Below are positions 1-64,000 of a stretch of 64,000 bases of DNA, in pieces. The position numbers and the translations under genes were made by a program. The notes under the pieces were generated by a model, which searched no databases, was not told the origin of the DNA, and saw only the letters and a list, made by a program, of their open reading frames with translations. Origin of the DNA: an uncultured Candidatus Melainabacteria bacterium (GTDB taxonomy: Bacteria > Cyanobacteriota > Vampirovibrionia > Gastranaerophilales > Gastranaerophilaceae); NCBI GenBank assembly GCA_947570135.1, contig CANOTP010000007.1:1-64000 (forward strand), written 5' to 3'. Within the stretch, counting starts at the first letter, position 1, and the number at the start of each line of letters is the position of its first letter.

Positions 1-107
1 AAATAATAAAATTTACAAAAAAATTGTAAAAATTTTGCTTAACAAATACTGTGTTTAATTGATAACTTTATACTGAAACGACTTGATATTATTGAAATCT
101 AGAGCAA
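1..107. repeat. Direct repeat, copy A (107 bp)
   Basis: Matches 1968-2074 with one mismatch (T at 55, C in the other copy). The repeat may extend left of the window. It holds a hairpin (TTTACAA 12-18, TTGTAAA 24-30) with a T-rich tract on the minus strand, and it matches the last 17 or so codons plus stop of the recombinase-fusion ORF that ends at 2022. So it looks like a duplicated gene 3' end with its terminator, the usual footprint of an element that integrates at a gene end. The attachment-site reading is inference. Confidence 0.85.
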
Positions 108-188
108 TACTATAAATAGGATAAAATACATAATGGGGAAATCTTGGACATTGTTTTGCTTCTAACTATCTCCACCAATAACAAGTAT

Positions 189-212
189 AGAGCGCAATAG
201 CGCTCTTTTTTA
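189..212 (+). terminator. Rho-independent terminator
   Basis: A 7-bp perfect stem (AGAGCGC 189-195, GCGCTCT 200-206) with an AATA loop is followed by a run of T. No gene ending just upstream is visible within the window. The rest of 1-427 holds only the repeat copy A and AT-rich sequence without a supportable gene. Confidence 0.7.
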
Positions 213-427
213 ATACCAATTTCCCTGCACAGTGCGGGCTTTAGCCAATTAAAGAGAATTTGCTCGAGTTGATTTTTGGAGAATTTAACCCCACTTGCAC
301 CCAAATTCTCTTGCGGTAAATAAAAAGAGTCCTTTTTGGAATATAATTTTAATATAGATTATTTTGAAAAATCTAAAGATGGAAATATTATTAAGAAATT
401 ATATTAGTTATATTTTATAATTTAGAT

Positions 428-676
428 ATGAACATAATTTATAAAATAATAAACATAATATTTGCAATATTTTTTACAATGATTATTGTTTCAATATTAT
501 CTGATACAGAGTATTTTAGGATTAATGGTACTGTATTTTTTAGATTTTTATCAATAATAACTTTAATAAGTCTGTGGCTGCCGTTTTTTATAAGAAAAAA
601 TATTTTTATAATATCAATTTGCATTTTAATATTTATTATCTATTTTGTTCTTTATATTTCCCATCCATTATTATAA
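428..676 (+). CDS. Small hydrophobic membrane protein, unknown
   Basis: 82 residues, almost entirely hydrophobic, with about three membrane-spanning stretches (residues 5-25, 38-55 and 60-80) and few charges. I do not recognise a family. There is no clear ribosome-binding site before the ATG. The stop lies 4 bp from the stop of the convergent MuF-motif gene at 680-1819, and both sit between the two 107-bp direct repeats, so they may have travelled together. A role as an immunity-type membrane protein for that neighbour is possible but unsupported, because immunity genes are normally co-directional. Confidence 0.45.
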   Translation: MNIIYKIINIIFAIFFTMIIVSILSDTEYFRINGTVFFRFLSIITLISLWLPFFIRKNIFIISICILIFIIYFVLYISHPLL

Positions 677-679
677 ATA

Positions 680-1819
680 TTATTCTTTTTTATAATCAGG
701 TAATAAATCATACATCAATATTGAACAATTACAATAAGGATACTTACGACCTCTTTCTCGTCCTAGTCTGTTTGCAACTTGATCTCTTTCCGAATCTGCA
801 ATTGCTTCTTCTATTGTGACTTTGTGAGATTTAGCATAAACATTATTCCATTGATCAAATTTTTCTTTTTGATCACTCAAAAAAATGGCAGATTTTTCAC
901 CAATAATACCCATTTCTTGTGTAGCCTCACAATTAGCTTTTGAATGATAGTACTTATCCATTTCAAATTCTCTTAAATGATACGCATGATACAAAAGTTC
1001 TACATAATTTGATATAAAAATTCTAAGTGTATTTAAAAATGCCCCAATAGGATTTAAGAGTCCTAAAACATCATGCAATAATGTTTGCCATTCAGCTTTT
1101 TTAGCATACATATATGCATAATCATTATCAACATTATTTTCACAATTTGGTAAGTGTTTTCCATATTCTTCACTTAAACTTTCCAGAGTATTATTTGCAT
1201 CTTGTATTAAATTCTGAACTCTTAATACATCATTTTCTAAATCTTGTACTTCTGTTTCAACTTCAGATAAAAGATTTTCAGTTTCTTTTATATTTATTTC
1301 AATTTCACTAATCATAGATTCTATTTCATTTATCGTGTCAAACTGTACCCCATCTCTGTTGGTTTCTTGAGAATAATTTTCGTCATTATTTTCTACAACT
1401 TCAACTGTACACTTGCAATTTGGGTGAGGTCGCTCCGGCACTTCGTCATAAAAATCAAAAACCTGTCCATCTAATTCTTTACATTTGTCACAAGTATGTT
1501 CGCTATTTTCAGAATGCCAAACATATTTGTCATAAGTTATTCCTGTTTTTAGAACTTTATCTTCAAGATCCTCTTTTTCTTCTTGTGCATCATTTATATA
1601 ATTATGTTCTTGCAAAGAGTTATATCTATATAAGGATTTACCAATATTTTGTAAATCTGTATACCCACTTAAAATTTTATTTTTATCTTTATTACTGAAT
1701 ACTGGGTTTGAATGATTTCTGAGCAGATTTTCTTGCGATTGTGATACTTTATCAAATGTTAATTCTAATTGCTCGTTATTTCGGAGTGCTTGTAAAATTT
1801 TTTCTTTTAATTTTGCCAT
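680..1819 (-). CDS. MuF/SPP1 gp7-motif protein with effector-like C-terminus
   Basis: 379 residues, preceded by a good AGGAG site. Residues about 95-140 read YVWHSENSEHTCDKCKELDG, then an HPNCKC motif, which resembles the C-terminal motif of phage head-morphogenesis (MuF/SPP1 gp7) proteins with cysteines that could bind metal. Residues about 170-230 form a coiled coil. The last 90 residues contain DKYYHSKANCEATQ, then GEKSAIFLSDQKEKFDQ, then DSERDQVANRLGRE and a closing CNC. I have seen this kind of pattern at the C-termini of polymorphic-toxin/Rhs-type proteins. No other phage structural gene is nearby. Best read as a standalone MuF-type effector or cargo protein; the activity is unknown. 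Confidence 0.6.
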   Translation of the reverse strand: MAKLKEKILQALRNNEQLELTFDKVSQSQENLLRNHSNPVFSNKDKNKILSGYTDLQNIGKSLYRYNSLQEHNYINDAQEEKEDLEDKVLKTGITYDKYVWHSENSEHTCDKCKELDGQVFDFYDEVPERPHPNCKCTVEVVENNDENYSQETNRDGVQFDTINEIESMISEIEINIKETENLLSEVETEVQDLENDVLRVQNLIQDANNTLESLSEEYGKHLPNCENNVDNDYAYMYAKKAEWQTLLHDVLGLLNPIGAFLNTLRIFISNYVELLYHAYHLREFEMDKYYHSKANCEATQEMGIIGEKSAIFLSDQKEKFDQWNNVYAKSHKVTIEEAIADSERDQVANRLGRERGRKYPYCNCSILMYDLLPDYKKE

Positions 1820-1967
1820 TTATATTTCTCCTGTAATGTAAATTTTTAAACATTCACATTATAAAAATTCTTACAATAGCCTACAAGTCAGTATTTTTAC
1901 GTAACCCAAAAGGGTAATTGACATGGAAAGTCAAGGTATATCATGGTTAACCTAATCAAATTAACAA

Positions 1968-2074
1968 AAATAATAAAATTTACAAAAAAATTGTAAAAAT
2001 TTTGCTTAACAAATACTGTGTTCAATTGATAACTTTATACTGAAACGACTTGATATTATTGAAATCTAGAGCAA
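1968..2074. repeat. Direct repeat, copy B (107 bp)
   Basis: Second copy of 1-107, offset by 1967 bp. It covers the 3' end, stop codon and terminator hairpin (1979-1997, T-rich side on the minus strand) of the ORF ending at 2022. Identity stops abruptly at 2074, inside that ORF. The two copies bracket the cassette with the MuF-motif gene. Confidence 0.85.
1971..1997 (-). terminator. Terminator after the recombinase-fusion ORF
   Basis: On the minus strand a TTTACAA/TTGTAAA stem with a 5-nt loop is followed by TTTTATTATTT. It lies 25 bp beyond the stop at 2022. The same hairpin is present in repeat copy A at 12-30. Confidence 0.55.
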
Positions 2075-3545
2075 ATGTTTCATCACTAAGTGTTGCGGCT
2101 AGAGCTTCATTAAGTTTCACATCTTGTTCCTCACCTGATAAACCTTTAATTTCCGTAATTTGTTCAGATGTTAAAATAACATTAGCCAATTCTAGTCTTG
2201 CTGCCTTATCATAAGATTTTACAGCTTCTAATTTTTTTGATTGTTCTGCTAATTTAGCTTGATATTCTTTTTGATATTTTTCATTAGTAGCAGATTTTGC
2301 AGATGAATTTGATGTTGCTGTAGGTACAACTTTTAATCCTGCAACCCCCGGAGCCTTAAGCATCGTATTACCTTTTTGTGAACACTGGGTTATTTTTATA
2401 TTAAATTTAAGGCTTATATTTTCATCTTTCGAAAAGCTAGTTTCTGATGTGATTAATTCGTAAAGTTTATTTTTTGATAGTAAAAGTTCCGTACAATTAT
2501 TATCAATAATTACTTTTGAGAGAACATTTCGCATAGAATCTCTATTGAATTCAAAATTTTGCAGGTTTGTTAAAAGTTTTGCTTGTAAGTTTAAAGGTTT
2601 GTTTGCAATAATTTTTTGCATAGATTTTGTATTATGGATAAAGGTATTTAATTCGTTGAAAACAAAATCTTCAATTTGTTTTGCGGGAATTCTTGTAAGG
2701 CATTGAGTTTTGTCATATTTTCCTTGTTTAATTCCTTGATTAATATAATAGTTGTAAATTTTGCCACCTCGTCCTGTACTTCTTGAGGGACTGAAGCAGT
2801 TACCTTTATCATCAAATATTTTTCCCTGCAACAAGGCATTTGACGATTTACGTTTTGTTGTAGGAGTGCATATACTATTAGCTTGTAAAAGTTTTTGTAC
2901 TTGCTCAAAGATTTCTGTTGATATTATAGCATCATGTTTACCTTCGTAAATGTTATTATCTTTGGTGATTTTTCCGATGTAAACCTTATTTGAAAGCAGG
3001 TGGTACAAATTTCCTTTTGAAAATTTTTTGTCAGATCTTGTATGAACTTCGTTTTCATCAAGGTAGAATTTTAATTTTGCAACAGATTTAAGTTCTAAAT
3101 ATTTTCCAAAAATTGTTTGGATTTTCCACGATTGTTCTGTATCTTCGACTAAAGCCCCATTATCTTTTTTATATCCTAAAGGAGTAGCTCCTGTTATCCA
3201 CAATCCTTTTTTAGCAGAAGCTGCAAACTTATCCCGAATTCTTTCACCTGTGACTTCTCGTTCAAACTGAGCAAAAGAAAGTAAAATATTCAATGTTAAT
3301 CGTCCCATTGAGGTTGTAGTGTTGAAATGTTGAGTTATTGAAACAAAGGATGTAGAATGGTTGTCAAAGACTTCAACAATTTTTGAAAAATCCATTAGAC
3401 TTCGTGTTAGCCTGTCAACTTTATAAACTACGACGATATCAACTTTATCTTGTTTAATGTCCTGTAAAAGTTGTTGAAATGCCGGTCTATTTAATGTTCC
3501 ACCGGAAAAACCACCATCATCATAATGTTTTGGAATTATTTCCCA
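2022..3545 (-). pseudogene. Serine recombinase, N-terminally truncated, with foreign C-terminal tail
   Basis: The reading frame is open from 3545; an ATG at 3395 is an internal Met. Residues after 3545 read WEIIPKHYDDGGFSGGTLNR, then VYKVDRLTRS, TQHFNTTTSMGRLTLN and QFEREVTGERI, the classic large serine recombinase (resolvase) catalytic-domain motifs. A Recombinase domain (GLWITGATPLGY) and a zinc-ribbon/coiled-coil region follow. About 60-75 N-terminal residues with the catalytic serine are missing, so it should be inactive. The frame joins a metallophosphoesterase gene at 3538-3545. The last 110 or so residues (from KAPGVAGLKVV, about 2360) are Ala/Lys/Glu-rich and unlike recombinases, suggesting in-frame fusion to another gene's 3' part. 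Confidence 0.85.
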
Positions 3546-3801
3546 ATGTCATAACCATTTCAATATCAGGTTTAGCTTCTTTCATTTTTATGTAGCTGTC
3601 CCTTTCAAGCTCATTTGGGTATATACCTTTAAAAATATCTCCGCAATTGAGTAATAATACGTTATCATCTTGAGGACTGTCTTGTAAAATTTTTGATAAA
3701 AACGCTCTTGTTTTTCGGGTCTTCTGATGTGAATCAGATATAGCATATATTTGAGTTGTTCCGTTGAAATTTGGATTATAGTTATTTGATGTTATTTTCA
3801 T
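3520..3801 (-). pseudogene. Metallophosphoesterase, N-terminal fragment
   Basis: 93 residues containing the first two metal-site motifs of calcineurin-like phosphoesterases: ISDSHQ (residues 21-26, D-x-H type) and NCGDIF (about 53-58). The third motif (GN-H-E/D) starts as TLGN and is then replaced by out-of-frame recombinase sequence, ending at a TGA. The break falls at 3538-3545, where ATTTCCCA suits both genes, suggesting microhomology-mediated joining. The remaining catalytic half is absent from the window, so the product cannot be a complete enzyme. Confidence 0.75.
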
Positions 3802-3888
3802 ATTTTAAATAATGTAGGTGAAGATTTTTTTTGCTATCGGTTTTGAATTGTTGCAATAAGAATTAGTTTTTGAATTGGAATTAAGAAA

Positions 3889-4341
3889 ATGTTAGGTAAC
3901 GAGTCTTTTGGTATTAAAACGATTTTGGTTCATGTTCATCTGTATTATTATGAACAGCTTGATTATTTTATTGAAAAATTAAAAAATATATCTCATTGTA
4001 AAAACAGTAATTATAATTATTTTCTTGCCGGAACAATGTTTCTTATGCGTGCAAATATTTTAGAAAAACTTGCAGGTTCGGACTTAAATGAAAGGGATTT
4101 TGATTTGGCTTCGGCAACAGGTTCTATTGGTACTTGTGCTCATGCTATAGAGAGAATTTTTTCTATATTAACCGATGATTGTGGGTATAAAGTCTATGGA
4201 ATAGAAGATAAATCTTTGAAAAAATATACCAATCCTGAGGGGATGAGCTTTTGGGAAAGAATTTTTTCCATAAGAAAATCTTCGGATAAAAGACATAAGA
4301 TAATTACAATTTTAGGGTTAAAAATTAAAATTAGACGATAA
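3889..4341 (+). pseudogene. Rhamnan synthesis F-like fragment with internal deletion
   Basis: 150 residues. The start (VHVHLYYYEQLDYFIEKLKNI) resembles the beginning of RgpF-type rhamnan synthesis domains. It passes directly into FLAGTMFLMRANILEKL and CAHAIERIFSIL, which belong to the far C-terminal part of that domain. The tail (IITILGLKIKIRR) is a common ending of cell-surface glycosyltransferases. The middle of the domain is missing without a frameshift, so this is probably a decayed glycan-assembly gene. No glycan cluster surrounds it. Confidence 0.6.
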
Positions 4342-4344
4342 ATT

Positions 4345-4659
4345 TTATTTATTACCCAGTACATGGATATGAAGGTGAAAGACTTCCTGACCTGCTTCTT
4401 TTCCTGTGTTAATTTGTGTTTTGTAGGCTTTTAGTCCGATTTTTTTTGTAACATCTTTTACGGTTTGTAAAAGTTCTGACATAAGATTTCTATCTTCAAG
4501 TTCGTTTAGTGATTCAATGTGTTTTTTAGGACATACAAGCATGTGAATAGGGGCTTTGGGGTTAATATCCTTAAATACGACGGTGTTTTCGGTTTCGTAA
4601 ATAAATTCTGTTCCGAAATCGCCTCTTATAATCTTACAAAAAATACAATCTTCGCTCAT
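4345..4659 (-). CDS. HIT-family nucleotide-binding hydrolase (HinT type)
   Basis: 104 residues from the ATG at 4659, chosen because AAAGGAG stands just before it and MSEDCIFCKI is the typical N-terminus; an in-frame ATG 13 codons upstream has no such site. The histidine triad appears as HLHIHVLGNK at the C-terminus. HinT proteins hydrolyse phosphoramidate bonds of adenosine nucleotides. It is the last gene of a minus-strand run from grpE. Confidence 0.92.
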   Translation of the reverse strand: MSEDCIFCKIIRGDFGTEFIYETENTVVFKDINPKAPIHMLVCPKKHIESLNELEDRNLMSELLQTVKDVTKKIGLKAYKTQINTGKEAGQEVFHLHIHVLGNK

Positions 4660-4709
4660 TTTTACTCCTTTCAAATTCCGGGATGTGGACTTTTTCACCC
4701 ATTTACCCC

Positions 4710-5282
4710 TTATCCCCTTAGTTTCTTTGCTAACGATAATCCTGCAGGAAGCGGTAGTACAACGTTTTCGTAATCAGGATTAGCATTAATATCATCAATA
4801 AAAGTTTGAACTTTCGCTGCATGTGATAAAACGTTGTCGCAAGCTATATATCCGCCGACTTTTAAGTGCGGTGCAATAAGGTGGAAAAAGTCTATATACT
4901 GTCTTTTGTTTGCGTCAATAAATGCAAAATCCACTTCAAAATCATCGGGCAGGTATTCTAAAATCGTTGCAGCATCACCTTTTTTCGTATCAATAATATC
5001 AGCTACTCCGCATTTTTTAAAGTTTTCTTTCGCGATATCAAGACGTTTGTCGTAAAATTCGATAGTTGTAAGCTTGCCGCCTGTTTTTTTGAGTGCTTTG
5101 CCAAGCCAAATTCCAGAGTATCCGTTAGATGTGCCTACTTCGATTACACTTTTGGATTTTGAATCAACAACCAGGTTATATAAAAACTCGGCGGTTGTTC
5201 TGGAGATATTCCAAAATTCTTTTTGTGTTTTTTCAAGTTCTTTCAAGATTTCTTGTGTAGTATTATCAAAATTTTCAATCAT
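4710..5282 (-). CDS. SAM-dependent O-methyltransferase (caffeoyl-CoA/catechol type)
   Basis: 190 residues. The SAM-binding motif is VIEVGTSNGYSGIWL (about residues 39-53), followed by the acidic-strand motif TTIEFYDKR. FAFIDANKRQYIDFF is the usual metal/catalytic aspartate region and CDNVLSHAA follows. This family methylates catechol-like hydroxyls with a divalent metal. The start overlaps the stop of the upstream beta-propeller gene, so the two are probably translationally coupled. The substrate is unknown. Confidence 0.9.
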   Translation of the reverse strand: MIENFDNTTQEILKELEKTQKEFWNISRTTAEFLYNLVVDSKSKSVIEVGTSNGYSGIWLGKALKKTGGKLTTIEFYDKRLDIAKENFKKCGVADIIDTKKGDAATILEYLPDDFEVDFAFIDANKRQYIDFFHLIAPHLKVGGYIACDNVLSHAAKVQTFIDDINANPDYENVVLPLPAGLSLAKKLRG

Positions 5283-6700
5283 TATTTTATTGTTTTCACC
5301 TTATCTGTTATAACTATTGCTCTTACGGGAACATCAAGCGGGCTTGTTTTTATGACTTCTTTTAATTCTGTATTAATAACAGAATAAAGCCCTGAACGCG
5401 CATTTGTAACCATTATCAATTCGCTGTTTTCAATCGGTGTCAGTTGGGTTGCAAATGCGTTTGTGTTTAAGAACAATTTATCAGTAATCACGTCTTCTTC
5501 GGTATTTAGGACTTCTACGATATTATCCTGAGCGCCAAGAATGAATAATTCTTTATCGTGAGCGTATAAATCAACGGGTTTCTCGCATACTTCAAGTTCT
5601 GTGATAAATTCGTTTGTTTCGTAATCTACTATTGCAAGTCTGTTTTTTGTACGGCTTATCACATAGATTTTACCGTTTACGTATGCAATTTTAGAAACAT
5701 TCGGGAAGCTTCCGATATTTTTCAGTAAGTAATTGTTATCAAGCTCGATTGCCCAAATATCGTTTTTGTTGCGGTCTACGTAGAAAAGTTTTGTTCCGTC
5801 TTCAGAGAGGGTGAATTTTTCACATAGTCCGTTAATTTTTAGTTGTCTTTTTAGTGTCATTGTTTCAAGGCTGAATACGTAAACACTTGAATCTGAGCCT
5901 GATGTAATATAAGCAAGTTTTTTATCGTTATCAATAATGATTTGCTCAGGGCAGATTTCAAAATTAACTTCTTTAATTACTTTTTCATCCATAAGTGAAA
6001 TTATATTCATAACTTTTGAATCAAAATAAGTTACCAGAAGAAACTGATTGTTGTAGGCTTTCAGGTCATTTATGACGTGTTTTTGTTCAAGCGCGTATTG
6101 AGCGTTTTTTGAATCCGTGTGGATTACCTGAATATTTTTATTTGTTCCGCTTGAGATGTAGAATGTTTTGTTATTAAGCGGCTCAACAGGAGTTGTTTCG
6201 GATTTTTTACCTTTGTTTCTTGAGTTGTTTATTCTCAAACCTGTTTCTTGAGTAACACCGACATCAATGTTTCCGATAATCCCTTTTAAAGATTCAGGAA
6301 TAACTAAACCCTTCGGGAGCAAAATATCTTGCGGTAAAAGTCCATTTTGAAGCTCTTCGGGAACGGAAGTCATATTGATAACCGTTTTTTTACCGTTTGT
6401 GTTGATAACTTTTAACAGCGCATAATTGTTATCTAAGATAATCATATCGGGTTTTTGCTTCATTGTTGTATTAACAGGATATGATGATTTAATGTTCAGG
6501 TCTTCATTTTCTTGAGTTTTTGCAGGAAAAACAGGCAGATACATTGTGTTATCAGGCAGGATTATCGCGCCGTCAAATCTGAAATTTGTCCCCGGGAAAT
6601 CCTTGTTGACAAAATCCTGAACGGATTGCGGAACTTGTTCTGCCAAGACTTGAGTACTTGTCATTAGAACCAAACATAATGCTGTTAATAATTTGCGCAT
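5282..6700 (-). CDS. Exported YncE-like beta-propeller protein
   Basis: 472 residues with a signal peptide (MRKLLTALCLVLMTSTQVLA, cleavage after residue 20), so it is periplasmic or surface-exposed. From about residue 180 the protein consists of repeated four-strand blades (KLAYITSGSDSSVYVFSLET, KIYVISRTKNRLAIVDYETN and similar), as in YncE/NHL-type seven-bladed propellers. The first 170 residues do not match a family I know. A GGGAG site precedes the start. It ends 1 bp over the methyltransferase start and begins just after dnaJ. Function unknown; propellers of this sort usually bind proteins or ligands. Confidence 0.75.
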   Translation of the reverse strand: MRKLLTALCLVLMTSTQVLAEQVPQSVQDFVNKDFPGTNFRFDGAIILPDNTMYLPVFPAKTQENEDLNIKSSYPVNTTMKQKPDMIILDNNYALLKVINTNGKKTVINMTSVPEELQNGLLPQDILLPKGLVIPESLKGIIGNIDVGVTQETGLRINNSRNKGKKSETTPVEPLNNKTFYISSGTNKNIQVIHTDSKNAQYALEQKHVINDLKAYNNQFLLVTYFDSKVMNIISLMDEKVIKEVNFEICPEQIIIDNDKKLAYITSGSDSSVYVFSLETMTLKRQLKINGLCEKFTLSEDGTKLFYVDRNKNDIWAIELDNNYLLKNIGSFPNVSKIAYVNGKIYVISRTKNRLAIVDYETNEFITELEVCEKPVDLYAHDKELFILGAQDNIVEVLNTEEDVITDKLFLNTNAFATQLTPIENSELIMVTNARSGLYSVINTELKEVIKTSPLDVPVRAIVITDKVKTIK

Positions 6701-6701
6701 A

Positions 6702-7826
6702 TTATTTAAAAACTCCCTTAACCTTTGACATAATTGATTTTTGAGGTTTTTTGCCTCCGTTTATTTCGTATAATCTTGTATAAAGATTTTTTTCTTCTTC
6801 GCTTAATTTTGTAGGTATTTTAATCTTAACAATAACGATGTGGTCACCTCTTTGAGAAGGTTTAGTTATAATAGGAATACCCGCACCTTTAATTTTTACG
6901 ATATTTTCGTGCTGGATTCCTGACGGGATTTGAACTTCTTTATCACCGTCAAGTGTTTTTATGGTAACAACGTCGCCTAAAACCGCCTGAGCAGGAGAGA
7001 TTTCGCATTCGGTGAATACATTAATACCGTCACGTTTAAAGTAATTTGATTGTTCTAAATGGATTACGACAAATAAATCCCCGTTTGGTCCGCCGTTAAT
7101 TCCGCAATCGCCTTCTCCAGATACTCTGATTTTTGACATATTATCAACGCCGGCAGGAATTTTTATCTCAATTTTTCTTTCTTTGTTAACTAAACCTTGT
7201 CCTTGGCAGGTTTTGCAAGGTTTTTCGATAATTTGACCTGTACCGTGGCAGTGCGGGCAAGAAGTTATTTGTGCGAAGTTGCCTAAAGGTGTTCTTGTAA
7301 CTGTTTTTACCTGACCTGAGCCGCCGCATTGAGGACAAGTTTTCTTGCCTGTACCTTTTTCGGCGCCTGTACCGTGGCAGTCTGAGCAGACTTCAAGGTG
7401 GTCAAATTTTATTTCTTTGTTGATACCAAATGCGGCATCTTCAAATCTTAATTTTATATCATATCTTAAATCATCACCGCGTTGAGGAGCGTTAGGATCA
7501 GGTCTTCCGCCAAATCCGAACCCGCCGAAACCTCCGAAAAAGCTTTCGAAAATATCGTTAAGGTCTCCAAAACCGCCTGCAAACGGTCCATTTGTGTCAA
7601 ATCCTGCGTTTTTCAGTCCGTCTTCGCCGTACTGGTCGTAAGTTGCACGTTTGTTTTCATCTGACAATGTTTCGTAAGCTTTGCCCAGTTCCTTGAATTT
7701 TTCCTCAGCATCAGGGGCTTTATTAACATCAGGGTGTAATTCTCTGGCTTTCTTACGGAAAGCTGATTTTATTTCATCTTTGGAAGCATCTTTTGATACT
7801 CCTAATATTTCATAATAGTCTGCCAT
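6702..7826 (-). CDS. dnaJ: Chaperone protein DnaJ
   Basis: 374 residues, the usual full length. There is a J domain (residues 1-70) with the HPD motif in [10 protein letters not shown], then a Gly/Phe-rich linker (75-110). Four CxxCxGxG zinc motifs follow ([32 protein letters not shown]; about 145-210), then the two-domain substrate-binding C-terminal region. DnaJ delivers unfolded clients to DnaK and stimulates its ATPase. It lies downstream of grpE with a palindromic repeat between them; dnaK is not in the window. Start supported by an AGAGGAT site. Confidence 0.98.
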
Positions 7827-7862
7827 ATCCTCTTTTTAAATCTTCCTTTTCTTTTAATCTTT

Positions 7863-7941
7863 GTCATCCTGAACTTGATTCAGGATCTGTCAATGTCGGT
7901 TCTATTAGCATTGATAGACTCCGTATCAAGTACGGAGTGAC
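7863..7941. repeat. REPIN-like pair of inverted palindromes
   Basis: Two palindromic units face each other: one with core CTGAACTTGATTCAG (7863-7895) and one with ACTCCGTATCAAGTACGGAGT (7909-7941). The outer ends are GTCA and TGAC, and the inner flanks TCAATG and CATTGA are complementary, so the whole segment can fold as one long hairpin. Related units are at 30262, 42102 and 51594. It sits between grpE and dnaJ and could act on processing or termination of that transcript. Confidence 0.8.
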
Positions 7942-7943
7942 AT

Positions 7944-8501
7944 CTAGCCTGCTGAGGCGACATTTACAAGTGTCGGTCTTAGAACCTTGTCACCCAGTTT
8001 GTAACCCTTTTGAAGCTCAGCGATTACGGTATGCTCAGGGTGATCGCTTGTCGGGGTTTGCATTACAGCTTCGTGGAAGTTCGGGTCAAATTCTTCGCCG
8101 ATTGCTTTAATTTCTTCCAATCCCAGTTTTGCAAGTGTTTCACAAACCTGTCTGTGGACAAGTTCAAAACTTTCTTTAACTTTTACACAGTCTTCTACAT
8201 CTTTTAATGTTTTTTCGCCGCGTTCAAAGTTGTCAAGAACTTCTAACATACTTTTCAGTGCATTTTCCGTTCCGAATTTTATAAGATTTTCACGTTCTGC
8301 TTCCTGACGTTTTCTGTAGTTATCAAAATCAGCAGCAAGTCTGATGTATTGTTGATTCAGTTTATCGTATTCTTCCTGAAGTTTGTTGTCTTCTTTTTGT
8401 ACAGGAGTTTCTTCCTGAACTGCTTGTTCTTCAGTGTTTGTATTTTCTTCGTTTGTAACTATATCTTCGTTCTTAAACGGATTGGTGTTTTCGTTTGTCA
8501 T
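7944..8501 (-). CDS. grpE: Nucleotide exchange factor GrpE
   Basis: 185 residues. An acidic, low-complexity N-terminus (1-45) leads into a long coiled coil (about 40-85, containing RLAADFDNYRKRQEAE) and the beta-sheet head (GEEFDPNFHEAVMQ and GYKLGDKVLRPTLVNVA at the end), all hallmarks of GrpE. It releases ADP from DnaK. AAGGGAAA precedes the start. dnaJ follows on the same strand. Confidence 0.97.
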   Translation of the reverse strand: MTNENTNPFKNEDIVTNEENTNTEEQAVQEETPVQKEDNKLQEEYDKLNQQYIRLAADFDNYRKRQEAERENLIKFGTENALKSMLEVLDNFERGEKTLKDVEDCVKVKESFELVHRQVCETLAKLGLEEIKAIGEEFDPNFHEAVMQTPTSDHPEHTVIAELQKGYKLGDKVLRPTLVNVASAG

Positions 8502-8601
8502 AAATATTTCCCTTCACAACATAATATATACTTATATTATAAGCTATCAACAGGAATTAACAAGGGAAATTTATTATTTTTTAATAATTAGGGGTAAAGG
8601 T

Positions 8602-8880
8602 TTATTCATCCATAAACATGAAATCTTCGCCAAGTTCTTTTTCTAAGCGCAGTGCAAATTCTGAAAATTTCATCCCGCGTGCTTCTGCAATCTTCCAAAG
8701 CGTTGAAATTCTGGGGTCAGAATAGCCGTTTTCAATAATGCTTAGGGTACTTTTTGTTATTTCATATTCATTGGCAAGTTTTGACATAGAAATTTTGTTA
8801 GGATTTTGCAACCGAACTTGATTGACAACATTTCCTATAGCTTTTTTAAATATAGTTAATTTTTCTATGTTTGGTTGCAT
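8602..8880 (-). CDS. XRE-family helix-turn-helix regulator
   Basis: 92 residues. HTH at about 30-70: SMSKLANEYEITKSTLSIIE with the WKIAEARG helix after it. The ending (LEKELGEDFMFMDE) is shared in form with the regulators at 59595 and 59891, so the three are paralogs. There is no Shine-Dalgarno site; instead TATTAT lies exactly 6 nt before the ATG (8887-8892), suggesting a leaderless mRNA. A palindrome at 8913-8930 overlaps the likely -35 area and may be its operator. Confidence 0.85.
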   Translation of the reverse strand: MQPNIEKLTIFKKAIGNVVNQVRLQNPNKISMSKLANEYEITKSTLSIIENGYSDPRISTLWKIAEARGMKFSEFALRLEKELGEDFMFMDE

Positions 8881-8912
8881 GTTTTTATAATAGCTGTTAT
8901 AGTATTAATATA

Positions 8913-8930
8913 TGTTCAAAAATTTGAACA
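8913..8930. promoter_or_regulatory. Palindromic operator candidate
   Basis: TGTTCAAA, a 2-nt AA centre, and TTTGAACA form a perfect 8-bp inverted repeat. It lies between the leaderless XRE gene starting at 8880 and an orphan ribosome-binding site on the other strand at 8931, the place for a repressor controlling a divergent pair. Confidence 0.6.
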
Positions 8931-8978
8931 AAAGGAGGCAAAATGAATTATTTTTTCATTATAAGTAGTATGTTGTAA
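8931..8978 (+). other. Orphan strong ribosome-binding site and 11-codon ORF
   Basis: AAAGGAGG at 8931-8938 is followed by ATG at 8943, but the frame stops after 11 codons (MNYFFIISSML) inside the 3' end of the opposing XRE gene. A site this strong with so short a frame suggests that a gene once divergent from the 8880 regulator was deleted. A functional micro-peptide is the alternative. Confidence 0.45.
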
Positions 8979-9286
8979 ATCTCTTGTAGCTTATCGGCAC
9001 TGAATGAAGGCAGAAGTTTGGTTATTTCATTTGAATAATTTATATGTTTGTCATACATTATTTGTGGTTTTTGGGTAAACATAACAGAAGGTGCAACATT
9101 AAAATAATTGCATAATTTAGCTAAAAGTTTACTGGTTACAAAATTACGTCCCGTTTCAATTTGTCCCAAACTTTTTTGCTGTAAGCCAACAGCTTCTTCT
9201 AATTGTTCTTGACTAAGACCTTGTTGAGTTCTTAATTCCTTAATTACCGTGCCAAGTATCTTGTTAATAGATTCACTCTCGTACAT
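8948..9286 (-). CDS. XRE-family transcriptional regulator
   Basis: 112 residues from the ATG at 9286 (MYESESINKIL). A start 21 codons further upstream is open, but the 9286 start has TATTAT exactly 6 nt before it and sits behind a palindrome, so it is preferred. The HTH is LSQEQLEEAVGLQQKSLGQIE (about residues 26-46), a Cro/CI type fold; the C-terminal 40 residues are helical and probably dimerise. It is divergent from two coupled small genes (9370, 9605), which it probably represses. Confidence 0.85.
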   Translation of the reverse strand: MYESESINKILGTVIKELRTQQGLSQEQLEEAVGLQQKSLGQIETGRNFVTSKLLAKLCNYFNVAPSVMFTQKPQIMYDKHINYSNEITKLLPSFSADKLQEIYNILLIMKK

Positions 9287-9301
9287 AACTATATAATAGT
9301 T
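9287..9301. promoter_or_regulatory. Palindromic operator over the -10 of the XRE gene
   Basis: AACTAT-ATA-ATAGTT is a 6-bp inverted repeat with a 3-nt centre. It covers the presumed -10 hexamer (9293-9298) and abuts the start codon at 9286. This position suggests autorepression. Confidence 0.55.
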
Positions 9302-9369
9302 ATTATTTTTTGAGGTAGCCACTGTTTTATACACTGACAAATTGTTCAATAAACAGAAAGGTAAAAATA

Positions 9370-9612
9370 ATGAACAAAATTATAAAAGAAGATTTAGATT
9401 TGTTTAAATCAGAAATAGCTTATAATATAGGTTTTGGTGCAGCTTTAATATCAATTTGTTATTCTGCGAAAAATAAAGACAATAACGAAATTTATAATAA
9501 ACAACTTGAGCATTTTATAAAACGAGTTCTTAAATCTGTAGAATGTTTAAAAAAGGTAGATGAACAACTGAATCAAGTTAATATTTCATTGGAGAAAAAA
9601 GAAGATGTTTAA
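9370..9612 (+). CDS. Small hypothetical protein, first of a coupled pair
   Basis: 80 residues, preceded by AAAGGTA. Short hydrophobic stretch at about 19-33 (IGFGAALISICYSA), the rest charged and helical. No family recognised. Its last codons overlap the start of the next gene by 8 bp, so the two are coupled, and the pair is divergent from an XRE repressor. That is the layout of a toxin-antitoxin or phage-like control module, but neither protein shows a known toxin motif. Confidence 0.6.
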   Translation: MNKIIKEDLDLFKSEIAYNIGFGAALISICYSAKNKDNNEIYNKQLEHFIKRVLKSVECLKKVDEQLNQVNISLEKKEDV

Positions 9613-9799
9613 AAGTATATTAGAAGAACAAATATCATATTATGAAGACTCTGTTAAATCACTTTATGTTTCTTTGGATAATATTATTGAAACAAGCGAA
9701 TTTGCATTGAGTGCTAATCCTTCATCTCAAGAATTAAAATTAGCAATCAAACAATTAAAAAACGCAAGAAAACTTTTAGATAAAATAAATTACCCCTAG
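9605..9799 (+). CDS. Small hypothetical helical protein, second of a coupled pair
   Basis: 64 residues, predicted mainly helical (SYYEDSVKSLYVSLDNIIE, then LKLAIKQLKNARKLLDKI). The ATG lies within the end of the previous gene, downstream of GGAGAAAAAAG. Its stop overlaps the stop of the convergent FlhA-like gene by 4 bp. Function unknown. Confidence 0.6.
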   Translation: MFKSILEEQISYYEDSVKSLYVSLDNIIETSEFALSANPSSQELKLAIKQLKNARKLLDKINYP

Positions 9800-11274
9800 A
9801 TTTCGCCCAGGCTGTCGATTTTGTATGTGCATCCGATTTCTTCATGTGCCAGAACCGTAATATCATTTAAGTATAATGATAACAGCGTGAAAAATATTTG
9901 GCGGTAATTCATTGGAACGATTAGTTTCGGGTTATGGATGCCTAATTTTTTTGATTTTTTGATAATCTTATCGGCAAGTTTTTCGGCAAATTCTCCGTCG
10001 ATAGAGATTATGCTGTCTTCGCCTTCGTCACACCCAAGAACTAAATCCGAGTATGTTTTTTCAGACAACTCAAACGCGCTGATTGTTTCGGAGTCTTCGT
10101 TTGTGTAAGCACTGCAAATCTGTCTTGATAAAGATAATCTGATTTTGTTTAAGATATCTGATTTTCCGCCTTCTTCCGCGAAATCGTTAATCTTTTCAAA
10201 AATATATGTGATATTTTTTATTGAAACTTTTTCTTTGATTAAGCTTGTCAAAAGGTACTTAACATCAGCGTAAGTCAATAAATCAGGAATGATGTTTTCG
10301 ATTAGAAATTCGTTTTCTTTTTCGACAACTTCCAAGTATTTATCGACATCTTCGTAATCAATCAAATCATCAACGTATTTAATTGCAACATATTCAAGCG
10401 CTTTTGCGATGTATTCTGACGGAGTAATCCCTTTTTGCCAGAAATCTTTTGCTTTGTCTTTTTCAATCCAGATAACTTTTCTGTCTGTGATTAAGTCTAT
10501 TCCGTCGATTGAGTTTTTGATTTTGTGTTCTGTGTGAAGCTCATCAGAATAAAACATCAGGTAATTCGGACAAACTCCTGCTCTAAAGACTTCCATTCCG
10601 CGGATTCTGATGCTGAACTCGCAAGAATTAAGGTTTTCATCGTCTTTAAACACAACTTTCGGGATAATATATCCTGAACGTTCTGTAAGTTTCAAGCGGG
10701 ATTTAACGGTTTCTGCAATAAGTTCTTCGCCTGAATTGTCGCGGTCTGAATCAACAAAACCTAAAAGTTCTTCGCTTAAATATATTGTAAGTTTTTCTTC
10801 ATGAAGTTTTGAATACATCAAATCAGGTGAGGTGGCTTTGTTTAGCTGGCATTTCAAATCTTCCAGTTCTTTTAAGCCTGCTGAAATTCTATCGTTAAGT
10901 TTTTTTCTTGAAACAGAAGCGGGAGCCTCTCCTTCAAGTTCTGCTTTAATTTTATTAATTCTTGATTTTTCGCGTCTGATTTTTGATTGAATTTCAAGAC
11001 ATTGTTCGTATTCGGTTAATTTTGGAGAAAGCATTTTTTCCATTTGGCTTTTGAAGTCAGAGATATTTATTATGTCGCTTTCCGAATGGTTGTCGTTTTT
11101 TGCCTCGCGCATAAAAATACAATTAAGTTGAGAACTTTCTTCTTCATCACCAACTTCGTGCATGCTGTATAATTCCCAGCCGTTCATTGACATTTCATTA
11201 AGAAGGTTTTGAAGTTCCTGAGCATTTTCTGCCGCGCAGGTTTTGATTACGTATTCCATTCTCTTTTTGAACAT
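9796..11274 (-). CDS. Soluble FlhA C-terminal-domain-like protein
   Basis: 492 residues with no membrane segment. The first 55 residues (MEYVIKTCAAENAQELQNLL, then MNGWELYSMHEV) look like a DUF4177-type fold. Residues 95-150 are coiled coil. From about 160 the protein follows the cytoplasmic domain of FlhA/LcrD export gates: LTIYLSEELLGFVDSD, SGYIIPKVVF, FSIRIRGMEVFRAG, ITPSEYIAKALEYVAIKY, LLTYADVKYLLTSLIKEKVS and the closing PMNYRQIFFTLL. Normal FlhA has eight membrane helices in front of this domain; here they are absent. No flagellar or injectisome gene is in the window. It may be a repurposed export-substrate or chaperone docking protein. The family match is by eye and should be tested by profile search. 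Confidence 0.7.
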   Translation of the reverse strand: MFKKRMEYVIKTCAAENAQELQNLLNEMSMNGWELYSMHEVGDEEESSQLNCIFMREAKNDNHSESDIINISDFKSQMEKMLSPKLTEYEQCLEIQSKIRREKSRINKIKAELEGEAPASVSRKKLNDRISAGLKELEDLKCQLNKATSPDLMYSKLHEEKLTIYLSEELLGFVDSDRDNSGEELIAETVKSRLKLTERSGYIIPKVVFKDDENLNSCEFSIRIRGMEVFRAGVCPNYLMFYSDELHTEHKIKNSIDGIDLITDRKVIWIEKDKAKDFWQKGITPSEYIAKALEYVAIKYVDDLIDYEDVDKYLEVVEKENEFLIENIIPDLLTYADVKYLLTSLIKEKVSIKNITYIFEKINDFAEEGGKSDILNKIRLSLSRQICSAYTNEDSETISAFELSEKTYSDLVLGCDEGEDSIISIDGEFAEKLADKIIKKSKKLGIHNPKLIVPMNYRQIFFTLLSLYLNDITVLAHEEIGCTYKIDSLGEI

Positions 11275-11278
11275 AATT

Positions 11279-12037
11279 TTATCCTTTTAATAATTTAATT
11301 GCTTCAATTGCGGTTTTAATAGCTTTTTCGGTATCGTGAACAACAGGATTATCAAGGTTTTGTTTTTCTCGTTCCTGGTTTGCAACTGTTAAAAATACCG
11401 AACCGACTTTGACATTTAAGTGGCTTGCAACGATAAATAATGCCGCAGATTCCATTTCAGAAGCTAGGCAACCTAAGCGTTTCCAGGCTTCCCATTTGTT
11501 TTGAAGTTCGTAGCTGACGGGCTTTGTTTCAGGTGAATGCTGACCGTAGAACGAATCCTTACACTGAACAACTCCTGTGTGATAAGTATAGTCTAAGCTT
11601 TTTGCGGCATTGACAAGTGCGTTTGTTATGTCAAGGTTAGCAACCGCGGGAAACTCAATCGGAGCGTATTCTTTACTTGTGCCTTCCATACGTATTGCAC
11701 CTGTTGCAACAACAATATCGCCGCCTTTAATGTTTAACTGCATACCGCCGCAGGTTCCCACACGAATAAAATTCTCTGCTCCAACTTTTACAAGTTCTTC
11801 CATTGCAATAGCGGCTGATGCACCGCCGATTCCTGTTGAAGTTACACTGACTTTTTCACCGTTAAGGTAACCTGTGTAAGTTACAAACTCGCGTCTGTCT
11901 GCGATAAGTTTCGGGTCATCAAAATATTGTGCAATTTTTTCACAACGTTTCGGGTCGCCCGGAAGTATGACGTATTTTCCTACGTCACCTTCCTTTAAAC
12001 CTATGTGATATTGAATACCGTTTTCTGAATAATTCAT
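11279..12037 (-). CDS. udp: Uridine phosphorylase
   Basis: 252 residues. N-terminal [20 protein letters not shown] is the phosphate-site motif, [17 protein letters not shown] and RVGTCGGMQ form the ribose/phosphate pocket, and [15 protein letters not shown] carries the EMES motif of nucleoside phosphorylase family 1. The QxxR pair expected in uridine phosphorylases appears near [11 protein letters not shown] and NQEREKQN. It cleaves uridine to uracil and ribose-1-phosphate for pyrimidine salvage. Its start abuts the end of the Skp-like gene and AAAGGAC precedes it. Confidence 0.9.
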
Positions 12038-12486
12038 TATTGTCCTTTTAATTTTTGAATAACCAAATCAGTGATATCCACACCACCTACAAATATAACC
12101 TGATCAGATACGATTGCATCAAGTTTTTGAGCAACCATTACTGCTTTTGCTGCTGTTTGAACCTGGTTCAGAATTTGTGTTTCTTTTGTGTTTCTCAGTT
12201 TAAACAAAGCTTCTTGTTTTGCGTTAAATTCTGTTGCGGTTTGAGTTTCAAAGTTTTGTTTTTTCAACGGTGTATCTAAAGATTTGTATTGTTTTTCTTT
12301 ATCAACCATATATTGTTGTAATTCCAAGCTTTTAGAATCAATTTCTTTTACAGCTTGTTGAGCTGCAGGGTAGTTTTCCAAAACTTTTTGGTAGTTGATA
12401 TAACCGACTTCTGCGAAAGCCTGGTTTCCTAAACCAACCATTAGTCCTGCTGCTAAAGTCAGAGCCATTAATTTTAAGTTTTTCAT
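12037..12486 (-). CDS. OmpH/Skp-like periplasmic chaperone
   Basis: 149 residues with a signal peptide ([19 protein letters not shown], residues 7-25). The mature part begins [19 protein letters not shown], the typical OmpH start, followed by a long helical hairpin and a short C-terminal strand region. Skp holds unfolded outer-membrane proteins for the BAM machine. It lies directly downstream of bamA, the classical neighbour order, with an AGGAGG site. Confidence 0.9.
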
Positions 12487-12515
12487 AAATCCTCCTATAT
12501 TATATTAATTCTTTT

Positions 12516-14534
12516 TTAGTAAATTAGGTCGCCGACACCGAATGTGAAGTAACCGTGTTTAGAGCCGTTATCACCCGGATTTGTAAGCGGAATACCATAG
12601 TCGATTGACAGAGGTCCCATTCCGGGGATGAATACTTTTAAGCCGACACCTGCTGATACTGCGTATTCAGGTCTGTCATACATTTTGTTTGAGACGGTTC
12701 CGTCAAATACTTTACCTGCATCAGCCCAAACGGTGAATCTGATGTTGTTTAAGAATGCAATTCTTGTTCTGTCCATAAACGGAATCGGTGTTGCAAATTC
12801 GGCAGAACCCATAACAAAGGCATTACCCGTACCAACACCACTCATTTTGAAACCTCTGACGGTATAAGGTCCGCCTAAACGGTATGCCATAACTTCAGGA
12901 ATATCTCCGTGGATTGCGCCGCCGCCTTTTGCGGTGAATGATAATGATGATTTCTTACCAACAGGAATGTATTGTTTAATCATACCCGTAAGTTTACCAT
13001 TTGTTTTATCAAATCCGTTTAAGCCGATATTTTCGTCAAATCTTAAACTTGCCATTGTTCCGCGTCTTGTGACGGTGCCTGAATCTCTTGTGTCATAAAT
13101 CAATGCAGGGCTTAATGACATGAACAATCCGCCTTCTAATTGCTTAGCACGCTCAGAAATCGGAATATTATACTTTTGGTACATGCTTAAGATGCCGTTA
13201 TAATCACCTTCTCTAACATCAATATTTTCAACACCTAAGCTGAATGTTGCGTTTGCGTGTCTGTTTTTCTTAAGTCTGTGAGCAACAGTCATTTCGCCGC
13301 CGAATCTTCTTTCGATTGCAAGCGGAACCTGGTATGAACCGAAGTCTCTAAAGAATAATCTGTTATTTAAAGAAGTATCTGCGTTAAAGAAATACGGTTT
13401 AAAGTAGCTTAATTCAGCCTGAATATTCATGTGGTCCTTAACGGATGAATCGTTAAGCATTACCCCTGTACCTGCCAAACCGGTTAAAGACAGTCTTTCG
13501 CATCTTCCACGGAAGTTGTTTTCAGAAATCCCCATTGAACCGAAAAGACCCGTTACCGTGTCAAGACCGCCGCCGACAGAAATACTTGCGGTTCTTTGTT
13601 CCTGAATTTTAATTGTAATATCGTAAGCGTCAGGAATTTCTTCACTCGGTTCGATTTCACGGGTTACATCTTTGAAGGCTTGAGTTGCGTAAAGTCTTAC
13701 CAAATCTTCTTTGACAAGGTTTTCGTTATAAATCATCCCCGGTTCTGTTAAGATATTACGGGCAATAATATAATCTTTGGTTTTTTCGTTACCTTCAATC
13801 ATAATTTTGTCAATAATACCTTCTTTAATACTTATATTAATTGTTCCGTCAGGGTCATCAGTTACAGAATCTATTCTTGCTAAAATGTATCCTTTGGAGT
13901 TGTAAAGTTCCTGAACTTGCGCAATTGCAATGTTTAATTGAGCGATATTTTGAGGTTTACCTTTCATGTCAGTAAATGCTGATATGATTTCTTCTGTTGA
14001 AACAACTGAATTTCCCTCAATTGTAAAATCTTTGACGGGAATATTTTCTTCCAATACGATTTTAACCGTAACTGTTCCGTCTGCGTTTTTAGACGGGATG
14101 GCTTTCATTTTTTCGGTAAAATATCCTGTTTCATAGATTGTTTTAAGGTCTGTTTGCAATAAATTTCTGGAATACTCACCGCCTTGACGCATTTGCATTT
14201 TTTCTCTTAGTTCGTGTTCGGAGATAGAGTTTAAACCGTAAAATTCAATATCTTTAATAAGTTTTTTTTCTTTATCAATAGGGTCGTTGGATGTTGTTTT
14301 CGGTAAAGAAAAGTCTGTCGGATAATTTCCTGTTGTATTAACCTGCGGGGTATCAGAATCATGGGTTGTATATTTGTCAAAGATAGTGTTAGCATAGTTT
14401 GTGTTATTTTGCACTGCGTCTTCAGTTAAGCCCATTGAACCCCACGCATCATCTACGGCAAAGGCTCCTGTTTGGGTTGTCATTGCTATAACTGCAGCTA
14501 ATACTAAATGTTCGGTTATCTTTTTGAAATTCAA
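12516..14534 (-). CDS. bamA: Outer membrane assembly factor BamA (Omp85)
   Basis: 672 residues starting with TTG behind AAGGAATT. Signal peptide ends near residue 27 (TQTGAFA). Three POTRA domains span about 90-315 (first begins IKDIEFYGLNSISEHELRE, last ends near AYDITIKIQEQ), fewer than the five of proteobacteria and in line with cyanobacterial Omp85. The 16-strand barrel follows, with the conserved VRGF motif (YTVRGFKMSG, about 562) and terminal FGVGDLIY. It inserts beta-barrel proteins into the outer membrane and proves a diderm envelope. Confidence 0.96.
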   Translation of the reverse strand: MNFKKITEHLVLAAVIAMTTQTGAFAVDDAWGSMGLTEDAVQNNTNYANTIFDKYTTHDSDTPQVNTTGNYPTDFSLPKTTSNDPIDKEKKLIKDIEFYGLNSISEHELREKMQMRQGGEYSRNLLQTDLKTIYETGYFTEKMKAIPSKNADGTVTVKIVLEENIPVKDFTIEGNSVVSTEEIISAFTDMKGKPQNIAQLNIAIAQVQELYNSKGYILARIDSVTDDPDGTINISIKEGIIDKIMIEGNEKTKDYIIARNILTEPGMIYNENLVKEDLVRLYATQAFKDVTREIEPSEEIPDAYDITIKIQEQRTASISVGGGLDTVTGLFGSMGISENNFRGRCERLSLTGLAGTGVMLNDSSVKDHMNIQAELSYFKPYFFNADTSLNNRLFFRDFGSYQVPLAIERRFGGEMTVAHRLKKNRHANATFSLGVENIDVREGDYNGILSMYQKYNIPISERAKQLEGGLFMSLSPALIYDTRDSGTVTRRGTMASLRFDENIGLNGFDKTNGKLTGMIKQYIPVGKKSSLSFTAKGGGAIHGDIPEVMAYRLGGPYTVRGFKMSGVGTGNAFVMGSAEFATPIPFMDRTRIAFLNNIRFTVWADAGKVFDGTVSNKMYDRPEYAVSAGVGLKVFIPGMGPLSIDYGIPLTNPGDNGSKHGYFTFGVGDLIY

Positions 14535-14609
14535 GAAAATAATTCCTTACAAACTCTCACTACTCTCCAACAAAATTGTAGCATAAACTATTAAAAAAGT
14601 ACAAATTTT

Positions 14610-15428
14610 TTACATCTGTTTACCAATTGCGGATTTATAAATTTTATTTTTGTTAATTCCGTATAATTCTGACAGGATTACAGAAATATCTTTGGCGCTG
14701 AAACCTTTGTCTTGCAAAAGTTTTATTTTATAATCAAATTCCGAAACATCTGATTTATTATCATCTTGAAAAATCATACAAACAAATTCGCCTTTTGAAA
14801 CATTTTCTTTTAAATGTTTAATAACATTGTCGATTTCATCAACGACAATTTCTTCAAAAACCTTTGTAAGTTCTCTGCCAAAAGCCACTTTAACTTGCGG
14901 CCGAACTTCTTTTATTATTTCAAGAGTTTGTACAATTCTGTTAGGTGATTCGTAAAAAATCATATTTTGATTTTTATACTCTTTGGCAATAGTTTCGATT
15001 TGACTTTTACTCTTAGGCAAAAATCCTATAAACGAAAAAGTTTCATCTTTACGAGAAATTTGTGACAAAAACGTAATAACAGCGTTTGCCCCGGGAAGTG
15101 CTGTCAGTGAAAATCCGTTTTGTCTGAGTTCTTTAACAATTATTGACCCCGGGTCACAGATTAGGGGAGTTCCCGCATCAGACACAAGCGCCATTTTCTT
15201 ACCGCTTTTTAAGGTGTCGATAATTTGGTTTATGCGCTCTTTTTCATTATACTTGTGGTAAGATACACATTTTGTTCTTATGTCAAAATGGTTTAAAAGT
15301 TTTTGTGTTACGCGGCTGTCTTCACAGGCAATCAAGTCAACCGATTTTAAAACTTCTATTGCACGAAGTGTTATATCGCCTAAATTGCCTATCGGTGTCG
15401 GTACGACGTAAAAATCATATTCTTTCAT
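14610..15428 (-). CDS. rsmI: 16S rRNA 2'-O-methyltransferase RsmI
   Basis: 272 residues. VVPTPIGNLGDITLRAIEVL opens the tetrapyrrole-methylase fold, ACEDSR and LVSDAGTPLICDPG follow, and FYESPNRI is present, all diagnostic of RsmI, which methylates C1402 of 16S rRNA. The start has no Shine-Dalgarno site; TAAAAT (15435-15440 on the plus strand as ATTTTA) lies exactly 6 nt before the ATG, so the mRNA is probably leaderless. Confidence 0.95.
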   Translation of the reverse strand: MKEYDFYVVPTPIGNLGDITLRAIEVLKSVDLIACEDSRVTQKLLNHFDIRTKCVSYHKYNEKERINQIIDTLKSGKKMALVSDAGTPLICDPGSIIVKELRQNGFSLTALPGANAVITFLSQISRKDETFSFIGFLPKSKSQIETIAKEYKNQNMIFYESPNRIVQTLEIIKEVRPQVKVAFGRELTKVFEEIVVDEIDNVIKHLKENVSKGEFVCMIFQDDNKSDVSEFDYKIKLLQDKGFSAKDISVILSELYGINKNKIYKSAIGKQM

Positions 15429-15464
15429 AGAATAATTTTAACATGAAATTAATAAAACAATAAA

Positions 15465-15493
15465 CCCTCATTTCTGACTTCTTTCAATGAGGG
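15465..15493 (-). terminator. Hairpin terminator of the mini-lipoprotein gene
   Basis: An 8-bp stem (CCCTCATT 15465-15472, AATGAGGG 15486-15493) with a 13-nt loop; on the minus strand it is followed by TTTATTGTTTTATT. The U-run is interrupted, so it is a moderate terminator. Confidence 0.5.
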
Positions 15494-15506
15494 GGAATGG
15501 GTATGT

Positions 15507-15569
15507 TTATTTATAAGCCGAACAAGCTCCCAATATAATAATAACGGTTAAAAAAATAAATTTTTTCAT
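15507..15569 (-). CDS. 20-residue lipoprotein (entericidin-like)
   Basis: The whole product is MKKFIFLTVIIILGACSAYK: basic start, hydrophobic core, lipobox LGAC with cysteine at 16, and four residues after it. It resembles very small entericidin-type lipoproteins in architecture, not necessarily in ancestry. A -10-like TATACT lies 6 nt before the ATG and there is no ribosome-binding site. A hairpin follows 14 bp downstream. Too short for normal gene calling, but promoter, lipobox and terminator line up. Confidence 0.55.
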   Translation of the reverse strand: MKKFIFLTVIIILGACSAYK

Positions 15570-15624
15570 ACGAAAAGTATATCGGATATTTTAATTTAAG
15601 CAAGATTTATGCTATTATTCCTAT

Positions 15625-16152
15625 ATGAAATTTGAAGAAAAAACACTCGGGTCTAAAGTAGTTTATGACGGGAAGGTAATGACAGTAATAAGAGATGATG
15701 TGGAGGTTTCTGACGGTCACAAATCTTTTCGTGAGGTTGTAATCCATAGCGGTGGGGTTGTAATTGTTGCATTGAAAGATGAAGAAACTATTCTTTTGGT
15801 AAAACAATACAGGTATCCGCTAAAACAGGTTAATTTGGAATTGCCTGCGGGTAAACTTGAAATCGGTGAGAATCCCGATGAGGCTTGCAAGCGTGAACTG
15901 GAGGAAGAAACAGGCTACAGAGCTAAAAACTGGAAGTCTTTAGGATACATAAATACAACCCCGGGAATTTGTACGGAAAAACTCTATCTTTACTTTGCGT
16001 CAGAGTTGGAGTTTGTCGGCGAGCATCCTGATGAGGGTGAGATAATCAAGTGTTATGAATATAAAATAAAAGATGTTTTGGAAATGGTAAAAAACGGTCA
16101 AGTTAACGATGCCAAAACGATTTGCGCTATAACAAGAGGGTTTTGTTTATGA
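15625..16152 (+). CDS. Nudix hydrolase (ADP-ribose pyrophosphatase type)
   Basis: 175 residues. The Nudix box is GKLEIGENPDEACKREL followed by EEETGY (about residues 75-97), with the ADP-ribose-pyrophosphatase style core VKQYRYPLKQVNLELPAG before it. It hydrolyses nucleoside diphosphates linked to another moiety. TATTAT stands 6 nt before the ATG with no Shine-Dalgarno site. The stop TGA overlaps the start of the HAD gene (ATGA), so the two form an operon. Confidence 0.93.
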   Translation: MKFEEKTLGSKVVYDGKVMTVIRDDVEVSDGHKSFREVVIHSGGVVIVALKDEETILLVKQYRYPLKQVNLELPAGKLEIGENPDEACKRELEEETGYRAKNWKSLGYINTTPGICTEKLYLYFASELEFVGEHPDEGEIIKCYEYKIKDVLEMVKNGQVNDAKTICAITRGFCL

Positions 16153-16952
16153 TAAAAATGATTGCAACCGATATTGACGGAACTATTTTAAAATGGGGTC
16201 TGGAGTTTACTCCTGCCTTGAAGCAGTGTATAAAAAACCTGAAAGAAAAAGGGGTTAAGGTAGTTCTTGTTACAGGCAGAATGCACTGTGCGGCACTTCC
16301 AGTTGCGCGTGAGTTAGGGCTTGATACACCTATAATTTCTTATCAGGGCGGGTTGATTAAGGATTTTGACAACAATACATTGTATCAAAAGAACCTTGAC
16401 TCAAAGTATGCATTAAGTATTGTCTCTTGGGCAAGGTTAAATAATATACACATTAACCTCTATATAGATGATAAGCTTTACGTAGAGCGCGATAATGACA
16501 TTGTAAAGCAATACACTGACGGAAAGTTTATTGACTATGAGGTAATAAACTTTGACTCATTGGCAATAAAAAATGTTAATAAGATTCTTGCGATTGATTT
16601 AAACGACCCTGATAAGGTTACTGGCTGGGTTAATGAACTTCGCGCAAAATTTCCTGATTTGTATATAGTTAAATCTACTCCGTATTTTTGCGAAATCGGC
16701 TGTGGAGAGGCAAAAAAATCTTTGGGTGTCGAGTTTCTGTGCAAAATGTGGGGATTTGATAAAAGTGAAGTTTTAACAATTGGTGATCAGAATAACGATA
16801 TTGATTTGGTTAAAGCAGGTGGAATTGGTGTTGCAATGGGTAACGGAACGCCTGAATTAAAACAGTGTGCTGATTTTATTACCGATACGGTTGATAATGA
16901 CGGGTTTGTTAAGGCTGTTGAAAAGTTTGTCATTCAGGGGGTAAATATATAA
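16149..16952 (+). CDS. HAD-superfamily hydrolase, Cof type
   Basis: 267 residues from the ATG at 16149, which overlaps the preceding stop and puts MIATDIDGTIL at the N-terminus, as required for HAD motif I (DxDGT). Motif II is VVLVTGR, the cap is type C2 (about 85-190), and motifs III/IV are in GDQNNDIDLVKAGG. Such enzymes dephosphorylate sugar phosphates or cofactors such as FMN/PLP; the substrate is unknown. Confidence 0.92.
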   Translation: MIKMIATDIDGTILKWGLEFTPALKQCIKNLKEKGVKVVLVTGRMHCAALPVARELGLDTPIISYQGGLIKDFDNNTLYQKNLDSKYALSIVSWARLNNIHINLYIDDKLYVERDNDIVKQYTDGKFIDYEVINFDSLAIKNVNKILAIDLNDPDKVTGWVNELRAKFPDLYIVKSTPYFCEIGCGEAKKSLGVEFLCKMWGFDKSEVLTIGDQNNDIDLVKAGGIGVAMGNGTPELKQCADFITDTVDNDGFVKAVEKFVIQGVNI

Positions 16953-16979
16953 GTACCTGTAAACTTGGCAAGTTTTATA

Positions 16980-17318
16980 TCATTCAGGGGGTTGAATCTT
17001 CCCAAGTGTAAGCTTTGCACCGCATCGGCTGCAGTATTCGGGAATCTCGTTTTTAAAACAGTATTGTTTTTTACATCTTGGGCAGCGGTATTTGTTCATT
17101 GAAGTCAGAATATAGATTAAAAAGAATCCTGCGCCAAGGATTGCGATGATAAGTATGATAATTTCTATATAAAAAATTGTTTTAAATGCTCCGTCAAAAG
17201 ATGGCAGTGAAAACCTCGGGTAATAATAAACTATTCCGTAATCTTCCATATCATATGTCGGTGCAGGAGCGGGAGCTGATATTCCTCTTGTTACTACAAC
17301 GCCGTTATCTTGTGCCAT
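16980..17318 (-). CDS. Membrane protein with C-terminal zinc ribbon
   Basis: 112 residues: a Pro/Ala/Tyr-rich N-terminus, one membrane helix (about 48-72, IEIIILIIAILGAGFFLIYI) and a zinc ribbon CPRCKKQYCFK with CSRCGAKL close to the C-terminus. AAGGAGAAATA precedes the start. No family recognised. Convergent with the HAD gene; a 13-bp motif (TCATTCAGGGGGT) occurs at both gene ends, at 16930 and 16980. Confidence 0.7.
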   Translation of the reverse strand: MAQDNGVVVTRGISAPAPAPTYDMEDYGIVYYYPRFSLPSFDGAFKTIFYIEIIILIIAILGAGFFLIYILTSMNKYRCPRCKKQYCFKNEIPEYCSRCGAKLTLGKIQPPE

Positions 17319-17381
17319 TATTTCTCCTTGGTTTAATTATATTATATAATATGTTATAATTAATTAAAAGAGGTATAAAAA

Positions 17382-17858
17382 ATGTACAGAATCGGAACGG
17401 GTTACGATATCCATAAACTTATTGAAGGACGTGATTTAATTATCGGCGGAATTAAGATTACGCATGAAAAAGGGCTTTTAGGGCATTCTGATGCGGATGT
17501 TTTAATTCATGCAATAATTGATGCGATGTTGGGAGCTTTATGTCTTGATGATATCGGAACACTTTTCCCCGATACTGATCCAAAGTATAAAGATATTGAC
17601 AGTACGGTGTTATTAAAACATGTTTATGAACTTGTGCAGTCTAAGGGTTACAAAATAGTCAATATTGACAGTAACATTATTGCCCAGGTTCCAAAGATGA
17701 TGCCTTATATTCCGAAAATGAAAGATGTTTTATGCAGGGTTCTTAAAATAAATCCCGAACAGCTTTCTATTAAAGCAAAAACAAAAGAAAAAATGGATGC
17801 TGTAGGTCAAAAGCTTGCGATTGAAGCTAACGCGGTCATTTTAATCAGTAAGGTATAA
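17382..17858 (+). CDS. ispF: 2-C-methyl-D-erythritol 2,4-cyclodiphosphate synthase
   Basis: 158 residues, the normal length. The metal-binding DIH (GTGYDIHKL, residues 5-13) and GHSDADVLIHAIIDAMLGA (about 34-52) are present, as is the late KAKTKEKMDAVG motif. It makes the cyclic diphosphate intermediate of the MEP isoprenoid pathway. AGAGGTA supports the start and a TATAAT lies about 30 nt upstream. Confidence 0.97.
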   Translation: MYRIGTGYDIHKLIEGRDLIIGGIKITHEKGLLGHSDADVLIHAIIDAMLGALCLDDIGTLFPDTDPKYKDIDSTVLLKHVYELVQSKGYKIVNIDSNIIAQVPKMMPYIPKMKDVLCRVLKINPEQLSIKAKTKEKMDAVGQKLAIEANAVILISKV

Positions 17859-18019
17859 ATTTTAAATATTGTTAAAAATTTCTTTTTAAAATCTGACATT
17901 TGCTCAAAAAAACTTAAATAAAACATGGCATAAATCATACGAAAGAATGAGTCATTCGTGTTTAAATTATGTTAAAAATATAATGGTAAGAAAGCAGACA
18001 AGGGTGGATTAAAAAAGAT

Positions 18020-19555
18020 ATGGGTCTTAGCCTAAATAATATTTATCAACGACCTTTTGTGAAGCAAGATGACAGACGTCTTGTTAAAAAGCGTGAGGAT
18101 GAAGAAAAATCTTCAGCTGCTAACGCTCAGCGTCAGGAAGAATCTAATCAAAATTCAAAAAGTAAGGGGTTACAGTATGTTGAGCAAAAACAGCCGAAAT
18201 ACACTCCTGCTTATGAACAAAAATTTTCAGTTCCCGCTCAAAATGCTTATAATAACGTAAATATCAATCCTCATCAGGCACAAGCTGCTCCAAGAACAAC
18301 AGAAAGTGCCCCGCAAGGGTTAATTAACAATAAAATCAATATTGCGCAAATCCTGAAAGATTTTCGCAATACGGCGCTTGCTATCGGAACCCCTGATGAT
18401 TTAAATGAAATCGTTAACAGCTATCTTGGTGCTGTAGAAAAACAGGTTAAAAAAGAAGCTGCCGATCCAAAACTTGTTAAATCAACCCTGAAAGGTGCCG
18501 CGTCAATTCTTGATAGGCATATCTCAGAAACCTTGGGAAAAGATTCAAATGTTGTAGAAAAATGGGTTGATACCTTGTTTATGCAGCAGATTAACCTTCG
18601 CTACAACGAAGAAGATATTAACGAAAGATTTTTGGTAAAATTCCCTGAAGGGTCGCCTGCCCAAACAAAACGTCAGGAAGAATTGCAGGAAACCGCGCAG
18701 CAAGAGGTTCAAACTCCTGTTGAATCCGAGTCAAACGTTATTCCGATTAGTGTTGCAGGACAAACCACGCAAACAAAAATTCCGCAAGATAAACAGTTAA
18801 AATCACTTTTTATTCAGGCAAAAAAATATGCCTATGCAAATAACCCGGAACAAGCCATAAAATCTTTTGAACAAGCCTTAAACCGTGCTATGGAAATAGA
18901 TGACACTGAAACATCAGGCAAGATTTATTATGAGGTTGGTAAAATTTATGATGATCATGATTATTTAGCGCAGGCTTTGAAAAGTTATAATCAGTCACTT
19001 AGACTTACAACCGATGAGAATGTGAAAACAAAAGCGCATTATTCTATGGCGCAAATTTATGATGACATAAACCAAATTACTCCTGCAATGGACCATTATT
19101 TCAGTACGGTATCACATGCGGGCGAAGCTGAGAATTTACCTGCTCAAAGTGCGTCTTTAACCAAAATCGGTAATATTTACACTGATATGTATGATAGAGA
19201 AGCCTTTGAATACTACGACACCGCAGGTGATATCGCAAACGAAACCGATAATTATAACCTTAAAGGTTTTGTAGCCTCAAATCTTGGCGGAGCGTATATG
19301 AAGTTTGATGAGCCTGAAAACGCCCTAAAATCATACTCAAAAGCAACACTGAATTACACCAAAGCGGAGTCTCCCGTAAAAAGTGCTCAAAATTACCTTG
19401 CAGCAGCAGATATTATGGTTGAATTTAACAACCTGAATAAAGCTTATAACCTTTTATCAAAAGCACAAAAGTTCGCGCGCCAAAGCGATAACGTTAATCT
19501 GATGAACGAAATCAATACAAAAATGCGTCAACTGCAAGCACTTGATGTGAAATAA
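18020..19555 (+). CDS. TPR-repeat protein, unknown role
   Basis: 511 residues. Residues 1-110 are Gln/Asn/Lys-rich and probably disordered; 110-200 are helical; from about 260 there are at least five tetratricopeptide repeats (AYANNPEQAIKSFEQALNRA, YLAQALKSYNQSLRL, EPENALKSYSKATLNY, NLNKAYNLLSKAQKFA). No signal peptide or membrane helix. Likely a scaffold; partner unknown. Preceded by AGGGTGG at a rather long distance (13 nt). Confidence 0.8.
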   Translation: MGLSLNNIYQRPFVKQDDRRLVKKREDEEKSSAANAQRQEESNQNSKSKGLQYVEQKQPKYTPAYEQKFSVPAQNAYNNVNINPHQAQAAPRTTESAPQGLINNKINIAQILKDFRNTALAIGTPDDLNEIVNSYLGAVEKQVKKEAADPKLVKSTLKGAASILDRHISETLGKDSNVVEKWVDTLFMQQINLRYNEEDINERFLVKFPEGSPAQTKRQEELQETAQQEVQTPVESESNVIPISVAGQTTQTKIPQDKQLKSLFIQAKKYAYANNPEQAIKSFEQALNRAMEIDDTETSGKIYYEVGKIYDDHDYLAQALKSYNQSLRLTTDENVKTKAHYSMAQIYDDINQITPAMDHYFSTVSHAGEAENLPAQSASLTKIGNIYTDMYDREAFEYYDTAGDIANETDNYNLKGFVASNLGGAYMKFDEPENALKSYSKATLNYTKAESPVKSAQNYLAAADIMVEFNNLNKAYNLLSKAQKFARQSDNVNLMNEINTKMRQLQALDVK

Positions 19556-19876
19556 TTATCTTACTTTACCGCGAAGCATTAAAGTAACACCCGCAATAAA
19601 TGCCGTTCCGATTGCAGCAGCAGCGCCTGTTACAAGTGACATTATTTTAGATGCTTTGTTTAAATTTTTCTTAGCTTCATCAACGGTAACTTCACCGTCC
19701 CACATTTTACCGTCTTTAGTCATACCGCCAATAGGAATCTTGCCGTTTTTTGCGGTTGTTTCCAGTTGCTGCATTATAGCTTTTCCTTGTTTTGTCTTAG
19801 CATAATATGTAGCTCCCGCACCAAATGCAAAACCTGCTGCAGTCATAATTCCCATACATTTTCCAACACCTGCCAT
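19556..19876 (-). CDS. Small membrane protein, unknown
   Basis: 106 residues with hydrophobic segments at both ends (about 8-24 and 78-99) and a polar loop (GGMTKDGKMWDGEVTVDEAKK). An AGGAGG site precedes the ATG. The stop is adjacent to the stop of the convergent TPR gene. No family recognised; the layout recalls YtxH-like proteins but no clear motif supports that. Confidence 0.65.
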   Translation of the reverse strand: MAGVGKCMGIMTAAGFAFGAGATYYAKTKQGKAIMQQLETTAKNGKIPIGGMTKDGKMWDGEVTVDEAKKNLNKASKIMSLVTGAAAAIGTAFIAGVTLMLRGKVR

Positions 19877-20041
19877 GTAGTAAACCTCCTACTGTTTTTG
19901 CAATTTTATTAAAACAGATAAAAGTATTTTTTTGCCAATTTGTAACAAAGCTTTAAGAATTAATACATACGGAGAACTTGCTTTTTTTGTTCCTTAATCG
20001 TATTATTAAAATAAATATGTTGTTAGGGTAAAATTAGATTT

Positions 20042-20863
20042 ATGGTGACAAAAGAAAAATTATACTCGGATATACCGCCGACAAAATTACGTAATAAGGA
20101 AGAAAAGTTTAAACCTGCAAAAACTAACCGTTTTTGGCTGACTATTGCAAGCTTGTTTTTCTATAATATGCTTCAAAATAGGTTTTATGCTTTTCGTTAT
20201 ACGGGTGTAGAAAACTATACAGAGCGTGATAAAAAGACTCCGACAATTCTTTTTGCACCGCACTGCAACTGGTGGGACGGAATAGTTTTATATAATATTA
20301 CCCACAGAATCTGTCGTAAAGAAATTCGTTTAATGGTTGAAGAATTGAACAGATTCCCGCTTTTAAGACGCGGCGGAGCATATTCTGTTAACAAAAAATC
20401 AGCACAATCAGCTATGAAAGCTCTTCAATATTCTGTTGATGTTTTGGGCGATTTGAGAAACATTTTGTGTATTTTCCCGCAAGGAATCATTCGTCCGCCT
20501 CATTTCAGACCTTATATTTTCCAAACCGGTTTGACTTATATTGCGCAAAATGCTGTTAAGAAATACGGTAAAGTTAACTTAATACCTGTTTCTATTGATT
20601 ATTGTTTTTTAAGAGATAACAGACCTGAAGTTATTGTGGATTTCGGTCAAAGAATCGAATTAACCGATCCGAATCTTGACAGAAAAGCTTATACACAGTT
20701 CTTGGAAGCTAAATTGACCGAAACAAGCGATAAACAGTTTAAAAACATTTCTCAAGGTAAAATTGATGATTATAAGATTTTGTTCAAACAGCATTTAAAA
20801 TGGTATCGCAGAATTGAGCAGCGATTGAAACGAATTGATTTACCTGATGTTTCGGAAGTTTAA
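20042..20863 (+). CDS. Lysophospholipid/glycerol acyltransferase (PlsC-like)
   Basis: 273 residues. Motif I is HCNWWD (HX4D, about residue 78), motif III is IFPQGIIRPP (PEGT-type, with Q for E; about 143), and the final region is basic and helical. It would acylate a glycerol-type acceptor at the inner membrane. TAAAAT is 7 nt before the ATG without a ribosome-binding site. The variant motif III means the acceptor may not be lysophosphatidate. Confidence 0.85.
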   Translation: MVTKEKLYSDIPPTKLRNKEEKFKPAKTNRFWLTIASLFFYNMLQNRFYAFRYTGVENYTERDKKTPTILFAPHCNWWDGIVLYNITHRICRKEIRLMVEELNRFPLLRRGGAYSVNKKSAQSAMKALQYSVDVLGDLRNILCIFPQGIIRPPHFRPYIFQTGLTYIAQNAVKKYGKVNLIPVSIDYCFLRDNRPEVIVDFGQRIELTDPNLDRKAYTQFLEAKLTETSDKQFKNISQGKIDDYKILFKQHLKWYRRIEQRLKRIDLPDVSEV

Positions 20864-20953
20864 TTATAAATTTTAACAAATGTAAACAATTTGACAAAAT
20901 CTCATGACAATTGCGTTCCCTTATCTTATTATTTTATTAATTTCGGAGGCAGA

Positions 20954-21442
20954 ATGTTAAACGATATGTTGGATTTGACTTCAAAAAGCGCGTTTTCAAA
21001 CGAGAATGATACTTTTACATCAAGGTCTTTTGCTGCACTTTTGGCAAAGAATAATGTACCGAATTCGCATAAAAGAATTGCGGATAATTATTTTATTATC
21101 AAAAAAGTGTTTAAGTTTCAGGCATGTATGAGCAGAATTTCTAATGTTGAAAAATCATTACTTGAGAAATATGATTTCAATGTTCTTGAGTTTACGACTA
21201 TGAAGCAAATGTATGATGAGTTAACACTTTTACAAAAGTGGTCAGCCTCTGATGATGAAAGTTTGAGAAATGTTTCTGATAATATGCTGTTAATTAGGGT
21301 TAAGGAGTTAAAGTTTCTGGAGGCAAGCCGTTATGCGTCAATTTCAAACGAAATTTATAACGGTTATAAGGCTTTGGAACAATATTTGAAAGAAATCAGT
21401 AAGTTTCAAACAGCACAGAATTTGAGATTGTTGAATTATTAG
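20954..21442 (+). CDS. Hypothetical helical protein
   Basis: 162 residues from the ATG at 20954, chosen because CGGAGG stands 5 nt before it; the frame is open 21 codons further up. Mostly amphipathic helix, no signal peptide or membrane segment. Convergent with era, 8 bp between stops. No family recognised. Confidence 0.65.
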   Translation: MLNDMLDLTSKSAFSNENDTFTSRSFAALLAKNNVPNSHKRIADNYFIIKKVFKFQACMSRISNVEKSLLEKYDFNVLEFTTMKQMYDELTLLQKWSASDDESLRNVSDNMLLIRVKELKFLEASRYASISNEIYNGYKALEQYLKEISKFQTAQNLRLLNY

Positions 21443-21450
21443 GAGTTTAT

Positions 21451-22341
21451 TTACCCCTCTTGTTGGTAGCCGAAGTTTTTAAGAACTTTTTCTTTCTTGC
21501 GCCAATCTTTTTCGACTTTGACTTCAAGCTGTAGAAATACTTTTTTCTCAACGATTTTTTCTAATTCCAGACGTGATTCCGTTCCGATTTTTTTTAGCAG
21601 GCTTCCGCCTTTACCGATAAGGATTCCTTTTTGACTTTTTTGTTCGCAGTAGATTATCGCTGAAATTTTGTCAATGGTTTCTTCTTCCGAGTATTTTATA
21701 ACCTTGACTGCAACAGAATGCGGAATTTCATCAGATGTATTCAGTAAAATCTTTTCTCTTATAATTTCTTCTGTAACATCACGCATGGTTTCTTCGGTTA
21801 CTATATCTTCAGGATACAGGGCTTCACCTTCTGGCAATTTTTTATAAATATTTTTGATAAGTGTGTCGATATTTCGCCCTGTTTTTGCAGAAATTCTTAC
21901 AACAGGAAGGTTTTCGTTGAATAAGGTTTTGTATGATAAAAGATTTTCCTCAACCTTTTCGGTTTTTTTAATCTTATCGACTTTGTTCATAACAATAATA
22001 ATCGGGATTTTAGTTTGGAGAAGGTTTTGCGCAATCCATTTATCGCCTTTCCCCGCAGGTTCTGAACCGTCGACCAAAAATAATATGACATCCGCATCAG
22101 GCACTGCGATTTTTGCCTCATCAAGTAGGAATTCCCCGAGCTTATTTAACGGTTTATGAACTCCAGGAGTATCGACAAAAACAATCTGCCCTTCGGGTGT
22201 TGTGTAAATACCCTTAATTCTTTTTCTGGTGGTTTGGGCCTTATCTGTTGTTATTACTATTTTTTGCCCGAGAATTTGGTTTAAAAGAGTTGATTTACCG
22301 ACATTCGGGCGTCCTATTATTGCTGTGAATCCGCTTTTCAT
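21451..22341 (-). CDS. era: GTPase Era
   Basis: 296 residues, normal length. G1 is GRPNVGKSTL (10-19), G3 is DTPGVHKPLNKLG, G4 is NKVD (about 120), G5 is ISAKTG. The C-terminal KH domain contains KGILIGKGGSLLKKIG. Era binds 16S rRNA and helps 30S assembly. TACAAT lies exactly 6 nt before the ATG and no Shine-Dalgarno site is seen, suggesting a leaderless mRNA. Confidence 0.97.
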   Translation of the reverse strand: MKSGFTAIIGRPNVGKSTLLNQILGQKIVITTDKAQTTRKRIKGIYTTPEGQIVFVDTPGVHKPLNKLGEFLLDEAKIAVPDADVILFLVDGSEPAGKGDKWIAQNLLQTKIPIIIVMNKVDKIKKTEKVEENLLSYKTLFNENLPVVRISAKTGRNIDTLIKNIYKKLPEGEALYPEDIVTEETMRDVTEEIIREKILLNTSDEIPHSVAVKVIKYSEEETIDKISAIIYCEQKSQKGILIGKGGSLLKKIGTESRLELEKIVEKKVFLQLEVKVEKDWRKKEKVLKNFGYQQEG

Positions 22342-22448
22342 GAAGATATTGTAACATAAACCCGATTTTTTTGAAATAAAGTAGCAAAAATTTTTACTCT
22401 CGGGTATTATATTATCAGGTACGTGTAGTTATTGATTGACGAGAAACA

Positions 22449-24602
22449 ATGGGAAAAAGAAAATATATAGTAGTTGCAGCGGTTTTAGCCATGTTATCGA
22501 CAGGTTTTAATCCCGCAAATGCAGATAATATAAGTTTAACTCAGGTGGATGTAAAAAAATCATCTGTATCTGATACTGTTGATGTAACTTTTTATACAAC
22601 AGGACAATCTCAAGCCTCTGTTGTTACAAGAAAATCAAATAACAGATATGTTGTGCTGTTACCGAATATTTCAAGTTCAGCCTCAGTTACCCCGAGCCTT
22701 GGTGCTGTTAAAGACTTAATCTCCGATGTTGAAGTTAAACACGTAAATGACGGTATCGGCGGCTATACAAAGATTACTTTTTCAACAGTAAAACCTGTTA
22801 ATTTCAAAACTCATACAAAGCGTGCTAATCCTGTAACTGCTGTTCAAAAGGATTACAAAAATATTATCGCTCAAAATAATACACAAAAACCTGCTGCCCA
22901 AACGCAGCCGACTCAAGCAGCTCAAACTCAATCAAAGCCTGCGCCTCAAGCGCAACTAAAAGCAGAAAAACCTGTTTCAAATACTACAAAGCAGCCTGAA
23001 ACAAAAAATGTTAAGCCTGCCGTGCAAAAAGAAGCCTCAAAACCTGCTCAAAAACCGAAACTGATTCCTGTTGATATGCCAAAAGCAGTAAAGGCGATTA
23101 CAACACCGAAAATATCTGAGCCTGTTGTTCAAAAGCAGCCTGAGCAGAAAGTTGCCTCAACCCCGTCTTCTGATTACGTACCTAAAATGAAATATGATGA
23201 AAACGGTAAACGTATTATTGATTTAGAACCGAGAGTTTCTCATAAAGAAGAAAAACAATTAGTACAAGAAGATGTTCAAACACCTTTAATAACGGATAAT
23301 TCAGCTCAAGTTGAAGAAAATACCGTAACCGAAGACAACAATACAAATAAATCTCATCATATTCCAATATGGATGTTGATTGCTGGCGGTTCTGTATTGG
23401 CATTGGGTATATTGTTCCGTGTCTTAGCGTCTGTTGCAAGAGAATCTCGCAAAAGACAAAGTTTGGAATCGTTTTTCTCTGTTTCCTCTTCTGCCAAATT
23501 TACTTCACCAAAAAGCAAATACTCGGATATTGTTAATGATAACGAATTAAACTGGCAGGAAAAATACAAACGTTATAATGCTCAAGAGCAAGCAGAAACT
23601 GTTAAAGATCCTTCATTTAAGGAAATTTCTTACGTAACAAATCTTGGTGCTACTAAAAAAGCTGTTATAACCGAACAACCTCAGCAACAAGCAGTTGAAG
23701 AAGTTGTTATTAACGAAGCAGAAAAACCTATTTCAAGTTTGTTTACGAAAAAACCTGAAAAAGAAAAAGTTCTTAAAGGTAACAGCGAAGAGTTTAAAAA
23801 ACAAATGAGAGCAAAGATTTCTCAGTTGGAACATTCTTTTGCTCAAGCATCAACCGTAAAAGAGCCGGAAGAGGTTACTAACGAAGTTAAATCCGAAGAT
23901 GATTCAATTATCAGTAAGATTTCTGATGTTAAATTGAAATCTTTTTCAAAACCTGTTTCGTTAAAGGGTTCGGATAGAACAATACTTAATGATAATAAAA
24001 AAACAAAACAACATTATCGCGAAGGTCAGTTTGTGAAATTAAAGGATTCACCGCTCAGCATGAGCAGAAGACATTCGGCATCGTCTGATATTAATGCATC
24101 AGATTTAATCAATACGGGAAGTAAATATTTAATGAATAATGGGGAAATGAAAATGGCAAGGGAAAAAGAAAATTATTTACTGTCATCATTGGATGAATAT
24201 TTATCAATTTTAGACAGTGAAGGGACAAGTTCAACAAATGTATCAGTGGCAGACAGCTTGGCTCAAATCAGACCAAACGCCGAGCCTATGAGTCGCTCAG
24301 GGATGACTAATCCTATTTCAAGAAGCAAGTCTGCAACACCTTATATGAACGGCTTGATTGTAAAATCTGGGTATAACATTGATTCTGATAAGGGATTTTA
24401 CCTTGTAAATATGGACGGTGTTTCAGCATTGGTCGGCAGAATCAAAGACAGCACTTATGTTTTGAAAAAGTTTGACCGCGTAATGGATCAACCGCTTCAG
24501 GTAAGACAAGATGACGCGAATGTTTATATTGTCAAAGTTGGAAGATATAAATGTTTGGTTGATGTTTCAAAAGACAAAATGGGAACACTTATCGAAATCT
24601 AA
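22449..24602 (+). CDS. AMIN-domain envelope protein with internal membrane helix
   Basis: 717 residues. Signal peptide-like start (ends NPANA, residue 25). Residues 28-125 (SLTQVDVKKSS to TFSTVKPVNFKTHT) match the AMIN fold, which in other proteins targets periplasmic enzymes to the septum or envelope. A Pro/Gln/Ala/Lys-rich linker (130-240) leads to a membrane helix (about 303-322, IPIWMLIAGGSVLALGI) and a long charged cytoplasm-or-periplasm part; the last 90 residues (KSGYNIDSDKGFYLVNMDG onward) look like a compact beta domain. No catalytic domain seen. Probably a cell-envelope or division scaffold. Confidence 0.7.
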   Translation: MGKRKYIVVAAVLAMLSTGFNPANADNISLTQVDVKKSSVSDTVDVTFYTTGQSQASVVTRKSNNRYVVLLPNISSSASVTPSLGAVKDLISDVEVKHVNDGIGGYTKITFSTVKPVNFKTHTKRANPVTAVQKDYKNIIAQNNTQKPAAQTQPTQAAQTQSKPAPQAQLKAEKPVSNTTKQPETKNVKPAVQKEASKPAQKPKLIPVDMPKAVKAITTPKISEPVVQKQPEQKVASTPSSDYVPKMKYDENGKRIIDLEPRVSHKEEKQLVQEDVQTPLITDNSAQVEENTVTEDNNTNKSHHIPIWMLIAGGSVLALGILFRVLASVARESRKRQSLESFFSVSSSAKFTSPKSKYSDIVNDNELNWQEKYKRYNAQEQAETVKDPSFKEISYVTNLGATKKAVITEQPQQQAVEEVVINEAEKPISSLFTKKPEKEKVLKGNSEEFKKQMRAKISQLEHSFAQASTVKEPEEVTNEVKSEDDSIISKISDVKLKSFSKPVSLKGSDRTILNDNKKTKQHYREGQFVKLKDSPLSMSRRHSASSDINASDLINTGSKYLMNNGEMKMAREKENYLLSSLDEYLSILDSEGTSSTNVSVADSLAQIRPNAEPMSRSGMTNPISRSKSATPYMNGLIVKSGYNIDSDKGFYLVNMDGVSALVGRIKDSTYVLKKFDRVMDQPLQVRQDDANVYIVKVGRYKCLVDVSKDKMGTLIEI

Positions 24603-24615
24603 GCGGGGTTAAGTT

Positions 24616-25779
24616 TTGCCGTTTAAAAAGCTTATATTGGCGTTAATCATAATTGTTGTGAGTATTTTTTGCTGTGTTAATTTTTTCAGCAGACCGAAGA
24701 TGTTGCAAAAAGTTACCATACAATTTTCTTCGTGGGGTTCAGAGTCTGAATTAAAGATTCTTGAACCGATTTTGGCTGATTTTGAGAAAGAGAACCCTGA
24801 TATAAAAGTTGATTTTATGCATATTCCGCAGAATTATTTTCAAAAAATTCACCTGCTTTTTGCGTCAAACACGGCACCCGATGTGATTTTTATGAATAAT
24901 CAGTATTTGCCGATTTATGCTAACGCAGGAGTTTTGGAAGATTTGTCGGGGTATGATTTTGAGTTTGACAAGTTTTATGAAAAATCTTTAAAGGCGCTGA
25001 GTCGGGATGATAAAATTTATGCCGTGCCAAGAGATGTTTCTAATTTGCTTATTTATTATAACAAAGATATTTTTGATAAATACAATGTTCCGTATCCGAA
25101 AAAAGGTTGGACTTTTGATGAATTTCTGACCGCTGCTGAAAAATTAACGCATCGACCTGAGGTTTTCGGGGTGTCGTTTGAAGATGAGCCGTTGTTTTAT
25201 CTGCCTTATTTGACAAGTTTTGGTGCTGATGATTTTTCTGATTTTGATGATGAAAAAATGCAAAAAGGACTTAGGTTTTATGCTGATTTAAGAAATAAAT
25301 ATCACGTTGCACCGAAAAAAGAAGAATCGGCGAGTGCCACAATGGCTCAAATGTTTTTGCAAGGGAAGCTTGGGATGCACTTATCGGGACGCTGGCTTGT
25401 GCCAAAATATCGTCAGGAAGCAAAATTTAATTGGGATGTTGTGGAGTTCCCTAAAGGTGATGCGGGTTCTGTTGTTCCGCTGGATGCTTCAGGTTGGGTT
25501 GTTGCAAAATCTTCCAAACACAAAACTCAAGCCGTAAAACTTATCAAATATTTATCATCAAAAGAAAGTTTGCAAAAGTTTACTAAAAGCGGACTAGTTG
25601 TACCTGCGAGGATTGAAGTTGCAAATTCGGAATATTTTTTTGACGGAGAGAAGCCCAAAAATGCCCGTGTATTTTTGGATATTATTGAAATCTCCGTGCC
25701 GACTCCCGTGACCGTAAACTTTCGTCAGGTGCTTGATAATTTGAAAAACAGTACAGAATTTATGTTTAGTGGAAAATAA
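24616..25779 (+). CDS. ABC-type sugar-binding (solute-binding) protein
   Basis: 387 residues, TTG start, 13 bp after the AMIN gene. Signal or lipoprotein-type anchor at residues 5-22 (ending FCC). Typical family-1 carbohydrate-binding pattern: ITIQFSSWGSESELKILEPI-like start, DVIFMNNQY, YAVPRDVSNLLIYYNKDIFD, GWTFDEFLTAAEKLT, and the late LKYLSSKE region. No permease or ATPase gene accompanies it in the window, so its transporter lies elsewhere or is shared. Confidence 0.88.
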   Translation: MPFKKLILALIIIVVSIFCCVNFFSRPKMLQKVTIQFSSWGSESELKILEPILADFEKENPDIKVDFMHIPQNYFQKIHLLFASNTAPDVIFMNNQYLPIYANAGVLEDLSGYDFEFDKFYEKSLKALSRDDKIYAVPRDVSNLLIYYNKDIFDKYNVPYPKKGWTFDEFLTAAEKLTHRPEVFGVSFEDEPLFYLPYLTSFGADDFSDFDDEKMQKGLRFYADLRNKYHVAPKKEESASATMAQMFLQGKLGMHLSGRWLVPKYRQEAKFNWDVVEFPKGDAGSVVPLDASGWVVAKSSKHKTQAVKLIKYLSSKESLQKFTKSGLVVPARIEVANSEYFFDGEKPKNARVFLDIIEISVPTPVTVNFRQVLDNLKNSTEFMFSGK

Positions 25780-25804
25780 TCCATGTTTATTGTAAAATCG
25801 GGGT

Positions 25805-27253
25805 ATGAATTTAGATAGCCGTATAGATAGTATTTTATCACCAATAGCTAATAAAATTTCAGGGTTAATTTTTTCTCACGTAACAATTCATGGTGTACGT
25901 GTGGAATTTTTGATTGTACTTTTAATGATTGCGGCGTTGTATTTTACGTTCAGAACACGGTTTATCGGTCTGTGGGGATTTCGTCACTCGATTGATTTGA
26001 TTACGAAAAAATACAAGCACGATGATATGATAAAAAAGAAAAAACACGGTGAAGTATCATCGTTCCAAGCTTTAACTGCGACAATTTCAGCATCGGCAGG
26101 CATGGGAAACGTTGTAGGTTCAGCTCTTGCCGTATCTGTCGGAGGTCCTGGGGTAATTTTTTGGATGATGATTGCGGGTGTATTTTCTATGGCGTTAAAG
26201 TTTGCCGAAGTTTTACTCGGAATCAAATTCAGACAAATAAATAAAGACGGTTCATCCTCAGGCGGACCTATGTATTATATTATAAATGGGCTTCGTGCGC
26301 CGTGGATTAAGCCTTTTACTCCGTATTTAGCAAAAATTTACGCGATTTGCTGCGTGTTTGCAATGATTGGCGGGTGGAATTTGTTCCAAATCAATGCGAT
26401 AACAACCCAGATTACAAATGTTACGGGGCTGTTCACAGGTCAGCGTTGGGTTTTCGGGCTTATCGTTGCAGTGATTACTTATGTTACTGTTATCGGCGGG
26501 ATTAAATCTATCGGAAAATTTACATCTAAAGTTACGCCTGTAATGTGCAGTTTATATGTATTTTCAGCGTTTGTAATTTGTTTATTGAATATTCATCATG
26601 TGCTGCATACTATTTCTTTAATTTTGCATGAGGCTTTTAAACCGACAGCCGTCGGGGGCGGGGTTTTTGCTTGTATGTTATGGGGATTTCGCCGTGCAAT
26701 GTTTGCAAATGAGGCGGGTCTTGGCACCGCACCGATTGCGTTTTCTGCGGTTAAAACAAGCAAGCCTGTTGCGCAAGCCTTTATTGCGATGTTACAGCCG
26801 TTTGTTGATACTGTGATAGTCGGTGCCTCAACCGCGTTTATTATTGTTGTGACGGGAGCTTACCTTAATACAACGGGAATCGAAGGAATTGAGTTAACCT
26901 CAAAGGCATTCGCTTCGGTTTGTCCGTTTTTCCCTGTTCTGTTAACATTTATGGCAAGCTGTTTTGTATTATCTACAATGCTTTGCGGCTCATATTACGG
27001 TACAAAAAGCTGGACATTTTTGTTCGGTGAATCAAAATTAACTACAAGAACTTTCCAGATAATTTATTGTTTATTTATCGTAATCGGTTCTGCTATGAAC
27101 TTAAAAAGTGTCGTGAATCTATCCGATGCGTTTACTTTATTTTTAGCCGTGCCGAATTTGATTGCAGTATTTTTATTATCTGATATAATAATGAAAGAAC
27201 TGAAAAGATATTGTAAAAAATACAATATCGGTTGGTTTAAAAATAAAGACTAA
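25805..27253 (+). CDS. Alanine/glycine:sodium symporter (AGCS family)
   Basis: 482 residues, about eleven membrane helices. Family motif SASAGMGNVVGSALAVSVGG (about 98-117) and GGVFACMLWGFRRAMFANEA later on. Imports alanine or glycine with sodium. TAAAAT stands exactly 6 nt before the ATG and there is no ribosome-binding site, so transcription probably starts at the start codon, separating it from the binding-protein gene upstream. Confidence 0.93.
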   Translation: MNLDSRIDSILSPIANKISGLIFSHVTIHGVRVEFLIVLLMIAALYFTFRTRFIGLWGFRHSIDLITKKYKHDDMIKKKKHGEVSSFQALTATISASAGMGNVVGSALAVSVGGPGVIFWMMIAGVFSMALKFAEVLLGIKFRQINKDGSSSGGPMYYIINGLRAPWIKPFTPYLAKIYAICCVFAMIGGWNLFQINAITTQITNVTGLFTGQRWVFGLIVAVITYVTVIGGIKSIGKFTSKVTPVMCSLYVFSAFVICLLNIHHVLHTISLILHEAFKPTAVGGGVFACMLWGFRRAMFANEAGLGTAPIAFSAVKTSKPVAQAFIAMLQPFVDTVIVGASTAFIIVVTGAYLNTTGIEGIELTSKAFASVCPFFPVLLTFMASCFVLSTMLCGSYYGTKSWTFLFGESKLTTRTFQIIYCLFIVIGSAMNLKSVVNLSDAFTLFLAVPNLIAVFLLSDIIMKELKRYCKKYNIGWFKNKD

Positions 27254-27270
27254 TGAGGAGAGAATAATTG

Positions 27271-27918
27271 ATGATTAAGAAAGAATGTTTGGATATAGTT
27301 CAGGCAAAATGTGAAAACTGTCAGGATTGTATACTTGGAAAAACCCGTAACAATGTGGTATTTTCTGACGGAAACCCTGAAACTGCAAGAATTGTATTAA
27401 TCGGCGAAGCACCCGGTGAAACCGAAGATGAAACAGGAAAACCGTTTGTAGGTCGTGCAGGAAAACTTTTAAACCAATTTTTGGAAGAAGCGGGAATTTC
27501 AAGACAGGATGATTTGTATATAATCAATACCGTAAAATGCCGACCGCCTGAAAACAGAGTTCCGACAGATGTTGAGAAGGCTTTATGTGAAAGATATCTA
27601 ACTGCTCAGATTGATATTATGAATCCTAAGGCAATAATTTTCTGCGGCGCAACTTCATTAAAATCTTTCTGGTCAGATAAGAAAGTTCAAATATCAAAAG
27701 TCCGCGGAAACTGGTTTAATGTAACAATTAATGGAAAAGAATACCGTGCAATGGCTATTTTCCACCCGTCATATCTGTTGAGAAACCACTCAATGGAAGA
27801 AGGTTCACCAAGAAGACTTATGCAGCAGGATTTAGCGGCAATCAAGTCTGAAATCTTAGGTGATTCAATGGTGTGTTCCACCGAATCTTGCAATAAGGAA
27901 ATGGCTTTCGCAGGGTAA
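27271..27918 (+). CDS. Uracil-DNA glycosylase, family 4 (iron-sulfur)
   Basis: 215 residues; ATG at 27271 chosen, with GAGGAGAG upstream (a TTG three bases earlier is also open). Motif 1 is GEAPGETEDETGKPFVGRAG (about 48-67), motif 3 is HPSYLLRN. Cysteines CENCQDC at 13-19 plus one near CRPPENR and one later are placed for a 4Fe-4S cluster. It excises uracil from DNA. A 33-codon gene follows in the same transcript. Confidence 0.93.
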   Translation: MIKKECLDIVQAKCENCQDCILGKTRNNVVFSDGNPETARIVLIGEAPGETEDETGKPFVGRAGKLLNQFLEEAGISRQDDLYIINTVKCRPPENRVPTDVEKALCERYLTAQIDIMNPKAIIFCGATSLKSFWSDKKVQISKVRGNWFNVTINGKEYRAMAIFHPSYLLRNHSMEEGSPRRLMQQDLAAIKSEILGDSMVCSTESCNKEMAFAG

Positions 27919-27966
27919 GTATCCTTACCGCGTTTAGATAATAACAATTAAATAAGAGGAAATGAA

Positions 27967-28068
27967 GTGAATATCTTCAACTGCTGGCGCAGCCGTAAAA
28001 GTCGGAATGCTCTAAAAAATAATTCATACCTACGCACAGTTTGGGTAAAAATTAAGGAAATTTTTTAA
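27967..28068 (+). CDS. 33-residue basic protein, unknown
   Basis: GTG start behind AAGAGGAAATGAA; begins MNIFNCWRSRKSRN and ends YLRTVWVKIKEIF. Net strongly positive with two tryptophans. The stop is directly followed by the stem of a strong terminator, so the transcript of the uracil-DNA glycosylase appears to end exactly here. The coherent ribosome-binding site, frame and terminator support a real gene; I know no family. Confidence 0.6.
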   Translation: MNIFNCWRSRKSRNALKNNSYLRTVWVKIKEIF

Positions 28069-28104
28069 AGTGTCCTCTTATGAAAAATGAGAGGACACTT
28101 TTTT
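28069..28104 (+). terminator. Strong Rho-independent terminator, abutting the next start codon
   Basis: Perfect 10-bp stem (AGTGTCCTCT 28069-28078, AGAGGACACT 28090-28099) with an 11-nt loop and a run of six T. The next gene's ATG follows 1 bp after the T-run, and the only Shine-Dalgarno-like sequence (GAGGA) is inside the stem. Confidence 0.9.
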
Positions 28105-28105
28105 A

Positions 28106-28771
28106 ATGGCATCACCGTCAGCAATACATTCAAGAACAATGAAAGCAGGTACCTGCCCGCACGGGCTTCCTTTGGGTGCTTGTCCGATTTGTAACGGAAT
28201 GGCAGGCGGAAACTCAACCACAAAACGTGATATTCCGCGAAATGTCGGTGAGATGACTTATAATCAGTGTGCTGCAATCGGTGCAATGCTTAAAGCTCAA
28301 AAACACGCTAAAGAACAAGCGAAAATCGCGCAGCAAAATTATATCCAGTCTTTAACCGATTTTGCAAAAAATCTTGCAAACACTCATCAAAGACTTGCCG
28401 AACTTATTGTAAAAGTTACACAAAACTTACCGCCTGTTATAGCAAAACCCGTTAATTTGGTGTTAAAAGTAATATTAACTCCTGTTCAGGTTGTTATGCG
28501 CGCGGTTGTGGTGGTGTTGCAAAAGTTTGCAGATATTTCAGATAAATTGACGGCAGTTTACGGGGAATTAAAAGCCGCTATGAAAGAGAAAATTTCAAAA
28601 TTTGTAACGGATGTTAAAAAGAAATTAAAATCGATTTTCTTTGTATTCGGAGCCGATGAATCAGATGATGAAGAAAAAAAGATTGATGAAGCTAAGCGAA
28701 TTTTTGACTTAAAAACTTTCGTTCATAAATTAGCGCAGCGATTGAAAAAGGAGAATGACAATGAACATTAA
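28106..28771 (+). CDS. Hypothetical protein with CPHG...CPIC motif
   Basis: 221 residues. Residues 15-33 read CPHGLPLGACPICNGMAGG, a compact cysteine motif likely to bind metal. A helical, lysine-rich body follows with a hydrophobic stretch at about 115-140 (PVIAKPVNLVLKVILTPVQV) and an acidic patch DESDDEE. The ATG sits right after a terminator hairpin that hides the only ribosome-binding site; a second ATG at 28139 is the alternative start. The end overlaps the next gene. No family recognised. Confidence 0.7.
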   Translation: MASPSAIHSRTMKAGTCPHGLPLGACPICNGMAGGNSTTKRDIPRNVGEMTYNQCAAIGAMLKAQKHAKEQAKIAQQNYIQSLTDFAKNLANTHQRLAELIVKVTQNLPPVIAKPVNLVLKVILTPVQVVMRAVVVVLQKFADISDKLTAVYGELKAAMKEKISKFVTDVKKKLKSIFFVFGADESDDEEKKIDEAKRIFDLKTFVHKLAQRLKKENDNEH

Positions 28772-30254
28772 TCCTTTACATGATGCGGAAATCATACGTC
28801 AGCAGCGGAATTTAACAACTTCTCAGCGCAGGAATAATCTTACGACAAAAGAAGGCGTTCTTGTTAATAATTTTGTGAAAGACGGGCTATGTGATACAAA
28901 AAACACTTATCTTATTTCCGACAAGGTCGAGATGCCGCAGGGTTTGTATGAAGATTCCAAGATTGTTGATAAAAAATTATTGCCGCTAAGTGCCATAGCG
29001 CTTGGTGTTATGGGTGCGATTGCTGTTGTAACGGGGTTTGCAAGACACAGCGCGCTGGTTGCCAAAGACTTGCCGAAAGAAAAATGGCTTCCTGCCGTTA
29101 CAAGAAACGTTCAGCTAAGTAAAGAACTGCATCAGCTTGTTTATCAATACGTTCAAAATCCTAACAGAAAGACTTTTAATGCGGGTGTCGGGGTTTTAAC
29201 CCTGTCTGCTATGGCTTTTATGGGAAAAATGTTTTTTGATGGTTATAAGGAAATCTGGGTTAAGCGAAAAGAAGCAAATATTCAGAAAAATCTTCAAGAA
29301 AACCTGATTGGAGTTGAAACGCAATCGTTTTCAGGCAAAATGCAGATAATTCGCAGTATGTTGTCTAAATACAGCAATGATTTTGAAAAATACATAAAGC
29401 CTGAATGTGAACAGATTTTACCGAATTTTGGCAAGAATAAGTTTTTCAAGATGCCGTTTAGCTCAGGTTCTCGTATTGAGGATAAGAAAAAATCGCTAAA
29501 TTTTTGTAATATCATGTTCGGGCTTGGAACGATTGGCGGGATTGTCGGACTTGGGTTTTTATCGTTAAAAAATCTTTCTAAAAGTAAAGCTTACTTAAAA
29601 GAAGGTTTAGAAAACACTAAAACACTGATTAAAACAATTGTTGAAAAGACTCCTGAAAAACCTGACGAAACTTCAATGGATTTTCTTGAACATATGTTCA
29701 TGTCGATTGATGACGGGGCAAAAGACTTAACGGAATTTGTAACAGAGCAGGTTAATAAGCTCAAATGGAGTAAGGAAGATAAAGACAAATTCTTGCAAAA
29801 AATTCTGACAAAACTAAAGACTTCAACCACGAAAGCCAACCCGAATTACGCGGGTGACGGAACTCCACGTCCTGCGTTTAACTCGTTTGTGGAAGACTAT
29901 AGGGCATTTTTATACAATTGGCTTTTAGATACAAGTAATCCTCAGTTTGCGTATTTGTTTTACGGGATTACGGGCTTAAGTGCGGCAAGTTATGGCGGAA
30001 AACTCGCGGGGGATGCTATTAAAGAAGTTCAGGTGAAAAAGATAAACGCGCAAACAGAATTAGAACTCCAACAGCGCCTTGTATCAACCGAACTTCGCAA
30101 CTTTAAATCCAAAAAAGATGCGGCAATTTTACCGCTTGTAGAAGAATTTTACAAACAGGTCGATAGCGGTAAACGTTCAAAAGAAGAATTAAAAACAATG
30201 GCGGAAAACGTTCTTTTTGAAATCAAAAACGGACCGCCGTTTGTATATTCATAA
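28761..30254 (+). CDS. Multi-pass membrane protein, unknown
   Basis: 497 residues from the ATG at 28761, 7 nt after GGAG (an ATG at 28755 is too close to it). Hydrophobic segments at about 76-95, 147-165, 252-272 and 405-425, with long charged helical parts between them. It overlaps the preceding gene by 11 bp, so the two are probably coupled. No motif I recognise. Confidence 0.7.
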   Translation: MNINPLHDAEIIRQQRNLTTSQRRNNLTTKEGVLVNNFVKDGLCDTKNTYLISDKVEMPQGLYEDSKIVDKKLLPLSAIALGVMGAIAVVTGFARHSALVAKDLPKEKWLPAVTRNVQLSKELHQLVYQYVQNPNRKTFNAGVGVLTLSAMAFMGKMFFDGYKEIWVKRKEANIQKNLQENLIGVETQSFSGKMQIIRSMLSKYSNDFEKYIKPECEQILPNFGKNKFFKMPFSSGSRIEDKKKSLNFCNIMFGLGTIGGIVGLGFLSLKNLSKSKAYLKEGLENTKTLIKTIVEKTPEKPDETSMDFLEHMFMSIDDGAKDLTEFVTEQVNKLKWSKEDKDKFLQKILTKLKTSTTKANPNYAGDGTPRPAFNSFVEDYRAFLYNWLLDTSNPQFAYLFYGITGLSAASYGGKLAGDAIKEVQVKKINAQTELELQQRLVSTELRNFKSKKDAAILPLVEEFYKQVDSGKRSKEELKTMAENVLFEIKNGPPFVYS

Positions 30255-30261
30255 AATTATT

Positions 30262-30294
30262 GTCACTCTGAACTTGATTCAGAGTCTGTTAATG
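30262..30294. repeat. REP-like palindrome, single unit
   Basis: GTCACTCTGAACTTGATTCA and the following GAGTCTGTTAATG match the left half of the paired elements at 7863 and 51594. It lies between two co-directional unknown genes. Confidence 0.75.
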
Positions 30295-30317
30295 ATAATT
30301 ATAAAAAGGTAATATTT

Positions 30318-30776
30318 ATGATTCAACCGATTCAACCTAATTACATTTGTAACTCCTGTCAACTTCCGACTCGTGAGCGAAATTATTGTATATTTGATAA
30401 AAACGAAGTTGATTATTTTGTTAAACAAAAAGAAAACGCCCTGCCGTATTTAACAGACATTTTAGAGCATTCAAATAACGAGGCGCAAGTGACTGAAACC
30501 CTTTATATAATAGATAGAATGACAGATAACGGAACAAAAGGGATTGATAAACTTTACCCTGTGTTTGCAAGGTTTAATAATACCGAATCCCCTAATATTC
30601 AAACTTTTTTGGCGGGAATTTATCGTAAAACTCAGATTCCTGACGCTTTCGGACCGCTTATCAATATGCTTATAAAAAATTCCCTAAAACCCCATAACCC
30701 AAACCAAACCTTTGACCCTAACGAAGAAATCGGCGGTGCGATTTTAAGTTATCTGTCAGGCAGGTTCAAAGGTTAA
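30318..30776 (+). CDS. HEAT-like repeat protein, unknown
   Basis: 152 residues. N-terminal CNSCQLPTRERNYC could bind a metal; the rest alternates helices in a HEAT/ARM-like manner (NALPYLTDILEHSNNEAQVT, then DKLYPVFARFNN, DAFGPLINMLIKNS). AAAAAGGTAAT precedes the start. Third gene of an unknown set from 28106. Its stop overlaps the stop of the convergent regulator gene by 4 bp. Confidence 0.65.
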   Translation: MIQPIQPNYICNSCQLPTRERNYCIFDKNEVDYFVKQKENALPYLTDILEHSNNEAQVTETLYIIDRMTDNGTKGIDKLYPVFARFNNTESPNIQTFLAGIYRKTQIPDAFGPLINMLIKNSLKPHNPNQTFDPNEEIGGAILSYLSGRFKG

Positions 30777-31177
30777 GAATGAATCTGGAACGGGCACTTT
30801 GTACAGTGAGCTTTCGGGTGAAGTATAAGATTATCTTCTAAATCGTACATCTTTGCAACCCTTGTATCTAAAGGAGCTCCACATTTTGGGCATTTTAACC
30901 CGCCTGCACCGTTTAAGATAAGCTGTTTTAAGCTTTCTATAATCTCAGGTGATACAATATCGCTTGCAATATCTTTTTCAAGCTGTTTAATTTCATGTGC
31001 TTCGCATTTCAGAACCTTGGCAATAGCTTGTCTGATTGTTACGGGAAGAAACAGTTCTTTCCCCGCTTCGACTTCTTCAACGACTTCTACGGGAATATTA
31101 GCGGCAACAGCCAAACCTTTTTGAGTTAGCCCTAATTCTTCACGTTTATTCTGGATAAATCTTGCTAATGTTTTCAT
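30773..31177 (-). CDS. XRE regulator with C-terminal zinc ribbon
   Basis: 134 residues. HTH at about 6-60 (LGLTQKGLAVAANIPVEVVE), a linker, then a zinc ribbon CPKCGAPLDTR with CTKCPF at the end. TATGAT is exactly 6 nt before the ATG (31084-31089 region in plus coordinates 31184-31189) with no ribosome-binding site. The targets are unknown; the divergent gene at 31372 is a candidate. Confidence 0.85.
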   Translation of the reverse strand: MKTLARFIQNKREELGLTQKGLAVAANIPVEVVEEVEAGKELFLPVTIRQAIAKVLKCEAHEIKQLEKDIASDIVSPEIIESLKQLILNGAGGLKCPKCGAPLDTRVAKMYDLEDNLILHPKAHCTKCPFQIHS

Positions 31178-31371
31178 ATAATTATCATAGCATAAAGTAG
31201 GGATTTTATAATTATTAAGAAATGTAACAAGAATGTTTGTAGGTTGAAATCCGTATGGCTATAGGGTTTTGTTTTTTTTAGCACATGTAAATCGTGACAA
31301 GTCATGCAATTTTTGAATAAGCAAATTGTTTATATAGGTACAGGGGAAAATCGAAAGTACGAGGAAAAATT

Positions 31372-31596
31372 ATGGCAATATCACCACAAGGAATGGCAAA
31401 TCTTGCTTACTGGAATGTGTTACCAATGGGTATCTCAAATTATGGCGGTGACATACAGGTTTATAATGTCGGTCAATACGCACAACCATTGTTTACAGCA
31501 TTCAATCCTATGGCAATGGCAAACTTTTCAGCACCGTTTTTCGGAGGCGGAGTTAATATTCCAATGCCGCCGTTAAGTTTTGATTTTATGGCATAG
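31372..31596 (+). CDS. Small Gly/Met/Pro-rich protein, paralog of next gene
   Basis: 74 residues, N-terminus MAISPQGMANLAYWNVLPMG, nearly the same as the start of the protein at 31654 over about 60 residues. No signal peptide. The tail is GGGVNIPMPP then SFDFMA. TACGAGGAAAAATT before the ATG serves as ribosome-binding site. Unknown family; probably a conserved N-terminal module also used by larger proteins. Confidence 0.75.
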   Translation: MAISPQGMANLAYWNVLPMGISNYGGDIQVYNVGQYAQPLFTAFNPMAMANFSAPFFGGGVNIPMPPLSFDFMA

Positions 31597-31653
31597 ATAT
31601 TAGAAAAAAATAATACATACTTACACAAGGAATAAAGAAAGTAGAGGCAATTT

Positions 31654-32865
31654 ATGGCAATTTCACCAATCGGAATGGCAAATCTCGCATATTGGGGTTC
31701 GTTACCAATGGGCATATCAAACTATGGCGGCGATGTTCAGGTCTATAATGTAGATGAATATTCACAACCGTTGTTTACAGTATACAATCCGCAGGCAATG
31801 GCAAGTTTATCTGCTCCGTTTGCAGGTGTAGGATGTCAAATTCCGCAAGTACAATTTGATCCCGATTTGGTTGATAAATTGGCAGATGCAATGTGGCAGC
31901 CTGTTATAAAAGATTTGGCAGAAAGTAATGTCGGATCAGTTGCCGGTACTATTCAATCAACAAAAGCAAAGTTAAATTCAAAATTACAAACAGAAGGCAT
32001 ATCCGAAGAAGATAAGAACAAAGTACAAGCTTTATTAGACAGATTAGACGAACAAGAAAAAAAACTTAGAGAACTTCAAAACGCTGAAGGCTTAACAAAC
32101 GATGAAGTTTACGAAAGGTCAAAAGAAATTGAGCGTGCAATGCGTGATATTGCGGCAGAATGCGCGCAATTAAATATTACGCCGCAAAGAGCATCACAAT
32201 CAGAGGAAGCTGAAAACTCAGAAGCTGCAGATGCTGCAAACGAGTCTCAAGGTACAAATAGTCAACAATTGACTCAGGAGTTACAACAGTTGCAGGAACA
32301 ATTGGAAAATCTCTCAGAATCTCAGGAACAACAATCACAACAAACTGATAATAAAGGATTCTTTGTAGCGCCTGAATACGCTCCTGCAAGAGCTGAGCTT
32401 GAATCTCAAATGCAGCAGGAAATGGATACCCAAACAGGCGGAGTCAGATCTGCAGAGCAAATTGCACAACAATTCAGAGATGCTGTTAATGACAGCTGGG
32501 GAACAGATAATGAAACATTTAATAATATTTGTTCTCAAATTAACAAAGATAACGTTATGGACTTAATGTTGGCATATAACAGATTCCAATCAATAGAAGA
32601 CGGCGAATCATTTATGGAAGCTTTTATGTGGGATGCCAATCACGGTCAAAAAGCCAAATACGGTAAACAAATTGCTAACGCTTTAAAAGAAAAAGCAGTA
32701 GAAGTCGGCGTATATGACGAGTTAAAAGATGATTTTGCAACAATATACGATGAATTGGGTGACTTGTTCATAAGCAATGATATTTCAGAAAACTTTGACA
32801 ATATTGTTGAAAAAATTGCAGTTGCAATGGGTCAGCCTGAATATGCAAGACCGTACGAAGATTAA
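31654..32865 (+). CDS. Paralogous N-module protein with coiled-coil body
   Basis: 403 residues. Residues 1-60 (MAISPIGMANLAYWGSLPMG and YGGDVQVYNV) duplicate the preceding small protein. Residues 65-215 are helical coiled coil rich in Glu/Gln/Lys, 185-235 nearly all Gln/Glu/Ser/Ala, and the last 150 form another helical domain (AQQFRDAVNDSWGTDNETF, then MDLMLAYNRFQSIEDGESF), which resembles calcium/annexin-like wording but has no firm match. No signal peptide. A terminator follows at 32935. Confidence 0.75.
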   Translation: MAISPIGMANLAYWGSLPMGISNYGGDVQVYNVDEYSQPLFTVYNPQAMASLSAPFAGVGCQIPQVQFDPDLVDKLADAMWQPVIKDLAESNVGSVAGTIQSTKAKLNSKLQTEGISEEDKNKVQALLDRLDEQEKKLRELQNAEGLTNDEVYERSKEIERAMRDIAAECAQLNITPQRASQSEEAENSEAADAANESQGTNSQQLTQELQQLQEQLENLSESQEQQSQQTDNKGFFVAPEYAPARAELESQMQQEMDTQTGGVRSAEQIAQQFRDAVNDSWGTDNETFNNICSQINKDNVMDLMLAYNRFQSIEDGESFMEAFMWDANHGQKAKYGKQIANALKEKAVEVGVYDELKDDFATIYDELGDLFISNDISENFDNIVEKIAVAMGQPEYARPYED

Positions 32866-32934
32866 AAAATATTCTTAATTTCCTCAATTTAAGATAATAT
32901 CCTTAAAGGTTAGGTATGTAGTGTAGAAATATAT

Positions 32935-32958
32935 CCCCGCAAAAATTGCGGGGTTTTT
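32935..32958 (+). terminator. Rho-independent terminator
   Basis: Stem CCCCGCAA/TTGCGGGG (32935-32942, 32946-32953), AAA loop, then TTTTT. Ends the transcript of the coiled-coil protein gene. Confidence 0.9.
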
Positions 32959-33005
32959 CTTTTTGTAAACACGGGTGTGGGGTACCCCTTGATTTTTTAT
33001 ATTGA

Positions 33006-33121
33006 CTATAATATTATCATCATGTAGAGTGCTTACGCCAATAATCACTCAACAGGAGTAAGTAAAAGGCTAATCGTAAAAGTCCGATATGAACTCCAAA
33101 AGCAAAAAAGGAAAACTAATA
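33006..33121 (+). promoter_or_regulatory. rpsO promoter and structured leader
   Basis: A TATAAT at 33006-33011 would give a leader of about 100 nt before rpsO. In it GAGTG (33027 area) can pair with CACTC and, alternatively, CTTAC with GTAAG; the two pairings interleave, as a pseudoknot would. S15 represses its own translation through leader structures in several bacteria. That this leader does so is inference. Confidence 0.4.
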
Positions 33122-33391
33122 ATGTCAATTAACTTAAAAAACAAACAGGAAATCGTTAAGGAATACGGTAAAAACGAAAAAGACACAGGCTCTTCTGCTG
33201 TTCAAGTTGCGATGATGACTCAAAAAATCAGCGAACTTACAGAACACTTAAAATCTAACAAAAAAGATTTTGCAACAAAAAGAGGTCTTTTGATGATGGT
33301 AGGTAAAAGAAAAAGATTACTTGCTTACATCAAATCTCAAAACCTTGACGAATACAGAGAATTGATTAAAAAATTAGGTATCAGAGGTTAG
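33122..33391 (+). CDS. rpsO: Ribosomal protein S15
   Basis: 89 residues from the ATG at 33122 (the frame is open 11 codons up, but 89 is the family length and GGAAAA precedes this start). Typical S15 sequence: GKNEKDTGSSAVQVAMMTQK, LTEHLKSNKKDFATKRGL, VGKRKRLLAYIK. Binds 16S rRNA in the platform of the 30S subunit. Confidence 0.98.
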   Translation: MSINLKNKQEIVKEYGKNEKDTGSSAVQVAMMTQKISELTEHLKSNKKDFATKRGLLMMVGKRKRLLAYIKSQNLDEYRELIKKLGIRG

Positions 33392-33410
33392 TTCTGATAA
33401 AGCTTTTAAA

Positions 33411-33438
33411 AGACCGACCCCTTAAAGGTCGGTTTTTT
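33411..33438 (+). terminator. rpsO terminator
   Basis: ACCGACC (33413-33419) pairs with GGTCGGT (33427-33433), followed by T-run; flanking A and T residues extend the stem. 20 bp after the rpsO stop. Confidence 0.9.
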
Positions 33439-33480
33439 AGTATACACCCTCGTAACTTGAGGTGAGGTTTTGGGAGGAAT

Positions 33481-34656
33481 ATGAAGACATTAAAATCAAT
33501 GCGTTTACATATAGGAATTTTCGGTAAGACTAATGTCGGTAAGTCGTCTTTACTTAACCGTATTACAGGGCAAGATGTGGCGATTGTGTCGGACATTGCA
33601 GGCACTACAACAGATGTTGTCGAAAAATCAATGGAGCTTTTACCGATTGGTCCCGTAACTTTTTTAGATACCGCAGGGATTGACGATACCTCGGTACTTG
33701 GTGCGGAGCGTATTGAAAAAACAATGAAAATCCTTAATCGTACGGATATCGGCGTGGTTGTTTGTGACTACAACGGGGTTGATGAGTACGAAAAAGGTTT
33801 AATTGAAAAATTTAATGAACTCGGGATTCCGTTTATTGTTGTTGTTAATAAGCTTGATATGGGTGAGTTGAAAGTCAATTTGCCTTACGAAAATATCCTT
33901 CAAACCTCTGTAAAAACAGATTCCGAGCTTGTTAATAAGTTCAAACAGGCTTTAATTAAGCTTTTGCCTGACGAGTTTGTAAATTCACCGAAAATCGTCG
34001 GGGATTTGGTTGATGAAAAAAGTATTGTAATCCTTGTAACTCCGATTGATAAAGAAGCTCCAAAAGGTCGTTTGATTTTACCGCAGGTTCAGACTATCAG
34101 GGATTTACTTGATAGTAATTGTATTTGTATGGTTGTGAAAGAATCAGAACTTCAAGGAGCTTTAGACAGTTTAAAAACACCGCCGGCGCTTGTTGTAACG
34201 GATTCACAGGCGTTTCGTAAGGTTGCGGAGATTGTGCCTGAAAATATTCCTCTGACATCTTTTTCTATACTTTTTGCAAGGCTGAAAGGTGATTTGAGGG
34301 CGTTTATAAAAGGCGCGGAGGCGATTGAAAACCTTAAAGACGGCGACAGGGTTTTAATTCTTGAAAGCTGTACCCACCACGCGATAGAAGATGATATCGG
34401 ACGGGTTAAGATTCCTAATCTTTTACGTAAAAAAACGGGTAAAGATTTGGTCATTGAAAATATTTCAGGACATGATTTCCCTGAAATTTCAAAGTACGCA
34501 CTTGTAATCCATTGCGGTGCGTGTATGACAAACAGGCGTGAAGTTTTATCAAGAATCTTGATTGCAGGACAAAAAGGGGTTCCTGTTACAAACTACGGAA
34601 TCGCTATTTCATACTGTTTGGGAATTTTGCCAAGAGCAGTAAAACCGCTTATTTAA
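33481..34656 (+). CDS. hydF: [FeFe]-hydrogenase maturation GTPase HydF
   Basis: 391 residues. N-terminal GTPase: GKTNVGKSSLLNRI, DIAGTTTDVV, DTAGIDD, NKLD. The C-terminal part has the HydF cluster-binding cysteines: ESCTHHAIEDDIGRVKIP and later HCGACM, with GVPVTNYGIAISYC near the end. HydF is the scaffold on which the 2Fe subcluster of the H-cluster is built before transfer to the hydrogenase. GGGAGGAAT precedes the start. The 3' end overlaps the ffh 3' end by 8 bp. HydG is at 55.8 kb; HydE and the hydrogenase are not here. Confidence 0.95.
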   Translation: MKTLKSMRLHIGIFGKTNVGKSSLLNRITGQDVAIVSDIAGTTTDVVEKSMELLPIGPVTFLDTAGIDDTSVLGAERIEKTMKILNRTDIGVVVCDYNGVDEYEKGLIEKFNELGIPFIVVVNKLDMGELKVNLPYENILQTSVKTDSELVNKFKQALIKLLPDEFVNSPKIVGDLVDEKSIVILVTPIDKEAPKGRLILPQVQTIRDLLDSNCICMVVKESELQGALDSLKTPPALVVTDSQAFRKVAEIVPENIPLTSFSILFARLKGDLRAFIKGAEAIENLKDGDRVLILESCTHHAIEDDIGRVKIPNLLRKKTGKDLVIENISGHDFPEISKYALVIHCGACMTNRREVLSRILIAGQKGVPVTNYGIAISYCLGILPRAVKPLI

Positions 34657-36034
34657 ACTTTCTCATCATTTTCATGGCGTTCATTGCTTTAACCATGGCT
34701 TTTTTCTCGTTTCCTTTGCCAAAGCTGCCGAACATTTTTTGCATTTTGTTCATGCCGCCCATCATTTGACGCATTTGTTCAAACTGTTTAACATATTGAT
34801 TTACTGTGTGCATATCCATACCGCAACCTTTTGCAATCCGTTTTTTACGGCTTGTGTTCATAAGTTCAGGGTGTTCACGCTCTTCAGGTGTCATACTTTG
34901 GATAAATACTTCAATCTTTTTAAATTCTGTGTCTGTTGCGTGTGAAATCTTTTCTCTGTCTGCTTGTTTAAGATTAACTCCCGGAAGCATTCCTAAAATT
35001 TGATCCATTGAACCAAACATTTTCATTTGTTTTTGCATATTTAAAAAGTCATTGAATGAAAATTCAGCTTTTGACATTTTTTCTTGCATTTTTAGGGCTT
35101 CTTTTTCATCAAAAACTTCCTGGGCTCGTTCAACAAGGGAAACAATATCGCCCATTCCCAAAATTCTTGTTGCCATACGCTCAGGATAAAAATCTTCAAG
35201 TGCGTTTAATTTTTCTCCCGTACCCGTTAATTTGATAGGTTTTCCCGTACAGTGAACAACAGATAACGCCGAACCTCCGCGGGAATCACCGTCAAGCTTT
35301 GTTAAAATTAAACCTGTCAAACCGATTTGGGCATCAAAGTTTTCCGCAACATTAACGGATTCTTGTCCTGTCATCGCATCAATTACGAGAAGTTTTTCCT
35401 GCGGGCGGAAGACTCTGTCTATAATCAACAGTTCCGACATCATCTCGGTATCTATTTGTAAACGTCCTGCTGTATCAAGGATTACTACGTTAAATCCGTT
35501 ATCTTTTGCATGATTTAATGCACTTTGAACAATGTTTTGAACATCTGTTGAACCCTCAATCGTAAAAACTTCGCATCCGATTTCCTGTCCTAATGTTTGT
35601 AATTGCGAAATTGCAGCGGGACGATATACATCACATGCAACAAGCAGCGGATTTTTACCTTCTTTTTTAAGCTTTACTGCAAGCTTAGCTGAGGATGTTG
35701 TTTTCCCTGAACCCTGAAGTCCTAGCATCATAATAATTGACGGATGTCCTGACAGGTCAAGCGGTTTAACTTCTTTTCCCAACAATTCCACAAGTTCATC
35801 ATGGACAATTTTTACTAATTGTTGAGATGGATTTACCCCTTGTAAAACATTTTCACCTTCAGCTTTATCTTTTATTGATGAGATAAATGATTTTACTACT
35901 CTTAAGTTAACATCTGCTTCTAAAAGTGCTCTGCGGATTTCGCGCAACGCATCTTGCATGTTATCTTGCGTTAATTCTTGTGAGTGTGTTTTTGAAATTA
36001 TATTTTGAAGTTTTTCGCTTAAGTTATCAAACAT
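34649..36034 (-). CDS. ffh: Signal recognition particle protein Ffh
   Basis: 461 residues. N domain (1-90), G domain with GLQGSGKTTSSAKLA, DTAGRLQID, TKLDGD, and the methionine-rich M domain (about 300-461; MRQMMGGMNKMQKMFGSFG near the end) that binds signal peptides and 4.5S RNA. AAAAGGGAT precedes the start. Targets membrane proteins to FtsY and SecYEG. No SRP RNA gene seen in the window. Confidence 0.98.
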   Translation of the reverse strand: MFDNLSEKLQNIISKTHSQELTQDNMQDALREIRRALLEADVNLRVVKSFISSIKDKAEGENVLQGVNPSQQLVKIVHDELVELLGKEVKPLDLSGHPSIIMMLGLQGSGKTTSSAKLAVKLKKEGKNPLLVACDVYRPAAISQLQTLGQEIGCEVFTIEGSTDVQNIVQSALNHAKDNGFNVVILDTAGRLQIDTEMMSELLIIDRVFRPQEKLLVIDAMTGQESVNVAENFDAQIGLTGLILTKLDGDSRGGSALSVVHCTGKPIKLTGTGEKLNALEDFYPERMATRILGMGDIVSLVERAQEVFDEKEALKMQEKMSKAEFSFNDFLNMQKQMKMFGSMDQILGMLPGVNLKQADREKISHATDTEFKKIEVFIQSMTPEEREHPELMNTSRKKRIAKGCGMDMHTVNQYVKQFEQMRQMMGGMNKMQKMFGSFGKGNEKKAMVKAMNAMKMMRKFK

Positions 36035-36129
36035 TTTATATCCCTTTTAATACTATATGCCGATTTTAACATAAAAACACACTTTTCAACATTCGAAAAA
36101 TCTGTTATACTTATAAAAAAGGAGAGTTT

Positions 36130-36600
36130 ATGAAAAAGATTGTATTAATAATGGTTGCAGCTTTAATCGGTACATCTGTATACGCTGATGTCAGTATGCC
36201 CGGTGCTCCGAGCTTTGGAACAACGGTTGATACTCAGGATTTAGCTCCGTCTTCTGCTTATAAAAAGCCCGGTTTTGAAAAGCCAGAATCAAAACCAGTT
36301 TCAAGTTTTTATGATGTAGATAAGCCGCTTCAAAGTCCTATAAGCTCTGTTGAAAGCATGGCAAAGGCAATGGCGGTTGCAGAATTGAAGGGTGACAGGA
36401 CAAAATCGAATGAAATTTATAAAAAGATGCTTGAAAAAGGAGTATCAAATGTTCAGGTAGATACTCATATAAATTCTTGTCCTTACAGGAAAGGTATACC
36501 ACCTGTTACGATTGGTGGGAAAACTTACACTGGGAAAAAATGTGTTTTTGTAAAATATAAGTATAATGGAAACTCAACAGGTACAGGTGCTTGTCAGTAG
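36130..36600 (+). CDS. Exported hypothetical protein
   Basis: 156 residues with a signal peptide (IVLIMVAALIGTSVYA, residues 4-19). Proline-rich stretch (45-75), then a helical segment and a C-terminal part with three cysteines (SCPYRKG, KKCVFVKYKY, GACQ). TATACT about 20 nt and AAAGGAG 7 nt before the ATG give a standard promoter and ribosome-binding site. No family recognised. Confidence 0.7.
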   Translation: MKKIVLIMVAALIGTSVYADVSMPGAPSFGTTVDTQDLAPSSAYKKPGFEKPESKPVSSFYDVDKPLQSPISSVESMAKAMAVAELKGDRTKSNEIYKKMLEKGVSNVQVDTHINSCPYRKGIPPVTIGGKTYTGKKCVFVKYKYNGNSTGTGACQ

Positions 36601-36620
36601 TTAGTTAATAGAATAGAAAA

Positions 36621-36652
36621 ACGGACCTGATTTCATTAGAAATCAGGTCCGT
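36621..36652. terminator. Bidirectional terminator
   Basis: Perfect 14-bp inverted repeat ACGGACCTGATTTC / GAAATCAGGTCCGT with an ATTA loop, between convergent genes. An A-run on the left serves the minus strand (fba) and a T-rich right side the plus strand. Confidence 0.9.
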
Positions 36653-36679
36653 TAATTTTATAATATCATCCTTTGGAAA

Positions 36680-37639
36680 TTAGTCTTGAGCGTGGCCTGC
36701 TGTACCTAATACGTCACGCATTTTGTGCATAACCATTTCTTTAACAGCAGTTCTACCAGGTCCCATGTATTCACGAGGGTCGAATTTTTCAGGATGTTCT
36801 ACGAAAAATTCTCTGATAGTTGATGTCATTGCAAGACGTAAGTCTGTATCAATGTTGATTTTTGCTACGCCGTGTTTAGAAGCGTATGCTAACATTTCTT
36901 CAGGAACACCTTGAGCGTTTGGTAAGTTACCGCCAAATTTATTACATTTAGCAACAAATTCTGCAGGAACTGAAGATGAACCGTGAAGAACGATTGGGTA
37001 ATCTCCGAATCCAGCTTCTTTTAATGCGTCTTTAATTTCTTTTAATCTGTCGAAGTCTAATTTAGCTTCACCTGCGAATTTGTAAGCACCGTGAGATGTT
37101 CCGATAGCGATTGCTAAAGAGTCACAACCTGTTTGTTTAACAAATTCAACAGCTTCTTGAACATTAGTATATTTAGCATCTTTAGCATCAACGTTAACGT
37201 CGTCTTCAACACCTGCTAATTTACCAAGTTCTGCTTCAACCGAAACTCCTCTTTCGTGAGCGTATTCAACAACTTTTTTAGTTAAAGCTACGTTTTCTTC
37301 AAACGGGAATCTTGAACCGTCAATCATAACTGATGAGAATCCGCCGTCGATACAAGCTTTACAAATTTCAAAATCAGCACCGTGGTCTAAGTGAAGTGCG
37401 ATAGGTACTGTTGTTGTAGCTAATGCTGCTTCAACCAATTTTAAAAGGTAAGTTTGGTTAGCATATTTTCTTGCACCTGCTGAAACCTGTAAGATAATAG
37501 GTGATTGAGTTTCTTCAGCAGCTTCTGCAATACCCTGTAAGATTTCCATGTTGTTTACGTTGTAAGCACCGATAGCGTATCCGCCTGCTAATGCTTTTTT
37601 GAACATTTCGTTTGTTCCAACTAATTTTCTTTCACTCAT
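36680..37639 (-). CDS. fba: Class II fructose-bisphosphate aldolase
   Basis: 319 residues. Zinc and substrate motifs ALHLDHGADFEICKACIDGG (about 80-99), SVMIDGSRFPFEEN, VSVEAELGKLAG, AIGTSHGAYKF and VLHGSSSVP are all present. Catalyses reversible cleavage of fructose 1,6-bisphosphate in glycolysis/gluconeogenesis. GAAGGAG precedes the start. Confidence 0.97.
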   Translation of the reverse strand: MSERKLVGTNEMFKKALAGGYAIGAYNVNNMEILQGIAEAAEETQSPIILQVSAGARKYANQTYLLKLVEAALATTTVPIALHLDHGADFEICKACIDGGFSSVMIDGSRFPFEENVALTKKVVEYAHERGVSVEAELGKLAGVEDDVNVDAKDAKYTNVQEAVEFVKQTGCDSLAIAIGTSHGAYKFAGEAKLDFDRLKEIKDALKEAGFGDYPIVLHGSSSVPAEFVAKCNKFGGNLPNAQGVPEEMLAYASKHGVAKINIDTDLRLAMTSTIREFFVEHPEKFDPREYMGPGRTAVKEMVMHKMRDVLGTAGHAQD

Positions 37640-37726
37640 TTGAGTTCTCCTTCTTTTACGTATAATATATTACACATGCTTAATTTATAACAAACAAACA
37701 TAAACTTCAACGGGGTTTTATTACTA

Positions 37727-37755
37727 TTGACAAAATATATAAAATCGTAAATAAT
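37727..37755 (+). promoter_or_regulatory. Antisense promoter opposite the 24-residue peptide gene
   Basis: TTGACA (37727-37732), 17-bp spacer, AATAAT (37750-37755). Transcription would begin near 37762 and run antisense through the peptide gene at 37812-37886; no credible plus-strand gene lies ahead of it. Near-consensus elements in a 350-bp gap make this a good candidate for an antisense RNA promoter. Confidence 0.6.
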
Positions 37756-37811
37756 ATGCATGTAGGGGGAACCCTAACGAAGTTCCGTTTCATAAGAGTT
37801 CCACTTCATAC

Positions 37812-37886
37812 CTACAAGAATAATAAAGCAATTTTAAGAGCTGCTATCACTGTAATGATTGCAGCTTTTATTATTCGCTTAATCAT
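37812..37886 (-). CDS. 24-residue hydrophobic basic peptide, candidate type I toxin
   Basis: Reads MIKRIIKAAIITVIAALKIA then LLFL: one membrane-length hydrophobic helix with four basic residues, typical of type I toxin peptides. A very strong AGGAGGTGG site lies 6 nt before the ATG. A TATAAT on the same strand at 37972-37977 would give a leader of about 80 nt. A promoter on the other strand (37727) reads through the gene in antisense. The locus fills the otherwise empty gap between fba and the Sfp-type gene. Confidence 0.6.
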   Translation of the reverse strand: MIKRIIKAAIITVIAALKIALLFL

Positions 37887-37992
37887 ACTTACCACCTCCT
37901 TTCTGACCTCATTCCTTCATAGTCTGTGTGTCAGAGGGTAGTAAGTTGTAGATACTTACCTACTTGCAGTTATTATAGTATGTAATATAAAA

Positions 37993-38577
37993 TTAAAATC
38001 CTATTAATGACGGGTTTTCGTATTCTTGCTCAAGGTTAATATCTTTACTTTTCGGTAAAAGTTCTTTTATGCCGTATTTTGTAACTATCACACTGTCTGA
38101 AACGCAGGTATATACGTAATCTTTGTTCAAAAATGACGAGTAAATCGATTTTGGTTCGGCGCCAAGTTTTATTTCTGCCTCATGCAGTGTCCAGAACCTG
38201 TAAAAATCATGACGCGTTGGGTTTTTGATATTCCTGTTGTAGCGTTCAAGAATTCGTTTGTAATCTCTGGGGTACATATATTCAACATCAAGCCCGATAT
38301 TTTTATTGTTAAACGCTGCCATTACAATGTTTTTTGAATGCGAGATACTGAAATTCAGTTTGTGGTTTTTAAAAACGGGTTTATGATTTTCTGATACAAT
38401 ATCCGTGTTTTCAATTCCGTAAACGTTTTTCGCGATAAATTTTACCAAAAAAAGTCCGCAAAGGTGTTCAAGATACTTATCTCGGCACTTGTATTCTCTG
38501 TTATCGGTGAACTTTTCAAGTGATTCTATGTTAACAGAGTTTAGAAATTCTTCTTTTTTTAAGTAATAGATTTCCAT
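37993..38577 (-). CDS. 4'-phosphopantetheinyl transferase (Sfp type)
   Basis: 194 residues. Motifs LNFSISHSKNIVMAAF, IGLDVEYM (Mg-binding D and E) and YRFWTLHEAEIKLGAE (W-x-x-x-E-A-x-x-K) are the Sfp/PPTase signatures. It activates carrier proteins with the phosphopantetheine arm. It may serve the fatty-acid acyl carrier protein or a secondary-metabolite carrier; no such cluster is in the window. Third gene after the serine hydrolase and LdpA-like gene on the same strand. Confidence 0.88.
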   Translation of the reverse strand: MEIYYLKKEEFLNSVNIESLEKFTDNREYKCRDKYLEHLCGLFLVKFIAKNVYGIENTDIVSENHKPVFKNHKLNFSISHSKNIVMAAFNNKNIGLDVEYMYPRDYKRILERYNRNIKNPTRHDFYRFWTLHEAEIKLGAEPKSIYSSFLNKDYVYTCVSDSVIVTKYGIKELLPKSKDINLEQEYENPSLIGF

Positions 38578-38587
38578 AAATTTTTAC

Positions 38588-39532
38588 CTATAAAATTACC
38601 GAATCAATAAGCGGTTTAGCTACTTCAAGCGCGCTTTTTACAACATTCGGGTTTGTCCAGAAATCACTTCGCTCAACCCACCTTTTGACAATTTTTCTGG
38701 CATAAGACCCGATAGCGACGCCTGAATATTTAATATTACACATTTTTGCAAGTTCGGTTGTTTTTGAATTTGTTCCGCCTGAAAGTATCAAGTATACAGG
38801 CAGGTTTGCGTTTTGGACAATTTCTGCTGTTGCAACAGCCTGGAGTGTTGTTTTATAATCGTCTTCTCCGCCGCTCATAGGAAAGCCGTCTGCCTGGATT
38901 ATTGTTGTATACGGTTTACGGTCTTTTATCATGGTTTTAATTCGTTTAATGAGTGCTTCATCGCTTAACTTGCCGCGGCTTGTACAGATGCTTAAAATTC
39001 CCTCGTAATTATCATTAATATATTCCCATTTTGAGGTGATTTCTTCTTCATCTAAGCCCATTGCGTGAAATTCTATACAGTCAATTCCTTTATCAACAAT
39101 TGAAGGCAGAACTTCTTCAAGGTTTTTTTCCTCAGAAACATAAGAAATAGCTGCGCGTGAGCAGACTTTCCAACATCTGCCGCAGCCGATGCATTTGATT
39201 TTTTTAACCTTAGCGTAATGTATCGCGCCTTGCGGGCAAACAGCTTCGCAAGATCCGCAGTTTGCGCATCTATCGTAGTCTATTACGGCTTTATTAACGT
39301 GCGGGTCGTTTTTTATCCCGACACTTACAGATAGGTAAGCATCATAAACTTTTGCAATATCAAGTGCGTCACGCGCGGCTTGTATAACTTCTTCGTTTGC
39401 AGAAAGGTCGAAAAATCTGCATCCTGCTATTGCATATAGATAAACAAGACGTTTAATTTCTTCAACATCTTCGTTACCTGCCCCGCAAACTAATTTAAAA
39501 CAATGATTAGTATCTAATAATTTTTTAAGCAT
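38588..39532 (-). CDS. LdpA-like iron-sulfur protein
   Basis: 314 residues. Two 4Fe-4S motifs, CANCGSCEAVCPQGAIH (about 84-100) and CIGCGRCWKVCSRAA (about 107-121), are followed by the domain typical of cyanobacterial LdpA (IEFHAMGLDEEEI, IIQADGFPMSGGEDDYKTTL, YLILSGGTNSKTTELAK, YSGVAIGSYARKIVK). LdpA senses redox input to the cyanobacterial circadian clock. A non-photosynthetic host would need it for something else. Its start overlaps the stop of the serine-hydrolase gene. The main support here for a cyanobacteria-related lineage. Confidence 0.85.
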   Translation of the reverse strand: MLKKLLDTNHCFKLVCGAGNEDVEEIKRLVYLYAIAGCRFFDLSANEEVIQAARDALDIAKVYDAYLSVSVGIKNDPHVNKAVIDYDRCANCGSCEAVCPQGAIHYAKVKKIKCIGCGRCWKVCSRAAISYVSEEKNLEEVLPSIVDKGIDCIEFHAMGLDEEEITSKWEYINDNYEGILSICTSRGKLSDEALIKRIKTMIKDRKPYTTIIQADGFPMSGGEDDYKTTLQAVATAEIVQNANLPVYLILSGGTNSKTTELAKMCNIKYSGVAIGSYARKIVKRWVERSDFWTNPNVVKSALEVAKPLIDSVIL

Positions 39533-40689
39533 TATTTCACCATATAGTTATAAATAATTTCAGAAGCCTGTACGATAAAATCTTTACCTGCAACGGAATT
39601 ATGGGGACGATTTGCTAAGATTACTACTATATATTTATTACCGTTTGGCGGAATTACGATACCTGCATCCCCAAGCATTGTACCGATATCGCCTGTTTTG
39701 TGTAAAAATACGGCACCATTACCGAGTCCTGCATGAATCAATCGGTTGTTGTGAACATGTCCCATATAATTAAAGATTTTTGCTCTGGATTCTTCTGTCA
39801 AAAACTCGCTGTTTTCGTCGATATTATAAAGCATATCAGCCATTTCGCGCGCAGTTGTGTAATTTGTTCCGCCTAAATCAGGCAGCCAGGTGTTTACACG
39901 GGTATTTTTTAATCCCCAGCTTCTCATTGATGAATTTACATCAGTCATTGAACCGACTTTTGCCATAAGCATATTTGTTGCAGAGTTATCTGATTCGGTT
40001 ATCATTCGGTTCGCAAGTTCATCAATTGTGTATTGTGCGTTTCCTTTAAACTGTAAACTGCCTGAACCTTCTGTTCTGTAATAATCGGTTAAAGTCATTT
40101 TATCATTTAGTGAAAACTGCCCTGCCTCGATTGATTTAAATACATCAATAAGTACGGGAATTTTTATAATACTTGCTGTTGCGTATATTTTTGAAGCGTT
40201 AAGGTCAATGTAATTACCTGTTTCATAATCCCAAACATAAACAGCAGGTTGAATTGTCGGGTAAAGTTCTGCCAGATTCATCAATTCCTGTTTTAATACA
40301 GGCATATTAACGTTTTCTTTTATCGGAAGCATTTTAGCGTGTTTGCCCTCAGTGCTGTAGCTGAACACGCGCTCTCCTAAAATATGGGAGTTTGCAAGAT
40401 AATTATTTGTCGGAAATGCGATATCTCTTAAATCTGTTTTGATTTTACTGTAAGGTGTCGGGACAAATAGACCTTTTGAAAGTTTGTTGAATGAATAAGG
40501 CATTGCTCCAAACAGCACAAACATAAGAAGTGAAAATGAAATTAAAGCCTTTATGGGGTTTCTTTTTCTTGCTTTATGTTTTTTTCTTCTTACAATTTGA
40601 GGCTGCTCTTGACGGATATAGCGAATTTCTCCATACGAAGGAGTTCGGGTATACATTCTCTCATCGTATCTGCTTGCTAATTTCGGCAT
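39532..40689 (-). CDS. Membrane-anchored beta-lactamase-fold serine hydrolase
   Basis: 385 residues from the ATG at 40689 (AGGAAAGG 7 nt upstream); an upstream TTG is unlikely. A basic cytoplasmic tail and one membrane helix (about 45-65, ALISFSLLMFVLFGAMPYSF). The penicillin-binding fold shows STxK-type SIIK (TASIIKIP), SDN (ITESDNSATN) and KTG (LHKTGDIGTML). The Glu166-containing ExxLN loop of class A beta-lactamases is replaced by PDLGGTN, so hydrolysis of beta-lactams is doubtful; a cell-wall peptidase or similar role fits better. Confidence 0.85.
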   Translation of the reverse strand: MPKLASRYDERMYTRTPSYGEIRYIRQEQPQIVRRKKHKARKRNPIKALISFSLLMFVLFGAMPYSFNKLSKGLFVPTPYSKIKTDLRDIAFPTNNYLANSHILGERVFSYSTEGKHAKMLPIKENVNMPVLKQELMNLAELYPTIQPAVYVWDYETGNYIDLNASKIYATASIIKIPVLIDVFKSIEAGQFSLNDKMTLTDYYRTEGSGSLQFKGNAQYTIDELANRMITESDNSATNMLMAKVGSMTDVNSSMRSWGLKNTRVNTWLPDLGGTNYTTAREMADMLYNIDENSEFLTEESRAKIFNYMGHVHNNRLIHAGLGNGAVFLHKTGDIGTMLGDAGIVIPPNGNKYIVVILANRPHNSVAGKDFIVQASEIIYNYMVK

Positions 40690-40879
40690 CCCTAAACCTT
40701 TCCTCCCCAAACTTATATACCCATGATACCTGAATATAACTCAATGAGCAAGTTATTTACATATATATTTACATTTATACTTTGTAAACAAATGTAACAA
40801 AAAAGCCCTTTGTTGAAATCGGGCATTTCCAAAAAACTTTATATAGAAGAGAGAACTTTAAAAATAAGGAGATGAGATT

Positions 40880-41227
40880 ATGGCATTTTTAGCATTAGCA
40901 GCTCAAAGGAGCGTACTAAATCTACAAAAAAACTTTTTACAACTTCAGTATTTATCAATTTCAAACCAAAACCAGGCAGCGTTAGCGCAAATGTCTTCAA
41001 TTGAAAAATACTATTCCGGTATGAAAGACAAAAACGGTCAAACACCTGATTATACTGAAGATGCGGATTACATTTATTATGAAGAATTAAGCAATCAGTT
41101 AGAAACAGAAAAAGATTCAATTGATTCACAAATGACTGCAATTGATAATGAATTATCAAGTTTGAAAACACTTGTAAACAACAGTATCAAGTCAAGCTGT
41201 ACATTAAACCTTGCAAGTGGCGGTTAA
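40880..41227 (+). CDS. Small coiled-coil protein, unknown
   Basis: 115 residues, AAGGAGATGAGATT before the ATG. Residues 1-40 are Ala/Leu/Gln-rich helix, the last 50 a coiled coil (LETEKDSIDSQMTAIDNELS). This last part is similar to the end of the 609-residue protein at 49752 (IENKEQTLDLKMKNLDTEIS). No signal peptide. The two may share a C-terminal export or assembly element. Confidence 0.7.
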   Translation: MAFLALAAQRSVLNLQKNFLQLQYLSISNQNQAALAQMSSIEKYYSGMKDKNGQTPDYTEDADYIYYEELSNQLETEKDSIDSQMTAIDNELSSLKTLVNNSIKSSCTLNLASGG

Positions 41228-41237
41228 TAGCTGACGT

Positions 41238-42074
41238 TTATGAAAATTTTTCAAAAAGTTCCACGGTGTTGAGCATCAATGACGTAATAGTCATTGGTCC
41301 TACACCTCCCGGAACAGGTGACAGGTATGATGCAATTTGGGATACACTTTCAAAATCTACATCTCCACGGGTTTTCCCGTTCTCATCTTTAAAAATCCCG
41401 ACATCTACCACTACACAACCGGATTTTAACATTTTCCCTTCTATAATATTTTTCCCTACTGCTGAAATAAGAATATCAGCAGTTTTTGTTATTTCTGTAA
41501 GGTTTTTGGTTTTGCTGTGACAAACCGTTACGGTTGCGTTTCTGTCCAGAAGCATTTGGGATAATGGTCTTCCTACAATGTTTGAGCGTCCGACAATTAC
41601 CGCGTGTTGTCCTTCAAGTTCAATACCGTATTCATCAAGCAATAGTAAAATTCCTTTCGGGGTGCAAGGATAAACCGTCGGAGTTTCGCCTGAGAACAAT
41701 TTACCGAAATTGTACGGCGTGAACCCGTCTACATCTTTTCTCGGGCAAATTGCATTCATTATGTTTTCTTTTGAAATATGTTCAGGCAAAGGCAATTGAA
41801 CAAGGATTGCCGTTACTGATTTGTCGTTATTAAGTTCGTCAATTTTTTTCAGTAACTCTTCTTCTGTTACGTCTGACGGGTAATTTATAACTTGAGAATT
41901 AATCCCCAGGTTTTCTGCTGTTTTTTTCTTGTTGTTTACATAAATCTTACTTGCAGGGTTCTCTCCGACTAAAATCACGACAAGTGTAGGCTTGATTTGG
42001 AATTTTTCAAGCTTTTGTTTTAAATCATTTGAGATTTTTTCTTTTAAATTTTTTCCGTCAAGTATTGTAACCAT
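41238..42074 (-). CDS. folD: Methylenetetrahydrofolate dehydrogenase/cyclohydrolase FolD
   Basis: 278 residues. YVNNKKKTAENLGI carries the catalytic Lys, VQLPLPEH, DVDGFTPYNFGKL, VGRSNIVGRPLSQMLL (cofactor site) and SPVPGGVGPMTITSLM complete the family pattern. Interconverts methylene-, methenyl- and formyl-tetrahydrofolate. AGAGGTAAT precedes the start. Confidence 0.97.
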   Translation of the reverse strand: MVTILDGKNLKEKISNDLKQKLEKFQIKPTLVVILVGENPASKIYVNNKKKTAENLGINSQVINYPSDVTEEELLKKIDELNNDKSVTAILVQLPLPEHISKENIMNAICPRKDVDGFTPYNFGKLFSGETPTVYPCTPKGILLLLDEYGIELEGQHAVIVGRSNIVGRPLSQMLLDRNATVTVCHSKTKNLTEITKTADILISAVGKNIIEGKMLKSGCVVVDVGIFKDENGKTRGDVDFESVSQIASYLSPVPGGVGPMTITSLMLNTVELFEKFS

Positions 42075-42101
42075 ATTACCTCTTTTTATAATAAAATTTT
42101 A

Positions 42102-42126
42102 AGATTCTGAATCAAGTTCAGAATGA
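42102..42126. repeat. REP-like palindrome, single unit
   Basis: AGATTCTGAATCAAGTTCAG followed by AATGAC is the reverse-orientation unit of the family at 7863, 30262 and 51594. Lies between the ParA-like gene end and the folD start, 10 bp from the ParA-like stop. Confidence 0.75.
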
Positions 42127-42133
42127 CAAAATT

Positions 42134-42886
42134 TTATTGTTTTATTTGCGGAAGATTTAATCTGAAGTAAAATTCTTTTATTGCCTCTTGAACCGCTTTT
42201 GATTCTCTTGATATAGCATTTTGTTCTAAATTTTTGTCATAAGGGATTACCCCCAGAACATCTAAGTCGTATTTTCTTAAAAGTTCATAAACCGAAGACA
42301 GGTCGCTATCATCAGCTTTGTTTATTACAACGCCCAATTGGTTTCCTGCAGAGTATTTTGAGCTGAATTCTTCAATACGTTTTGCAAGGTGTGCGGATTC
42401 TTCACTCGGATTTGCAACGATTATTGTTGAGTCAATTTCGGTATCAACAAGCTGATTCAGGTATTTTAAATCAAATTCGCAGTCAAAAATTACTATATCA
42501 TAAGTGTTTATAAGCTTGTTTACAGCATCATTGATAAGCTTTGTTACAGGACATCTGCAATCCTTTGAGCCGACAAGCCAAGAAACAATTATATCAACGT
42601 TATCGTCTATTGCAACAAGTATTTCTTCCATTGCCCATTCGATAAATTCCTGTTTGGTCATATCATTGGGAATTCCTGTTTTATACTCGTGTTTACCGCT
42701 TCTGATACCGTAAATCGTGTTTCTGATATCGAGCCCGAAAGTGTGCCCTAACTCGCTTGACAGGTCGTTATCAAAAAGCAGTATTGATTTTTCGGGGAAC
42801 ATTTCCTGCAAAATCTGCATAAATGCTTTTACTATAGTTGTTTTTCCGCTTCCGCCTTTGCCCGTAATCGCGAGTTTGACTGTCAA
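42134..42886 (-). CDS. MinD/ParA-superfamily ATPase (CooC-like)
   Basis: 250 residues, TTG start behind AAAGGATAAGGA. Deviant Walker A GKGGSGKTTIVKAF at 8-21 includes the signature lysine; LLFDNDLSSELGHTFGLD follows and IVIFDCEFDLKYL is the Walker B region. CPVTKLIND has a cysteine also seen nearby as CRC (SKDCRC), which recalls CooC-type metal-cluster insertion ATPases. A role in hydrogenase or other metal-centre maturation is possible but unproven. Confidence 0.8.
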   Translation of the reverse strand: MTVKLAITGKGGSGKTTIVKAFMQILQEMFPEKSILLFDNDLSSELGHTFGLDIRNTIYGIRSGKHEYKTGIPNDMTKQEFIEWAMEEILVAIDDNVDIIVSWLVGSKDCRCPVTKLINDAVNKLINTYDIVIFDCEFDLKYLNQLVDTEIDSTIIVANPSEESAHLAKRIEEFSSKYSAGNQLGVVINKADDSDLSSVYELLRKYDLDVLGVIPYDKNLEQNAISRESKAVQEAIKEFYFRLNLPQIKQ

Positions 42887-42970
42887 ATCCTTATCCTTTC
42901 TTGCTTGTGTCTATATTAAGTTTCTCATCAATACTTGTTTTAGTCAAATTTTTTACAAAATTTCCGCATA

Positions 42971-43008
42971 AAAAAAGAAGGCATTATTATTGTGCCTTCT
43001 TTTTTTTT
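42971..43008. terminator. Terminator downstream of rplI
   Basis: AGAAGGCA (42976-42983) pairs with TGCCTTCT (42993-43000), flanked by A-run and T-run, so it can work in both directions. It lies 13-45 bp beyond the rplI stop. Confidence 0.85.
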
Positions 43009-43020
43009 AATTTTATAAAA

Positions 43021-43515
43021 CTATTCAGCAGTTTCTTCAGTTTCTTCGATTGATTCTTTAACAACTTCTGATGCTGAAACTGAGATAGGTAACTCACATT
43101 TAACTTTTGAAGTTAATTTGATTAACATTGTGTATTCACCAACTTTGTTGATAGGAGCGTTAAGTGAAACAGTTTTTCTGTCAACTTCAATACCTGCTTG
43201 AGCTTGTAATTCTTCAGTTAATTTTTTAGTTGTAATTGTACCGAATAATTTGCCTGATTCACCGGCTTTAGCTGATAAAGACAATGTACCGAAGTTTTTG
43301 ATAGCTTCTGCTTTTTCTAAAGCTTCGTTGTGTAATTTTTCTTGTTTAGCTTTAATTCTTGCAATATTTTTTTCTCTGTTTTCTAAAGCACCTGCTGTAG
43401 CAACTTCAGCAGCACCTTGAGGAAGTAGAAAGTTTCTTGCGTAACCGTCTTTAACGTTAACGATATCGCCTACTTCGCCTAAATTTTGAACTTCTTTTTT
43501 TAATATAACTTGCAT
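43021..43515 (-). CDS. rplI: Ribosomal protein L9
   Basis: 164 residues. N-domain MQVILKKEVQNLGEVGDIVN and VKDGYARNFLLPQGAAEVAT, long connecting helix, C-domain with SGKLFGTITTKKLTEEL. Standard L9, with a slightly extended acidic tail (ETEETAE). AAAGGAG precedes it. Confidence 0.97.
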   Translation of the reverse strand: MQVILKKEVQNLGEVGDIVNVKDGYARNFLLPQGAAEVATAGALENREKNIARIKAKQEKLHNEALEKAEAIKNFGTLSLSAKAGESGKLFGTITTKKLTEELQAQAGIEVDRKTVSLNAPINKVGEYTMLIKLTSKVKCELPISVSASEVVKESIEETEETAE

Positions 43516-43612
43516 TTTACAATTCTCCTTTTGTATTTATATTTCTGCATGTAGCCCTAACATACAACAAAAATAAGATTTTGTCGATAGTTTTTAAATT
43601 AATGTTACGTAA

Positions 43613-43641
43613 ATAAAAAAAGGGCGACTTGAAAAGCCGCC
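43613..43641 (-). terminator. sepF terminator
   Basis: On the minus strand GGCGGCTT pairs with AAGTCGCC (one G-U pair) and is followed by CCTTTTTTT. Lies 55 bp after the sepF stop, before rplI. Confidence 0.7.
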
Positions 43642-43695
43642 AATATTTATCCAAACTATCTATCCTAAACTATCTCTCTTCTCATACCCTAAATT

Positions 43696-44217
43696 CTATT
43701 GTAGAGATGTTCTCCACAAAGAATCATTAAATTTGCTTTGTTGAGGAATTGAATCTGCTGATAATGTTACATTGCTTGGAGCAAATACAAATACCAAATC
43801 CCCGACTTTTTTAGGGTTTCCGTTTAATGCTTGTGATGCACCGCAAACAAAGTCAATTGTTCTTTGTGATTGATCTTTGTCTAAAAGGTGAAGGTTAAGC
43901 ATAACAATTTTTCTGTCTTTTAAGTGTTGAACGATTGTGGCAGCATCGTCAAATGAACGCGGTTCAACAACTACAACTTCATTTCCGCCTCTGTTAATGC
44001 TCGGATGACTTACTACTTTTGATTCGTTTGATTTTTCCATTGATTGGAAAGGTGTATAAGCAGGTTCTGCTACTCTTACCGCATTACCGTCTTCTACGTA
44101 TTCGTAATCATCATCATATTCATCAGAGTCGTTCATATCTACAAAAGGATTTTCTCCGCGAAATCCGTCCATTACGAAATCTACAACTTTTCTGAAACTA
44201 TCTGTTATTGCTGCCAC
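43696..44217 (-). CDS. sepF: Cell division protein SepF
   Basis: 173 residues, GTG start after GGAGGAAAAATCG. An N-terminal amphipathic helix (ITDSFRKVVDFVMDGF) for membrane binding, an acidic linker, and the SepF domain (about 85-160: VVVEPRSFDDAATIVQHLKD, VMLNLHLLDKDQSQRTIDFV, GDLVFVFAPSNV). SepF links FtsZ to the membrane and is found in Gram-positives and cyanobacteria rather than proteobacteria, so it supports the lineage guess. It follows the YggS-type gene as in many cyanobacteria and Firmicutes. Confidence 0.95.
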   Translation of the reverse strand: MAAITDSFRKVVDFVMDGFRGENPFVDMNDSDEYDDDYEYVEDGNAVRVAEPAYTPFQSMEKSNESKVVSHPSINRGGNEVVVVEPRSFDDAATIVQHLKDRKIVMLNLHLLDKDQSQRTIDFVCGASQALNGNPKKVGDLVFVFAPSNVTLSADSIPQQSKFNDSLWRTSLQ

Positions 44218-44232
44218 CGATTTTTCCTCCGT

Positions 44233-44901
44233 TTATCGTTTAAATAATTTTCTACCTACCCTTAACATTGTCGAACCTTCTTGAGCTGCGATTTGGTAAT
44301 CCTGACTCATTCCCATTGATATATCTTTTAGTTTGCAGTCAAATTCTTTTTCTAACTCATCTCTTAAGAGAACTATGTCTGAAAATAATTTTCTAATCTC
44401 ATCTTCTTCAATACCGAGAGGTGCCATATTCATAACTCCTGCAATGCGGATTCCTTCAAGTGATTTTATTTGTTCAAAGTTTTCGAAGATTTCTTTTCTT
44501 GAAAATCCGAATTTTTGTTCTTCGTTTGCATTGTTTACCTGAACAAGGATTTTCTGAGTTTTACCGATATCAAGCGCGTTTTGAGAAATACATTGTGCAA
44601 GTTTTAGTGAATCTACCGAGTGAATGTAATCAAAAAATTTGACTGTCTGCTTAACTTTGTTGGTTTGCAGGTGTCCGATAAAGTGGAATGTCGAATTTTT
44701 TCTTACTTCATCAGGCAGATTAGTAATTTTTGCACAGGCTTCTACCGTTCTTGATTCTCCAAAGTCACGCAGACCTGCGTTGTAAGCTTCAATCATTGCG
44801 TCTTTGTCGAAATACTTTGTCACTGCAATTATTCTGGGTTTACAAGGTGCGATTTCTTCCTGTATTTGTAAAAGATTTTCCCTAACTGTGTTGTGCATCA
44901 T
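44233..44901 (-). CDS. PLP homeostasis protein (YggS/YlmE family)
   Basis: 222 residues. IIAVTKYFDKDAMIEAYNAG carries the PLP-binding lysine, FGESRTVEACAKI, HFIGHLQTNKVKQTVKFFDY, IHSVDSL and MNMAPLG match the family. No catalytic activity; it buffers pyridoxal phosphate. It precedes sepF, 15 bp apart. Two ATGs in a row; AGAGGTGA before them. Confidence 0.96.
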   Translation of the reverse strand: MMHNTVRENLLQIQEEIAPCKPRIIAVTKYFDKDAMIEAYNAGLRDFGESRTVEACAKITNLPDEVRKNSTFHFIGHLQTNKVKQTVKFFDYIHSVDSLKLAQCISQNALDIGKTQKILVQVNNANEEQKFGFSRKEIFENFEQIKSLEGIRIAGVMNMAPLGIEEDEIRKLFSDIVLLRDELEKEFDCKLKDISMGMSQDYQIAAQEGSTMLRVGRKLFKR

Positions 44902-45018
44902 TCACCTCTACAAGAAACTGCCCGAAACTTGAGCATAATTTAATTGTACTCTAAGTTTTTACCTTGTCCAAAATATTTATTTACTTTGTTTTTTCGCGTG
45001 TTTAAAAGGGGCTGAAAC

Positions 45019-45137
45019 CATGTCAGTGACATGATTTGAGGTATATCTGCATTTTAGCTGTAATGCTTAATATTACTTAACAAATGTTATGTGGAGCATG
45101 CCTTAAACTCTTATTTTTATTGAAAGGCATGCTTTTT
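45019..45137 (+). ncRNA. Candidate small RNA region with terminator
   Basis: In a 338-bp gap without a gene, a 7-bp palindrome (CATGTCA-G-TGACATG, 45019-45033) is followed 60 bp later by a strong terminator: AGCATGCCTT (45095-45104) pairs with AAGGCATGCT (45124-45133), then TTTTT. No gene ends before it on the plus strand, so a free-standing transcript or leader is suspected. No known RNA family recognised. Confidence 0.35.
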
Positions 45138-45239
45138 ATCACGCCTGCATCAATATTTGGATGTAGGAGGGTTATTTTACAAAAAGTTACGAAAACTTTT
45201 TCTTTGTGATAGTATGAACTCAAAGGACTTAAAAAAATA

Positions 45240-46046
45240 ATGAATTTACACAATAATTTTGCATTAGCATTTTGCCTCACATTATTAGCGGGTTTGACAA
45301 CCGCAATTGGCGGTGCTGTAGCGTTTGTAACCAAGAAAAATAATTTAAAAGCTTTATCTGTCGGATTGGGTTTTTCGGCAGGTGTTATGATTTTTATTTC
45401 GCTTGTTGATATTATTCCGAGTTCGGAAGGGCTTTTAAAGGTTAATTTCCCTGATATATATAAATACCTTGTTTTTGGCGGGTTCATTTTGGGGATTGTA
45501 GTTTCGGTTTTAATTGACTATTTTTTACCCGATCACGTTGATACGGAGGAGCTTTTGCACCCTGATGATCCGCAGACGGCTTCTCATAACCATTACAAAC
45601 TGAAACGCGCAGGGTTTATGACAGCGATTGCTATATGTATACACAATTTTCCTGAAGGTATGGCAACATTTTTAACAACAACTCAGGATGTGACTTTAGG
45701 TTTATCGGTTGCGTTTGCGATTGCGATTCACAATATTCCTGAAGGTATTGCGGTTGCGCTGCCGATTTATCATGTTACGGGTAAAAAACGCTATGCAATG
45801 CTTTATGCGGCACTGTCAGGCATAACAGAACCTATCGGGGCACTTGTTGGAATGCTTATTTTCGGATTCTTTGTTCCGCAGGTGTTGGTCGGATGTTTAA
45901 TGGCTGCTGTTGCGGGGATCATGACATATATTTCGTTTGATACCTTGTTACCGCTTGCAAAAGAATACGGTAACTGGCACTTGTCAATTATCGGAATTAT
46001 GTCAGGTATTTTGTTTATCTGGCTAAGCTTAATTTTGCTCGGTTAG
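45240..46046 (+). CDS. ZIP-family metal (zinc) transporter, ZupT type
   Basis: 268 residues with about eight membrane helices. The metal-site helices read HNFPEGMATF (about 139) and HNIPEGIAVALP (about 165), the ZIP signature. An acidic/His-rich loop (DHVDTEELLHPDDPQTASHN) separates helices 3 and 4. Imports zinc and possibly iron or manganese. AAAGGAC lies 12 nt before the ATG. Confidence 0.93.
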   Translation: MNLHNNFALAFCLTLLAGLTTAIGGAVAFVTKKNNLKALSVGLGFSAGVMIFISLVDIIPSSEGLLKVNFPDIYKYLVFGGFILGIVVSVLIDYFLPDHVDTEELLHPDDPQTASHNHYKLKRAGFMTAIAICIHNFPEGMATFLTTTQDVTLGLSVAFAIAIHNIPEGIAVALPIYHVTGKKRYAMLYAALSGITEPIGALVGMLIFGFFVPQVLVGCLMAAVAGIMTYISFDTLLPLAKEYGNWHLSIIGIMSGILFIWLSLILLG

Positions 46047-46664
46047 TTAGTCGCGAACTTTGTTTTCGACACCTTCTTTTAAGCGTTTAATGTTTTCTCT
46101 GTGAAGCCAGATAACATAAATTGCTGCGATAAGTGCGTAAACAATGTAAGCTACAGGAGCGTTTAAAAGCCACATAATAATCGGTGAAAGCCCTAAAGCA
46201 ACGATTGAACCCAGTGAAACATATTTGCTGACCCAGGTTACAACACCCCAAACTGCCGCAATAATCAAACCTGCCTGCCAGTTTAGTGCCATAAGTGTTC
46301 CGACACCTGAAGCTACAGATTTGCCGCCTGTGAAGTTTAAAAATACCGACTTGCTGTGTCCTAAGATTACACAAATTGCCGCAAGAACGGGAAGTACGCC
46401 GTAATCTTGCAGTGCTGTTGCAAAATATGCACTTAATGCAACAGGTAAAGCTCCTTTTAATGCATCAAGTAACATTACGGTAAAGAACCATTTTTTGCCC
46501 ATTACGCGTTTAACGTTTGTTGCACCTGTTGAGCCTGAACCGACTTGTCTTATATCTTGTCCTGTGAAGAGTTTTACAATAATATACCCTGTCGGGATTG
46601 AGCCTATCAAATATGATGCTGCTGTTACAAGTGCGATTTGTCTTAGTATTTCTACGTAATCCAT
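46047..46664 (-). CDS. plsY: Acyl-phosphate:glycerol-3-phosphate acyltransferase PlsY
   Basis: 205 residues, five or so membrane helices. GSIPTGYIIVKLFTG, GSGSTGATNVKRVMGKK and GHSKSVFLNFTGGKSVASG are the three PlsY motifs. Makes lysophosphatidic acid, first step of phospholipid synthesis. AAAGGAT precedes the start. Its stop is adjacent to the stop of the ZIP gene. Confidence 0.97.
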   Translation of the reverse strand: MDYVEILRQIALVTAASYLIGSIPTGYIIVKLFTGQDIRQVGSGSTGATNVKRVMGKKWFFTVMLLDALKGALPVALSAYFATALQDYGVLPVLAAICVILGHSKSVFLNFTGGKSVASGVGTLMALNWQAGLIIAAVWGVVTWVSKYVSLGSIVALGLSPIIMWLLNAPVAYIVYALIAAIYVIWLHRENIKRLKEGVENKVRD

Positions 46665-46743
46665 GTTATTATATCCTTTTATTTATAATATTTTTTGCTT
46701 TGTCAAAAAATTATATCATAGTAAATTTTATTTGTGCAAATTT

Positions 46744-47646
46744 TTATAATATAAGTTTGAACGCTAAATTTTCTGTTACTGTTTGTAAATTCATTGCAGG
46801 TGTCAGCGAAAGCTGGCGTTTTGCTTCTTCAACCGATTCCATATCCTGTAATAATTTATAAAAAAGATGTTTGTTTCCAGAGTTTGACTTAATTACGTTC
46901 AGCATATAATTTTGGATTTGAGTCAGAACTTTTGTGCTATCGTTTTCTGTTGCGAGTTTATAGAGGTTTGTTTCAAAATCCAATACTTTATTTCTGTCTG
47001 TTGTCCAATAGTTTGAAATAAAGTTTTCCACAAGTTCGTAAGTTTGGTTTTCTTGAATACTTGACGGGACAAAAAATGATTGTGCGCGTGATACGACCGT
47101 TGAAATTATATCCGAGCGGTCTTTTGTTAAGAAAATAAAAGTTGTATTTTTCGGCGGTTCTTCAAAGGTTTTTAACAGTGCGTTTGAAGTTGCCTCAGGG
47201 AAGTTTGCACGGTTGAGCGGCAGAAGGTTCCCGTCTTCGTCCCTGTCACAGAATATGTAAACCCTGTGATAATCACTTGTAACGGAAAGCTCATTAATAA
47301 TTGCTTTTGCCTGATTTATATTAATATTTTTTTTGCCTTTTGTTCCTTCACCATCATCAGTTTGTGATTCGGCTTCTTTAAAATCAAGTCTTGTATAAAT
47401 CTTAACAGCAGGGTGAGCCTGCTCTCTTATCCATTTGCAGTTTAAACAATCACAATCAATCCCTCCGCCTTGCGTGCAGTTTAAAAGCCTTGCGATTTCA
47501 AGCGCCAGTTCGCATTGAGAAGTTATATCAGCACCCCAAAGCAAAAGACAGTGGCTGATGTTTTTGTTTTCATCGTATATGCCGTTTTGGAAGTATTCTA
47601 AAATCTTTGGAAACTTTTCGCCAATTTGATTATTGTAGTATTGCAA
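46744..47646 (-). CDS. holB: DNA polymerase III delta' subunit
   Basis: 300 residues, TTG start behind AAGGAG and overlapping the end of holA by 17 bp. The N-terminal AAA+ fold has a degenerate Walker A (LLWGADITSQCELALEI), as usual for delta'. A zinc module follows (CTQGGGIDCDCLNC, about 58-71), then NALLKTFEEPPKNTTFIFLT with sensor 1 and the SRAQ/SRC-type arginine finger (VVSRAQSF). Part of the clamp loader together with delta, encoded just upstream. Confidence 0.9.
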   Translation of the reverse strand: MQYYNNQIGEKFPKILEYFQNGIYDENKNISHCLLLWGADITSQCELALEIARLLNCTQGGGIDCDCLNCKWIREQAHPAVKIYTRLDFKEAESQTDDGEGTKGKKNININQAKAIINELSVTSDYHRVYIFCDRDEDGNLLPLNRANFPEATSNALLKTFEEPPKNTTFIFLTKDRSDIISTVVSRAQSFFVPSSIQENQTYELVENFISNYWTTDRNKVLDFETNLYKLATENDSTKVLTQIQNYMLNVIKSNSGNKHLFYKLLQDMESVEEAKRQLSLTPAMNLQTVTENLAFKLIL

Positions 47647-48601
47647 ATTCCAGCTCCTTGTCTAAATCCAGTGATGCTTGTCCTGATTTAATCTTATATT
47701 CCGCGTTTGTCAGATTTTTCTTTAAACTTACAAGACTTTTTATTGATATGTTTTTAAGTTTTTGAAGTTCCAATTTCACACGATACGGGTGCATGTTGAT
47801 AATCTTTGCGATTTCATCTTGGCTATGTGAAGTTGAAAGTGCTTTTATTTGAATTTTCCCGTGCAAAAGTGTATGAAGAACTGACATAATCTCAAGCGGA
47901 TGTTTTTTTGTCAAAAGTTTTTGATATTCTTCAAGTGCTTTTTTCCTGTCGCCTGTTATTAGAAAATCCGCAAAGACAAACAAATCCTCATTTGTAACAC
48001 AGATTTCTTTTACCATATCTTTTGTAACACTGTTTTTCCCTGCGTAGATTTTCAGTTTTTCTAACTCTGAATCTAAAAGTCGCAGATTTCCGCCGACTTG
48101 CATCAGGATAGTTGATACAACATCATCAGATAGTTTAAAATCCTTTGTTTTTGCCTGCTGCTTAATCCATGATTCAAGTTCTGCGGTTTTGTATGACGGG
48201 ATTTGCAAAAACTCTCTTGCGTTGTATTTTGAAAGAAGTTTGAAAAATTTCTTACGTTTATCGATTTTTTTCTGACTGTCAGGAGGAAGTTGTGCTGTGA
48301 AAATTATGTCTAAATCTTCGCTGCAATTCTCAAGTGCTTCCGTAATCTGCGCGATTTGCTTATCGTCAAACCCTTTGTCATCAGTTGATTTTCCGCTTAA
48401 ATACGACAGGCAGTTAATTTCTATGAGCATTTTCCCGAACATCATCGGCTGAGTCTTTAAAACTGCGACCAAATCGGGAAATTTCGGGTTATTGTAATAT
48501 TTGTAACTCATTTCAAGAAAATTTTTATCAAGTTTATTTTTAAATTTCTTGATTTCGTTTGAAATATTAAATTCTTCATCGCCATAGAAAAAATAAATCA
48601 T
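47630..48601 (-). CDS. holA: DNA polymerase III delta subunit
   Basis: 323 residues from the ATG at 48601 (MIYFFYGDEEFNIS); an upstream start would overlap glk. AAA+ clamp-loader fold: YFFYGDEEF, then YLSGKSTDDKGF, FTAQLPPDSQKK, LLDSELEKLKIYAG, FADFLITGDRKKALEEY. Delta opens the sliding clamp. Followed by holB in the same operon, glk before it. Confidence 0.9.
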   Translation of the reverse strand: MIYFFYGDEEFNISNEIKKFKNKLDKNFLEMSYKYYNNPKFPDLVAVLKTQPMMFGKMLIEINCLSYLSGKSTDDKGFDDKQIAQITEALENCSEDLDIIFTAQLPPDSQKKIDKRKKFFKLLSKYNAREFLQIPSYKTAELESWIKQQAKTKDFKLSDDVVSTILMQVGGNLRLLDSELEKLKIYAGKNSVTKDMVKEICVTNEDLFVFADFLITGDRKKALEEYQKLLTKKHPLEIMSVLHTLLHGKIQIKALSTSHSQDEIAKIINMHPYRVKLELQKLKNISIKSLVSLKKNLTNAEYKIKSGQASLDLDKELEFAILQ

Positions 48602-48617
48602 TGAGTTTTGTCCTGTT

Positions 48618-49571
48618 CTATTCCCCTTCAACAAGCATGCTTGCGCCGATTACACCTGCTGAATTACCTAGTTCTGCTTGAACAATTTCAACAGATGCTC
48701 CTGCAACACTCATTGCGCGCTCTTGAACCGTTCTTCTGATAGGGTCAAGTAAAAGTTCTCCAGATTCTGCTACCCCGCCGCCTATGATAACTTTTTCAGG
48801 GTTAAGAAGGTTAATTACGCTTGATAAGCCTATTCCGATATATTCCCCAACGATTTCAAAAATTCTTTTTGCAACAGGGTCGCCTTCTTCGGCAGCTTTT
48901 GCGACAATGTAAGGTGTAATTTCGCCGTCTCCTGCCATTTCGCTGAATTTTGCAGCCTTTCCGCCTTTAATATAATCATAAGCCATTGCAACAATTGCAG
49001 GACCTGAGGCAAAAGCCTCTAAACATCCCGTATCACCGCAGCCGCAAAGCGGTCCGCCTTGCATTTGGAGTTTAATATGACCGAGTTCGCCTGCCGCATT
49101 AGCAGCACCTCGAACGATTTTGCCGTCAATAACAAGCCCTGAACCTATTCCTGTTCCGACTGTCATACAAATAAAGTTCTTACATCCTCTTCCCGCGCCG
49201 AATTTTAATTCACCCAAAGCCGCGCATCTTACGTCGTTATCAATTTTTGTTGGGATATGAAATTCTTCTTCAATCATTTGTGCAATAGGTACATTTACCC
49301 AACCCGGGATATTTGGGGCAAGTTTTACAACACCTGTTTGGTAATCAACTTGTCCGGGGAAGTCAAACCCTATAGCATCAATAGCTTTTGAATCGGTGTT
49401 GGTTTCTTTCATAAGATCGCGAATTGCCTGTTTAATATTATTAACCGTATACTCGTAACCCATTTTGGCATAAGTCGGAACGCTGTTTGAATAAATTATC
49501 TTGCCGTTTTCATCAACCAAAGCTATTTTTACATTAGTTCCGCCAACATCTATACCGATTCTCTTTTTCAT
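48618..49571 (-). CDS. glk: ROK-family glucokinase
   Basis: 317 residues. IGIDVGGTNVKIALVD is the phosphate loop, IGFDFPGQVD and TGIGSGLVIDGKIVRG follow, ELGHIKLQ and CGCGDTGCLEAFASG (about 167-181) are the ROK zinc site. ATP-dependent glucose phosphorylation. AAGGGAGAATGAT precedes the start. Confidence 0.93.
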   Translation of the reverse strand: MKKRIGIDVGGTNVKIALVDENGKIIYSNSVPTYAKMGYEYTVNNIKQAIRDLMKETNTDSKAIDAIGFDFPGQVDYQTGVVKLAPNIPGWVNVPIAQMIEEEFHIPTKIDNDVRCAALGELKFGAGRGCKNFICMTVGTGIGSGLVIDGKIVRGAANAAGELGHIKLQMQGGPLCGCGDTGCLEAFASGPAIVAMAYDYIKGGKAAKFSEMAGDGEITPYIVAKAAEEGDPVAKRIFEIVGEYIGIGLSSVINLLNPEKVIIGGGVAESGELLLDPIRRTVQERAMSVAGASVEIVQAELGNSAGVIGASMLVEGE

Positions 49572-49751
49572 ATCATTCTCCCTTTTATAGTCTGACCTAA
49601 TTAAATAATAGCCTAAATATACTGATTTTGGAATTGTTAATTTTTGTTACAAATATGGGTTGAAGTTTTAAAGTTTTAAACCTAAAAAGCCGTAATAATA
49701 CATGAAAGCACTCAAAAGTTACGAAAAAATGAGTAAAATGAAAGGAAAGCA

Positions 49752-51581
49752 ATGGGATTAGCAGCATCACAAGCAAGATTGTTGACCATAACATCCAGAA
49801 AAGCTGATTGCGAGTTTCAGTCAATGACTTTATCTCACCAAAAGCTATCACTTTCTCGTGACATGGAAGCTGTATCTACGGCTTATCAGAATGCTTTAAA
49901 TTTAACTAAATTAGTTTATGATTATCAGGGTCAAAACAGTGCTGAATTGGATTTATCTTACGGGCTGTTAATGACACCTTCTATTTATAATGATTATTAT
50001 CCGAAATTAGTTACCGATAATAAAAACAGAGTTATTTTAAACGGTGCATTGGCAACAGCAGCAAGAGCAGCGGGTATTCCTGCAGAAGGTTTACTTGGTA
50101 CTCCGTCATCTGATGTTCGTAACAGATTTATCCAAGCACTTGCAACAACTAATATTATCAGTCCGAGTACTGCTGCTTCAATACAGTCAGTACCTTATAA
50201 AAATACTTTAGGACTTGGTAATACCATTTCTGTTTCAGCAACTACTGAAGATTTGTCTTATAATGATTTGTTAAATCGAGTCAAAGCTGTAGCAACTGAT
50301 ACTACCCAGGATTACGGCATGGAATTAGGCGGTAATGAAACGGATACTTATAAACGTTCTGATGACAAAAATAGGTGTTCTCAAGAAGAGTTGTACATCA
50401 ATGGTGTACGGGTTAAAAAGGCTGAGGAATGGTCTAATCAAGGAGATAATGGTTCTAAAGTACCTCCGGAAGGTTCAGGATATGCAGTGTCATTATATGA
50501 CTTGTTAACTTCTGAAGTTGTATTACATTATGATACTTGTAAATCGGCTCAAACTCCTGTTATAGAACTTGCTCAAATGCAAAAAGAAATTGCAGGAACA
50601 GGTGGTGTATTAGATTGGATGTATGATCAATTTGCGGCAGTTTTGGGCGGTGCAAATAAAAATGATACAGCATTACAATATGCATATAATCAATTGTTTG
50701 ATTTAATTATGCCTAATAAAGACCTGCAAGAATTGGGAACTGCTTGTAATAATAGTAATTATACACGTAGTAATTATGATGAAATTACACAGTATAATGA
50801 TAATAACAAAAAATATGATGAAGGCGGAGACGGTATCTTTAATGATATTTATACAAGAGTCGATATGGTCGGTACTCTTGTTGAATGGGGTGATGTCCGC
50901 GGTAATGATGTCAGAAAACACGCAAATAATTACTTAGGCTTTGTTTTTTCTGCAAAAAATAAAGATGGCGGTAATGACGGTAAAGATCATACTGCAGCAT
51001 CAATCAATATTTCTAACCTTGCAGATGCATTTTTAACATCTTATGTTCAATATATGCAAGATGTTGATAAGTCTGAATATAACTGGGATAAAGGTGCTAT
51101 TTCAAGTTCAAATCTTTTTAACGGAAACACTGACAAAGATTTTGTATTCACTGTTCCGTCAGAAGCTGAGATTGACAATGGTGACAGTGATATGAACGCA
51201 GCGTTTTATGATACTATGTTTAACATGATTTGTACAAAAGGCTGGGTTGAAAACGCACAAATTGATAGTAAAGAATATATGGGCGAAATGCTCAAAAACG
51301 GTATGGCATACATATCTTCAATAAGTGATGACGGTTTTTATTATCAAAGCGTTTATTCTAATGAAAAATTAGTAAGAGAAGTTGCTGATGATGAAGCTAT
51401 AGCAAGAGCTGAAGCACAATATAACACCGAAAAAACACGTATCGAAAATAAAGAACAAACTTTAGACTTGAAGATGAAAAATCTTGATACAGAGATTTCT
51501 TCACTGACTCAGGAATATGAAACAGTAAAATCTTTGGTAACAAAATCTGTTGAAAAATCATTCAAGCGATACGAGGCTTAA
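49752..51581 (+). CDS. Large unknown protein with conserved N-module and coiled-coil end
   Basis: 609 residues. N-terminus MGLAASQARLLTITSRKADC with a helical stretch to 60; a central region rich in Asn/Asp/Tyr; C-terminal coiled coil from about 550 (ENKEQTLDLKMKNLDTEISS). No signal peptide, no membrane helix. The helical ends with a variable middle are the plan of flagellin-like or type III-exported proteins, but no sequence match is claimed. Shares the C-terminal motif with the 115-residue protein at 40880. AAAGGAAAG precedes the start. Confidence 0.75.
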   Translation: MGLAASQARLLTITSRKADCEFQSMTLSHQKLSLSRDMEAVSTAYQNALNLTKLVYDYQGQNSAELDLSYGLLMTPSIYNDYYPKLVTDNKNRVILNGALATAARAAGIPAEGLLGTPSSDVRNRFIQALATTNIISPSTAASIQSVPYKNTLGLGNTISVSATTEDLSYNDLLNRVKAVATDTTQDYGMELGGNETDTYKRSDDKNRCSQEELYINGVRVKKAEEWSNQGDNGSKVPPEGSGYAVSLYDLLTSEVVLHYDTCKSAQTPVIELAQMQKEIAGTGGVLDWMYDQFAAVLGGANKNDTALQYAYNQLFDLIMPNKDLQELGTACNNSNYTRSNYDEITQYNDNNKKYDEGGDGIFNDIYTRVDMVGTLVEWGDVRGNDVRKHANNYLGFVFSAKNKDGGNDGKDHTAASINISNLADAFLTSYVQYMQDVDKSEYNWDKGAISSSNLFNGNTDKDFVFTVPSEAEIDNGDSDMNAAFYDTMFNMICTKGWVENAQIDSKEYMGEMLKNGMAYISSISDDGFYYQSVYSNEKLVREVADDEAIARAEAQYNTEKTRIENKEQTLDLKMKNLDTEISSLTQEYETVKSLVTKSVEKSFKRYEA

Positions 51582-51593
51582 GGGTATTTAACG

Positions 51594-51688
51594 TCACCCT
51601 GAACTTGATTCAGGGTCTATCCATGTTAATATTATATCCTTACGTGATAAATCAACATTGACAGATTCTGAGTCAAGCTCAGAATGAC
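51594..51688. repeat. REPIN-like pair of inverted palindromes
   Basis: Left unit core CCCTGAACTTGATTCAGGG (51597-51615) and right unit core TTCTGAGTCAAGCTCAGAA, with GTCA/TGAC outer ends and the inner ATGTT / AACAT complementary. A 95-bp foldback between two convergent genes, so it could also serve as a terminator for both. Same family as 7863-7941. Confidence 0.85.
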
Positions 51689-51691
51689 AAT

Positions 51692-52594
51692 TTACACTTT
51701 TTGGAATACGAAAATATATTCGTGGGTAAATATGCTAAAACCTCCTGCTAAAGCTCTATAGCGCCACAGGTTTGCTGTTCTGCCTTTGCCGCGTTCGTTG
51801 CCTTGAATATCTTTAACGATTGTAGATTTTAAGACAAACCCGAGTTTTCTCATTCTGTTCATGCATTCAAAGCCTAAAGGCTGAACTTCAGAATTTTTGT
51901 AGCTGTCACCGATTATCAGGCATGCAAAACGTCCTTTTTCAAGCATGTCGTAACCGTTTTTTGCCACTTTTTCAAACATATCGTAAAACTCTTCTGTTGA
52001 TTCGCAATTTGAAAGGTCTTCTTTTTTATCGGAGAATTTAATAATATCGTCATAAGGTGGGTGAAGCATCAAAAATTGTGCTTTTTTCTTGCCTAAAATA
52101 TCAAGTCCTGCTTGGATTTTATCTTTCACAACATCAGAAGATGAATCACCGCAGATTACTCTCACATCTGTTACAAGCTGTTTTGGGGTGAACTTTTCCG
52201 ATACGCTTTCAGCAAGTTCTTCTTTCAATTCAACACCGATACAGCGTCTGTTCATATTAATTGCTTCAATACCTGATGTTCCTGAGCCAAAGAAAAGGTC
52301 AAGAACTACATCATTTTTCTTTGTATATCTTTCATACATTTGTTGTGCAATTTGCGGGATATAGTTTCCGTGGTATTCGTTTGAGTGTCCGTGTTGTTTC
52401 AATCTTGACGGAAACTGCCACAGGGTTCCTGTCAGAATATGCGCATAATCTCTCCATTTTTTAAGATTTATGTCGCTGTATTTGGTAGTCTTTATTTCAG
52501 GTTGTTTTACTATTTGTAAATCTGCCTGTTTTTTAGGCTGTAATTTTAAATTTGATATTGCTTTTCTGACCAAAATGTCCCCCTGATTATCCAA
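51692..52594 (-). CDS. DNA methyltransferase, orphan
   Basis: 300 residues, TTG start with TACAAT 7 nt before it. SAM motif I is DLFFGSGTSGIEAIN (about 98-112); the catalytic motif IV is LHPPYDD (about 178), i.e. HPPY in place of the usual D/N/S-PP-Y. C-terminal AFIFVFQKV-type end. An N-terminal region with HSNEYHGNYIPQIAQQMYE may recognise DNA. No restriction gene adjoins it. Could be regulatory or protective methylation; the modified base is unclear. Confidence 0.82.
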   Translation of the reverse strand: MDNQGDILVRKAISNLKLQPKKQADLQIVKQPEIKTTKYSDINLKKWRDYAHILTGTLWQFPSRLKQHGHSNEYHGNYIPQIAQQMYERYTKKNDVVLDLFFGSGTSGIEAINMNRRCIGVELKEELAESVSEKFTPKQLVTDVRVICGDSSSDVVKDKIQAGLDILGKKKAQFLMLHPPYDDIIKFSDKKEDLSNCESTEEFYDMFEKVAKNGYDMLEKGRFACLIIGDSYKNSEVQPLGFECMNRMRKLGFVLKSTIVKDIQGNERGKGRTANLWRYRALAGGFSIFTHEYIFVFQKV

Positions 52595-52702
52595 GTCTTT
52601 TATTGTACAGATTTATCTTATAAAAATGTTTCAAATTTGTAATCAAACATTTAGATGATTTTATGTTTGGTGTAGATTTAGATAGGGATTTAGAGAGTAA
52701 AA

Positions 52703-54475
52703 ATGGCAAAAATCAGACAGTTATCAAAACATTTAATAAACCAAATTGCAGCAGGAGAGGTTATTGAACGTCCTGCATCTGTTGTAAAAGAGTTAACAGA
52801 AAACTCGGTTGATGCGGGAGCAAAAAGAGTGAGTATCGAAATTACAAACGATTGCCGCGATATAAGGGTTGCTGATAACGGTTCGGGAATTCATCCTGAT
52901 GAGATTACGCTTGCGTTTTCAAAACATGCGACAAGTAAATTGCAGGAAGATGATGATTTATTTGATATTCATACGCTCGGGTTTCGCGGGGAAGCTTTGG
53001 CAAGTATTATTTCTATTGCAAAATTAACCTGTATAACCCGTACAAAGGATTTTGAAACAGGTAAAAAAGTTCGTTGTGAAAACTCAGAAGTTTATGAAAC
53101 AGAAACGGGGTGTGCTGTCGGTACAATTATGGAAGTTAAGGATTTGTTTTATAACGTTCCTGTTCGTTTGAAGTTTATGAAAAATCCTAACACCGAGTTT
53201 TCTTATATTCAGGAAGTTGTGCAAACTATCGCGCTTTCTCATCCTGCTGTGGCGATTGAGCTTAAGAAAAACGGTAAAACCGTGTTAAAAACAACGGGTC
53301 AAGGTAATTTAACCCAAACTATTAAAGAAGTTTTTTCATCCGATGTAACAAATAATTTAAAAGAAGTTCTAAAATCCGATGACCTTTCAGGGCTTAGAAT
53401 AAGCGGATTTGTAAGCACACCTGATTACACCCGTTCAAGTAAGAAAAATTACCATATTTACATTAATTCTCGAGGGGTTAAGTGTCCTGTTTTTCAAAAA
53501 TCCATTGATATGGTGTATAAAAACCTGACCGCGAATAACAAATACCCGTTTGTGGTTTTGAACCTTGAAATTCCGACAACTGATGTTGATGTTAACGTTC
53601 ACCCGACAAAAAAAGAGGTCAGGTATAAGAATCCTAACCAGATTTATAACTTTATTTATTCAGCGATTCAAGCAGGTTTGGCTAATTATGTTGAAAAAAA
53701 TGTCACACCGATTGGGGCTGCTGTTGTGCCTGAAACTCAAGACGAGCCGATTAAGGTTATAGAGTTTCCTGTTAATAATTCAAATAAAGATTTTTATGTT
53801 GATACGAAATCAGATACAATGTTTATCACGGATTCCGAGATGGAGAAATTAGAGCAAAAGCAAACTGCTGCAGTCAGTCAACAAACTATTTTTACGCCTG
53901 ATGAGGTTTGTGAAGATGAGCAGAAAGATAACGTAATCGGTCAATATCACGATACTTATATTTTAATTGACACGGAAGAAGGTTTGGAGATAGTTGATCA
54001 GCATATCGCAGAAGAACGTTATATTTATGAAAAACTGAAAGAAGAAAAAAATGTTGTTTCTCAAATGCTTTTTGTATCTGACGTTATTGAAGTTTCAGCA
54101 AGTGAGATTGAACTTATTAAAGAAAACCTTGAAAAATTTGAGCGTTTCGGGTACGGAATAGAGTTTTTGAGTGATAAAGAGTTGATTTTTAGAAAAGTTC
54201 CGCAAATGTTGTCAAAAACCAATCCAAAAGATATTTTAGCTGATATTTTGGATAATATCGAAGGTGATATTGATAATTTGGAAGAAAAAATTCTGATTAC
54301 AACATCTTGCAAGGCTGCTGTGAAAGCTAATACAAAGCTTTCAATCTGGCAGATGCAGGATATTATAAAAAAATGGCGTACGACAAAAATGCCTTATACT
54401 TGTCCGCACGGAAGAACTATTTCAAAAGTTATTCCGCATAAGGAACTTGCGGGATTTTTCCAGAGGGCTAAGTAG
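52703..54475 (+). CDS. mutL: DNA mismatch repair protein MutL
   Basis: 590 residues. GHKL ATPase: ENSVDAGAKRVSIEI, DNGSGIHPDEI, GFRGEALASI; transducer domain to about 330; C-terminal dimerisation domain with DQHIAEERYIYE (about 432), the endonuclease metal motif DQHA(X)2E(X)4E with Ile for Ala, plus CPHGRTIS near the end. So it is the endonuclease type of MutL. MutS is not in the window. glmU follows. Confidence 0.97.
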   Translation: MAKIRQLSKHLINQIAAGEVIERPASVVKELTENSVDAGAKRVSIEITNDCRDIRVADNGSGIHPDEITLAFSKHATSKLQEDDDLFDIHTLGFRGEALASIISIAKLTCITRTKDFETGKKVRCENSEVYETETGCAVGTIMEVKDLFYNVPVRLKFMKNPNTEFSYIQEVVQTIALSHPAVAIELKKNGKTVLKTTGQGNLTQTIKEVFSSDVTNNLKEVLKSDDLSGLRISGFVSTPDYTRSSKKNYHIYINSRGVKCPVFQKSIDMVYKNLTANNKYPFVVLNLEIPTTDVDVNVHPTKKEVRYKNPNQIYNFIYSAIQAGLANYVEKNVTPIGAAVVPETQDEPIKVIEFPVNNSNKDFYVDTKSDTMFITDSEMEKLEQKQTAAVSQQTIFTPDEVCEDEQKDNVIGQYHDTYILIDTEEGLEIVDQHIAEERYIYEKLKEEKNVVSQMLFVSDVIEVSASEIELIKENLEKFERFGYGIEFLSDKELIFRKVPQMLSKTNPKDILADILDNIEGDIDNLEEKILITTSCKAAVKANTKLSIWQMQDIIKKWRTTKMPYTCPHGRTISKVIPHKELAGFFQRAK

Positions 54476-54506
54476 GATATCGTCAACTAAAAGGAGAGAA
54501 AATAAA

Positions 54507-55784
54507 ATGAATATAAAAGCCGTAATACTTGCAGCAGGCAAAGGTACAAGAATGAAGTCTGTTACTACACCAAAAGTTTTACATGAAATTATGGGGAAAA
54601 CACTGCTCGGGTATGTTTTAGATAATGTGAAAAACTTTGTCTCAGAAGAGTTTGTAATTGTAGGACACCACGCGGATGAGGTTGAAAAGTTTGTGAAAGA
54701 TAATTATGATAACGCCAAAACAGTGCTTCAATCACCTCAATTAGGTACAGGACATGCAGTTTCAATGGTTTGTCCCGAGCTTAATGATTTTGACGGGCTT
54801 GTTTTAATTCTTTGCGGTGATACCCCGCTTGTAAGAGAAGAAACTTTGAAAGAGTTTATCGAATTTCACAAGTCAAAAAACTCCGATATTACGGTTATGA
54901 GTACGATTTTTGAGAACCCTTACGGATACGGTCGTATTATTCGCGAGGCTGATGATTCTTTAAAATGTATTGTTGAAGAAAAGGATGCGGATTCAGAGCA
55001 AAAAGCTGTGAAAGAAGTAAACGCAGGGATTTATTGTTTGAACTGGGGTAAGGTAAAAGCTGCGTTTGGACAGTTGCAAAGCAACAACGCTCAAGGGGAA
55101 TACTATTTAACTGATATTATTTCTTGGGGCAAGGCTCAGAATTTAAGTGTTAACGCTTATATTTTAGAAAACAGCGATGAAATTTTCGGGATTAATTCAA
55201 GATTAAACCTTGCGCAGGCTGCTAAGATGATGAACCGTCGCAACCTTGAAAAATACATGACAGAAGGAGTTACGATTGTTGACCCTGATTCGACATGGAT
55301 TAGCGAAGATACAACAATCGGGCAGGATACGATTATTTATCCCGCAACTTATATTGAAGGTAAAAATGTTATCGGAAAAAGCTGCAAAATCGGACCTTGC
55401 GCACATTTAAGAGGCGGGGTTGAGGTTTTGGATAATGTTAAAATCGGTAATTTTGTTGAAGTTAAAAAGGCAAAAATTTCTTCAAACACAAATGTCGGAC
55501 ATCTTTCTTATATCGGGGATGCAGAACTTGGCGAGCGTGTTAATATCGGTGCGGGAACGATTACGGCAAATTACAATCCGCTCACTAAGGTCAAATCAAA
55601 AACGGTTTTGAAAGATGATGTAAAAATCGGTTCAAACTCTGTTCTTGTTGCACCGGTAACTGTTGAGGAGGGTGCAAATGTCGGAGCTGGTGGAATCATA
55701 ACAAAAAATGTCCCGTCATGGGCGCTTGCTCTAACCCGTTCACCGCTAAAGGTTCTGGAAAACTGGGTTAAAAGGGTTAAATAA
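54507..55784 (+). CDS. glmU: Bifunctional UDP-GlcNAc synthesis enzyme GlmU
   Basis: 425 residues from the ATG at 54507 (AAAAGGAGAG upstream; the frame is open 20 codons further). N-terminal uridyltransferase LAAGKGTRMKS, GTGHAV, CGDTPLV; C-terminal left-handed beta helix with GAGTITANYN and acetyl-CoA-site residues. Makes UDP-N-acetylglucosamine for peptidoglycan and lipopolysaccharide. Ends 15 bp from the convergent hydG stop. Confidence 0.96.
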   Translation: MNIKAVILAAGKGTRMKSVTTPKVLHEIMGKTLLGYVLDNVKNFVSEEFVIVGHHADEVEKFVKDNYDNAKTVLQSPQLGTGHAVSMVCPELNDFDGLVLILCGDTPLVREETLKEFIEFHKSKNSDITVMSTIFENPYGYGRIIREADDSLKCIVEEKDADSEQKAVKEVNAGIYCLNWGKVKAAFGQLQSNNAQGEYYLTDIISWGKAQNLSVNAYILENSDEIFGINSRLNLAQAAKMMNRRNLEKYMTEGVTIVDPDSTWISEDTTIGQDTIIYPATYIEGKNVIGKSCKIGPCAHLRGGVEVLDNVKIGNFVEVKKAKISSNTNVGHLSYIGDAELGERVNIGAGTITANYNPLTKVKSKTVLKDDVKIGSNSVLVAPVTVEEGANVGAGGIITKNVPSWALALTRSPLKVLENWVKRVK

Positions 55785-55798
55785 GCTTTATTCCATTA

Positions 55799-57220
55799 TT
55801 AGAAACGAAAATCACGTTGACCTTGGGAAATTTTCTCAAGGTTTTCGTTTAATACGGGAGCAATTTTCTTGTCTGCAAGTTTTGCCAATTCGTTTTTGAT
55901 AACATCTTCACCGACTTTTTTTGTTTCAGGTGAGGCATAGTCTTCCAAATATTCTTTCAGCGTCATAAGAGCGTTCGGGTGGCAGAAGTTATGAATCTGT
56001 TGTTCCTTACAGATTGCCATAAACCTGTCGCCAACTCTTCCTTCCCTGTAACAAGCTGTGCAAAAACTCGGTACATAGTCAAGTTCCATAAGCCATTTTA
56101 AAACTTCATCAAGTGTTCTTCTGTCGGTTACTTCAAATTGTGCAGTATCTTCTTCTGACTCGTTTTCAGGATGAGCGTACCCGCCTACACTTGTTTTTGA
56201 ACCTCCGCTAATTTGTGAAATTCCGAGTTGTAAAACTCTTTCTCTGCATTTTTGTGATTCGCGGGTTGAAATTATCATTCCCGTATATGGAACTGCTATA
56301 CGAATACAAGCAATAATTTTTGCAAATGTATCATCATCAATTCCGTTATCAAATGTTGAAGGGTCAATATCATCAGCTTTTCTTATTCTCGGAACAGAAA
56401 TTGTATGCGGCCCGACACCATATACGGCTTCTAAGTGTTCTGCGTGCATTAAAAGTGCAGAAAATTCATAACGATACAGTTCTAAACCGAACAAAACTCC
56501 TAATCCGACATCATCAATTCCGCCCTGCATCGCTCTATCCATGGCTTCCGTGTGGTACGCGTAATTATGTTTTGGTCCTGTCGGGTGGAGCCGCTCGTAT
56601 GTTTCTTTGTTATAAGTTTCCTGGAACAGAATGTATGTTCCGATTCCAGCTTCTTTCAGTTTTCTGTAGTTTTCAACCGTTGTTGCTGCAATATTAACGT
56701 TAGCCCTGCGGATTGCTCCGTTTTTATGGTGGATTGAATATATTGTTTTAAGTGATTCCAAAACGTATTCAATCGGGTTATTAACGGGGTCTTCGCCTGT
56801 TTCGATTGCTAAACGCTTATGACCCATATCTTGAAGTGCTATAACTTCTTCTCTGATTTCATCCTGAGTCATTTTTTTGCGCGGAATATGTTTATTTTTA
56901 GCGTGGTAAGGGCAATAAACGCATCCGTTTACGCAATAGTTTGAAAGATATAACGGTGCAAAAAGTACAATTCTGTTTCCGTAGTAATCCTGTTTAATTT
57001 TTTTTGCAAGTTCAAAAATTTCGTTATTTTTTTCTTCAATTTCGCAATCTAACAAAACGGCTGCTTCCCTGTGAGTTAAACCTTTCCCGAGTTTTGCTTT
57101 ATTGATAATTTTATCAATAAGTTCAATATTATTTTTGTTTTCCTGCGCGTATCGTAAGGTTTCTAAAACCTCGTTATGATCAATAAATTCTTCTGCTTTT
57201 GCGGATTTTGGATTGTACAT
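55799..57220 (-). CDS. hydG: [FeFe]-hydrogenase maturase HydG (radical SAM tyrosine lyase)
   Basis: 473 residues. Radical SAM cysteines in YCVNGCVYCPYH (about 92-103), then the HydG-specific C-terminal cluster motif CTACYREGRVGDRFM with a further Cys in IHNFCHPNA. Other matches: ETGEDPVNNPIEYV, FQETYNKETYERLHP. It splits tyrosine to give the CO and CN ligands of the H-cluster. AAGGAAGAAATTAT precedes the start. HydF is at 33.5 kb; HydE and the structural gene are outside. Confidence 0.95.
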   Translation of the reverse strand: MYNPKSAKAEEFIDHNEVLETLRYAQENKNNIELIDKIINKAKLGKGLTHREAAVLLDCEIEEKNNEIFELAKKIKQDYYGNRIVLFAPLYLSNYCVNGCVYCPYHAKNKHIPRKKMTQDEIREEVIALQDMGHKRLAIETGEDPVNNPIEYVLESLKTIYSIHHKNGAIRRANVNIAATTVENYRKLKEAGIGTYILFQETYNKETYERLHPTGPKHNYAYHTEAMDRAMQGGIDDVGLGVLFGLELYRYEFSALLMHAEHLEAVYGVGPHTISVPRIRKADDIDPSTFDNGIDDDTFAKIIACIRIAVPYTGMIISTRESQKCRERVLQLGISQISGGSKTSVGGYAHPENESEEDTAQFEVTDRRTLDEVLKWLMELDYVPSFCTACYREGRVGDRFMAICKEQQIHNFCHPNALMTLKEYLEDYASPETKKVGEDVIKNELAKLADKKIAPVLNENLEKISQGQRDFRF

Positions 57221-57270
57221 ATAATTTCTTCCTTAAGTATATTAATAATAAAACTTTAAGGCAAAAAGTA

Positions 57271-57292
57271 AAGTCGGGTTTTTGCCCGACTT
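57271..57292 (-). terminator. Terminator after the 57304-59499 gene run
   Basis: AAGTCGGG pairs with CCCGACTT with a 6-nt loop; on the minus strand TTACTTTTTGC follows. It ends transcripts reading from 59499 down to 57304. Confidence 0.8.
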
Positions 57293-57303
57293 CTAAAAAC
57301 TTA

Positions 57304-57591
57304 TTAAATTCTGTTTTTCCAAACCCCGCCTTTTCTGTCAACAAGCGCGTCATAACAAGACCAAATTCTAAATACACCTGTTAGTCCTAAAACTGCGTGA
57401 GTAACATTTTTTTCTTTAGTGTTGTGGTTAACAGCTTGTCCGATACCCGGCCAAATAAACAGTGATAAAGCTGCCGCACCGACAGAACGTCCTGAAACTT
57501 CACCGTCAGTTCCGTGAGTTCCGCCTGCAAATGCAGGAACGCCTAATGTTAACATTGATAATGCAATAACTGATAATAATACTTTTTTCAT
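57304..57591 (-). CDS. Small exported hypothetical protein
   Basis: 95 residues, signal peptide ending AFA (residue 22), then Gly-rich GGTHGTDGEVSGRS and a hydrophobic stretch ALSLFIWPGIGQAV. A GGAGGAAAGT site precedes it. Paired with the TonB-like gene upstream, 9 bp apart. No family recognised. Confidence 0.65.
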   Translation of the reverse strand: MKKVLLSVIALSMLTLGVPAFAGGTHGTDGEVSGRSVGAAALSLFIWPGIGQAVNHNTKEKNVTHAVLGLTGVFRIWSCYDALVDRKGGVWKNRI

Positions 57592-57600
57592 ACTTTCCTC

Positions 57601-57972
57601 CTATTGTTTTCCGTTTTTCCCGTATACGTTATAATCAAATGTGAATTGAACATCAATTGAATCCTTATCAAATCCCGTCGGTAACGGTCTGAATTTTGTT
57701 TTTTTAACAGCTTTTATTGCAGCTGAGTCTGTTTTTTTATCGCCTGAACTTTTAAATATTGAAACATTTTTAAGAGTTCCGTCTTTTTTTATTGTATAAA
57801 AAACTGTTGTATGAGTTGAGTGACCGACTCTTTGCGGTTCCCAATTAAGTTTGATATTTCGCTGCATTTCTCTCATATACGGACCAAAGTCAACATTCGG
57901 TTCGTCAGCAAATACGCTGACACCTGTCAACATAATCAATACAGCAACTGCTGTTAATAATTTTTTTATCAT
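57601..57972 (-). CDS. Exported TonB-C-terminal-like protein
   Basis: 123 residues, signal peptide ending VFA (residue 22). The mature part carries the TonB C-terminal pattern: MREMQRNIKLNWEPQ, VFYTIKKDGTLKNVSIFKSS, DSAAIKAVKKTKFRPLP. No proline-rich linker or membrane helix, so it is a free periplasmic TonB-fold protein rather than a true energy transducer. AAAAGGAATTAAG precedes the start. Confidence 0.8.
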   Translation of the reverse strand: MIKKLLTAVAVLIMLTGVSVFADEPNVDFGPYMREMQRNIKLNWEPQRVGHSTHTTVFYTIKKDGTLKNVSIFKSSGDKKTDSAAIKAVKKTKFRPLPTGFDKDSIDVQFTFDYNVYGKNGKQ

Positions 57973-57983
57973 CTTAATTCCTT

Positions 57984-59042
57984 TTATTTTTTGAAAGCTT
58001 CTGCGATTGATTTTGTGTAATCAGGGCGCAGAATCCCTTTTTCCGTTATAATTCCCGCGATAAGTTCGTGCGGTGTCACGTCAAACCCGGGATTTATAAT
58101 ATTAACCCCTTCAGCACAAATCGGTTTTCCGTTGATGTGTGTAACCTCATCATGTGAACGCTCTTCTATTACTATATCATCTCCTGATTTTATGCTTGTG
58201 TCAATAGTTGATAAAGGAGCCGCAACATAAAACGGTATATTATGATATTTTGCCGCAATTGCAACGGTATAGGTTCCGATTTTATTAGCAGCATCTCCGT
58301 TTGCCGCGATTCTGTCTGCACCCACACAAACCATATCTATCATACCTTTTTTCATGAAATATGAACACATCCCGTCAGTAATCAAAGTTACTGGGATTCC
58401 GTCCATAGTAAGTTCAAGTGTGGTAATTCTTGCACCTTGCTGGCGCGGTCTTGTTTCATCCGCAAAAACCTGCACGGTAGGGTCGTTTGCAAAAGCCGAA
58501 CGAACAACTCCCAATGCCGTTCCATATCCGACTGTTGCTAAAGCTCCCGCATTACAATGAGTCAGTATTGTTGCGCCTTTTGGAACAACTTCGGCCCCGT
58601 AATCACCGATTTTTTTATTGATTTCGATATCTTCAAGTTCAAGTTTTTTACCGTTTTCTTTTAATTTTTCGATAAGCTCTTTTATATCATCTGTAGAATT
58701 TCTTATAATATCTTTTTGTTTTTCAACCGCCCACATAAGATTTACTGCTGTTGGGCGCGCACTTGCCATATAATCTGCTTTTTCTAAAAGTTTTGTAATA
58801 AATTCATCATGCGTTAAGTTTTGTTTTTCAAGTTCCTGAGCATAAAGCACAACCCCGTGAGCTCCTGCAATCCCGATAGCAGGTGCCCCGCGAACTATCA
58901 TTGTTTTTATCGCGTCAAACATGTCCTGTCCGTTTGTTATATTAACATATTCAAAATGTTCGGGAAATTTTGTCTGGTCAACCATTCTTGAATACGTGTC
59001 AATCCATTCGATTGTTCTTATTTTTGATGTAAATTCAGCCAT
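57984..59042 (-). CDS. mtnA: Methylthioribose-1-phosphate isomerase MtnA
   Basis: 352 residues from the ATG at 59042, behind AAAGGAACAAATAAA. RGAPAIGIAGAHGVVLYA, HCNAGALATVGYGTALGV, DETRPRQQGARITTLEL and VGADRIAANGDAANKIGT fit MtnA closely. Catalyses methylthioribose-1-phosphate to methylthioribulose-1-phosphate in methionine salvage; the other salvage genes are not in the window. Stands next to a membrane protein (59044) and the TonB-like gene. Confidence 0.93.
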   Translation of the reverse strand: MAEFTSKIRTIEWIDTYSRMVDQTKFPEHFEYVNITNGQDMFDAIKTMIVRGAPAIGIAGAHGVVLYAQELEKQNLTHDEFITKLLEKADYMASARPTAVNLMWAVEKQKDIIRNSTDDIKELIEKLKENGKKLELEDIEINKKIGDYGAEVVPKGATILTHCNAGALATVGYGTALGVVRSAFANDPTVQVFADETRPRQQGARITTLELTMDGIPVTLITDGMCSYFMKKGMIDMVCVGADRIAANGDAANKIGTYTVAIAAKYHNIPFYVAAPLSTIDTSIKSGDDIVIEERSHDEVTHINGKPICAEGVNIINPGFDVTPHELIAGIITEKGILRPDYTKSIAEAFKK

Positions 59043-59043
59043 T

Positions 59044-59499
59044 TTATTTGTTCCTTTTTTCATACATATCTCTGATAAAATCTATTATATAATGGGTTGC
59101 AAGCCCAGTGAACGCGTTTGTTGTTGCACACAAAACACCGACAAAAATTATAAAAGTGATTAAAAGCCACACAGGTGAGTTTGTAATCATTGCAGATAAA
59201 AACATGTTAGGTGTAATTTTAAACCCTACAGCCAGAATCCACGTGATAAATACAAAAACCGACGAAAAAGTTAAGTTTGCGCAAAAACCTGACAATGCTC
59301 CAAATACAATACTGTCAACAACAGATGTCAGGTCAAATTTTCCGTCCATAATCATATAAACCATAACAGCGGGCGCTGCAAAAAGTAAAATTAAAATCAA
59401 CATAACCAAACCGACATGCGGAATCGGAGCAAGAATCCCTAAAACTGCGCCAAGTATTAAGCTTAATATAACAATTTGTTTAACTAAAGTTTTATTCAT
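59044..59499 (-). CDS. Small multi-pass membrane protein
   Basis: 151 residues, four hydrophobic helices (about 8-26, 30-50, 66-90, 103-128). No family recognised. Its end is 1 bp from the mtnA start, so the two are cotranscribed. Transporter accessory role possible only by location. Confidence 0.7.
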   Translation of the reverse strand: MNKTLVKQIVILSLILGAVLGILAPIPHVGLVMLILILLFAAPAVMVYMIMDGKFDLTSVVDSIVFGALSGFCANLTFSSVFVFITWILAVGFKITPNMFLSAMITNSPVWLLITFIIFVGVLCATTNAFTGLATHYIIDFIRDMYEKRNK

Positions 59500-59547
59500 A
59501 TCTTAAAATATTTTATCATTGATAAGATTAAAATACAATTGGAAAAT

Positions 59548-59559
59548 TCTATATATAGA
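59548..59559. promoter_or_regulatory. Palindromic operator, copy 1
   Basis: TCTATATATAGA, a perfect 12-bp palindrome, 35 bp before the XRE start at 59595; the left half recurs at 59588-59594 next to the start. The identical palindrome precedes the opposing XRE gene at 60203-60214. Confidence 0.65.
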
Positions 59560-59594
59560 CATAGTAATTATAAGATTATTTGTATATTCTATAT

Positions 59595-59870
59595 ATGCAA
59601 CAGAATAATTCCAAAAAATCAGAAACCATTCGTGAAATCATAGCCGAAATCGTAAAAGAAGAGCGGCTTTCACAAAACAAGTCACAAAGATTAATCGCTG
59701 ATGAATATGATATTCAGCGTTCATTATTCAGCCGTGTTGAAAGCAGTAAAAACGAGCCGATGCTTATTTCGCTTTGGGTAATAAGTGAGGCTTTGGGGAT
59801 GAAGTTGTCTGATTTAATAAAAAAAGTTGAGTCAAGATTACCGAAAGGCTTTTCTTTGATTGAGAAATAA
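59595..59870 (+). CDS. XRE-family regulator, one of a convergent pair
   Basis: 91 residues from the ATG at 59595 (MQQNNSKKSE), selected because TATATT is exactly 6 nt before it; an ATG 5 codons upstream is open. HTH about 25-65 (LSQNKSQRLIADEYDIQRSL). Close paralog of 59891-60166 and related to 8602-8880. No ribosome-binding site. Confidence 0.85.
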   Translation: MQQNNSKKSETIREIIAEIVKEERLSQNKSQRLIADEYDIQRSLFSRVESSKNEPMLISLWVISEALGMKLSDLIKKVESRLPKGFSLIEK

Positions 59871-59890
59871 ATTGTTAATAAATGTTACTG

Positions 59891-60166
59891 CTATTTATCT
59901 ATTAAAATAATATTTTCTCCTAATTCTTTTTCTACTAACTGAAATAGCTCTGAGGGGTTGATTTCTAAAGCATTTGCAATTTTCCACAGAGAAAATAATT
60001 TAGGTTCGTTATTGCAGTTTTCAAGTCGACTTATCAGGGATTTTTGTATTTCGTATTCATCAGCGAAAATACGTTGTGACTTAGCTTTTTCTAATCGTTT
60101 ACCTTTAATTACTTTAGATAAAGCTATAAGTATTTGAGTTTCTTTTTCTGAAAGCTTTGGTTGCAT
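59891..60166 (-). CDS. XRE-family regulator, other member of the convergent pair
   Basis: 91 residues. HTH with AKSQRIFADEYEIQKSLISR nearly the same as the gene at 59595; ends ELGENIILIDK. The stops are 20 bp apart. Upstream carries the same TCTATATATAGA palindrome and a start region like that of the twin (ATTCTATGCATGCAACC against ATTCTATATATGCAACA). Confidence 0.85.
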   Translation of the reverse strand: MQPKLSEKETQILIALSKVIKGKRLEKAKSQRIFADEYEIQKSLISRLENCNNEPKLFSLWKIANALEINPSELFQLVEKELGENIILIDK

Positions 60167-60202
60167 GCATAGAATTTCAGTGGTAAACTTTGATAAAGGT
60201 TA

Positions 60203-60214
60203 TCTATATATAGA
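60203..60214. promoter_or_regulatory. Palindromic operator, copy 2
   Basis: TCTATATATAGA, identical to 59548-59559, 37 bp upstream of the start at 60166. The mirror placement suggests that the two regulators bind both sites. Confidence 0.65.
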
Positions 60215-60314
60215 ACCATTTTAGAGTATAGTTTTATTAGGAAGACATAATGTATTGTAATAATAAATTAGGAAATTCATCTTATTATTTCAGGTGGATT
60301 GACGAGGTATGATT

Positions 60315-60791
60315 TTAATTAATTGAAGTATTTCTCGTATAACAAATCGCGATAGCAATCGAGTCAACAGTATCATCAAGCTTTGGTAATTTGTCTGTGC
60401 CAAGACTCAGTTTAACCATTTGTTCAACTTCTTTTTTACTTGCGCGGCCGTATCCTGTAAGAATTTGTTTTACTTCCATAGGGGTGTATTCATAAATCGG
60501 GATTTTGTATTTTTCAAGTACGGTTAAAATAACTCCGCGCGCGTGCGCAACAGGCATGACGGTTGTCTGGTTTCTGAAAAAAAACAATTTTTCTATTGCA
60601 CAAACATCGGGCTTATATTTTTCAACAAGAGAGTTCATATCGTTAAAGATTTCCAATAATCTTGATGATTCTCTTGTTCCTTTTTGGGTTTGGATTGAAC
60701 CTGAGTTTAGCAAATTAATATTTTTGCCGTCAAATTCAACGACACTGTATCCGACTATTGCCATTCCCGGGTCTATTCCTAATATCTTCAT
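60315..60791 (-). CDS. ruvC: Holliday junction resolvase RuvC
   Basis: 158 residues. Catalytic acidic residues in ILGIDPGMAIVGY, AIEKLFFFRN, and DDTVDSIAIAICY; QTTVMPVAHARGV and YTPMEVKQILTGYGRASK also match. Cleaves Holliday junctions with RuvAB. TAGAAT is exactly 6 nt before the ATG; no ribosome-binding site. Confidence 0.96.
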   Translation of the reverse strand: MKILGIDPGMAIVGYSVVEFDGKNINLLNSGSIQTQKGTRESSRLLEIFNDMNSLVEKYKPDVCAIEKLFFFRNQTTVMPVAHARGVILTVLEKYKIPIYEYTPMEVKQILTGYGRASKKEVEQMVKLSLGTDKLPKLDDTVDSIAIAICYTRNTSIN

Positions 60792-60811
60792 AGGTTTATT
60801 CTATCAAAAAC

Positions 60812-60833
60812 GCGGCGGATTGTCATCCGCCGC
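60812..60833 (-). terminator. Terminator after the Hsp20-like gene
   Basis: GCGGCGGAT pairs with ATCCGCCGC around a TGTC loop; on the minus strand GTTTTTGATAG follows. It sits between the Hsp20-like stop (60843) and the ruvC -10 region, so ruvC has its own promoter. Confidence 0.8.
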
Positions 60834-60842
60834 GGCTTATAT

Positions 60843-61421
60843 TTAATCATCGTTTTCTTCGTTATTATCTTTATTCTCACCAATTGGAATTGTTATTATG
60901 TAATAATTTCCGTTGGTTTCTTTTGTTAAATCAGCAAGTCTTACGTTGTTGCCAAACATATAGTGCTGTTGAAATTCCGAGATTTGCTCGTTGTTTTTTG
61001 TTTTTCTGATTGAACGGCCGTTGATTGTTAAGATATTACCGTTTGTTGTGACTTGAACATTGTTTTCGTTATTGTCAAACGCTCTTAAATCGATGATAAC
61101 CTTGTAAAAATCTTTTGATTGTTCAAGGTGAATAACATGAGCACTTTTGCGTGAAAAGTCTTTTCCTTCCTTAAACATCATTCTGTCCATTTGGCGTATG
61201 TCTTTAAACATACGGTGTTCCATTCTTGCAGGGTTCATAAATTCAGGGCTGAAAAATCTTTTGAAATGCCAGTCTGCAACAACATAAAATGCACAAAATG
61301 CTCCTAAAAAGATTAATAATCCTGTTAATAGTGTTTTCATTAATGGATGATTTGAACACATCGGGCGGTACTCCTCTTTTACTTTTACCGTCTCTTCATT
61401 GTAGTTTTGATTTTCTTCCAT
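60843..61421 (-). CDS. Membrane-anchored Hsp20/alpha-crystallin-like protein
   Basis: 192 residues from the ATG at 61421 (AAAGGAG 6 nt upstream). A membrane helix at about 28-47 (TLLTGLLIFLGAFCAFYVVA) precedes a His/Met-rich segment (RMEHRMFKDIRQMDRMMFKE) and an alpha-crystallin-like domain (FYKVIIDLRAFDNNENNVQV, NILTINGRSIRK, YYIITIPIG). Soluble Hsp20s lack such an anchor. Acidic tail. Possibly a periplasmic holdase. Confidence 0.8.
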   Translation of the reverse strand: MEENQNYNEETVKVKEEYRPMCSNHPLMKTLLTGLLIFLGAFCAFYVVADWHFKRFFSPEFMNPARMEHRMFKDIRQMDRMMFKEGKDFSRKSAHVIHLEQSKDFYKVIIDLRAFDNNENNVQVTTNGNILTINGRSIRKTKNNEQISEFQQHYMFGNNVRLADLTKETNGNYYIITIPIGENKDNNEENDD

Positions 61422-61559
61422 ATTAGCTCCTTTCAAATTAATCTTATTTCTTTAACAGCTTTTCACAATACCCGATTAGGGGTGCCAATTTGAACAGTTT
61501 GTTGCTTGATAAAATAATTTTGCTATGTTATTATATTGAACAAGAAAGGTTGAGATGAC

Positions 61560-61748
61560 ATGGCTAAAATTCTGGTAACTATGCCTGATGAATTTTTAAA
61601 TAAAGTAGACGGACTTGCTGATACCGAACGCTGTTCAAGAAGTGAGCTTATTAGAGAGGCTTTAAGAAATTATATGCGCAGAGTTTCAAAACAGCAGCTT
61701 GAAAATGCTTCCCGTAATGCTGAAATATTGGAAGATATTTTAGGCTAA
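61560..61748 (+). CDS. Ribbon-helix-helix (CopG-type) DNA-binding protein
   Basis: 62 residues. MAKILVTMPDEFLNKVDGLA then CSRSELIREALRNYMRR is the classic RHS fold. AAAGGTTGAGATGAC precedes the start. No toxin gene follows; the next gene is convergent (4-bp overlap of stops). Antitoxin-like or simple repressor. Confidence 0.88.
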   Translation: MAKILVTMPDEFLNKVDGLADTERCSRSELIREALRNYMRRVSKQQLENASRNAEILEDILG

Positions 61749-63046
61749 TTATTAAATTCTTTTATAAAATTATCTACCCATTTTATAAGCTGAGGAATGT
61801 CGTAAGGTTTTGGTAAATACAGGTCGGCACCTGTGTTTAATACAAGTTCTTTATCGTGAATTATTGAAGTTACGATGATTTTTGAACTCTTAAAACTTTC
61901 CTGCTGTTTTAAAAAGTAACAAAGATTTAACCCGTTTTTCTTTTCCAAATTACCTGCATCAACTATTATCAGTGCAGGAATATCGTTTTCTTCGGGTATT
62001 TTATACTCATTAACAATTTGTGCCTGATAGCCTTGAAGATTTAGAATTGTGTGTAAAAGTGTTCCGAGTGCTTCATCTGTTTCAAATATCAGGATTTTAT
62101 TATTGTATTCTTTTTCAAAAACCGAATCCTGTCCTTCGATTTTCGGGCGTTCCATAAGGTAGTTGGATTTGTTCGATAAATCAGCCATTTTATGAATTTG
62201 AACAAGGTTATTTAAAACTTGCGCGGTGTCTTTATATTTTGTAAATTCGTTGGTTACTATACTTATTGTTGAATGAACAAAATTTGCGCGTCGTCCTGCA
62301 AATTCGTCCCCCTGCATAATCATGTAACCTCTGTCTAAATCGTGTTCGGCGTAAAATTTTGAAGCAACAGAGTCAAATGCAAATGTTAAAAAACTTGCCA
62401 ATCGTTCTGCTTTTATTGTGTCTGTGATTATCAAAAACGTGTTTTCGCTGATTTCGCCTAAGTAATCGTTTTCGTTAAGTGAGGCTTGAATGATTGCACA
62501 ATAGGTTTGGAGTAATTTGTCCGAGGCAAGTTGGGTGTAAGCTTCTTTGTAGCTTTCAAAATTCTCGATACTTATATATAAAGCAGCCCAATTGCTGTTG
62601 TCGGATAATTTGCGTTTAATTGCTCGCATTGTGTAATTTTTATTGGGTAATAACTGTTTTGTATCAAGATTTGATTCGAATTCCCGACGTAAATGTGCGC
62701 TCATTCGAACCTTAAATTCTTCTATATTTACGGGTTCAGAAAGAAAATCATCTGCTCCGCTTTCTAAAACTTTTATTCTGTCGTTAAAATCAGCAGATTT
62801 AGATAAGGCAACAATTACGGGACGCATATTGTAAGTTAGCGCTCTTACCTGTTTACAGAAATCAGATAACTCATTATCAAAACTGTCTGAAATGATTATC
62901 AAATCAGGTTCTTTATCCTGAATTAGTTTAATAGATGTAATCAAATCCTTAGAAACGATTACATGATTTGAATCGGATTCCAGAAGTTTTTTATACTTTG
63001 TTGAAAGTTCAAGTCTTTTATCAATAATAAGTGTTACTGATTGCAT
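61745..63046 (-). CDS. Response regulator with two REC domains and degenerate GGDEF
   Basis: 433 residues: REC (1-115; phospho-acceptor Asp in LIIISDSFDNEL), a GGDEF-like middle (about 130-290) in which GGDEF is replaced by EISENTFLII, and a second REC (315-430; LIIVDAGNLEKKNG, LYLPKPYD). The first REC has LSEPV instead of the conserved KP, the second keeps PKP. So no cyclic-di-GMP synthase is expected. Encoded after the kinase gene with a 13-bp overlap. Confidence 0.85.
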   Translation of the reverse strand: MQSVTLIIDKRLELSTKYKKLLESDSNHVIVSKDLITSIKLIQDKEPDLIIISDSFDNELSDFCKQVRALTYNMRPVIVALSKSADFNDRIKVLESGADDFLSEPVNIEEFKVRMSAHLRREFESNLDTKQLLPNKNYTMRAIKRKLSDNSNWAALYISIENFESYKEAYTQLASDKLLQTYCAIIQASLNENDYLGEISENTFLIITDTIKAERLASFLTFAFDSVASKFYAEHDLDRGYMIMQGDEFAGRRANFVHSTISIVTNEFTKYKDTAQVLNNLVQIHKMADLSNKSNYLMERPKIEGQDSVFEKEYNNKILIFETDEALGTLLHTILNLQGYQAQIVNEYKIPEENDIPALIIVDAGNLEKKNGLNLCYFLKQQESFKSSKIIVTSIIHDKELVLNTGADLYLPKPYDIPQLIKWVDNFIKEFNN

Positions 63047-63774
63047 TTTATCCTCGCTTGTTCTTCTATTGTTTTTATCGGAAGAAGAATTTTAAAAGTT
63101 ATTTTACTTATGTTTGGATTATCGGTGGGTTTTGAACTGACAGAAATTTTACCCCCCATTTTTTCCGTGAGGTTTTTTGTTATATATAATCCCAAGCCGC
63201 TGCCTTGAACTTTTCTGGTTAAAGGATTATCAATTCGTGCAAATTTTGTAAAAATTTTATCGTAATCCTTTTCCTCGATTCCGATACCGAGATTTGTAAC
63301 TTCAACAACTGCGTTTTCGCCTTCAACACCTGTTGTAACTGTTGTAGTTGAGTTTTCAACAGAGTATTTTGCGCTGTTTTCAATCAAATTTGTCATTATT
63401 TGCTGAAACTTGTCTTTATCAACAAAAATATTCGGTAAATTATTTTTATAATTAAATTCAAATTTATGTGACGGATATTGGTTTTTTACGACTGCTATAA
63501 CTTGTTCAATCGGATTTTTTATATTTAATTCGTTAAAGATGAAATTATTTGAACTCTGCAGTTTTGTAACAGATAACATATTTTCTACAAGATGAATAAG
63601 CCTGTTAGATTGTTCTTCAATGATTTTTAAAAACTTTTTTTTACTCTCATCGTCCAATTTGTCCCAAGATGACAGCATTGTTTGTGAAAATCCGCGAATA
63701 GAGGTTAAAGGAGTTCTTAATTCGTGGCTTACTGTTGATATAAAGTCTTCGTAATTTTTTTCGATATTATCCAT
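63034..63774 (-). CDS. Sensor histidine kinase (no sensor domain)
   Basis: 246 residues: H box VSHELRTPLTSIRGFSQTML (about 14-33), N box NLIENSAKYS, G1 GIGIEEKDYDKIF, G2 GSGLGLYITKNLTEKMGG. No transmembrane or input domain; the start has TATAAT exactly 6 nt upstream, so this is not a truncation of a longer reading frame. Partner of the following regulator; signal unknown. Confidence 0.9.
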   Translation of the reverse strand: MDNIEKNYEDFISTVSHELRTPLTSIRGFSQTMLSSWDKLDDESKKKFLKIIEEQSNRLIHLVENMLSVTKLQSSNNFIFNELNIKNPIEQVIAVVKNQYPSHKFEFNYKNNLPNIFVDKDKFQQIMTNLIENSAKYSVENSTTTVTTGVEGENAVVEVTNLGIGIEEKDYDKIFTKFARIDNPLTRKVQGSGLGLYITKNLTEKMGGKISVSSKPTDNPNISKITFKILLPIKTIEEQARIKCNQ

Positions 63775-63901
63775 AACTTTATTATAACAAATTTTTCAAT
63801 ATTTGAGGGGTTTTTAATATTTTTTTAATTAATGGGGCAATTTTTTCGCCTAAAAAACGTTTATATATTTGTAAAGATTATTTTATACAGGTACGAGGAA
63901 A

Positions 63902-64000
63902 ATGAAAGGAAATTTACTATGTCAGTAAATCATGTGACAAATGTGTCAGATTTTAATCGGTGGTATTGTCCGAATTATGCTATACCGAATTTGACAGATA
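63902..64000 (+). CDS. Partial gene at window end, with upstream mini-ORF
   Basis: The main ATG is at 63919 (MSVNHVTNVSDFNRWYCPNY, then AIPNLTD) and runs off the window. No family recognisable in 27 residues. An 8-codon frame (63902, behind GAGGAAA) overlaps the start; the ribosome-binding site of the main gene (AAAGGAAA) lies inside it, so the two could be coupled. The leader begins TTTTATACAGGTACGAGG, similar to that of the gene at 31372. Confidence 0.45.

What the first reader, a model, noticed from the sequence alone, without database searches (positions are those of the whole stretch)
9796..11274. FlhA cytoplasmic domain without its membrane part, plus a DUF4177-like head
Export-gate motifs run over about 330 residues, but the eight membrane helices that every functional FlhA has are replaced by a small N-terminal domain and coiled coil. 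In a window with no flagellar or injectisome gene, this looks like a domain co-opted for another job, such as a docking platform for exported proteins. The unknown proteins at 40880 and 49752, with helical ends and no signal peptides, would be possible clients.
Basis: partly seen in the sequence, partly recalled or inferred. Interest (0 to 1): 0.72.

Follow-up and report, generated by a model that had tools for sequence, protein, structure and literature searches.

The report
Soluble copy of a secretion gate
A family of gut bacteria related to cyanobacteria, the strain here without flagella, all carry a free-floating copy of the inner half of a protein-export gate, fused to a new front end; the copy has lost the known cargo-docking surfaces but kept the ring-forming parts, so it is more likely a partner or regulator of the bacteria's own non-flagellar export machine than a docking platform.

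Summary
ORF 9796-11274(-), 492 aa, has the complete four-domain FlhA cytoplasmic fold (residues ~153-492, Z 31 to a solved FlhA ring) and no membrane half. A small beta-alpha-beta-beta head and a coiled coil replace it. This genome (Gastranaerophilales, "Melainabacteria") has no flagellin, but it encodes a full-length gate (FlhA2) plus FliF, FliG-like, FliH, FliI, FliM/N, FliO-P-Q-R and four rod-like proteins, partly 12 kb past the window end. The short gene ("FlhA-S") is present in 102 of 103 order genomes inspected and in none outside the order. It is one clade on the FlhA2 side of the tree and under strong purifying selection. D1, D3 and the ring linker are kept, but D4 and the chaperone-binding residues are lost. 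That argues against a classical docking platform and for a soluble partner or regulator of the FlhA2 export ring (inferred, not shown). The 49752 'client' belongs to a multicopy family with flagellin-like conserved ends, found in all 116 sampled genomes of FlhA2-bearing families and in none of the 78 others: linked to the secretion system, not to FlhA-S specifically.

The parts
9796..11274 (-). FlhA-S: soluble FlhA cytoplasmic-domain paralog, 492 aa
11101..11274 (-). N-terminal head, residues 1-58, beta-alpha-beta-beta, DUF4177/Sp36-like; among the best conserved parts of the family
11017..11100 (-). flexible stretch, residues 59-86, low confidence
10834..11016 (-). helical hairpin / coiled coil, residues 87-147
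10804..10836 (-). linker motif ATSPDxMYSKL, residues 147-157, counterpart of NPNRMYERL in FlhA2; aromatic at the position of Salmonella Trp-354 kept
10567..10803 (-). FlhA domain D1 (first part), residues 158-236, with GYXLI replaced by SEELL
10414..10566 (-). FlhA domain D2, residues 237-287; dimple residue F459 equivalent lost (T490 equivalent follows in the next part)
10123..10413 (-). FlhA D1 end and D3, residues 288-384, conserved
9799..10122 (-). FlhA domain D4, residues 385-492, relaxed; FlhA2 motif CQRTELGTMFLLNP absent
11279..12037 (-). purine/uridine phosphorylase gene directly upstream, in the same operon; neighbour in 79 of 80 loci
12037..12486 (-). OmpH/Skp-like chaperone gene, operon neighbour in a large sub-clade
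12516..14534 (-). BamA (Omp85) gene, operon neighbour in a large sub-clade
49752..51581 (+). MG-ASQAR family protein, 609 aa, conserved helical ends; likely exported or axial protein of the T3SS (inferred)
40880..41227 (+). 115-aa protein weakly related to the minimal 109-aa MG-ASQAR forms
   Evidence: E 6.8e-5

Best explanation
FlhA-S is a soluble paralog of the cytoplasmic domain of FlhA2, the export gate of a non-flagellar, rod-type T3SS that Gastranaerophilales keep even when they have no flagellin. It arose once, at or before the base of the order, probably by duplication of the FlhA2 linker plus C-domain. A small DUF4177-like head and a coiled coil took the place of the eight membrane helices. 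Shown: fold, paralogy, distribution, purifying selection, kept D1/D3/linker, lost D4 and dimple. Inferred: it works at the FlhA2 ring by the shared linker and D1/D3 contacts, as a mixed-ring subunit, a cap or a ring-assembly regulator, and its head brings in a partner or regulates access. It does not dock chaperone-cargo complexes itself in the known ways.
For: FlhA-C fold over D1-D4. One clade, 100/100, separated from flagellar FlhA by a 100/100 branch and on the FlhA2 side. Its profile scores FlhA2 of the order at 175-197 bits and flagellar FlhA at about 100-125 bits. Linker motif with the aromatic at the Trp-354 position shared with FlhA2 and not with flagellar FlhA of this class. Identity to FlhA2: D1 0.34 and D3 0.35, as high as FlhA2 to flagellar FlhA; D4 0.18 against 0.33 (difference -0.145, 95% CI -0.217 to -0.076). 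Linker, D1 and D3 contacts build the ring in Salmonella (PMC8166844). Separate mini-paralogs (G044, G016) keep only coil, linker, D1 and D3 and lack D2 and D4. The genome has FliF/FliG-like/FliH/FlhA2, FliI, FliM/N, FliO-P-Q-R and rod proteins without flagellin. The rod, FliF2 and FlhA2 genes are contiguous in G012. Omega about 0.04.
Against: No physical or genetic interaction is shown. The gene is not in a T3SS operon: in most of the first family it sits behind BamA/OmpH/phosphorylase, and elsewhere it stands alone. FlhA2 works without it in other families and in G134. The T3SS is universal in the order, so co-occurrence within the order carries no information. The very long stem (2.64) leaves the exact parent uncertain. 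Two genomes (G044, G121) have FlhA-S but no FlhA2 or FliF in the assembly, which may be gaps.
Confidence: 0.5

Rival explanations
1. Full co-option: FlhA-S no longer works with any T3SS. It is a cytosolic oligomeric scaffold with another task, for example linked to outer-membrane protein biogenesis or nucleotide salvage, whose genes it travels with.
For: Directly behind BamA-OmpH-phosphorylase in 79 of 80 nearest loci; not in T3SS operons; docking features lost; long stem.
Against: The BamA/OmpH link is missing in G006, G012, G009, G016, G075, G104 and G090, and S stands alone there. It is never found in a family without an FlhA2-type T3SS. Ring-forming linker, D1 and D3 are kept.
Confidence: 0.27
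2. Second docking platform: FlhA-S binds chaperone-cargo complexes in the cytosol and hands them to the gate.
For: All four domains are present; Asp-456 equivalent kept in 45 of 46; a large family of probable cargo exists.
Against: Flagellar-type dimple residues F459, T490 and H491 replaced; the injectisome-type D3-D4 site (PMC5932034) involves the relaxed domain, and the FlhA2 D4 motif is gone. The cargo family also occurs without FlhA-S.
Confidence: 0.13
3. Spare part: FlhA-S can stand in for a damaged or cleaved FlhA2 C-domain, as the FlhB-C homologue HP1575 does in Helicobacter (Wand et al. 2006).
For: Same anatomy: soluble paralog of a gate's cytoplasmic domain (HP1575 title).
Against: Sequence has diverged at the known functional sites, so simple substitution is unlikely; it has its own conserved head.
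Confidence: 0.06
4. Decaying duplicate or annotation artefact without function.
For: None found.
Against: Omega about 0.04 over the gene; 102 of 103 order genomes keep it; open frames without stops.
Confidence: 0.01

Closest known systems
FlhA / SctV cytoplasmic domain (FHIPEP, PF00771)
   Same: Complete D1-D4 fold, Z 31.2 to the Vibrio FlhA-C ring; ring linker motif of FlhA2 type.
   Different: No membrane domain; GYXLI, chaperone dimple and FlhA2 D4 motif lost; extra head and coiled coil; not in a T3SS operon.
Helicobacter pylori HP1575 (soluble FlhB C-domain homologue; Wand et al. 2006, J Bacteriol 188:7531, title seen)
   Same: Soluble paralog of the cytoplasmic domain of an export-gate protein.
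   Different: FlhB, not FlhA; HP1575 can replace the native domain, whereas FlhA-S has lost the native functional sites and has an added head.
Non-flagellated Lysobacter enzymogenes flagellar-type T3SS (PMC7277350)
   Same: Bacterium without flagella keeps a working flagellar-type export apparatus with a new role.
   Different: No soluble FlhA-C paralog is mentioned in its abstract.
Chlamydia FlhA/FliI/FliF orthologs (PMC2830194)
   Same: Flagellar gate proteins kept in a bacterium without flagella.
   Different: Reported as orthologs of FlhA, FliI and FliF; not described as a soluble C-domain copy with a new head (abstract only).
Partial flagellar gene sets of Melainabacteria (PMC3787301, PMC5877343)
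   Same: Same lineage; 13 flagellum-related genes shared by four genomes, among them two called flhA; one of the two may be FlhA-S (not tested).
   Different: Read there as flagella or incomplete flagella; truncation, paralogy and an order-wide non-flagellar system are not described in the passages read.

Membership tests
FlhA/SctV export gate | C-terminal cytoplasmic D1-D4 fold | tested here: met
FlhA/SctV export gate | N-terminal membrane domain of eight helices | tested here: not met
   profile 316-653 only; no hydrophobic segment
FlhA/SctV export gate | NCBIfam FlhA or SctV equivalog score | tested here: not met
   145 of 772 bits and 86 of 692 bits
FlhA/SctV export gate | Flagellar chaperone dimple D456, F459, T490 | tested here: not met
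   D456 kept; F459 to T/S, T490 mostly to R/K/H
FlhA/SctV export gate | GYXLI motif | tested here: not met
   SEELL in FlhA-S: G to S 46/46, Y to E 45/46; FlhA2 keeps G but not Y
FlhA/SctV export gate | Nonameric ring | not testable with these tools
   only indirect: linker, D1 and D3 conserved
FlhA/SctV export gate | Gene in a T3SS or flagellar operon | tested here: not met
DUF4177 (PF13783) head | Score above Pfam cut-off | tested here: inconclusive
   15.9 of 25 bits; 17 of 29 relatives match weakly, best E 0.008
Flagellum, as identity of the genome's T3SS | Flagellin | tested here: not met
   none in G000
Flagellum, as identity of the genome's T3SS | Export gate, ATPase complex, MS-ring, C-ring and rod proteins | tested here: met
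   FlhB not searched
Injectisome (NF-T3SS) | Secretin ring and needle subunit | not tested
   not searched; MG-ASQAR 109-aa proteins are a possible needle-like family, no needle among sequence matches to solved structures

The most novel reading that the evidence does not exclude
Gastranaerophilales carry a distinct, non-motile, rod-type T3SS (FlhA2 system) that exports a large variable family of flagellin-like MG-ASQAR proteins to the cell surface or host. FlhA-S is a new kind of export-gate component: a soluble FlhA-C subunit that joins or caps the FlhA2 ring through linker, D1 and D3 and uses its head to control which proteins pass.
Probability: 0.3. Interest if true: 0.83.

Novelty: new variant of a known kind. 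Interest (0 to 1): 0.62.

Why it matters
FlhA is known as a membrane-anchored ring. An order-wide soluble paralog with kept ring contacts and lost docking sites would be a natural dissection of which FlhA-C surfaces do what. It also points to an overlooked secretion system in common animal-gut bacteria, and to a concrete list of probable exported proteins to test.

Tried and rejected
Viral contigs: no relative of FlhA-S. Structure from 29 FlhA-S rows alone was poor (pLDDT 65.5); adding FlhA2 and flagellar C-domains gave 82.6. BamA/OmpH operon as a functional clue: conserved in the 80 nearest loci but not across the order. Proximity to T3SS genes: FlhA-S lies 5-7 kb from the FliPQR cluster in G014, G106 and G090, and about 13-14 kb from FliI in G001 and G040, but the intervening genes differ; judged weak and not used. 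MG-ASQAR profile against solved structures gave only coiled-coil matches, no needle, hook or flagellin. Fold of the head alone was not searched; the whole-model search does not test it. Literature: no description of a soluble FlhA paralog or a Gastranaerophilales non-flagellar T3SS found in the open library; subscription papers are mostly not covered.

Full report
Observation. The ORF at 9796-11274(-) codes for 492 residues. Pfam FHIPEP matches residues 145-481 with E 5e-45 but only positions 316-653 of 657, and NCBIfam FlhA reaches 145 of the required 772 bits. A model built with 50 relatives has mean pLDDT 82.6. It superposes on solved FlhA/SctV cytoplasmic domains over residues ~153-492 (7amy, Z 31.2, 329 residues, 2.6 A; Foldseek E 1.6e-22). 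All four domains D1-D4 are present. The N-terminal 150 residues hold no membrane segment. They form a beta-alpha-beta-beta head, which resembles DUF4177/Sp36 only weakly, a flexible stretch and a helical hairpin. I call the protein FlhA-S.

Genome context. The window is part of a 1.9 Mb, 99.9% complete genome whose nearest named relatives are gut Candidatus Gastranaerophilales. The genome has a second, full-length FlhA ('FlhA2'). FlhA2 lies in an operon FliF - 333-aa protein - FliH - FlhA; the 333-aa protein has only a weak MgtE_N match, and I call it FliG-like from its place and from the known MgtE_N/FliG resemblance (own knowledge). Elsewhere lie FliM/N-like - FliO - FliP - FliQ - FliR and FliI with a T3SS ATPase C-domain. 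On the same contig as the window, about 12 kb past its end, are FlgC-like, FlgB-like and two FlgE/F/G-like rod proteins. In G012 the rod proteins, FliF, FliG-like, FliH and FlhA2 are contiguous, so they belong together. No flagellin was found in G000. FlhB and secretins were not searched. Di Rienzi et al. list 13 flagellum-related genes shared by four Melainabacteria, including flhB and two flhA, although MEL.A1 lacks a full flagellar set (PMC3787301).

Distribution. All 146 order genomes have FHIPEP proteins in score classes: about 870 bits (flagellar, some genera), about 720 bits (FlhA2) and the short form. Full-length FlhA-S was found in 98 of 98 order genomes of the class sample and in four of five more order genomes checked singly, G134 being the exception. 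Outside the order only 700-residue gates match along the FlhA part. Within the nearest 80 loci FlhA-S follows the phosphorylase / OmpH / BamA genes (phosphorylase in 79 of 80), but in deeper branches it stands alone. Thus the operon is not a general clue to function.

Origin. A tree of C-domains puts FlhA-S in one clade (100/100) on the FlhA2 side of a 100/100 branch away from flagellar FlhA, on a very long stem. FlhA-S shares with FlhA2 a linker motif (ATSPDxMYSKL / NPNRMYERL) that flagellar FlhA of this class lacks. Its profile scores FlhA2 of the order at 175-197 bits and flagellar FlhA at about 100-125 bits. The simplest reading is duplication of linker plus C-domain of an FlhA2-type gate before the order diversified. 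The long stem leaves the exact parent open.

Which surfaces are kept. In Salmonella the linker (E351, W354, D356) binds D1 and D3 of the next subunit and builds the ring, and the D456/F459/T490 dimple binds chaperone-cargo complexes (PMC8166844; PMC5932034). Injectisome gates seem to use a D3-D4 site instead (PMC5932034). In FlhA-S the aromatic at the W354 position is kept (Y/F 46 of 46), D456 is kept, but F459 is T/S, T490 is mostly R/K/H, H491 is A, and GYXLI is SEELL. The FlhA2 D4 motif CQRTELGTMFLLNP, nearly invariant in 15 FlhA2, is absent. Identity to FlhA2 is 0.34 in D1 and 0.35 in D3, the same as between FlhA2 and flagellar FlhA, but 0.18 against 0.33 in D4 (difference -0.145, CI -0.217 to -0.076). 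The head is as conserved across deep FlhA-S branches (0.44) as D1 and D3. Omega is about 0.04 over the whole gene, so this is not decay. Mini-paralogs in G044 and G016 keep only coil, linker, D1 and D3, the same part that is best kept in FlhA-S.

Mechanism. I infer that FlhA-S acts at the FlhA2 ring through linker, D1 and D3, as a mixed subunit, a cap or an assembly regulator, and that the head binds a partner. Shown are fold, paralogy, distribution, selection and the pattern of kept and lost surfaces. The interaction itself is inferred. The docking-platform idea is weakened because both known docking regions are altered. Full co-option outside secretion cannot be excluded.

The proposed clients. 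The 49752 protein (609 aa) has no Pfam family. It belongs to a multicopy family, at least seven clear members in this genome, with a conserved N-terminus (MGxxASQARxLxLTARK), a conserved C-terminal helix (ending like KNIExTFKTF), a variable middle and no signal peptide-like segment. Minimal members are 109 aa. The 115-aa protein at 40880 matches these weakly (E 6.8e-5). The family was found in 116 of 194 class genomes: all members of the sampled families with FlhA2, and none of the 78 others, which where tested have only another FlhA type or no T3SS gate match. At family level this is 5 of 5 against 0 of 5 (Fisher 0.008); the per-genome figure is inflated by relatedness. This architecture, as in flagellins, and the distribution make them likely exported or axial proteins of the FlhA2 system. 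They also occur where FlhA-S is absent (G134; families f9, f14, f15), so they are not specific clients of FlhA-S.

Verdict. A real, conserved variant that I found described nowhere in the open library: a soluble FlhA-C paralog tied by descent to a non-flagellar T3SS. Membership in the FlhA gate family proper fails on the membrane domain and on functional motifs; 'works with the gate' stays the best-supported view at about even odds.

Noticed in passing
window 49752-51581(+), 40880-41227(+); L125:90-2183, L083:6615-7676, L168, L169, L170, L171: MG-ASQAR family: conserved helical ends around a variable middle, many copies per genome, found only in families with the FlhA2-type T3SS; probable secreted or axial proteins.
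   Followed up: partly
L126:6146-7036(+) and L127:5972-6979(+): Mini FlhA-C paralogs (296 and 335 aa) keeping coil, linker, D1 and D3 but lacking D2 and D4; the second has a hydrophobic segment pair in front.
   Followed up: partly
G000 contig C7, 76.4-80.1 kb (L130:12873-16110): Rod-like genes (FlgC-, FlgB-, two FlgE/F/G-like) in a genome without flagellin, next to a DUF3137 protein, about 12 kb past the window end.
   Followed up: partly
L083:14082-19579, L125:7822-11528, L131:9368-10714: Dispersed but complete-looking non-flagellar T3SS core (FliF, FliG-like, FliH, FlhA2; FliM/N, FliO-P-Q-R; FliI) in an organism without flagellin.
   Followed up: yes
G134 (contig C15; L129): Only inspected order genome with FlhA2 but no FlhA-S: a natural knock-out for comparison.
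   Followed up: no
G044, G121: Have FlhA-S and FliP/FliR but no FliF or FlhA2 in the assembly; gap or real loss not decided.
   Followed up: no
window 1-4000: Low G+C (0.28) stretch with a serine recombinase (2022-3395) and a phage Mu F-like protein (680-1819): likely a mobile element.
   Followed up: no
L081: Record titled Heliobacteriaceae bacterium carries a 57% identical FlhA-S; probably a mislabelled Gastranaerophilales genome.
   Followed up: no

Follow-up and report, generated by a model that had tools for sequence, protein, structure and literature searches.

A unit of about 280 bp, inserted between an Sfp-type gene (sfp) and fba in an uncultured Candidatus Melainabacteria bacterium, very probably belongs to a new family of loci resembling type I toxin-antitoxin systems. 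It was found in a window of 64,000 nucleotides (positions 1 to 64,000 of contig CANOTP010000007.1), and its features are collected in Table 1. According to this explanation, the minus strand would give a short mRNA with a tight fold, encoding a 24-residue, basic, hydrophobic peptide, which probably inserts into the membrane and would be toxic. The Shine-Dalgarno sequence (SD) of this mRNA would be hidden by a local hairpin and the mRNA ends would be able to pair, so that little peptide should be made by default. From a strong-looking promoter on the plus strand, an RNA of about 114 nt would start with a stem-loop opposite the 3′ UTR of the mRNA, cross the coding region and end at a terminator that the peptide codons themselves contain; its pairing with the mRNA, leading to decay or block, would neutralise the toxin. 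By sequence comparison, the putative family proves to be large and previously undescribed, with copies across the non-photosynthetic cyanobacteria of the gut and in some phages of these bacteria.

Table 1. Features of the inserted unit (window coordinates) and, in the last row, Abi_2-like loci of other contigs
Feature	Position	Strand	Details or basis
Whole inserted unit	37713..37992	.	One edge just past the stop codon of sfp, the other just short of GTTGAAG, which is upstream of fba
Antisense promoter TTGACA-17-AATAAT	37727-37755	+	11/12 matches
Predicted peptide mRNA, ~225 nt	37740..37965	-	Ends inferred from the -10 element and from the 3′ hairpin plus U-rich sequence
3′ hairpin TGTAGG...CCTACA	37761..37816	.	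mRNA side holds the stop codon; equals the 5′ stem-loop of the predicted antisense RNA
Predicted antisense RNA (antitoxin), ~114 nt	37762..37875	+	Spans the 3′ UTR and the larger part of the CDS; from promoter and terminator positions
CDS, 24-aa basic hydrophobic peptide	37812..37886	-	MIKRIIKAAIITVIAALKIALLFL; GRAVY 1.99
Stem-loop plus T-tract within the CDS, probable antisense terminator	37838..37875	+	GAGCTGCTATCACTGTAATGATTGCAGCTT + TTATTATT; -13.0 kcal/mol
SD AGGAGGTGG	37892-37900	-	Sequence; kept across the family
5′ UTR hairpin TCTGAC...GTCAGA, joining anti-SD to SD	37902..37935	-	Fold and covariation
Anti-SD ACTTACTACCC	37936..37946	-	Pairs with the SD in the fold
mRNA 5′ end, pairing with the 3′ end (37757-37766)	37959..37969	-	MFE fold
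-10 element TATAAT of the peptide mRNA	37972..37977	-	Sequence; without a good -35 in the window copy
Abi_2-like genes with the antisense module behind	L322:8793-9488, L117:1571-2272, L256:138-806	- (all)	PADLOC PD-T4-5 matches

The first-pass annotation had placed a candidate locus at 37700-37992, between fba and the Sfp-type gene, and the insert delimited here is a nearly identical interval. Its bounds follow from a locus comparison with the closest relative, G026 (sfp, a PPTase, 86% identical; fba, an aldolase, 98% identical), since in that genome the sequence passes straight from the sfp stop codon to the fba-upstream sequence, leaving the junction intact without the unit. The gene fba is directly downstream of the unit and on the same strand as the peptide gene, a position that would suit a leader or attenuator regulating the aldolase gene. 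Yet G026 has fba and the same close upstream region in the absence of the element, and other copies adjoin unrelated genes (integrase, Lgt, isocitrate/isopropylmalate dehydrogenase (Iso_dh), DJ-1/PfpI). The empty site and these scattered contexts contradict regulation of fba, which is highly improbable. Elsewhere in the window, the neighbour gene at 38588-39532 matches LdpA_C, a cyanobacterial family, and an AdoCbl-II (cobalamin) riboswitch is located at 27944-28020 (+; 44 bits).

Concerning the anatomy of the window copy, the 24-codon minus-strand frame for a basic hydrophobic peptide, its strong ribosome-binding site and the TTGACA-17-AATAAT promoter opposite the peptide gene were all present as first annotated. 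The TATAAT ascribed to the peptide gene was also there, but it belongs to a promoter without a good -35 element, the hexamer 17 nt upstream being GATTTT, at the insertion edge. In other copies, the commonest -35 of the peptide promoter is TAGACA or TTGACA, and across the family this promoter is mostly TAGACA-17-TATAAT, 6-8 nt before a conserved AGGGTA; a score of at least 10/12 was reached by 45% of the copies versus 3% of shuffled controls. Because of its poor -35, the window copy may be weakly transcribed into peptide mRNA. Many copies (e.g. L052, L053, L086 and L097) have upstream of them a conserved ATATTATTAAG, only a few bases away from the -35 of the peptide promoter; it may represent an UP element, the site of a regulator or a footprint of insertion. 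On the opposite strand, among 159 copies, the antisense promoter keeps TTGACA in 146, AATAAT in 137 and a spacer of 17 in 139.

A DNA search of the same genome returned further copies at 69-73% identity. Wider searches were run with a covariance model (R1) of the 3′ hairpin plus the antisense promoter, which found five strong copies in that genome. Within the genus, 20 of the 46 species have the unit, and a genome can contain as many as 13 copies. At higher ranks, it was present in 122 of the 286 sampled genomes of the order, all but one of them in a single family (f1), and in 83 of the 386 genomes of the phylum sample, all in f1. The antisense promoter pattern also occurs in named records, many of which are MAGs of Candidatus Gastranaerophilales or Melainabacteria; others are labelled only as 'bacterium', a few as Brachyspira, Fusobacterium CAG:439 or Muribaculaceae. 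One record of the last kind that carries the module, JAMPCZ010000047.1 (L214), seems to be the same as G014:C105, from the genus of the window, and its label looks wrong. No phage or plasmid record matched the unit by BLAST; a pattern scan retrieved two viral contigs with the module. A complete copy (MVDKIIMLLLAFAITVIALKLHQL) at L323:2501-2805 lies on a viral contig, where it separates a tape-measure-like gene from the tail gene that follows.

The peptide was sought in these related genomes, and its frame proved to be kept, so that a lack of frame conservation, which would have refuted the first-pass annotation, is firmly ruled out. Among the 159 distinct copies that were read, a short hydrophobic open reading frame with an SD is present in 139; it starts mostly at -69 and stops mostly at +6 relative to the module, the stop usually being the TAG of the 3′ hairpin. 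The peptides are mostly of 21-34 residues, with a mean GRAVY of 1.53 and a net charge mostly from +1 to +4, and N/S was about 0.49 of expectation over 140 close pairs, which are non-independent. A small hydrophobic reading frame with its own ribosome-binding site is conserved, as in type I loci. Several unrelated peptide classes occupy one RNA frame, and at some loci (L136, L140, L199) copies that encode different peptides stand in tandem. The classes include IKxAIxxxIAxL, to which the window copy belongs, IDKIIMLLLAFxxxVIALK, 32-mers ending in KEKVPELELLELFLKS, and the further classes DNFNISLLLIFLILYILKNG, RELIKKALAILELLIKLI, KALVILELLAKLILAI and ITEKALWLILLIII. Searches of Pfam and NCBIfam with ten representative peptides gave no match at E up to 10, although their power is low with such short queries, and no Rfam 15 family reached its gathering score over the region; RT-16, mir-458 and snoU109, with weak Rfam matches far below gathering scores, were rejected as the RNA family.

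These data bear on the view that the unit is a miniature element, mobile or repetitive (MITE- or REP-like), with palindromes that leave a reading frame open by chance. In favour of this view, the insertion is discrete and G026 has the site empty, the ends are complementary, and the spread is multi-copy and patchy. However, a non-coding element is not what was found, as conservation extends to the frame, the SD, both promoters and the positions of start and stop, N/S is below expectation, and several peptide classes have been swapped within one frame; moreover, the divergence of the copies in the same genome speaks against a recent burst. A mere repeat element is an improbable explanation, and mobility itself is compatible with the unit being a toxin-antitoxin locus.

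The coding region of the proposed toxin carries a second layer of information. Of the AT-rich inverted arms inside the gene that had been thought to end the antisense RNA, the idea of a terminator within the gene stands as likely, but the arms alone do not provide it; the signal would rather be the stem-loop GAGCTGCTATCACTGTAATGATTGCAGCTT followed by TTATTATT. A strict terminator scan did not flag this stem-loop and T-tract. Across the family, by a rule of our own, an antisense stem-loop plus T-tract was present in 74 of 132 coding sequences (only 56%) versus 16 of 132 synonymous recodings, an enrichment that favours an antisense terminator in the CDS. In the same 132 sequences, the antisense strand of the CDS folded with a mean of -21.2 kcal/mol versus -10.6 kcal/mol for synonymous recodings (mean z -3.3). 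The sense strand was also over-stable by this comparison (z -3.1), and since the two strands fold alike, the stability of the CDS alone cannot tell which of them matters. Within the peptide class of the window copy, 20 of 38 sequences show compensatory change at the CDS base pair 23-46 and 15 at the base pair 24-45, and therefore residues 8-9 change jointly with residues 15-16, in the combinations SA with AL, TV with TV, and AA with AA. Taken at the level of sequence, these comparisons show selection acting on the reading frame and on the coding-region hairpin.

Concerning the peptide mRNA, the sense RNA 37750-37980 folded with -76.1 kcal/mol, compared to -46.7 ± 4.0 kcal/mol in dinucleotide shuffles. 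With this z of -7.4 and the same layout recurring in about 160 copies, the features of the window are beyond chance. Compensatory change supports both flanking hairpins: the 5′ UTR hairpin with 52 cells versus 14 in shuffles (53 sequences), and the 3′ hairpin with 103 cells versus 28 (41 sequences). In silico, in the nascent RNA of 100 copies, the SD was unpaired with a value of 0.23, versus 0.41 when the upstream UTR was shuffled. Pairing of the 5′ and 3′ ends amounted to a mean of 5.6 expected pairs in 100 copies, with covariation support that is partial only. The 3′ CCCTA has two possible partners, the 5′ AGGG and, at the stop codon, TAGGG; pairing with the second covaries more strongly, so a switch of the mRNA between the two is possible, although unproven. 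Trimming of the 3′ end did not expose the SD in silico (access of 0.23 in both the full-length and the trimmed RNA). In these models, as in type I systems, the primary mRNA would be folded, with its SD masked, and translationally inert.

The way in which copies decay was followed from both sides. Several copies retain the antisense part, while the start codon or the 5′ half of the peptide gene is gone. These orphans were found with the antisense-module model, which biases their count, and a model of the 5′ UTR (R2), searched in the genus at E<1e-3, served as a counter-check. It gave 49 matches, 45 of which keep an adjoining antisense module. Among the four without a standard module, two have no peptide reading frame and one has a diverged module with an antisense promoter TTGAAA-16-TATAAT; the sole intact solo peptide frame has its -10 changed to TGGGAT and its SD hairpin damaged. 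The copies L023 and L027, at first taken for orphan antisense RNAs, are instead 5′-decayed or diverged members of the 32-residue peptide class. Survival of the antisense part together with near absence of solo peptide genes is what a poison-and-antidote pair predicts. A small peptide other than a toxin (a signal, a holin-like peptide or a membrane regulator) kept under antisense control would account for the features of the unit as well, because they fit any peptide that needs silencing. Nevertheless, no linked exporter or regulator was found in the scanned flanks, and tandem copies, phage carriage, loss of start codons and the near absence of intact solo peptide genes better fit a poisonous product; a harmless peptide is therefore considered unlikely.

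Regarding the likeness of the proposed toxin-antitoxin family to known systems, Ibs/Sib, Ldr/Rdl and Fst/RNAII are under the control of antisense RNA, and Ibs and Ldr form tandem arrays. The resemblance to Ldr, Ibs and Fst first proposed for the window copy holds in design, i.e. in layout only. These systems share with the present one tiny hydrophobic peptides (PMC8309996) and an antisense RNA, here predicted. They differ in that the unit has no Pfam, NCBIfam or Rfam match, and the family peptides listed do not contain the PXXXGC motif of Fst/Ldr. The protein models of Fst/Ldr, Ibs, Hok and other named toxin families were matched by none of the ten representatives (Pfam and NCBIfam, E up to 10, at low power). 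As far as tested, the unit does not appear to be a sequence member of Ldr, Ibs, Fst or any other named family.

By analogy, the nearest system in design is AapA/IsoA of Helicobacter, with several chromosomal copies, a small membrane-active peptide and a cis antisense RNA, and with a highly folded, inert mRNA in which anti-SD hairpins and 5′-3′ end pairing take part (PMC6733600). The multiple copies have a counterpart here and so, as predicted from sequence, do the small membrane-active peptide, folded mRNA, anti-SD hairpin, end pairing and cis antisense RNA; on the other hand, no sequence relation was found and the lineage is another. In AapA/IsoA, the anti-SD is at the 3′ end and is freed by 3′ trimming, a behaviour not reproduced here in silico, whereas in the present family the SD would be masked by a local, upstream anti-SD and the antisense terminator is predicted to lie within the CDS. 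Another relevant case is MsoT1/MsoA1 of Microcystis, which a report of 2025 presents as the first cyanobacterial candidate for a type I system (PMC12390103). It has in common an antisense RNA, here predicted, but His-tagged MsoT1 is of ~8.8 kDa with two predicted TM helices, while the peptides of the present family, mostly of 21-34 residues, have one hydrophobic stretch.

Three loci combine the antisense module with a gene of another kind. Their Abi_2-like genes match PADLOC PD-T4-5 with E from 1e-12 to 1e-14, Pfam Abi_2 remaining below its cut-off, and each is followed by a convergent TTGACA...AATAAT promoter, with a hairpin at the stop codon of the gene. Only for these loci is AbiF/RCd22 of C. 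difficile relevant, an Abi_2 protein with an RNA antitoxin (PMC12373285). The likeness consists of an Abi_2 protein plus an RNA, here predicted; RCd22, a binder of the protein, is encoded upstream and on the same strand, whereas in the Abi_2-like loci the promoter is downstream and convergent. A wider reading, tentative and on balance somewhat doubtful, is that of a portable antisense-RNA module, spread by phages and transposition within one bacterial family, that would silence at least six unrelated peptide classes and also Abi_2-like defence proteins. In the peptide genes, one palindrome would then both encode a membrane helix and end the antitoxin RNA, and amino acids would co-vary because the bases must pair.

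Before the Microcystis candidate of 2025, type I systems were known only in Proteobacteria, Firmicutes and Tenericutes (PMC12390103). If the proposed explanation is true, the gut Gastranaerophilales would hold a lineage-wide type I family, with up to 13 copies per genome, suited to the study of toxin-class swapping on one RNA frame and of a peptide and a terminator sharing the same bases. The Abi_2 link, if true, would tie antisense-RNA control to phage defence.
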